A stretch of 25,526 nucleotides of DNA from a virus, in IMG/VR virus record IMGVR_UViG_3300043465_000807, positions 1 to 25,526 of that record, one strand, 5' to 3'. The position numbers were made by a program, and so were the translations under genes. The notes under the pieces are model-generated. The model was not told the DNA's origin. It saw only the letters and a list, made by a program, of their open reading frames with translations, and made no database searches. Below are positions 1 through 25,526 of the stretch, in pieces. Position 1 is the first letter of the stretch; each line of letters starts with the position of its first letter.

Positions 1-1
1 A

Positions 2-2122
2 TATATCTCGAAGGGCGCCGAGAATACTTGGCAGAAGATTCTTGATGGAACGCTTCGAGGCTTTTCTATTGGCGGGATGGTTCAAGATCGCAAGACTCGC
101 TTTATGGAAAAGCTTGGACGTAATATCAATGAAATTCTTCGTTATTCCCTTGGCGAATTGAGCGTTGTAGATAATCCATGCAATCCCGCTGGAATGTTCG
201 CCATGATTAAGAGTGTCGATGGCAGACTTGAATATGTTGCCGAAAACCTTCAAGATGTTTTTTATTGCGAAGATGACAAGTACGCCGCAGTTGGTTCAGA
301 TAGTGTCTGCCCCGCGTGCTCCGAAGAGATGCTTATCATTGGCAAGGCAGAAGAATTTGATAATATTGTAATAAATAAATTTATTTCTTCATACGAGGAA
401 ATGATTACAAAAGCACTTTCGGATATAAATACTGTACCGACTGACGCTATGGCCGCAGAGGCTCGTCGTGGTCTTGAGTGGAGAAGAGAATTCAATCGTG
501 GCGGGACACCTGTCGGTGTTGCTAGAGCTAGAGATATTATGAACAAAGATACGCTTAGTATTTCAACTGTGCGTAGAATGCATTCATTCTTTTCCCGTCA
601 CGAAGTTGATAAGCAGGGAAAAGGTTTCACTCCGGGCGAAGGATACCCCAGCGCAGGCCGTATCGCTTGGGCTTTGTGGGGTGGAGATCCCGGCCAGACT
701 TGGGCTAGGGCGATTACAAATAGAATTAAGGCTATGGAGAAGGCTGTCGGAACTGATGTCGAAGGCATGAGTGTCGAAGGCCCTGAAGATATGATTTCCG
801 AGACTACTAAGGCCGTAGTAAAGCCCGGAGATTTTGTTTCTTGGAATTCATCTGGAGGAACTGCTCGCGGCAAGGTTGTTAGATCCGAGAGAGACGGCGA
901 GATTGACGTTCCAGATTCTGATTTTAGTGTAGAGGGGACCGAAGATGATCCAGCCCTTCTTATTCAGATTTGGAAGGAAAGTGCTGATGGTTGGGTGGCA
1001 ACTGAGACTTATGTTGGGCATAAGTCCTCAACTGTAACATCAATTCCTGATTTAGATAAGTCTGTTGACACGAATCAAATTGGCGAAGGTGGCGGGGGAA
1101 TTAAAAATCCCGAGCAGGGCCTAGACTTTGATGATGATGATGATATGAATATGAGCAAGGCTGCTACGAAGCGCGAAGATGGTGAGGATTTCCCTGCCGC
1201 TGCTTTTGCTTATGCTCCAGATCCTGAGATGCCTTCTACTTGGAAGTTGCGTCTTTGGGACAGTCTTGATGAAAAAGAGACTGTCGCACAAGTTTCCCGT
1301 GCTGTTGCGGCGTTAAGCCCTTCTGGTTTTCGGGGAAATAGAGTTCAGATTCCTGCAGAGGATCTTGCTTCTGTTAAAGCAAAAGTTCGTGCAGCTTGGC
1401 GTCAGGTTAATGGACCTGATCGTGAGTTGCCTGCAATTCTGAAGAGAGATGATTCCAATTATTTGGAAGACATTATAGAGAAAGGAGGCATAGATTCTAT
1501 GAATTTGCAAGAAAATGAAATTGATGATAGTGTAGAGAATATGTTGACTGACGATTTTACTGATACACAGAAGCAAAGTATTCTTTCTAAACTTGGCGAT
1601 TTCCTTTTTGGTAAATCGGATGAGGTATTAGAGAATACAGAAAATGCTGATGTAGTAGAAAAGTCAGTGGAAGCCGATGCTGATAATGAGCTTGGCGATG
1701 AATACATAAACAAGTCTGAAGGTGAAGCTTCTGCTGAAGATATCTCAGTTACTGAGGTAGAAGAAGTTGAGGAAGAGTCTTTGGTTGATGAAGGAGAAGA
1801 AATGGATTTTGAAAAAGTTCTTGAAGGACTTGGCAATCTCCTTGATGAAAAGCTTGAGAAGGTTAAGGCTGATATTACAGCAGAGGTAGACGGCAAGATT
1901 GAAGCTATTGAAAAGTCCGTTTCCGATGTTAAGGAATCAACCGAGGAAATCTCAACTGATCTTGAAAAGGTTGCTAATACAGGCGCAGTAAAGAAGTCAG
2001 CTGATGTTGATGCTGACGAAGATGAGGTAGAGGTTCTCGAAAAGAGTGCTGAAACCGAAAGCTTCTGGGGCGGAATTTTTGTCCCCACTGAGATCGTTAA
2101 GGTCTTAGGCTACGATTCATGA
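2..2122 (+). CDS. Capsid maturation (prohead) protease with accessory modules and scaffold-like C-terminus, 5' partial
   Basis: The reading frame is open from base 2, so the protein starts before the window; about 706 residues are visible. The first visible residues carry GTLRGFSIGG (about bases 47-76), followed by ELSVVDNPCNP near 160-190; both resemble the end of the XkdF/HK97-type herpesvirus-fold prohead protease. The Ser at 65-67 may be the nucleophile, but the upstream His is outside the window. Next come a phage module with ARRGLEWRREF and YPSAGRIAWALWGGDPG (about 451-750), a TUDOR/DUF2945-like module starting PGDFVSWNSSGGTARG (about 823-1050), an Asp run, and a module with FAYAPDPEMPSTWKLR and GFRGNRVQIPAEDL (about 1189-1460). 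The last 200 residues are very acidic, with a predicted coiled coil and an ending with ESFWGGIF. It sits directly before the capsid gene, as prohead proteases do. Any upstream methionine, including ATG 77, is unlikely to be the true start because the protease motif continues above it. Confidence 0.85.
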   Translation, partial: YISKGAENTWQKILDGTLRGFSIGGMVQDRKTRFMEKLGRNINEILRYSLGELSVVDNPCNPAGMFAMIKSVDGRLEYVAENLQDVFYCEDDKYAAVGSDSVCPACSEEMLIIGKAEEFDNIVINKFISSYEEMITKALSDINTVPTDAMAAEARRGLEWRREFNRGGTPVGVARARDIMNKDTLSISTVRRMHSFFSRHEVDKQGKGFTPGEGYPSAGRIAWALWGGDPGQTWARAITNRIKAMEKAVGTDVEGMSVEGPEDMISETTKAVVKPGDFVSWNSSGGTARGKVVRSERDGEIDVPDSDFSVEGTEDDPALLIQIWKESADGWVATETYVGHKSSTVTSIPDLDKSVDTNQIGEGGGGIKNPEQGLDFDDDDDMNMSKAATKREDGEDFPAAAFAYAPDPEMPSTWKLRLWDSLDEKETVAQVSRAVAALSPSGFRGNRVQIPAEDLASVKAKVRAAWRQVNGPDRELPAILKRDDSNYLEDIIEKGGIDSMNLQENEIDDSVENMLTDDFTDTQKQSILSKLGDFLFGKSDEVLENTENADVVEKSVEADADNELGDEYINKSEGEASAEDISVTEVEEVEEESLVDEGEEMDFEKVLEGLGNLLDEKLEKVKADITAEVDGKIEAIEKSVSDVKESTEEISTDLEKVANTGAVKKSADVDADEDEVEVLEKSAETESFWGGIFVPTEIVKVLGYDS
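1481..1501 (+). promoter_or_regulatory. Internal Shine-Dalgarno and ATG for nested scaffold
   Basis: AAAGGAGG at 1481-1488 is followed after 10 nt by ATG at 1499-1501, in frame with the protease. The bases encode EKGGIDSM, a spot between the last folded module and the acidic tail, which is where a nested scaffold would be expected to begin. Confidence 0.5.
1499..2122 (+). CDS. Putative capsid scaffold protein, nested in frame in the protease gene
   Basis: An in-frame ATG at 1499 follows AAAGGAGG (1481-1488) with 10 nt between, one of the best ribosome sites in the window and placed inside a gene. Translation from it gives a 207-residue protein with the same C-terminus as the protease. It is highly acidic and rich in Glu, Asp, Lys and Ser. 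Its latter half (LEGLGNLLDEKLEKVKADI and on) looks like a coiled coil, and it ends with the ESFWGGIF segment, which could contact the capsid protein. The layout copies lambda C/Nu3, where the scaffold is made from an internal start in the protease gene. The downstream capsid protein has no long N-terminal delta domain, so a separate scaffold is expected. A second in-frame start with AAGGAG lies at 1802. The nested start is inferred from sequence only. Confidence 0.5.
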   Translation: MNLQENEIDDSVENMLTDDFTDTQKQSILSKLGDFLFGKSDEVLENTENADVVEKSVEADADNELGDEYINKSEGEASAEDISVTEVEEVEEESLVDEGEEMDFEKVLEGLGNLLDEKLEKVKADITAEVDGKIEAIEKSVSDVKESTEEISTDLEKVANTGAVKKSADVDADEDEVEVLEKSAETESFWGGIFVPTEIVKVLGYDS

Positions 2123-2138
2123 AAACGGAGGTGAAATA

Positions 2139-3158
2139 ATGAGCAGTAGAGATCTATTAGAAAAGGTAGTAAACACAACTCAGATCGGTGCCGGTGGTGG
2201 TGGTATTCTTAAGCCCCGTCAGGCCAATCGTTTTATCGATTATCTGTTTGATCAGTCTGTCCTTATGAAGACAGCCCGTATCGTTCGTATGAACGCTCCG
2301 ACTGTTGAGATCGACAAGGTTGATATCGGCCAGCGCATTATGCGTAAGGCTACTGAAGGTACGGATGACGGCAGCAATGCTGATCCCACTTTCTCAAAAA
2401 TTTCAATGACGACTGTAAAGCTTCGTCTTGATTGGGAACTCACAACTGAGGGCCTTGAAGACAATATCGAAGGTGATTCTCTTGAAGATCATGTTGCTTC
2501 GCTTATGGCTCGCCAGACTGCGAACGATCTTGAAGACCTTTACATTCATGGTGATACCGGCCTTACGGGCGATCCCCTTCTGAAGTCGCTTAACGGCTTC
2601 CGTAAGCTTGCTCGTACCGATGGCGTTGTTGTCGATGCAGCAGGCGGGAATCTTACCCGTTCGGTGTTTGACAAGGCACTTCGTGCTATGCCAAATAAGT
2701 ATCTTCAGCGTCGTGCACAGCTTGCTTGGTCAACTTCAAGCTCGCTTCTGCAGGATTACATCTGGAGTCTTTCTCTTGATGTAGCCGCTACTGGTGGTCC
2801 TGCTGCTGCTTCTGTCATGGGCGAGTCAATCGTCAATGCTGGACTTGGTGGCGCTCAGGGTGGTCTTAGCACCAACTATGTCAATGGCATTCGTCCGTTC
2901 GGCATCCCGCTGCTTGAGGTTCCTCTTTATGAAGAGACTGAAGCTGGCTCCTACACTGGAGCTACTGGTAATCACGGTGTTGTTGAACTTACGTTCCCGC
3001 AGAACCGCATTATCGGCATTCAGCGTGATATCGTTGTATATCGCGAATTTAAGCCTAAGAAGGACACTATTGAGTACACGCAGTTCATTCGTGTTGCAAG
3101 CCAGATTGAGAACGCGGCAGCTTATGTCCACGTTCGCAACGTCAAGGTTCGTTCATAA
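2139..3158 (+). CDS. Major capsid protein, HK97 fold
   Basis: This 339-residue protein forms the icosahedral shell. It lies 16 nt after the protease/scaffold gene and starts at an ATG with a strong GGAGGTGA site at about 2127-2134. The N-terminus has TTQIGAGGGGILKPRQANRF, then a FIDYLFDQSVLMK segment, a KLRLDWELTTEGLEDNIEGD segment and DLEDLYIHGD (about residues 130-140). These resemble the N-arm, E-loop and spine region of actinophage major capsid proteins. The C-terminal part has REFKPKKDTIEYTQFIRVAS, typical of the A/P-domain end. It has no delta (scaffold) domain, which fits the separate scaffold proposed upstream. Codon choice looks more restricted than in the neighbouring connector genes, as expected for the most abundant virion protein. 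A terminator follows. Confidence 0.9.
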   Translation: MSSRDLLEKVVNTTQIGAGGGGILKPRQANRFIDYLFDQSVLMKTARIVRMNAPTVEIDKVDIGQRIMRKATEGTDDGSNADPTFSKISMTTVKLRLDWELTTEGLEDNIEGDSLEDHVASLMARQTANDLEDLYIHGDTGLTGDPLLKSLNGFRKLARTDGVVVDAAGGNLTRSVFDKALRAMPNKYLQRRAQLAWSTSSSLLQDYIWSLSLDVAATGGPAAASVMGESIVNAGLGGAQGGLSTNYVNGIRPFGIPLLEVPLYEETEAGSYTGATGNHGVVELTFPQNRIIGIQRDIVVYREFKPKKDTIEYTQFIRVASQIENAAAYVHVRNVKVRS

Positions 3159-3176
3159 TTAGTTGATAGAAACTTG

Positions 3177-3185
3177 TGGTATGAT
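3177..3185 (+). promoter_or_regulatory. Possible extended -10 promoter overlapping the capsid terminator
   Basis: TGGTATGAT matches the TGnTATnnT form of an extended -10 box. No convincing -35 is present; TTAGTT at 3159-3164 is 15 nt upstream. The expected start would be near 3192, inside the 5' arm of the following hairpin, so such a transcript would lack the intact terminator stem. Confidence 0.3.
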
Positions 3186-3188
3186 TGG

Positions 3189-3213
3189 AGCCGGGGCTAA
3201 AGCCCCGGCTTTA
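3189..3213 (+). terminator. Rho-independent terminator after major capsid gene
   Basis: A perfect 9-bp GC-rich stem (AGCCGGGGC at 3189-3197 and GCCCCGGCT at 3202-3210) encloses a TAAA loop and is followed by a short TTTAA run. The T-tract is weak, so partial read-through into the connector genes is plausible. It sits 31 nt after the capsid stop codon. Confidence 0.75.
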
Positions 3214-3233
3214 ATCGTTTAAGGAGACAATCT

Positions 3234-3581
3234 ATGCCGCCTGCAAAGAAAACGGCTGAGAACGCAACTGAAGAGGAATCAGAGCAATCTGGGGGCACTT
3301 CCGAGGTTCAGCCTGAGAAGAAAGTTGCTAAGAAAAGAGTATCTAAGCCGAAGATTGAGGAGTATGATCAGGATGATCCTATATCTCAAATTATGGTGTC
3401 TGATGTTGTTGTGTTTATGAGGTCTGGATATTCTTATTATGGTCCAGATATCGAGTTTACAAAAGAGGCTCCGTTTCAAAGGATGGATGCCATCGAGGCT
3501 AATAGACTTATGAACTCCATTCCGGAGAGGTTTAGCCTTGCAACTAAAGAGCAAATTGAGAAGTTTTATTTACTTGGTTAA
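3234..3581 (+). CDS. Small head-region protein of unknown function
   Basis: The protein has 115 residues and a good AAGGAG site 8 nt before the ATG. Residues 1-45 are charged and low in complexity (Lys-rich stretches alternating with Glu), so probably disordered. The C-terminal half looks folded: a beta-rich segment around VVVFMRSGYSYYGPDIEF, then FTKEAPFQRMDAIEANRLM and an ending EQIEKFYLLG. Small proteins with this general shape (aromatic motif, then a helix, then an FY ending) are common just after the capsid gene in actinophages, and no function is known to me. It could be a minor head or capsid-edge component. It is the first gene after the capsid terminator and the last before a probable promoter. 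Confidence 0.7.
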   Translation: MPPAKKTAENATEEESEQSGGTSEVQPEKKVAKKRVSKPKIEEYDQDDPISQIMVSDVVVFMRSGYSYYGPDIEFTKEAPFQRMDAIEANRLMNSIPERFSLATKEQIEKFYLLG

Positions 3582-3602
3582 AAAACCGTGTGATGTTATA
3601 CT
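3574..3602 (+). promoter_or_regulatory. Promoter for leaderless connector mRNA
   Basis: TTGGTT (3574-3579) and TATACT (3597-3602) are separated by exactly 17 nt, and TGT precedes the -10, giving an extended -10. Seven bases below the -10 is the A of the connector ATG at 3609, and no Shine-Dalgarno is present, so transcription may begin at the start codon itself. Confidence 0.55.
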
Positions 3603-3608
3603 TTCTAT

Positions 3609-4481
3609 ATGAACGTATATGCGTCTTACACTTCTATAACAGAGAGTTTCACATTTTCTAGCGTCCCTACTGCGGGGAGCGTAACTGCTGTTCTTTATTA
3701 TGAATATGATCAAATTGTCGATGATGAACTTACTCCTGAGCTTGTTTCGGGTTCGACGTATTCCATCGACATTGCGGAGGAGATGACTAAATCGTCTGGT
3801 CTGTATAAGATTAAGTGGGGCTACACTCTCGGAGGCGTAAATCTTTCTGCTTATTCAGAGTTTAAAATCGAAGATCCTTACCTTTCAATTGATAAGTTTT
3901 TAACTGATTTTCCTGAGTATGATCAACCTGAGTTCGTGAACCGCTTCGCTATGGCAGAAAAAACTGCAAGAAGAATCATTGATACTCATACTGGACAAAG
4001 CTTCCAGTTTGTTTACAATAAGGAAAGATCTTTTGAGGGCAATAATAGAAGTGAGATCTATCTTCTAGATAGACTTATTTCTTATACCTCTGTTTTTGTC
4101 GATGAGTCCGACTATACCGAGAAAGTCATGATGGACTTGAGAAGTCGTTATTATCTCAAGTTGGTTGAACAGTATCCTCATCCGGATAGTAGTCGTGATG
4201 ACTTAGCTCCTGCCACCTTCCCCAAGAAGACAATTATCAAAGTTACTGGTGACTGGGGATGGATCACGACTCCTTGGGAGATCGAACAAGCTGCAGAGCT
4301 TTTGATTGTCGATCTTCTTGATGATACTAGGAGAGAGCATCATCGTTATGGCATTAGCAAACTTGAGCAGGGCAATAATCGCCTTGAGTTTGACAAGAGT
4401 CTACTCAACTCTACTGGCAACATTGATGTTGACACTCTTCTGATGGATTATGTACATTGGACGATGGACTATGTTTTCTAG
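3609..4481 (+). CDS. Head-tail connector (adaptor) with N-terminal Ig-like domain
   Basis: The protein has 290 residues. Residues 1 to about 92 are beta-rich and Ig-like (alternating hydrophobics, a GLYKIKWGYTLGG hairpin). From about residue 93 (DPYLSIDKFLTDFPEY) it changes to a helical adaptor region with EKTARRIIDTHTGQSF, a TIIKVTGDWGW strand, and a long helix with PWEIEQAAELLIVDLLDDTR. This fits the SPP1 gp15/HK97 gp6 adaptor group that sits below the portal. Gene order (capsid, small protein, this, stopper) agrees. No ribosome site precedes the ATG, and a promoter ends 6 nt before it, which points to leaderless translation. The family call is moderately secure; the Ig-like call is by pattern only. 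Confidence 0.75.
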   Translation: MNVYASYTSITESFTFSSVPTAGSVTAVLYYEYDQIVDDELTPELVSGSTYSIDIAEEMTKSSGLYKIKWGYTLGGVNLSAYSEFKIEDPYLSIDKFLTDFPEYDQPEFVNRFAMAEKTARRIIDTHTGQSFQFVYNKERSFEGNNRSEIYLLDRLISYTSVFVDESDYTEKVMMDLRSRYYLKLVEQYPHPDSSRDDLAPATFPKKTIIKVTGDWGWITTPWEIEQAAELLIVDLLDDTRREHHRYGISKLEQGNNRLEFDKSLLNSTGNIDVDTLLMDYVHWTMDYVF

Positions 4482-4848
4482 TAGAAATTTTATTAGACTT
4501 GTCCATAAGGTGGATATTTACGATAAGATTGCTGTATCAAATGACATGGGCCAAGAGAAGGCTCTGTGGAATCTATCTCATCAAGATTTGCCATGTTTTT
4601 ACACAAGGGCCGGATCATCAACTGGTATCCGTATAGCGCCTACAACAGATGAGTCAGATTATTATTTGATGTATTTTAATCACAATGCGCCGATAGATTA
4701 TGGTACAAGATTGAAAGATGTAAGAACTAAAGTAGATAATGAAATTATCCAATGCAGCTGGATTCAAGTAATCCAGATAGACAGAGAAATGTCTTTTGGA
4801 GGAAAAGTTCAATATTTACAAGTTAAGGTAAAGAGTGTGATCGAATGA
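4471..4848 (+). CDS. Head-tail stopper (head closure) protein
   Basis: About 125 residues, beta-rich (YYLMYFNHNAPIDYGTRL, IQVIQIDREMSFGGKVQYLQV). Size and position between the adaptor and the gp10-like gene match the SPP1 gp16/head-closure group that plugs the connector after packaging. Two starts are possible: ATG 4450 would add seven residues, and ATG 4471 gives an 11-nt overlap with the adaptor gene. I chose 4471 because MFSSRNFIRLVHKVDIY begins directly with the folded part; neither has a strong ribosome site, so translation is probably coupled. The identification rests mainly on gene order and length. Confidence 0.7.
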   Translation: MFSSRNFIRLVHKVDIYDKIAVSNDMGQEKALWNLSHQDLPCFYTRAGSSTGIRIAPTTDESDYYLMYFNHNAPIDYGTRLKDVRTKVDNEIIQCSWIQVIQIDREMSFGGKVQYLQVKVKSVIE

Positions 4849-5249
4849 GTCTTGGAAGCATGGATAATCCAAACGCAATAGCCAATATGCTCGGTTTTCT
4901 TGATTCTCAGGAAAGAAATTTGAATATTAACTTTACCAAGGAAATATTGCAATTAAATGCTCTAATCAAAACAAATCTTAATTCTGTGCTTGGGGAAAAA
5001 GCAAAATATTTTGATGTAAGAGTTGAGCCGAGAGGCTTGGGAGTTGAAATATCAGTAGTCGCTAATGATATAAAGGGAACTTTTATATACAGGGGTACGT
5101 CAGCCCATGATATCATTAGTTCTTATCAGCCCATGCCGATGCCTGATGGTGGATTTTCAAGATCTGTCAGGCATCCGGGGACTCAGCCAATGAAAGAACA
5201 GATCGATCAAGCAATTATTTCTGCGCTTAGAACTTCGGGGATGGTCTAA
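4845..5249 (+). CDS. HK97 gp10-like head-tail joining / tail completion protein
   Basis: 134 residues, starting within an ATGA overlap with the stopper gene. The N-terminal half is a long helix (NFTKEILQLNALIKTNLNSV). The middle is beta-rich, and the C-terminus has SVRHPGTQPMKEQIDQAI, close to the V-x-HPGT-x-x-x-x-x-I-x-x-A signature near the end of HK97-gp10-family proteins. These small proteins lie between the stopper and the tail terminator and act in joining head to tail. The HPGT motif and gene order make this a fairly confident call. Confidence 0.8.
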   Translation: MSLGSMDNPNAIANMLGFLDSQERNLNINFTKEILQLNALIKTNLNSVLGEKAKYFDVRVEPRGLGVEISVVANDIKGTFIYRGTSAHDIISSYQPMPMPDGGFSRSVRHPGTQPMKEQIDQAIISALRTSGMV

Positions 5250-5662
5250 TGATAGCTATGGATTTGAATCCAATAATTAAAGATTATTTAATTGATGAGG
5301 GTTATCGAAATATGGAGATTTATCCAATTAATGCTTATGGGTCCAGTAAGGCACCATTTATAACTTGGCTAGAATTTCCTGCGGTTCGAAGCTCCGAGGC
5401 ATTTTGGATGCATCAGTCAACTTTGACTTACACAGTCTACGACAATGATCTTTCGAGGGCCAAGGATATAGCTATTCTTATCCAGAAATTCCTTAATGTC
5501 GGAGACGATATTCAGTCCATCAAAGACGCCATTTCCACTGAAAGTCAAGAATATAGGATCTGCTGGAGCAGGTTCACTACTGGCGGTATGTTTCCCCCTC
5601 TGGAGAGGGAAGGATATGCGTCGATTTCTAGAAGTTTTGACGTTGGTTTTATCGATGTTTGA
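5249..5662 (+). CDS. Tail terminator protein
   Basis: 137 residues. The start ATG shares its A with the TAA stop of the gp10-like gene (TAATG), so re-initiation is likely. Features fit the gpU/SPP1 gp17 tail terminator group: an N-terminal helix, a strand pair with PFITWLEFPAVRS, a TLTYTVYDNDLSRAKDIAIL strand-helix region, and a final long strand pair ending SISRSFDVGFIDV. The protein would cap the tail tube when the tape-measure length is reached and bind the stopper on the head. The call depends partly on its place just before the tail tube gene. Confidence 0.75.
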   Translation: MIAMDLNPIIKDYLIDEGYRNMEIYPINAYGSSKAPFITWLEFPAVRSSEAFWMHQSTLTYTVYDNDLSRAKDIAILIQKFLNVGDDIQSIKDAISTESQEYRICWSRFTTGGMFPPLEREGYASISRSFDVGFIDV

Positions 5663-5691
5663 TTGCTTTATAAGTCGATGGAGGTTAGTCT

Positions 5692-5883
5692 ATGTATAGA
5701 GCAATAACTTATATAGGTAAAGGCTCTGGCAAGATTATAAGATTTAAAAAAAAGGTCTATGAGTTCGAATGGCAAAAATCCAAAGGGATTGGAAACCGCT
5801 CGGATGAAGTTGAATTGGATCATGCCCTAAAGCTGTCCAAAAGAAAAACTAAAAAAGGCAAAAATTTATTTGTAATAGAATAA
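5692..5883 (+). CDS. Small basic protein between tail terminator and tail tube, unknown
   Basis: 63 residues with GGAGG 7 nt before the ATG. It is Lys-rich (about a quarter of residues) and opens with a Gly/Lys beta hairpin (RAITYIGKGSGKIIRFKKK) followed by YEFEWQ, then a short helix and a basic tail. It may be a small SH3-like fold or a nucleic-acid or chaperone-type protein, but I do not recognise it. Its good ribosome site and its slot between two conserved tail genes support it being real. Confidence 0.65.
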   Translation: MYRAITYIGKGSGKIIRFKKKVYEFEWQKSKGIGNRSDEVELDHALKLSKRKTKKGKNLFVIE

Positions 5884-5898
5884 GGAGGTGTCATTAAA

Positions 5899-6438
5899 AT
5901 GGCAGTTACATTTTCAAATATTGTTGTAGGTGAAGGTACAATTGCAATGAGCACGGACGGCGTTACTTTCGTCGATCTTGGCGCAACTCAGGACGGTGCT
6001 GAACTGGCTTGGGAACCTGACATGGTTGATATTGAAATCGATCAGTTCGGTGATGCTGCTCGCGTCGTGACTTCGAAGATTAAGGTTAGCCTTAAGACGA
6101 AGCTTGCGGAGGGTACTCTTGAGAACCTCGCTCGCGCTTGGAACTACTCAGTTAATTCTGAGGTTACTACAGGTGGTGGCAATAAGACTCTTTCGGTCGG
6201 TATTCAGTCTGTTTACCCCGTGGAGAATGCTATTCGTCTTGTAGGAACTGCTCCCGGCTCTACCGCTACTCTTGAGCTCACTCGTACTTACAATTGTAAC
6301 CGAGTAATTCAGTACAGCTCTTCATCGCATATGTTGAAGCGTGCTGAGAACACAGCTTTCCCGGTTGACTTCCGTCTTCTCCCCGATCCTTCACAGACCG
6401 GCTCGGAATACGGCACAATCGTTGATCAACTCGCTTGA
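5899..6438 (+). CDS. Major tail (tube) protein
   Basis: 179 residues with a very strong AAGGAGGTG site (about 5882-5890). It is beta-rich with GEGTIAMSTDGVTFVDLGAT near the start and an ELAWEPDMVDIEIDQFG segment, then EGTLENLARAW and a C-terminal beta half ending in FRLLPDPSQTG. The start of such proteins (GxGTIxxSxDGxTFxDLG) is common in actinophage tail tube proteins. It would form stacked hexameric rings around the tape measure. Codon use is biased like the capsid gene, as expected for a high-copy protein, and a terminator follows directly. The order (tail terminator, tube, chaperones, tape measure) supports the call. Confidence 0.88.
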   Translation: MAVTFSNIVVGEGTIAMSTDGVTFVDLGATQDGAELAWEPDMVDIEIDQFGDAARVVTSKIKVSLKTKLAEGTLENLARAWNYSVNSEVTTGGGNKTLSVGIQSVYPVENAIRLVGTAPGSTATLELTRTYNCNRVIQYSSSSHMLKRAENTAFPVDFRLLPDPSQTGSEYGTIVDQLA

Positions 6439-6458
6439 TCATTCTGTTTTGACATTGA

Positions 6459-6483
6459 GGACGGGCGCAAGCCCGTCCTTTTT
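6459..6483 (+). terminator. Rho-independent terminator after tail tube gene
   Basis: A perfect 8-bp stem (GGACGGGC at 6459-6466 and GCCCGTCC at 6471-6478) with a GCAA tetraloop is followed by TTTTT (6479-6483), a textbook intrinsic terminator. It would reduce transcription from the abundant tube gene into the chaperone and tape measure genes. Confidence 0.85.
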
Positions 6484-6484
6484 G

Positions 6485-6493
6485 TGTTATAAT
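6485..6493 (+). promoter_or_regulatory. Extended -10 promoter for chaperone/tape measure genes
   Basis: TGTTATAAT is a perfect TATAAT box with a TGn extension, beginning right after the terminator T-tract. The 17-nt-spaced -35 position (GCGCAA) is poor, so it would rely on the extended -10. The expected start is near 6500 and would leave a short leader carrying AAGGAG before the ATG at 6519. Confidence 0.5.
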
Positions 6494-6518
6494 ATGGCAT
6501 AACTTATAAGGAGTAAAA

Positions 6519-6815
6519 ATGGCTAAGGTTAATAATATTCGTCCGGGTGTTGAGGTTATGTTTGCAGACGGTCCTAGAACTATCTATCCCCTGACGCTTC
6601 GTCAGCTTAGAAAGATCAATGGGATTATGAAGAGCATGGAATCATCAGACAATGACGATGAGTCGGTAGATTTGATGGTTGAGGCAGCAGCAATTATTCT
6701 GGAAAAGATTGCTCCTGAAATTGCCGAGGATTCCGATGCGTTAGAGGATATTCTTGACATTAAGTCTTTCAACGAGATGATCTCAGCTGCTATGGGGACT
6801 GACCCAAACGCATAA
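6519..6815 (+). CDS. Tail assembly chaperone, short form (gpG-like)
   Basis: 98 residues, with AAGGAG 7 nt before the ATG. It has a beta N-terminus (RPGVEVMFADGPRTIYPLTL) and a helical body with an acidic stretch. Its place between tube and tape measure, its acidic nature and the overlapping second frame fit the G component of the G/GT chaperone pair that coats the tape measure during tail assembly. The stop at 6813-6815 comes one codon after the slippery CCCAAAC at 6803-6809, so a fraction of ribosomes would continue into the T frame. Confidence 0.8.
   Translation: MAKVNNIRPGVEVMFADGPRTIYPLTLRQLRKINGIMKSMESSDNDDESVDLMVEAAAIILEKIAPEIAEDSDALEDILDIKSFNEMISAAMGTDPNA
6803..6809 (+). other. Slippery heptamer CCCAAAC for -1 frameshift
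   Basis: In the G frame the bases read C CCA AAC, the X XXY YYZ form. A -1 slip puts CCC and AAA in the P and A sites and continues in the frame ending at 7213. That frame has a TGA at 6800-6802, so the overlap is only 6803-6815 and the slip must happen here. No strong stem-loop was found by eye at the usual distance downstream. Confidence 0.65.
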
Positions 6816-7213
6816 GCGGGAATGACGAAGAGGGCCTTGCCTTCGATGACATTCCCCTGACTCTTCTTGAGCAGGAAGTTTTTTGTGAATGCGGAGCGTG
6901 GAAGAGTTTTTATGATCTCGAAGATAGTTTGTCTTTAGATGAGCTTATTGTTCTTTACGAGGCTACTTGCGAAAGGCAAGGCAGAATTTCCAAGATCATG
7001 GCAGCGTCTATGGGGGCTGAGATCAATGATGACGATAATCCTTACAAGTTCCTTTATAGTGACTCTGAGAGCAATAAGCCTGATAAGAAATATCAGAACC
7101 CTCTTATGGTAGATCCTAAAAAGGGCGGCGAGATCACCCCTGTTTATGGCAAGGATGAAGTAGGAATGTTGCCTATTAATCTGGGCTATTCTATAATTGA
7201 AAAGCAGGATTAG
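6803..7213 (+). CDS. Tail assembly chaperone frameshift extension (T part of gpGT)
   Basis: This frame is open from 6803 to 7213 and encodes about 136 residues beginning after the slip with RISGNDEEGLAFDDIPLTLL. The first usable starts are a TTG at 6929 without a ribosome site and an ATG at 6998 deep in the conserved-looking part, so independent initiation is unlikely. Fused to G by a -1 shift it would make a product of about 230 residues, in line with gpGT proteins. The region has CECGAWKSFYDLEDSLSLDE, resembling the T-domain segment of actinophage chaperones, and then a less ordered Lys/Asp-rich tail. It ends 25 nt before the tape measure start, which is the usual layout. Confidence 0.75.
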   Translation, partial: PKRISGNDEEGLAFDDIPLTLLEQEVFCECGAWKSFYDLEDSLSLDELIVLYEATCERQGRISKIMAASMGAEINDDDNPYKFLYSDSESNKPDKKYQNPLMVDPKKGGEITPVYGKDEVGMLPINLGYSIIEKQD

Positions 7214-7238
7214 TTTTTCTTTTTGAGTGAGTGTGACA

Positions 7239-10200
7239 ATGGCAGATGCAGCCTCTGGTGGCGATGAAATCAAGAGGATTATCCTCAGAGCCGAAGCTCT
7301 AAACTTTTCCGGTACTCAAAAAGAAGTATTATCTTTAAATCAGGCTCTTGAGAACCTCAAAAAAACCCTAAACTCTGGCGCTGGCTTAAATAAGGGCCAG
7401 CTGAATGATATCAACAAAGAGCTTGATATTCTAGAGAAGAAAGCCACTAACTCTACTAACGCCAGCAAAAAGGGCTTAGATGATATGCGGGTTTCAGCTG
7501 AGAGGCTGAATCAGACGCTTAAAAATACTGCTCAGATGTCGGGGGCTAATTTTACTGGTAGTAGTAGCAAAGATAAGCAAGCTCTTAAGGATTATCAGAA
7601 AGAGTTGAGCACTTTAGGCATTGGCATTGTTGCTAAGCCTAAATATGTAAGTCAAGTTGTTGGCAATGTTCAAACTATTTGGGGCGCTCTGAAAGAGGGC
7701 AAAAACGCCGGTGTTGCTACTCAGAGGTCACTTGACTCTATAGCAACTGGTCTTCCAAGTTCTATGCCGACTGTTACTAGTTTGCAACGGATCAGTATCG
7801 CTGCAGGTGTTACTAGGAAGGGTCTTGATGGAGTTACACTCGCCATGAAGAACTCTGCTAAGAATGCTCAGTGGACTGGTATGCAGATGATTCAGGGTAT
7901 CACTCTCCCTCTCGTCGGCGTAGGCACTGTAGCTCTTAGAACTTTTGATTCTGTAAATAAAGAGATGATTCAGTTGAAGAAGGTGACTGAATATAAAGAA
8001 GATTATTCTGCTCTTGAAAAAGAAATTCAAAAAGTTGCTGCTGCATATGGTCTTACATTAAAATCTTCAGCCGCTCTGTTTACAGATATTGCTGCGCTTG
8101 GTAAGTCAGGCAAGGATATTGGAGAATGGTCTGATTCTGTTGCTAAACTTTCGATGGTTGGTGATATCGATCCTTCCGGAGCGATGGAATTCTTCCGAGT
8201 TATTAATGCTATCTTCACTGATGGAAGTGTTCAGCAGACTAACGAGATTCTTGCTCAGCTGAGCGCTGTTTCTGATGAGACTTCTCTGCAGCTTAAAGAT
8301 TTGGCAGCCGCTTTCCCCGAAGTTGCCCCTGTCATGCAACAGATGGGATTCTCTGCTGCTGGCGTTGCTTCTTCTTTGGCTGGTATGTATCGTCGTGGTA
8401 TTCCAGCTACGGAAGCTGCTCATGGTTTGAAGTTCGCTTTGCAGCGCCTTGTTGTTCCGACTAAAGATTCTAAAAAGATTATTGATGAATTAGGATTCTC
8501 ATTCACTGACGCCAATGGCAATATGAAAGATGGCGCAATACAGATAATGAGACTCGCAGAGCAACTCAATAATATGAATGATGCACAAAGACTCGCCGCC
8601 GCGCCAGAGCTTTTTGGAGGTAGGCAGTCTGCAAGAATGAACTCTTACTTCGCTGATGTTTCTCTTGGTAATGAAGAATATAGAAGGCTCAAAGCTGGAA
8701 TTTTAGATGTAAATGAAGTCCAGTCAGATTTCTTGAGAGGTATGATTGCTTCCGGCGAGATTCCAATGGAAGGTGTAGCTAGCGCTGCTGACAGGTATGC
8801 TAAAGCAGTTGAGGAGATTCAGAAAGATCCTAGCAAGGCTTTGGCGAGAATTAAAGCGCAGATGCAGACTGTTTCTTATGAAATCGGCAAGTCGCTCGCT
8901 CCAGCTGTCATCACTGTTGGTGAAAAGCTCGTTGAACTTCTTCAGAAGTTTACTGCTGCGCCCCCAATTATTCAAAAAATGGCACTCGCCTTTGGCGCTC
9001 TAGTTGCCGCCATTGGTCCAATTAGATATATTTTTGCTCAGATGAAATATACTTTCGTCTCGTTTGTGGAAGTCTTTAATAAGTTCCTACCTAAGATGAG
9101 AGATCTTCCGGGCGGAATGTCTCAGGTTCAAAAACTTTTTGATATAGATCCTATGAGGAAAGATATTGCTCAAATTGGCGATAAGTTTGTTCTTGTTCAA
9201 AAAGGTTTTATGAACAAGATTCGAATGAAATTTGGGTTACCTCCTAAAGCTAAGGGTCAAGTTCTAGACTATTTTGATAGCTTTGATCAAGCTGCCGCTA
9301 GTACTGCTGGTACAGCCACTGCTGCAAATAGTAAGATTGCGGCGAGTAATGCAATTCTTCAAACAAGCGAGGATCAAGTTTCTGATGAATTTGATGAAAC
9401 TGCAAGATCTGCTGCGAGAAGAGTTGCTGCAACTGATGCAATTATTGCAGCCAATCAAAGATTGACTGTATCAAATGTTGTAGCGAAGGCTGCCGAGTCT
9501 GCTACTGGTGCAATTCCGATGCCCGGTGTCCCAATTCCAAGACCAATGCCATCTGCCCCCGGCGCTGCTCCCATTGCCGGGCTTGCTACGACTGCAATTA
9601 GTCAGTATAGCGCTTCGACAGAAGCAGGCATGAATAAAATCCTTAAGCTGAAAGAGCGATTGAAGCTTCTTGATGGCGAAGAGGCTGCTGCTACTTCTAG
9701 AAAAATCTCTGCACTATCAAGCCAGTATAATGTAACTGAAGATGCTCTTGAGCAATTTGCTAAATCAAAAGTTGCTCAAAAGGCTGCTGCAGATAGCATA
9801 GATGATATAGGCAGAAGTGCTCTTGGAGCAGGTAAGCAGATGAAGATGCTTACCGCTGGCACTCAAAGTACCGCTTTGGCTGCTAGCGCTGCTGGCGCTG
9901 CCACTAAGGGAGGATTTCTTTCTACAATCTTGGCTGGTGGCCCTATAGTTTGGGGAATACTTGCAGCCATTGCTGCAGTTATAGCAGTAATTGGTATAGC
10001 CTTTTTGTTGCTAAAAGATCGTTGGGATCAAGTTAGAAAAATTATTGAACCTTCTTTGCAAAAGTTGAAAACTGCATTTGATAATGTCAAGAGTGCTCTA
10101 AAAGTTCTTTGGGAAGCGTTTTCTTCTCTTGGCGATGTTTTTACAAATATCTTTGGACAGCTCGGCTCTGCTGAAGCCGCTGGAGATTCCTTTGCCAATG

Positions 10201-13200
10201 GATTTGGTGGAGCACTTTCTACTGTAATAGATTTCATCGCTGAGCTTGTTCAGGGTGTGTCTTACGCAATTGAAGAGATTTCTAAGTTTGTAGAGTATCT
10301 AACTCCTGTTGTTGAATCCTTTGCTTATAAAGTGAAAGATGTCGTGGGCTTTATTACATCTTTGCTTAAGGGAGATCTTGTTGGAGCATTTAAGTTTCTG
10401 GTGGCCGCTGTCTACGAGGTTGCTCGTCCATTTGTTATCGTATGGCAATATATAGTCAAAATTACAGCATGGTTTGTTGCAAATGTATATTCTCTCCTTG
10501 GTAGATTAGCTAATGTTCTAGTTAAGAATCCAATTGGAAATGCTTTGGAAAGCAGTAGTGCGTCTATTCATGATTGGGCAAGTAACTTAAATTTTGTCGG
10601 TCTTATAGATGATAAGCTTAGAACAGGTCTTGGTGGGGTTTTCGGATCAAGTACACAAAGCGCGGCAGATGAAGCAGAACCAGAAGTAGTCGATGCCGGT
10701 AACGGGCTCGGAGACACTTTTTCGGAGAGTTTCAATGGGGCTGTAGAGTCTGGTGTTGGAAATGAATGGTTGAAAGATTGGCTCTCTCAGATTAAGAGTG
10801 TTCTTGATTCGAAACTTGGAGAACTTAGACAGTCTGCTATAGACGCACTGAAAAAAGCTCATGAAGAGTCTCTCAAAGTTTATGATGAGAGAGTTACTGC
10901 AATTGAAAATCAAGAGAAAGCTGAAGAGAAGCTTCTTAGATCTCAGCAGTATATTGCTAAGAGAAGAGAGCTTCTTCAGCAGCGTGAACTTGATAAGATG
11001 AACTATCGAAATGATAGGGCTAGAGCTCTTTATGAGGGCAGAGTTGATGATGTTCGTCGTCTTGATCTTGAAGAGCAGAAGAATAGATCCAACTTCAACA
11101 GGCAAGTCACCGATCTTGATGATGATAGAGGCAAGGAACTTCTTAAAGATCAGAGAGATGCGCTTAAAGCTCAGATCAAAGCAGAGCAAGATGCGGCCAA
11201 GGAAAGATTTGGAATTCAAGAGGAAGCTTTTCAAGATAGTCTTAATTTAATTACTAAGTATGCACCTAAGACTGTCGCTGAATACAATGCTATGCTTGGG
11301 AAAATCAATACTCTTCTTCGAGACAATGGAGTTTCTACTTGGCCTGAGATGGCTAAGGATGGCATGACTGCGTTTGCTGAAGTATTCAGGGAAGCTTCGG
11401 ATAATATTAGGGAAGATTTTGCTTGGAGCGGCAAGAGCCTTGCTACCGCATGGATGGAAGGTTTTGCTCCTGCGGATGTTATCGCTATTCTGAGGCAGAA
11501 TCTTTCTGGTGGAGATGCTGGCGGAACTCCGGGCGGTGGCGGCGGTGGCGGAGGATTCGATATGCCACCATCCTCCAAAGATGGTGGCGGAGATATCCCC
11601 AAGGGACCGAAGCTTGATTCTATATTTGGCGGAGTAAGTGATTTCATTAAAGAGTGGTGGCCAAATATTTTGGCATTTATGATGAGCCCATTTACGGGAA
11701 TCGCCAGTCTCATTATTAAATTCTTGATGGGTGTGGATTGGGGCGCAGTTGGAACTGCCATCTGGAATGGCATAAAAACTGCGCTCGGTGCCGTTGGCGG
11801 GTTCTTCGGTACTATATTTGAGGGCGCAGAGGGCGGTATAGCTGCTTCATTAGATCCAGTTATCGGAACAGTTCAAGATGTTTTCTCAACTATCTACAAC
11901 ACAGTTGAAAGTGTACTCAATCCGATCATTAGAGTAGTCCAGACTGTCTTTACACAGGTGTCTAATATTATAAAGAGAGTTGTATTCCCAGTAGTTCAAA
12001 ATCTTGGCAAGGTATTTAGCACTGTGTTTGGAACGATAAAAAATACAATAACTGGTGTCTGGACTAATACTATTCAACCGATATTTAATTTTATTGGACA
12101 GATTATAACAGGGTTCTTAGTGCCAGTATTTCAATTGCTGATCGGTGTCATTTCCATACCATTCATGCTTTTCAAGCACGCCGTCTCCGTCGCTTGGGAC
12201 GCAGTTAAACCAATCTTCCAATCTATTTGGGGTTGGATTACGGATAGTTTAATCCCCTCCTTCGGTAATATCGGAGATGTAGTCAGTACTGTGTGGGGTG
12301 GAATTACTGATGCAATTTCGAGAGCTTGGAATGGCTATATCAAGCCGGTGTTTATGCATATCTGGAATACAATCTCATCAGTCTTAATGCCTGTATTTAA
12401 CTTCCTGAAAGATACTGTGATGACAGTGTGGAGTTGGATTTCGGCTGCGATTGGATGGGCTTGGGGCGCAATACAGCCTGTGTTTGGAGCAATACAATGG
12501 TATATTGGTGTTCTTGCCGGAGCCTTTACATGGTTCAAGAATACATCTTACAACATTTGGGTTGGTGTTGCAGCTATTATTTCAAATGCGTGGACTGCAA
12601 TTAGCAATACTATAACCGGCGTATGGAATGGTATTATGGATACTATTGCTGGTGTGTGGAATTGGGTTGCAACTAAAATTGAAAATGTTGTAAATGGTCT
12701 TATTGATACATATAATAGACTTCCCGGCTTCATGAGGCCTTGGACTATTGACAAAGTAGACCTCCCGGAGATTAGACGAGCTCAAGGTGGCCCTATGGAG
12801 GGAACTGGGTTTATGGGTGTAGTGAATAAACCTACGTACCTTGTCGGAGAAGGAAGATCAGCTTATCCGGAATATGTAATTCCTACTGACCCCGCTTACA
12901 GAAATCAAGCCTCGGAACTTCTTGGGAAAGCTGCTGCTGCAATTGGCTCGAAGGCTGGAGCAGTCAATGCTTCTCTTGCAAATACATCTTCTTCAATGTC
13001 GGCCGCTTCTGGATATGCTCAGAGCACAAACATTAGCTCAGATCAAAATGTTTATATATCAGTTGATACATTCATTGGCGAAGAGCAGTGGTTCTCTGAG
13101 TTGGCAAGCAAATATAATATGAAGACTGTGCCACGACAGCGCAAGGTTGATGGGCAGCAGAAAAGAGTGGTATCATCTTATAATGATAGGTGGAGCTTGA

Positions 13201-13205
13201 AATGA
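7239..13205 (+). CDS. Tail tape measure protein, TP901-like
   Basis: About 1988 residues from ATG 7239; a GTG at 7227 would add four. The N-terminus is helical. Residues about 230-410 resemble the TP901 tape measure core (AALFTDIAALGKSGKDIGEW, VASSLAGMYRRGIPATEAAH). A hydrophobic segment at about 900-925 (GILAAIAAVIAVIGIAFLLL) could insert in the host membrane. A charged coiled coil covers about 1204-1333, and a Gly run about 1430-1450. A Trp/Phe-rich helical repeat region covers about 1467-1820, and the C-terminus has YLVGEGRSAYPEYVIPTDPAY as in other tape measures. At 0.15 nm per residue, a helix this long suggests a tail near 300 nm, as a rough estimate. It follows the chaperone pair and overlaps the next gene by 4 nt. 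Confidence 0.92.
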   Translation: MADAASGGDEIKRIILRAEALNFSGTQKEVLSLNQALENLKKTLNSGAGLNKGQLNDINKELDILEKKATNSTNASKKGLDDMRVSAERLNQTLKNTAQMSGANFTGSSSKDKQALKDYQKELSTLGIGIVAKPKYVSQVVGNVQTIWGALKEGKNAGVATQRSLDSIATGLPSSMPTVTSLQRISIAAGVTRKGLDGVTLAMKNSAKNAQWTGMQMIQGITLPLVGVGTVALRTFDSVNKEMIQLKKVTEYKEDYSALEKEIQKVAAAYGLTLKSSAALFTDIAALGKSGKDIGEWSDSVAKLSMVGDIDPSGAMEFFRVINAIFTDGSVQQTNEILAQLSAVSDETSLQLKDLAAAFPEVAPVMQQMGFSAAGVASSLAGMYRRGIPATEAAHGLKFALQRLVVPTKDSKKIIDELGFSFTDANGNMKDGAIQIMRLAEQLNNMNDAQRLAAAPELFGGRQSARMNSYFADVSLGNEEYRRLKAGILDVNEVQSDFLRGMIASGEIPMEGVASAADRYAKAVEEIQKDPSKALARIKAQMQTVSYEIGKSLAPAVITVGEKLVELLQKFTAAPPIIQKMALAFGALVAAIGPIRYIFAQMKYTFVSFVEVFNKFLPKMRDLPGGMSQVQKLFDIDPMRKDIAQIGDKFVLVQKGFMNKIRMKFGLPPKAKGQVLDYFDSFDQAAASTAGTATAANSKIAASNAILQTSEDQVSDEFDETARSAARRVAATDAIIAANQRLTVSNVVAKAAESATGAIPMPGVPIPRPMPSAPGAAPIAGLATTAISQYSASTEAGMNKILKLKERLKLLDGEEAAATSRKISALSSQYNVTEDALEQFAKSKVAQKAAADSIDDIGRSALGAGKQMKMLTAGTQSTALAASAAGAATKGGFLSTILAGGPIVWGILAAIAAVIAVIGIAFLLLKDRWDQVRKIIEPSLQKLKTAFDNVKSALKVLWEAFSSLGDVFTNIFGQLGSAEAAGDSFANGFGGALSTVIDFIAELVQGVSYAIEEISKFVEYLTPVVESFAYKVKDVVGFITSLLKGDLVGAFKFLVAAVYEVARPFVIVWQYIVKITAWFVANVYSLLGRLANVLVKNPIGNALESSSASIHDWASNLNFVGLIDDKLRTGLGGVFGSSTQSAADEAEPEVVDAGNGLGDTFSESFNGAVESGVGNEWLKDWLSQIKSVLDSKLGELRQSAIDALKKAHEESLKVYDERVTAIENQEKAEEKLLRSQQYIAKRRELLQQRELDKMNYRNDRARALYEGRVDDVRRLDLEEQKNRSNFNRQVTDLDDDRGKELLKDQRDALKAQIKAEQDAAKERFGIQEEAFQDSLNLITKYAPKTVAEYNAMLGKINTLLRDNGVSTWPEMAKDGMTAFAEVFREASDNIREDFAWSGKSLATAWMEGFAPADVIAILRQNLSGGDAGGTPGGGGGGGGFDMPPSSKDGGGDIPKGPKLDSIFGGVSDFIKEWWPNILAFMMSPFTGIASLIIKFLMGVDWGAVGTAIWNGIKTALGAVGGFFGTIFEGAEGGIAASLDPVIGTVQDVFSTIYNTVESVLNPIIRVVQTVFTQVSNIIKRVVFPVVQNLGKVFSTVFGTIKNTITGVWTNTIQPIFNFIGQIITGFLVPVFQLLIGVISIPFMLFKHAVSVAWDAVKPIFQSIWGWITDSLIPSFGNIGDVVSTVWGGITDAISRAWNGYIKPVFMHIWNTISSVLMPVFNFLKDTVMTVWSWISAAIGWAWGAIQPVFGAIQWYIGVLAGAFTWFKNTSYNIWVGVAAIISNAWTAISNTITGVWNGIMDTIAGVWNWVATKIENVVNGLIDTYNRLPGFMRPWTIDKVDLPEIRRAQGGPMEGTGFMGVVNKPTYLVGEGRSAYPEYVIPTDPAYRNQASELLGKAAAAIGSKAGAVNASLANTSSSMSAASGYAQSTNISSDQNVYISVDTFIGEEQWFSELASKYNMKTVPRQRKVDGQQKRVVSSYNDRWSLK
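12060..12510 (+). repeat. Trp/Pro/Phe repeats of about 45 residues in the tape measure
   Basis: Four related units start with Trp codons at 12060, 12195, 12327 and 12462, that is, 45, 44 and 45 residues apart. Each has W-x4/5-[IVK]-x-P-[IV]-F followed by further aromatic positions. A period of 44-45 fits four 11-residue helical motifs, a spacing known from tape measures. The similarity is at protein level rather than identical DNA. Confidence 0.6.
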
Positions 13206-13618
13206 CGTCAGGTAATAGTCTCTTTTATCCAGCCGCTATTTGGATAGATAATGTTCAGCTTACAGATCAGGGTAGAGGCCCTATAGCGCGAGGTAGAGAT
13301 GAAAGATTCATCTCTAATGAGCTTGCCAATGGTAAAAGAAAAAGATATGTAAAGGCTGTCAAGCATACTTTTTCTATTAGTTGGTCGTATCTTCCAGATG
13401 ATAGCACTTGCACGATCGATGGCTATGCAGCTAGAGACACTCTGGTTGCACTTCTTGGAGATAGCGAGCAGTCTCATACATTACGATTTTTCTATCAAAA
13501 TGCAAAGTATGAGGAAATGACTGTCTTTGTAAATTCCTATTCAGAGAGTCTTATCAAGAGAGATCCCGTTAGTGGAATTTTCTTGTGGGAAGTAAGCTTG
13601 GAACTTGAGGAATCATGA
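13202..13618 (+). CDS. Dit-like/minor tail protein
   Basis: 138 residues, starting in an ATGA overlap with the tape measure stop; an in-frame GTG at 13190 is less likely because ATG 13202 follows AGGTGGAG at a good distance. The protein is beta-rich: it opens with LFYPAAIWIDNVQLTDQGR, continues with an HTFSISWSYLPDD strand pair, and ends EVSLELEES. Placement between tape measure and hub is that of the distal tail protein (Dit), the ring that joins tube and hub. I do not see a clear family signature, so it could also be another small tail-tip protein. Confidence 0.65.
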   Translation: MTSGNSLFYPAAIWIDNVQLTDQGRGPIARGRDERFISNELANGKRKRYVKAVKHTFSISWSYLPDDSTCTIDGYAARDTLVALLGDSEQSHTLRFFYQNAKYEEMTVFVNSYSESLIKRDPVSGIFLWEVSLELEES

Positions 13619-16600
13619 TTCCTGCATCACAAAACTTTGTTGAGAGTCTTTCTGACGATGTTCAGGTTGTAAAGCCTTCTGTGAAAGCGTGGATGGCTGA
13701 CTATCGTTATTTAGAGAATTTGACAGTGCATACTAGTAGTCATACTTATTCAAAGCAAATCTTAGATAGATCACCCAAAATTTACTTTAAGCTTGATAAA
13801 ACTGATTATAATACAGTATATAATAAAATTTCCGCAACTATTTCTATTGCAAATCCAGCTGTCATCACATCTAACGGCCATAAATTAAATGCTGGAACTC
13901 CAGTAACTTTCTCTACTACTGGAGCTTTGCCAACTGGCATAACAGCGGGGACTACTTATTATGTGCAGAATCCTCTCACAAATACATTTAATATCAATAC
14001 GATACAAGCAAATTCTTTAAATCCCACACTTTCGACGGGGAGGGTTGTTACCTCAGGCACTCAGAGCGGGAGTCATTCAGTCACTTATTATCTAAATAGA
14101 GTGAAAGATCTTGGAGATTTACATCTTGAGGCTGCTTATGGTAATTCAACTAGTGGATCTCCTGTACAAAATACTAATCTATCTTTCGAGAGTTACGGGC
14201 TTACTGATTATGATGGAACTAATAAAAATATCGAGATTCTTAACCCAAAAAGAGTTATAGATACTTTCAATTATCATTCTTTTTATGAACTTGGACCATT
14301 TTATTCACCCTCAGTGGATATGTCTATGTATTCTTGGAGAACTACTCTGGGATCTCAGTGGGGCAGCGCTTGGATAGATAATTCAGATATATTTTACTAT
14401 AAACCTGTATATTTATATCATGATACAATGACTCTCGATCACTTTGTAGATTTTAAACTTGGAACTATTGGAAGTTCATTTGGTGGGGTTGGTGCAATTG
14501 TCAGGTTTATCGATGATGAAAACTTTATCTACTGCAGACAGAGGGCCGCTTCAGATGCTACTTCTGGAACTATGGCTATATATAAGGTTATCAATGGTAC
14601 TCACACTCTTGTCAAAAGCATAGACTCAGTTAGATTTTCTGCTTCTAATTTTTATAGATTTGAAAGTAAATATAATACTTTTACTTTGTACAATATGGGA
14701 ACAACTGAACCTACAAATACAAGCGCCGGTACAGTTTTATCGAATGGCGGAGTAAATCTCACCTGCTATATAGATGATGAAATATTCAGAAGCCCGGAGG
14801 CAACTCAGGTAGGTCTTTTAAATGCTGGAATAAAAACCTATAATTCATCATATACACGTTCATTTACTATTCCGCGAAATACATTTTCTTTTAGCTACTT
14901 CGGATGCTATGGATTCAACTTTCTTTCGGGAAGCCATTATTTCGATGGCTCTAAGTATGTTTTAGTTTCTTCTTCAGATACACAAAACTCCAAAGATAAA
15001 TTTTCTTCAATTAATAACGCTGAAGATTTTTCATATTCTTTTATTTTTAAAAAACTATCTGGCGGAGCAAGTATACAAACACTATTATGGCTTGGAGATA
15101 ATTTATCTAATACTGCACTAAGAATTAGTCATTCTACTTCTACAAATAGAATTTCCGTAAGAGTAATAGATAATGCCACTAATAATGAATATTCAATTTC
15201 TTCATCGTCAACTATTAGCAATGACACTCTATACTATGTGCAGCTCGCAAAAAATGGAGACTCTCTTGAGCTATATGTAAATGGAGTTTTGGATGGAACC
15301 GCGTTGCTTCCTTCTAATTTTTCATTAAAAGATGTCTCAACTAATAATACCACCTACCTTCTTCTGGGTGCAGATTACGCCAGAACTTCGTTTGGGGAGT
15401 CAGATTCTTATAGATTGTTCTATGGATATATTTCAGAGCTTGCTGTTTTTGATTATAATGTTAATAGCTTTGATTCTTTATCAATGTTTAATAGTATAAA
15501 TAATGACTCAACTCTTCCATCTGAAACATCTGATAAATATTTTGTAGCAGAGAATACCGTTGATGGGCTTCCGGAAGAAACTTTTCTTTATGGCTTTACT
15601 AATTTTCTAAATAGTAAGGGAAATGCAATTAGGAGCAATAATACAACTTTTGCTCCGGAATTAAAGATAGAGAGCGATGAGAATCAAGGTATTGAAGATA
15701 ATTATGGATGGATGTCGAGATGTCAAAGCGATTCTTCTGGAGACTTCTCCACATCTGATCATATTATTTTAGAATTTGATAATCACTACTGCAACAGAGT
15801 ATTTCTATCTACAGGTTATCTTTACGGCCGTATAAATGATTTTGATTATATAATTTACAAAAGTGATCTGACTACAATCTCTGGTTCATCAAGTTTTGGT
15901 GGAGAATCTTATATTTATATTGAACCCGAGGATTTGGGATTATTTGTTAATGAATATTTGGAGATTGTAGGTATAAAAATAATACCAACTAGCACAATTA
16001 ATCCTTATGATTATGCCAGACTTTTTTCGATTAACCCAATTTGGGAAGTTGACTTTAGTGACTACGTTATAAGCTTCAATATAGACAAAGTGAGAGACAA
16101 TTTTGATGCGTCACTTCCCATCGGAGCTACTGCAGCAAACAATGGCAGCATTGAGCTAAACAATACTGATTTGATCTTTAACCCATATGGAAATTCACTA
16201 TTTGGACAGTATATTAATCCTGATACTAAGTTCTTCATATCTCTTGAACATGAACTTCTTAAATATGGCACTACTGAAATTGTGCCTATTGCATTAGAAA
16301 TGTATGCAGACACTTGGTCTATTAGTACGTCGGGTATGTCTGTCTCTGTAGATTTAAGGGATTACTCAAAATTTTTGCAAGAAGGTACTGTAAAGGGATA
16401 TGTGTCTCAAGGGCTAACTGCCGGAAAGTCTATTCATGATTTGGTAATTTCTAGCGGATTCCCAAATCGCAGAATTTCCTTTTTCGATAAATACCGGGAA
16501 GAAATTTCATCCGATGAGCCAGATGTTTGGCTTACCTTGACTGAGCCTACCTTTCGCAGTAGTATAGCCTATTCAGATGATCAATGCAATAGGGTCTACG

Positions 16601-18477
16601 GATACAACTCTTCGTACCTATCTGCAGAGTATGGTTCATCGATTATCTATTCGGATGTTTTATCTGCTCAAGATGATACATCGAGAATAATAGATGAGCT
16701 TAGTGTAGATACATATAACCCTACATATAAAACTAGCTCGCTTAATCCCAATGGAACAATTGACTTGTATAGAACAGATGTGTTCGGAAGATGGGCTCCT
16801 GATCAATTTGACTTCTTCACATTTGGGATTGTATCCTACGTAAAAGATCCTGACACTCTAGCGGCGGGTTCGTATTATGATTTGTTTACTTATAAAGTAC
16901 CTTCAACATCGTATGGTATGTATCTTCAGTACAAGAAGTCTGAAATAGATAATTCCAAGATTGTGTTTAAATTTTATTTTGTAGATAGCGCTGGAACTAC
17001 TTTTTCTATCGAATCTGGCAGTTTTGATATAACAAAACCCCACATTATTTATGTAGCTAAGGGCGGAGAGAACGAAGACGAATATCGTCTGTATGTGGAT
17101 GGATACGAGAGAGCAGCAGTTACAACTCCTCAAATACCTTTTGCTGGCTCTGGTGGTACTCCGAGGTTCTTAGTCGGAAGTGCGGGTTCAGCTTTTCTTA
17201 GCAATTTTACATATTTCGACTACTGCTTGACAGATGAAAGAATCTTCCAGCACTATGCTACTTCTCAGTTCTCTATTATTCCAACATTCAACTTGCTATA
17301 TGCGAAGGATCAAACTTACTGGGATGCTGTTCTTAACATAGCTACAGCTGACCTTGGTATGTTTTATATCGATGAATACGGAGATTTTAAATATGAGTAT
17401 AGAAATGTCTTACATGATGCCGTAAATGATAGGTATCAGAATAGTCAATATACATTCTCCGATGATATAAATATTATAGATGGAAGTCTGGCGTCAGAAG
17501 TTCAGACGAATAAAGTAAATGTAAAAATCAATACTGCAAAGGCAAGTTCATCAGGGTTCCAGAACCTCTGGTCGGCGGAAGAAGGGGAGTCATTAGTTGT
17601 CTCATCTATTGTCGATAATATATATCCTAATTCAACTTCTATAGAGGTAAAAAATACAACTAACCCTCAATTTCTTGCTTCTGGATACGTGAAAATTGAT
17701 GATGAAATTATTAAGTATGGCGGATTAGCTAACAATGTATTGTTGAATATACAGAGAGGTATGTTCGGCACTCCGATTTCGTGGCACTCAGCAGGATCTC
17801 GCGTTAGAGAAGCGAGGCATTATAATATTGAATATTCAAGTTCTCCTGCGGTGAGCGTCAGATATCCTTTTATCACCCAGTATATTTATGAGGATACTGT
17901 TAGTATTGACAGATATAGCGTAGGAGCTTCGAGTACGGAGATTGTTGTGTCTGCGAAAGATCCGGGCCTTCCGGTACTTACTGAAAGCGGCGTGGATTAC
18001 TATTTCCGTAGAGCAGAGTCAGTATCAAACATTCTAATCCTGCAGGGATCAGACCCTCTTACCGGAGTCAACAATAGCTTTGTTATATCGGGGATACCAG
18101 TTTCGAGTGGAGAAAGCCAAGAGACTGTGACGGAGTACTCCGCTCAAATGCTTGATAATATAAGGAAGTATAGGCTGAAAGAGCTTGATATTAACAATGA
18201 TTTTATTGGCAATAAGATTTATGCTCAGATAGTAGCGGACCATGTTATTGGTTATTACTCAGATCCAATTAAAATTATGAACTTTGAAATTCATGGAGTT
18301 CCAACTCTTCAATTGGGTGATTTGATTACGGTGTCTAAGTTCGAAAAAATTGGTATAATAGATCAAGACTTTTGGGTCATACAATCAACCTTGTCGTATG
18401 ATGGAGGAATTAAACAGACCCTCTCTGTCAGAGAGTACTCTCCGACAATCCCAGCGCCTGAGCTTAAGTTTATTTAA
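13615..18477 (+). CDS. Tail hub/fibre protein with inserted lectin-like domains
   Basis: 1620 residues, ATGA overlap with the gene before. A LamG/ConA-like domain begins at about residue 45 (YSKQILDRSPKIYFKLD) but is interrupted. Residues about 70-162 form an FCCH-like beta module (VITSNGHKLNAGTPVTF, TGITAGTTYYVQNP), and a second beta-sandwich covers about 260-400. The LamG fold then appears to resume at YFDGSKYVLVSS (about 442) and end near 620. Hub-like parts follow from about 810 (WEVDFSDYVISFNIDKV, SVDLRDYSKFL). Another LamG-like insertion spans about 970-1210, and the hub resumes at TFNLLYAKDQTYWDAVLNIA. A module with DDEIIKYGG and IQRGMFGTP (about 1350-1390) and a C-terminal GVPTLQLGDLITV segment complete it. 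The protein probably forms the trimeric tail-tip hub and binds host surface sugars. Domain borders are by eye. Confidence 0.75.
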   Translation: MIPASQNFVESLSDDVQVVKPSVKAWMADYRYLENLTVHTSSHTYSKQILDRSPKIYFKLDKTDYNTVYNKISATISIANPAVITSNGHKLNAGTPVTFSTTGALPTGITAGTTYYVQNPLTNTFNINTIQANSLNPTLSTGRVVTSGTQSGSHSVTYYLNRVKDLGDLHLEAAYGNSTSGSPVQNTNLSFESYGLTDYDGTNKNIEILNPKRVIDTFNYHSFYELGPFYSPSVDMSMYSWRTTLGSQWGSAWIDNSDIFYYKPVYLYHDTMTLDHFVDFKLGTIGSSFGGVGAIVRFIDDENFIYCRQRAASDATSGTMAIYKVINGTHTLVKSIDSVRFSASNFYRFESKYNTFTLYNMGTTEPTNTSAGTVLSNGGVNLTCYIDDEIFRSPEATQVGLLNAGIKTYNSSYTRSFTIPRNTFSFSYFGCYGFNFLSGSHYFDGSKYVLVSSSDTQNSKDKFSSINNAEDFSYSFIFKKLSGGASIQTLLWLGDNLSNTALRISHSTSTNRISVRVIDNATNNEYSISSSSTISNDTLYYVQLAKNGDSLELYVNGVLDGTALLPSNFSLKDVSTNNTTYLLLGADYARTSFGESDSYRLFYGYISELAVFDYNVNSFDSLSMFNSINNDSTLPSETSDKYFVAENTVDGLPEETFLYGFTNFLNSKGNAIRSNNTTFAPELKIESDENQGIEDNYGWMSRCQSDSSGDFSTSDHIILEFDNHYCNRVFLSTGYLYGRINDFDYIIYKSDLTTISGSSSFGGESYIYIEPEDLGLFVNEYLEIVGIKIIPTSTINPYDYARLFSINPIWEVDFSDYVISFNIDKVRDNFDASLPIGATAANNGSIELNNTDLIFNPYGNSLFGQYINPDTKFFISLEHELLKYGTTEIVPIALEMYADTWSISTSGMSVSVDLRDYSKFLQEGTVKGYVSQGLTAGKSIHDLVISSGFPNRRISFFDKYREEISSDEPDVWLTLTEPTFRSSIAYSDDQCNRVYGYNSSYLSAEYGSSIIYSDVLSAQDDTSRIIDELSVDTYNPTYKTSSLNPNGTIDLYRTDVFGRWAPDQFDFFTFGIVSYVKDPDTLAAGSYYDLFTYKVPSTSYGMYLQYKKSEIDNSKIVFKFYFVDSAGTTFSIESGSFDITKPHIIYVAKGGENEDEYRLYVDGYERAAVTTPQIPFAGSGGTPRFLVGSAGSAFLSNFTYFDYCLTDERIFQHYATSQFSIIPTFNLLYAKDQTYWDAVLNIATADLGMFYIDEYGDFKYEYRNVLHDAVNDRYQNSQYTFSDDINIIDGSLASEVQTNKVNVKINTAKASSSGFQNLWSAEEGESLVVSSIVDNIYPNSTSIEVKNTTNPQFLASGYVKIDDEIIKYGGLANNVLLNIQRGMFGTPISWHSAGSRVREARHYNIEYSSSPAVSVRYPFITQYIYEDTVSIDRYSVGASSTEIVVSAKDPGLPVLTESGVDYYFRRAESVSNILILQGSDPLTGVNNSFVISGIPVSSGESQETVTEYSAQMLDNIRKYRLKELDINNDFIGNKIYAQIVADHVIGYYSDPIKIMNFEIHGVPTLQLGDLITVSKFEKIGIIDQDFWVIQSTLSYDGGIKQTLSVREYSPTIPAPELKFI

Positions 18478-18485
18478 GGAGAAAT

Positions 18486-19025
18486 ATGCCGTATGACAAA
18501 GTAGAGTGGGGGAAGGGTACAAAACTCGATTACGAGAAGCTGAACCAGATGTCTACTCATGACAATCTTATCAAAGATAAAATTGATTTGATGCCAAGGG
18601 GTATTATCGCTTGGTCAAAAAGTGCTCAGACATCTTTGGCGAAAACAAGCAATGATGGCACAGACCATGTTGTACCCGGCTTCTCTGAAATTCCTTTTAC
18701 GGTTGGCAGGGATAGAATCGTATCAGTTACTGTTCATCCTTTCTACTCTCAGGATGTTCCAGCTACTCTTATGTTTGCCATGAGATTTGACAATCAAACA
18801 AACTTTGGAGACTCTTATGGACAAGCAATTCCGAGATTCGGGGGCGAAAGCGGAGCTTTCAGCCCATCTCTTTTTTATAAAAATGGTGAAGTATATTTAA
18901 CTGAGGGCGATCATACCCTATCACTAATCTATGCAGCTCACGAAGATAGCTTCACTTTGGACTCAGGAATATTGTTGATAATTGAAGATATAGGCTATAA
19001 TTATAATCAAATAGTGAGGTATTAA
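18486..19025 (+). CDS. Tail tip/fibre paralog 1
   Basis: 179 residues with AAGGAG before the ATG, 8 nt after the hub gene. The N-terminus (EWGKGTKLDYEKLNQMSTHD, then MPRGIIAW) follows the W-x4-L-x3-KL-x6-N pattern seen at the start of many phage minor tail proteins, a likely attachment segment. The rest is predicted beta-sandwich and ends LLIIEDIGYN. It shares both ends with the next two genes. It is probably a short tail-tip subunit or receptor-binding protein; the ligand is unknown. Confidence 0.65.
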   Translation: MPYDKVEWGKGTKLDYEKLNQMSTHDNLIKDKIDLMPRGIIAWSKSAQTSLAKTSNDGTDHVVPGFSEIPFTVGRDRIVSVTVHPFYSQDVPATLMFAMRFDNQTNFGDSYGQAIPRFGGESGAFSPSLFYKNGEVYLTEGDHTLSLIYAAHEDSFTLDSGILLIIEDIGYNYNQIVRY

Positions 19026-19026
19026 T

Positions 19027-19572
19027 ATGAGTTCCTATAAATTTGTACAGTGGTCTAAAGAGTCTACTATTGATGCTGGCAGACTTCAGGCACTATCTGA
19101 CAATGATGATTATTTAAACAATTTAGCATCAAATATCCCAAGAGGTCTGATATCATATACTATAAATGAAAGCGCCCCAACACTTTATGCTGCTGGAACG
19201 CACTACTTCCCCAGATTCGAGAAAACATTCGAACTTCTTGAAGCTAGAAGTATTAAATTTTCTCTATTCCCCGGATATATGAATTTCCCCGGTACTGGTG
19301 TTAAAAGTTGTACAGTAGAACTTGAAATAGATGGGGGGTTCGAAGATTTTTTTGTAAGGCATACGCAAAATTTCCCAACTCCAGAAGGTTTCCTATACGA
19401 TGATACTATGTGCGCTCCGCTTCAACAAGTTGTTGATTTAGATATTGGCGTTCACACTATAAAGGTTCAATTTATTACGAATGCATCAGTTTACCCATTT
19501 ATTGGGGGTAAATTTTTAATAGAGGATATAGGGACGGGTGTCGGGCGTTTGTTCACACTTCCCTTCTTTTGA
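19027..19572 (+). CDS. Tail tip/fibre paralog 2
   Basis: 181 residues, one base after paralog 1 stops; GAGGT lies 9 nt before the ATG. The N-terminal pattern (QWSKESTIDAGRLQALSDND, then IPRGLISY) and the ending KFLIEDIG match its neighbours, but the middle is strongly different, with EARSIKFSLFPGYM and VELEIDGGFEDFF strands. Conserved ends with a variable beta body fit subunits that share an attachment site and differ in binding surface. A tail-tip role is inferred from position. Confidence 0.65.
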   Translation: MSSYKFVQWSKESTIDAGRLQALSDNDDYLNNLASNIPRGLISYTINESAPTLYAAGTHYFPRFEKTFELLEARSIKFSLFPGYMNFPGTGVKSCTVELEIDGGFEDFFVRHTQNFPTPEGFLYDDTMCAPLQQVVDLDIGVHTIKVQFITNASVYPFIGGKFLIEDIGTGVGRLFTLPFF

Positions 19573-19596
19573 TGAGAACAATTTGGAGAGATAAAA

Positions 19597-20139
19597 ATGG
19601 CTGAGTTCAATGATGATGGAAGTTTTAAGACAGTGAAATTTGGGAAAGAAATGTCACTTGATTATTCAAATAAGCTTCAACAGCTTATGTTGAATGATCA
19701 ATATTTAAAAGATAAGATCGAATCTTTTCCCAAAGGTCTTATAGCTCACAATTTTTTTACAATCCCAAATTCATCAAGCATTCCGTTCGGATCTGCCATT
19801 GCTTCTATTGATTTTGCTTGTGATGGAGATAGAATGTTGAAGTTTTACGCTGGCCTGAGCCACCTTTTACCACAATCTTGGGACAGCAAGGTTATTTTGA
19901 CTCCGAAAGTTGATGGGGCTGAATTTGGATATAAGGGCACCGGAAAGGCTTGGACTGCTTCTCCAGCTCCCTCTTTCACTATGGGGTCGGTATTTTTTGT
20001 GACTGAGGAACCTCTTACTTCTGGGCAGCATAATTTCTCTCTTTATGTAAATACTTCTGCAAGTTTTCAAACTTGTAAGTTGAGTATTATAATTGAAGAT
20101 GCTGGAAAATATATACCGATGACAAAATCTAAGTCATGA
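19597..20139 (+). CDS. Tail tip/fibre paralog 3
   Basis: 180 residues with GGAGAG before the ATG, 24 nt after paralog 2. It begins with a short extra segment, then KFGKEMSLDYSNKLQQLMLN, FPKGLIAH and a beta body ending LSIIIEDAGKY. The N-terminal motif has one extra residue compared with paralog 1. The HNH gene starts inside its stop codon. As for the other two, function is inferred from position and shared ends. Confidence 0.65.
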   Translation: MAEFNDDGSFKTVKFGKEMSLDYSNKLQQLMLNDQYLKDKIESFPKGLIAHNFFTIPNSSSIPFGSAIASIDFACDGDRMLKFYAGLSHLLPQSWDSKVILTPKVDGAEFGYKGTGKAWTASPAPSFTMGSVFFVTEEPLTSGQHNFSLYVNTSASFQTCKLSIIIEDAGKYIPMTKSKS

Positions 20140-20594
20140 GTTTGGCGTCTAGACGCAATAATATTGCTTGGAAAAAAGATAAATTTGGTGATGGAAATCC
20201 AAATTTTAATGGCGGAAGATATGTCGATGATAAAGGGTATATAAGGGTTCTATGTCCTGATCACCCTTTCAATAATAAAGGCTATATTTATGAGCATCGA
20301 CTTGTAGCGGAAGCTATACTTGGCCGGTATCTCCAGTCATGGGAGACTGTTCATCATATTAACGAGATTAAGATAGACAATAGATGGGAAAATTTCTACC
20401 TAACGACTATCCCCGAACATAGTTCTATACATCGTGAAGGTAAAAAACAGAATAAAGAGCGTAGGAAAAATACAAGTGATAGAGCTAAAAAACGAGCAAA
20501 AACCGGCAAGAGAAATAATCTTGGACGTTTTGAGAAAATTGAGCTAAGAAGTGATACACTTATTGAAACCGAATTGGAGAACAACATTCAATGA
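20136..20594 (+). CDS. HNH endonuclease
   Basis: 152 residues in an ATGA overlap with paralog 3, and itself ending in an ATGA overlap with the next gene. The centre has YEHRLVAEAILGRYL, then ETVHHINEIKIDNRWENFYL and a closing EHSSIH, the usual pattern of phage HNH nucleases: His pair (about residues 72-73), Asn in DNR-x-EN, and final His. The C-terminal third is very basic (KKQNKERRKN and on), which suits DNA binding. It is probably a free-standing homing endonuclease, though the perfect translational coupling at both ends suggests it is long established. A role in packaging or replication cannot be excluded. Confidence 0.85.
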   Translation: MSLASRRNNIAWKKDKFGDGNPNFNGGRYVDDKGYIRVLCPDHPFNNKGYIYEHRLVAEAILGRYLQSWETVHHINEIKIDNRWENFYLTTIPEHSSIHREGKKQNKERRKNTSDRAKKRAKTGKRNNLGRFEKIELRSDTLIETELENNIQ

Positions 20595-21829
20595 AACATT
20601 TTATATCTGAGGATGATGAAGGCCTCAACCTTCCAAATATCGATGGGAAGGAGTATATCCCGCCGAAGAGGGAAAAGGAAATTAAGACTCCCGCTTCTCT
20701 TAAGCCCGGAGTTGACTGGGACGGAGAGGAAGTTCAGGTTACGTCAGAGGTTTATACGGAGCCTGTCCGTGACTGGGATGAGCTTTTAGTAGAGCTTGGT
20801 TATGATCCAGAGTTGCATGAAATTATAGAACCAGTAAAGATTTCTTGTTGGGATACTCCAGCAGGCGAAGGCGAGATCAAAAGACTTTTTTCATATAAAG
20901 TTGGAATCAGAGCTAAGCGCACTACTCAGTATCGTGATGAGGATTATAAGGATCTTGTAACTTTAATCAAGAAGCATCGTCCTCTTGGTGATCGAATTGT
21001 TGATGGAGACGCTACATTTGTGGTATGTCTTTCTGATTGGCAGCTTGGAAAAGCTGACGGTGATGGAACTGACGGCACAATTAAGCGCATCTTGAGGATG
21101 ATCGATGATACTACTGAGAGAATCCGGGAGCTTCAGAAGCTTGGCAGGAAGATGAAGACTCTTGTTGTCGCTGGGGTTGGCGATATGGTTGAAAATTGTG
21201 AGGGGCATTATGCATCACAAACCTTTACTGTTCAGCTTAATCGTCGTCAGCAGATTAGAGTTCTTCGTCGCCTTTTGACAAAGGCAATTACTACTTGGTC
21301 TAAGATGTTCAGTGAGGTAATTGTCCTCGCTGTTCCCGGAAATCATGGAGAGAACAGAAATGCTTCCGGCAAGGCATTCACAACTAGGGGCGACAACGAT
21401 GATGTCGCAGCTTTTGAGATGGTGGCAGAAATTCTCGCTTCGAATCCCGAGGCGTATGGCCATGTTAGGTTTATACTTCCTGAGGATGAGATATCACTTG
21501 TTGTTGAGGTGAGTGGTCGTTATCTCGGCTTTGCTCATGGCCATGTCACTAGCAATGGTGCTGATCCTCAAAAGAAAATTAAAGAATGGTGGAAGGCTCA
21601 GAATTTTGCCAACAATCCTATCGGATCTGTGAATATTTTAATCACTGGGCATTATCATCATTTTTCCGTAATTGAACATGATTTTGATAAGATTCATATG
21701 CAATGTCCTACTATGGATGGTGGCAGTGAATGGTTTAAAGATCTTACTGGAGTTGAATCACGTCCCGGAACGCTCACCTTTGTAATTGACAAGGGTGGCC
21801 GTCCATATCGTGATCTTGAGATAATTTGA
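20591..21829 (+). CDS. Metallophosphoesterase (calcineurin-like)
   Basis: 412 residues in an ATGA overlap with the HNH gene. Residues 1 to about 140 are acidic and unrecognised. The catalytic fold follows, with LSDWQLGK (Asp149, Gln151), VGDMVENC (Asp198), PGNHGEN (Asn251, His252), FAHGH, and GHYHHF (His354, His356). These are the metal-binding motifs of the Mre11/calcineurin-like superfamily, except that the usual His of D-x-H in the first motif is Gln here. Similar proteins encoded near tail genes are common in actinophages, with no settled role. Possible substrates are nucleic acid or a phosphodiester in the cell wall or envelope; which one is not shown by the sequence. Confidence 0.85.
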   Translation: MKHFISEDDEGLNLPNIDGKEYIPPKREKEIKTPASLKPGVDWDGEEVQVTSEVYTEPVRDWDELLVELGYDPELHEIIEPVKISCWDTPAGEGEIKRLFSYKVGIRAKRTTQYRDEDYKDLVTLIKKHRPLGDRIVDGDATFVVCLSDWQLGKADGDGTDGTIKRILRMIDDTTERIRELQKLGRKMKTLVVAGVGDMVENCEGHYASQTFTVQLNRRQQIRVLRRLLTKAITTWSKMFSEVIVLAVPGNHGENRNASGKAFTTRGDNDDVAAFEMVAEILASNPEAYGHVRFILPEDEISLVVEVSGRYLGFAHGHVTSNGADPQKKIKEWWKAQNFANNPIGSVNILITGHYHHFSVIEHDFDKIHMQCPTMDGGSEWFKDLTGVESRPGTLTFVIDKGGRPYRDLEII

Positions 21830-21842
21830 GGAGGTGAATTAT

Positions 21843-22157
21843 ATGGGTAATATTGGTATAGCTGCTCTTGCAGGCCTTGTTGTTCCTTTCTTCGTTTCAT
21901 TTTTGAAGAATACAGCGTGGTCAGCTAAGACTAAGCAGATTGTGTCAGTAGTTATTTGTCTTGTTGTTGCGGTAGGTATTACTGCAATTGACAACGGAGT
22001 AAATCTAGGAGACTGGAAGACTCTCCTTGTGAACCTTGGTGTCATCTTTACTGTCGCTCAGGTTTTCTATCAGCAGTACTTTGGCGGAACTAGCGTCAAT
22101 GCAAAGCTTGAAAGCATTGGTGTCGGTGCTGTTAAGGCAGTTGATACAAATGCTTAA
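21843..22157 (+). CDS. Holin-like small membrane protein
   Basis: 104 residues. ATG 21843 is chosen because GAGGAGGTG (21828-21836) lies just before it; an in-frame GTG at 21834 falls within that site. Three hydrophobic segments are visible: IAALAGLVVPFFVSFL, IVSVVICLVVAVGITAI and LLVNLGVIFTVAQVF, with short charged loops between. Size and layout fit a class I holin, which forms lesions in the cytoplasmic membrane at lysis. No endolysin gene lies in the window, so the lysis role is an inference. It overlaps the next gene by 8 nt. Confidence 0.6.
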   Translation: MGNIGIAALAGLVVPFFVSFLKNTAWSAKTKQIVSVVICLVVAVGITAIDNGVNLGDWKTLLVNLGVIFTVAQVFYQQYFGGTSVNAKLESIGVGAVKAVDTNA

Positions 22158-22329
22158 GTGCAAAAATTGCGCAGGCTTTGTTTACGAAGAAGAAGTTTAT
22201 TATGATGAGAACGACAAAAGAATCGTGCAGATTGGGTGTTATAAATGCTCACACAAAACTTATGTTGAATCATCTAAATGGGAAAAATTTAAAGCAGATC
22301 TGGAAAAGGCCATAAAGAAACGTGGCTAA
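22150..22329 (+). CDS. Zinc-ribbon microprotein
   Basis: 59 residues, starting at an ATG 8 nt before the end of the holin-like gene. Two C-x2-C pairs (Cys4/Cys7 and Cys30/Cys33) flank a beta hairpin with VYYDENDKRIVQIG, a typical zinc ribbon; the C-terminus is a basic helix. No good ribosome site is present, so it probably relies on coupling. It may bind nucleic acid or a host protein; no function is recognised. Confidence 0.65.
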   Translation: MLKCKNCAGFVYEEEVYYDENDKRIVQIGCYKCSHKTYVESSKWEKFKADLEKAIKKRG

Positions 22330-22789
22330 TGTTTCGGAGCTGGGAAGAATTAAAGTTGGAAAACTTTACATTACTTCTGATGATTATATTGTGAGGGTGG
22401 TAAGAATAAATACTATGTATAACAATGTAGTGTTTTACAATTACCACTCTCACAGTAATCAGAGTGCAGAAATTTCTTTGTTTGAAGATTCGTTTATGCA
22501 GGCTTATAAAATTGCCGATGTAGCGAGATCTTTGGGTAGGAAAGCTTCTACGATACGAAAGTATGAGAGCGAAGGCCTTCTCCCGAAGGCAAAGAAAATA
22601 TCTACAAACCCGGAGGGGAAAGCCCAGACTAGGGTATACTCACAAGAGGACGTAGACAATTTGAAGTCTTTCTTCGAAAGAAGAAGGCCAGTTGGCCGTC
22701 CTAGTTATAATCGCAATAATCCGCTTAATAAACAAGAGATCAAGTTCAAAATTGATCATATCAAAATGAAGGAGAAGTTGAATGGCTAA
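22322..22789 (+). CDS. MerR-type DNA-binding protein
   Basis: 155 residues from a GTG start; no ATG in frame occurs for 30 residues, and the overlap with the gene before is 8 nt. Residues about 60-118 form a MerR-like winged helix-turn-helix (KIADVARSLGRKASTIRKYE, then GLLPKAKK and RVYSQEDVDNLKSFF). The N-terminal 57 residues are beta-rich and may be a small SH3-like domain, unlike simple MerR proteins in which the DNA-binding part comes first. The C-terminus is basic (RRRPVGRPSYNRNN). There is no effector domain with metal cysteines. It likely controls phage or host transcription, or acts as an excisionase-like architectural protein, in the same cluster as WhiB. Confidence 0.75.
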   Translation: MANVSELGRIKVGKLYITSDDYIVRVVRINTMYNNVVFYNYHSHSNQSAEISLFEDSFMQAYKIADVARSLGRKASTIRKYESEGLLPKAKKISTNPEGKAQTRVYSQEDVDNLKSFFERRRPVGRPSYNRNNPLNKQEIKFKIDHIKMKEKLNG

Positions 22790-23009
22790 TTTGACTCCCG
22801 AAAAAGACGATCAGAATGTCATTTGGTGTTCTGTCGGTATTACTAAGAATCTTGGTAATTATGAAAGCTTGCGTATTGACGCTGGCGCTCGTTATGCCAT
22901 TGATTTCCAAACCAACAAGGATGAAGCTTGGAAGAATCTTTGGGCTGAAGTTCAGGCTCAGATTGAAGAGCAGCTTCTTGAGGCTGACAGGGGACTTTCG
23001 GAGGCCTAA
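22782..23009 (+). CDS. Small unknown protein
   Basis: 75 residues, overlapping the MerR-like gene by 8 nt and the WhiB gene by one. It has a beta strand pair (VIWCSVGITKNLGNYESLRI) and a C-terminal helix (KNLWAEVQAQIEEQLLEAD). Short proteins with a GNYES segment followed by a helix recur in phage early regions in my experience, with no known function. AAGGAG lies 8 nt before the ATG. Confidence 0.65.
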   Translation: MANLTPEKDDQNVIWCSVGITKNLGNYESLRIDAGARYAIDFQTNKDEAWKNLWAEVQAQIEEQLLEADRGLSEA

Positions 23010-23305
23010 TGTCTAAGAATCTCAAAAAGGTTCACTGGACTAAAGATGCTCTCTGCAAGTTTGATAAAAAATTTACGTCATTTCACATTGATGATATTAA
23101 TTTTGCTAAATCTGTATGTCAAAATTGTACAGTGCAGGTAGAATGTATTATTGCTAATGCTGAAGTTGATGGTACTTTTATGGCTGCTGGTCTGTCAAAG
23201 TATGATAGACTCCTTATTCAATGGGAGAAGGTGGATAGCGAAAATGAAGGAAACTTTAGAGACAGTTCTACTTACGTTTCAGAAGTCGTGCGAAGAGCAC
23301 GCTAA
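23009..23305 (+). CDS. WhiB-family regulator
   Basis: 98 residues, TAATG junction with the gene before. Cys16, Cys37, Cys40 and Cys46 have the spacing C-x20-C-x2-C-x5-C, that of the [4Fe-4S] ligands of WhiB proteins, and W10 with the DALC segment matches the family N-terminus. After the cluster, GTFMAAGLSKYDR replaces the usual G-[VI]-W-G-G turn. WhiB proteins bind the primary sigma factor and change transcription; phage forms (for example in TM4) can disturb host division or superinfection. It indicates an actinobacterial host. The turn is altered, so sigma binding may differ. The last 62 nt overlap the next gene. Confidence 0.85.
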   Translation: MSKNLKKVHWTKDALCKFDKKFTSFHIDDINFAKSVCQNCTVQVECIIANAEVDGTFMAAGLSKYDRLLIQWEKVDSENEGNFRDSSTYVSEVVRRAR

Positions 23306-23567
23306 ACTTTTCATCCCGGAGCCAAGGCAGGATCAGGTCATAGAGAGTTTAGTTAACTACTATGACAAGTATTTCACAATGGAAATTTTGCTTGAGTGCA
23401 TTAGGACTTTCGTGAAGGAAGCTGACGATCCTATTTTAGTCTATGATTTCGCTCTTAGCAGTTCCAAAATCAGAGATAAGGTAATTGAGCGTCATCGCTC
23501 CAAGGAAGAATTTAATACATTGGTGAAGCAAACAGAAGAGAGGATGCGTCAATTCGATGAATTATGA
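23244..23567 (+). CDS. Small helical protein before the helicase, unknown
   Basis: 107 residues from ATG 23244, where AGGTGG lies 10 nt upstream; it overlaps WhiB by 62 nt in another frame and the helicase by 11 nt. It is mainly helical, with RQDQVIESLVNYYDKYFTME, DDPILVYDFALSSSKIRDKV and a final helix RMRQFDEL. No family is recognised. The position directly before a DnaB-like gene would suit a helicase loader or inhibitor, as an inference from context only. Confidence 0.6.
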   Translation: MKETLETVLLTFQKSCEEHAKLFIPEPRQDQVIESLVNYYDKYFTMEILLECIRTFVKEADDPILVYDFALSSSKIRDKVIERHRSKEEFNTLVKQTEERMRQFDEL

Positions 23568-24783
23568 GCTTAATTTGCTCAATAGCATCGTGAAAACGGG
23601 AGAGATTACTGAGTGCATCGAGCAGGGTGTTGATCATGTTTTCTCAGAGCATACTGATGTTTGGAATTTTATTCTAGAGTTTAATAATCAGTATGGTCAA
23701 GTCCCATCGAAGGACGTTATTAAGACAAACTTTAAAAACTTCGAGTTTTTCAGTGCTGAGTCCCCTATTCAATTTTACATTGATGACGCAAAGAAGCAGA
23801 GTCTCGGGAAGGGTGTTAGATCAGCCTTGTTCAAGGCTTCTGATGCTTTGAAGAATGGTGAAGATCCGGCGAGGATTCTGACTCTTATGCAGAATGAGTC
23901 GGCACAGCTGATTCGTGATTCGGGGAGACTGAAGGATTCTAATATTGCTGACTACACAGAGAGGGCGTCTATTCTGAAGGACAGAATTGAGAATCCTGAT
24001 CATCGTATTGTCGGTGTGACAAGTGGAATCAAAGTTATTGATGCCCACTTCGGAGGATTTCAGCCCGGTGACTTTGTTGTAGTCATTGGATGGACTGGCG
24101 TTGGAAAGTCTGCTCTCACTAGATTGATGGCTGCCAATGCTTGGCGTGCTGGATATGTTCCTCTTATTATTTCACTTGAGATGGATCGTCTTCAAGAAGA
24201 GTTCCGTATGGATACTATTTTGAATGCTGGCCAAGTGTTTACGAATACTCAGCTTACAAATGGCAAGGGTATTCAGATGGATGATTATGAGGGTTGGGCT
24301 AAAGAAATGTTTGATGGGAAGCCTCCTATCCATCTTGTAACTTCAGATGGCGTGGAGACGGCTGATCAGCATTTTGTTCAGTCTAAGATTGAGCAGTATA
24401 AGCCTGATCTCGTTATCCTTGACTACCATACTCTTTTTGATGACGCTAATAAGGGTGGTTCGGAAACTGAGCGTGCGAAGAATCTCTCTAAAGCATTTAA
24501 GCGTATTGCTGTTCGTAATCGCGTTCCTGTTATTGATGTTTCAGGTGTAACAATGGATGATGGTCATGATGAACGTCCTCCGGAGCTTAATGAGATTGCT
24601 TGGAGTAAACAGCTTTCTTATGACGCAGATATGGTCCTTGCTGTTCACCGCTCTATGGGCAGCGATGTTTTTCAAGTAGTTACTCGCAAGACGAGGCGTT
24701 GTGCCCCGTTTGCTTTCTATCTTAGGTGGAATCTTGACTCAGGTGAATGGAAGGAAATTTATGAACACGAAGCGGAAGACTAA
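23557..24783 (+). CDS. DnaB-like replicative helicase
   Basis: 408 residues. An N-terminal helical part (1 to about 150) is followed by a RecA-type ATPase domain: GVTSGIKVIDAHFGGF, Walker A GWTGVGKSA (Lys184), SLEM, Walker B LVILDY (Asp289), and SKQLSYDADMVLAVHR, which corresponds to the DADxV segment of DnaB. It ends with KTRRCAPFAFYLRW, the usual last strand region. It would unwind DNA at the phage fork as a hexamer, with the primase encoded next but one. Length is a little shorter than cellular DnaB (about 450-470), mostly in the N-terminal part. It begins in an overlap with the gene before. Confidence 0.88.
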   Translation: MNYELNLLNSIVKTGEITECIEQGVDHVFSEHTDVWNFILEFNNQYGQVPSKDVIKTNFKNFEFFSAESPIQFYIDDAKKQSLGKGVRSALFKASDALKNGEDPARILTLMQNESAQLIRDSGRLKDSNIADYTERASILKDRIENPDHRIVGVTSGIKVIDAHFGGFQPGDFVVVIGWTGVGKSALTRLMAANAWRAGYVPLIISLEMDRLQEEFRMDTILNAGQVFTNTQLTNGKGIQMDDYEGWAKEMFDGKPPIHLVTSDGVETADQHFVQSKIEQYKPDLVILDYHTLFDDANKGGSETERAKNLSKAFKRIAVRNRVPVIDVSGVTMDDGHDERPPELNEIAWSKQLSYDADMVLAVHRSMGSDVFQVVTRKTRRCAPFAFYLRWNLDSGEWKEIYEHEAED

Positions 24784-24961
24784 GAAGCCGATTTATGTTA
24801 TTCGTGGCGTTGCTATCGATCAAGAGGCAATTATTCGTCAGCGTCCTATGATTGAGGATTATGTTCGTGAGTCTATGCACAAGAAGTTTAGAAAGACTTC
24901 TGTGAACTGGGACATGAATAAAGATGGGAACTTCGACTTTACTGTCGAATTCTATGCTTGA
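24761..24961 (+). CDS. Small unknown protein between helicase and primase
   Basis: 66 residues. AAGGA lies 5-9 nt before ATG 24761, which falls inside the last 23 nt of the helicase gene. The N-terminus is basic (NTKRKTKKPIYVIRG), the middle helical, and the end beta (DFTVEFYA). No function is recognised; its place between two replication genes suggests a replication-related role. Confidence 0.6.
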   Translation: MNTKRKTKKPIYVIRGVAIDQEAIIRQRPMIEDYVRESMHKKFRKTSVNWDMNKDGNFDFTVEFYA

Positions 24962-25526
24962 TATCTTCTCTTACCTAGAAAGCAAAGGGGTTCAGATTAT
25001 TCGTGATGACGGATCGGAGCTTGCTTGCTACTGTCCATTTCATAATAATTTGGACACCCCTGCTTTCTATGTCAATAAAAAGACTGGACTTTGGATTTGT
25101 TTCAATCCATCTTGCGGAAAGACTGGTTCTGTTCGTGATTTGATGGAGTTTTTTGGTGATCACGGAAAGTTTGTCCGAGATTACTCTATAGATGAAATTG
25201 ATCTAAATCTATCTTTTATTGACAAAGAGAATAAAGAAGATCACTCATGGGAGTTAGTCCTCGAAGAAATTGCAGTTCATTTGCCTGAAGAGTCATATAA
25301 ACTTCAATATCTTTTAGATAGGTCTTTCACAATCGAAACCTTGGAACATTTTGGAGTAGCATTTTCTCAAGCGAAGAAGCGTATTGTAATTCCTGCTAGG
25401 GATGAGAGGCACTTGGTTGTAGGTTTCATTGGAAGGACAATAGACCCGGAAGTTCAGCCGAAGTATCTCTACTCCAAGGGATTTCCTAGGAAAGATATTC
25501 TATTCAATCTCAATAATGCTAAGCGA
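24954..25526 (+). CDS. DnaG-type primase, 3' partial
   Basis: Open for 191 codons to the window end, starting 8 nt before the previous gene stops. A CHC2-type zinc finger is visible: CYCPFH (Cys25/Cys27, His30) and CFNPSC (Cys49, Cys54), then GSVRDLMEFF as in DnaG. The later part has FGVAFSQAKKRIVIPARD and VGFIGRTI, as at the beginning of the core before the TOPRIM metal motifs, which lie beyond the window. It would make RNA primers at the fork behind the helicase. The standard DnaG finger has a C-x2-H pair; here the sequence is C-x-C-x2-H, so either of the first two cysteines could be the ligand. Confidence 0.88.
   Translation, partial: MLDIFSYLESKGVQIIRDDGSELACYCPFHNNLDTPAFYVNKKTGLWICFNPSCGKTGSVRDLMEFFGDHGKFVRDYSIDEIDLNLSFIDKENKEDHSWELVLEEIAVHLPEESYKLQYLLDRSFTIETLEHFGVAFSQAKKRIVIPARDERHLVVGFIGRTIDPEVQPKYLYSKGFPRKDILFNLNNAKR

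Follow-up and report, generated by a model that had tools for sequence, protein, structure and literature searches.

Tandem TNF/C1q-like paralogs as candidate subunits of a mixed tail tip in a probable actinobacterial phage

Introduction

The TNF/C1q-like jelly roll is a trimer-forming type of fold that is common in phage tips. In complement C1q, three tandem paralogs (A, B and C), each with a trimerizing stalk and a TNF-like head, come together as an A-B-C heterotrimer. Among phages, the tail fibre gp24 of the cyanophage Pam3 is a trimer whose N-terminal helix bundle docks to the baseplate and is followed by a TNF-like domain (PMC9608196). In the mycobacteriophage Mysterious, cryo-EM revealed a baseplate heterotrimer made of gp35, gp36 and gp37, and a central fibre whose helix trimerizes to plug the hub (PMC13252515). 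In our search of the literature, this preprint was the only case of a heteromeric tip built from paralogs.

Here we analyze three neighboring genes in a viral contig (IMG/VR record IMGVR_UViG_3300043465_000807), the whole of which, at 25,526 bases, is referred to as the window. A preliminary description had suggested that their products could form either a hetero-oligomeric tip or a set of alternative receptor binders. As far as our searches reach, the trio represents a TNF-like family new in such an arrangement, which by analogy might perhaps work like the family from Mysterious.

The locus, its genomic context and the likely host

The 5' part of the window codes for a capsid protein, a tape measure protein (7227-13205), a 142-aa protein and a 1620-aa minor tail protein, followed by the trio (179-181 aa). 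Downstream of these are genes for an HNH endonuclease, a phosphoesterase-like protein, a small membrane protein, a MerR-like protein, WhiB, a DnaB-type helicase and a primase. The features discussed below are:

13615..18477, + strand: hub-like minor tail protein of 1620 aa that contains a LamG domain and is presumed to dock the trio (phrog_10359, E 1e-30; Laminin_G_3, E 2e-9)
18486..19025, + strand: copy 1, 179 aa, with anchor at residues 1-41, helix 16-35 and predicted TNF/C1q-like head (ORF; AlphaFold2 model; top match copy 1 of the related contig L095)
19027..19572, + strand: copy 2, 181 aa, with anchor at residues 1-43, helix 17-36 and predicted TNF-like head (ORF; AlphaFold2 model)
19597..20139, + strand: copy 3, 180 aa, with anchor at residues 1-49, in which F replaces W, and head (BLASTP match to copy 1 over nearly the full length, 2e-9)
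18486..18608, + strand: anchor segment of copy 1 (48% identical to the L095 copy 1 anchor, versus 29-33% to those of copies 2 and 3)
19027..19155, + strand: anchor segment of copy 2 (47% to the L095 copy 2 anchor, versus 21-30% to those of copies 1 and 3)
19597..19743, + strand: anchor segment of copy 3 (44% to the L095 copy 3 anchor, versus 28-37% to those of copies 1 and 2)
18981..18995, + strand: IEDIG, on the final head strand of copy 1 (model strand E161-171)
19519..19533, + strand: IEDIG of copy 2 (sequence and model)
20092..20106, + strand: IEDAG of copy 3 (sequence)
20136..20594, + strand: HNH endonuclease gene, adjoining the knob family in all relatives that extend that far
20591..21829, + strand: metallophosphoesterase-like gene, used as census anchor (weak match to Pfam Metallophos_2, E 0.1; 77% identical in the related contig L004)

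We place the trio at the tail tip because it adjoins the 3' end of the gene for the 1620-aa minor tail protein in a genome with a tape measure gene, and because the family occupies the same place in all relatives. The WhiB match scores above the Pfam cut-off, and phage whiB genes are regarded as a marker of actinobacterial hosts (PMC10202952); thus, the host is probably an actinobacterium, and fresh water as the habitat would be a guess from that link. A scan of genome contigs recovered no provirus.

Several other features of the window came to light. The C-terminal part of the tape measure protein matches the endolysin family phrog_971 (E 6e-14), and a 681-aa protein encoded upstream of the capsid gene (77-2122) contains a domain of the Hva1_TUDOR type (E 7e-6). 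Over about 105 bases, the HNH gene is 76% identical in DNA to an HNH gene of Streptomyces phage Wakanda. Phosphoesterase-like genes beside the tail module are very common: 571 of 600 pattern matches in viral contigs were relatives.

Three highly diverged paralogs in a single run of genes

The three ORFs, all on the + strand, have the lengths previously noted for them, and the sequence patterns reported from inspection are likewise in place. Near the N-terminus these are W8GKGTKLD, W9SKESTID and F15GKEMSLD in copies 1, 2 and 3, followed by PRGII, PRGLI and PKGLI, and near the C-terminus IEDIG, IEDIG and IEDAG, with the D and the G of the last motif invariant among 24 relatives. The divergence of the middle was also rightly perceived: the bodies are 18-22% identical, and the shared signal lies mainly in the N-terminal ~43 residues and the C-terminal strand. 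Pairwise BLASTP comparisons of the window copies returned E-values of 1e-7, 2e-9 and 2e-7, and full-length comparisons against shuffled sequences gave z-scores of 8.4, 9.8 and 5.7 for the three pairs; the bodies of copies 2 and 3 taken by themselves were no more alike than shuffles (z 0.2). A single common family HMM matches all three. By these sequence comparisons, they are true, highly diverged paralogs.

The genes abut in one run, each preceded by a sequence resembling a ribosome-binding site (AAGGAG, GAGG and GGAGAG), and promoter signals between them do not rise above the level in shuffled sequences. There are no direct repeats in 17800-21000, inverted pairs in that interval are weak (74-79%), and none was found at the trio through which a head could be inverted. 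We accordingly rejected phase-variable (invertible) and DGR-mediated diversification at the locus, for which inverted or template/variable repeats would be expected. An artefact of ORF calling was dismissed since L095 has the same genes in the same order and another relative, L027, also has a trio. Recent duplication was set aside as well, given the low identity of the bodies and a trio that probably predates the split between the window and L095.

Predicted fold of the head and its anchor

Run on an alignment of 24 members of the family, AlphaFold2 yielded models with pLDDT 76 and pTM 0.73 for copy 1 and pLDDT 77 and pTM 0.71 for copy 2; the loops around residues 107-128 are poor in both (pLDDT under 50). 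The two models share one plan, with a predicted helix at residues 16-36, then a β-sandwich with IEDIG on its final strand. Thus, the concern that the predicted folds might differ was not borne out for the two copies that were folded. In structure comparisons, copy 2 is closest to bacterial TNF-like lectins, namely PLTL (9ib7; VIA Z 12.2, rmsd 2.5 over 127 aa) and Bc2L-C (Z 11.4, 2.7 Å over 127 aa), and also matches TNF ligands, exosporium proteins and C1q heads (Z 9.0). Copy 1 matches the TNF-like superfamily, including the spike knob of phage phi812, at VIA Z 8-9, which is borderline if taken alone, and the needle knob of Sf6 at Z 7.0. In both models, the body is predicted to be a ten-stranded jelly-roll sandwich of the TNF/C1q-like type, with 127 of 135 residues aligned in copy 2 and a borderline assignment for copy 1. 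Among the viral predictions in BFVD, both copies match actinophage proteins; copy 2 further matches C1q-domain proteins, minor tail proteins and, in Streptomyces phage Lika, a protein of the DUF7298 family. A sequence search of PDB chains with the family profile returned only chance matches to antibodies.

On the basis of these models, the body of copies 1 and 2 is predicted to be a TNF/C1q-like jelly roll with IEDIG as its last strand, and residues ~1-43 to form an anchor comprising a short strand and a helix of ~20 residues. The DUF7298 protein of phage phiScoe56, which has no such helix, starts near PRGI and ends near HDVG; this suggests that the head domain runs from the P-[RK]-G motif to the I-E-D-x-G motif and that the W/F-x-K motif lies in an anchor added to it.

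Relatives carry one copy or three

Copies 1 and 3 as queries retrieved nothing usable from known phages, and neither did copy 1 alone or the three aligned window copies from viral contigs. We therefore reached relatives through the C-terminus of the hub-like protein and the phosphoesterase instead of the trio proteins. This recovered two clades of viral contigs, A and B, with a fixed order of hub, an S74-chaperone fibre (in clade B only), knob family, HNH and phosphoesterase. The hub-like gene lies upstream of the knob family, directly or nearly so, in all relatives, the place of the HNH gene is conserved in both clades, and clade A loci have no further fibre gene between hub and HNH.

Copies were counted by iterated HMM searches, with which whole-contig searches agree. 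Six clade A relatives (L004, L028, L042, L043, L044 and L175) and every clade B locus with a match have a single copy, while three are present in the window, L095 (a 49.6-kb contig) and L027 (a 43-kb contig); no two-copy locus occurs among the clade A and B loci counted. Hence, the copy count called for by the preliminary description gives one or three and never two, and the single genes at this place are related to the trio, where unrelated ones would have spoken against its reading.

In one of these relatives (L028:4546-6774), the phosphoesterase is interrupted in frame by ~330 residues, probably an intein, with a LAGLIDADG-like match (E 2e-4) slightly below the Pfam cut-off. Tandem paralogs also turn up upstream of phosphoesterases elsewhere. 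In L126 (564-3979), six genes (172-218 aa) lie upstream of a related phosphoesterase, most neighbors being similar to one another (z 6-13), and this array falls outside the knob family by HMM. Further pairs or triplets from other phage groups are found at L124:2218-3656, L136:1697-3135, L142:2560-4028 and L101:1437-3029 (z 18-49).

Constant anchors and exchangeable heads in single-copy phages

Across the six clade A phages with one copy, anchors are 58-86% identical and heads 24-59%. Single-copy anchors are conserved in clade B as well (53-100%), and this conservation in both clades leads us to infer that single-copy phages have the ancestral anchor. The gene of L175 looks like a chimera that joins the anchor of one lineage to the head of another: its anchor matches L044 at 34/44 positions and L043 at 26/44, whereas its head is 34% identical to L044 and 59% (78/132) to L043. 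From the very end of the knob gene onward, the DNA of L175 and L044 is 93.6% identical for 5.9 kb, with the module junction at the border of the knob and HNH genes. Diversification of the head as the origin of shared ends with differing bodies is thus best supported by the single-copy relatives, the sequences of which point to a modular design for a presumptive receptor binder with a constant anchor and an exchangeable head.

The recombination border itself is sharp (L175:6283 versus L044:6532, at the 3' end of the knob gene), with hub and head diverged upstream of it. The HNH gene begins exactly there and may contribute to the exchange.

Each anchor of the trio keeps to its place

The anchors of all window and L095 copies are 36-53% identical to single-copy anchors, and by sequence none of the copies appears to have retained the ancestral anchor. 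Yet the C-termini of the hubs of the window and L095 are as close to those of single-copy phages (42-58% identity) as the latter are to one another (41-56%). Between the window and L095, anchors at the same position are 48, 47 and 44% identical and those at different positions 21-37%, the ranges being without overlap. Full-length scores behave alike (224 for the 1-1 pair, 120 for 2-2 and 148 for 3-3, with 39-117 for other pairs), and F stands in place of W in copy 3 of both phages. Taken by itself, the copy 2 body scores slightly better with copy 1 of L095 (z 5.2 versus 4.4), the positional match of copy 2 being mainly through the anchor. This matching comes from one phage pair, in which the observed pairing, the best of six, would arise by chance one time in six if the margins are ignored; the L027 copies do not map onto the window positions.

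Given the position-wise matches of the anchors and the full-length scores, the trio probably arose before the window and L095 separated, with its order kept and one anchor for each place. A single origin was neither supported nor rejected by tree analysis, whether for the window copies (AU p 0.17) or for those of L027 (0.315). Since all trio branches are very long, the tree does not date the duplications.

Comparison with described tail-tip proteins

For the Mysterious system, we used the phage Acadian, which we take to belong to the same cluster (B5). Its gp40 agrees with the description of Mysterious in length and in residues D19-D20-E21, and its gp35-37 all match phrog_282 (E 1e-82, 7e-78 and 1.5e-60) and DUF7172, which identifies them as three tandem diverged paralogs. 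Like the ~200-aa genes of Mysterious, the trio comprises three consecutive diverged paralogs downstream of an actinophage hub, with β-sandwich cores (predicted in copies 1 and 2). Unlike the trio, the Mysterious chains have an N-terminal β-hairpin arm rather than a helix, and six heterotrimers ring the baseplate. No sequence relationship was detected between the trio and phrog_282/DUF7172 (best hmmsearch E 0.5; hhalign probability 0.2%).

DUF7298 (PF23972, phrog_4817) appears to be a distant relative of the knob-family head. The three window proteins have no match at or near its Pfam gathering cut-off (27 bits); among relatives, copy 1 of L027 scores 26.2 bits and L042 18.1. The likeness extends to a head that starts with PRGI and ends with D-V-G, to invariant F, R and G residues, to the neighborhood and to the fold match with phage Lika; the representative from Streptomyces phage phiScoe56, a 169-aa baseplate-region protein, is single-copy and without the N-terminal anchor helix. 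Phrog_10025 gave no significant full-length match, its E-values of 0.04 and 0.11 being confined to the anchor segment.

Pam3 gp24 shares with the trio, as predicted, an N-terminal helix ahead of a TNF-like domain, but is a single-gene homotrimer with a glycine-rich tip and a dedicated chaperone. The lectins PLTL and Bc2L-C (its N-terminal domain), the best fold matches of copy 2, have just 12-14% identity to it over the aligned residues and are not virion proteins. C1q, an animal protein with a collagen stalk, offers an analogy only.

A mixed tip weighed against other arrangements

From what can be read in the sequences, namely paralogy, a copy number of one or three, constrained anchors with variable heads and anchors matched by position, we propose that the three genes are expressed together and that their products are non-interchangeable parts of a single structure at the tail tip. 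The N-terminal anchor would dock to the tail hub, presumably the 1620-aa protein, and to the fellow chains, while the TNF/C1q-like head, with IED[IA]G as its closing strand, would probably contact the host surface, as its position, fold and variability suggest by analogy. In most relatives, the product of the single gene would form a homotrimeric knob in one hub socket. In the window lineage, triplication would have been followed by divergence of all three anchors, turning the copies into position-specific subunits, the simplest assembly of which would be a C1q-like A-B-C heterotrimer. An attachment end of its own for each copy, together with a changeable head, suggests that the three probably form one mixed tip and are not interchangeable spares. 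We give subunits of a single tip, most simply an A-B-C heterotrimer, about an even chance. The fuller proposal of a viral counterpart of C1q, in which tandem TNF-like paralogs with their own anchors form an obligate A-B-C knob of a siphophage, descended from a single-gene, homotrimeric ancestor with head swapping, is more tentative and falls short of probable.

Position-specific anchors would fit equally well with three homotrimers at separate sites or stacked at the tip, each anchor differing as its socket differs. TNF-like folds are mostly homotrimers, and Mysterious has several different baseplate accessory proteins. Yet one copy should then keep the ancestral socket and anchor, and all window and L095 copies lie outside the single-copy range (36-53% versus 58-86%); two new sockets would also be needed at once, and no two-copy intermediates were seen. 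On balance we find three homotrimers rather unlikely. A tip made of all three chains explains both the change in all three anchors and the fidelity of each to its place.

The trio might instead plug or decorate the baseplate in a structural capacity, with no direct role at the receptor. Clade B relatives also have the S74-chaperone fibre, which could bind the host, and the Mysterious heterotrimer is mainly a structural bowl; against this, single-copy heads are much more variable than their own anchors (24-59% versus 58-86%), the head in L175 is chimeric, the fold of copy 2 is nearest to sugar-binding TNF-like lectins, and clade A lacks another fibre gene between hub and HNH, all of which makes such a role improbable. 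Least probable to us are alternative receptor binders that compete for a single socket, giving virions that differ in host range. Heads are indeed very variable and exchangeable behind a shared anchor, as in L175 (anchor 34/44 to L044, head 78/132 to L043). Alternatives for one socket should, however, retain one anchor, and these differ; further, the genes form one run with their own ribosome sites and no inverted repeats or separate promoters, and their order is conserved between the window and L095. Thus, of the two possibilities raised in the preliminary description, the hetero-oligomeric tip is favored, in view of the one-or-three copy number, the loss of the ancestral anchor, the position-specific anchors, the predicted trimer-type fold and the Mysterious precedent, and the alternative binders are not.

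Implications

If the trio is a heterotrimer, one tip could present three binding faces in a fixed geometry, and it would be a second case beside Mysterious, from an unrelated protein family. The single-copy relatives for their part offer a clean modular design for a presumptive receptor binder, with a constant anchor and a head that can be exchanged, in phages whose actinobacterial hosts are probably uncultured. Studies of how homo-oligomers become hetero-oligomers after duplication have mostly used cellular proteins; in this case, the one-gene and three-gene states occupy the same place in closely related phages, which opens the transition to study.
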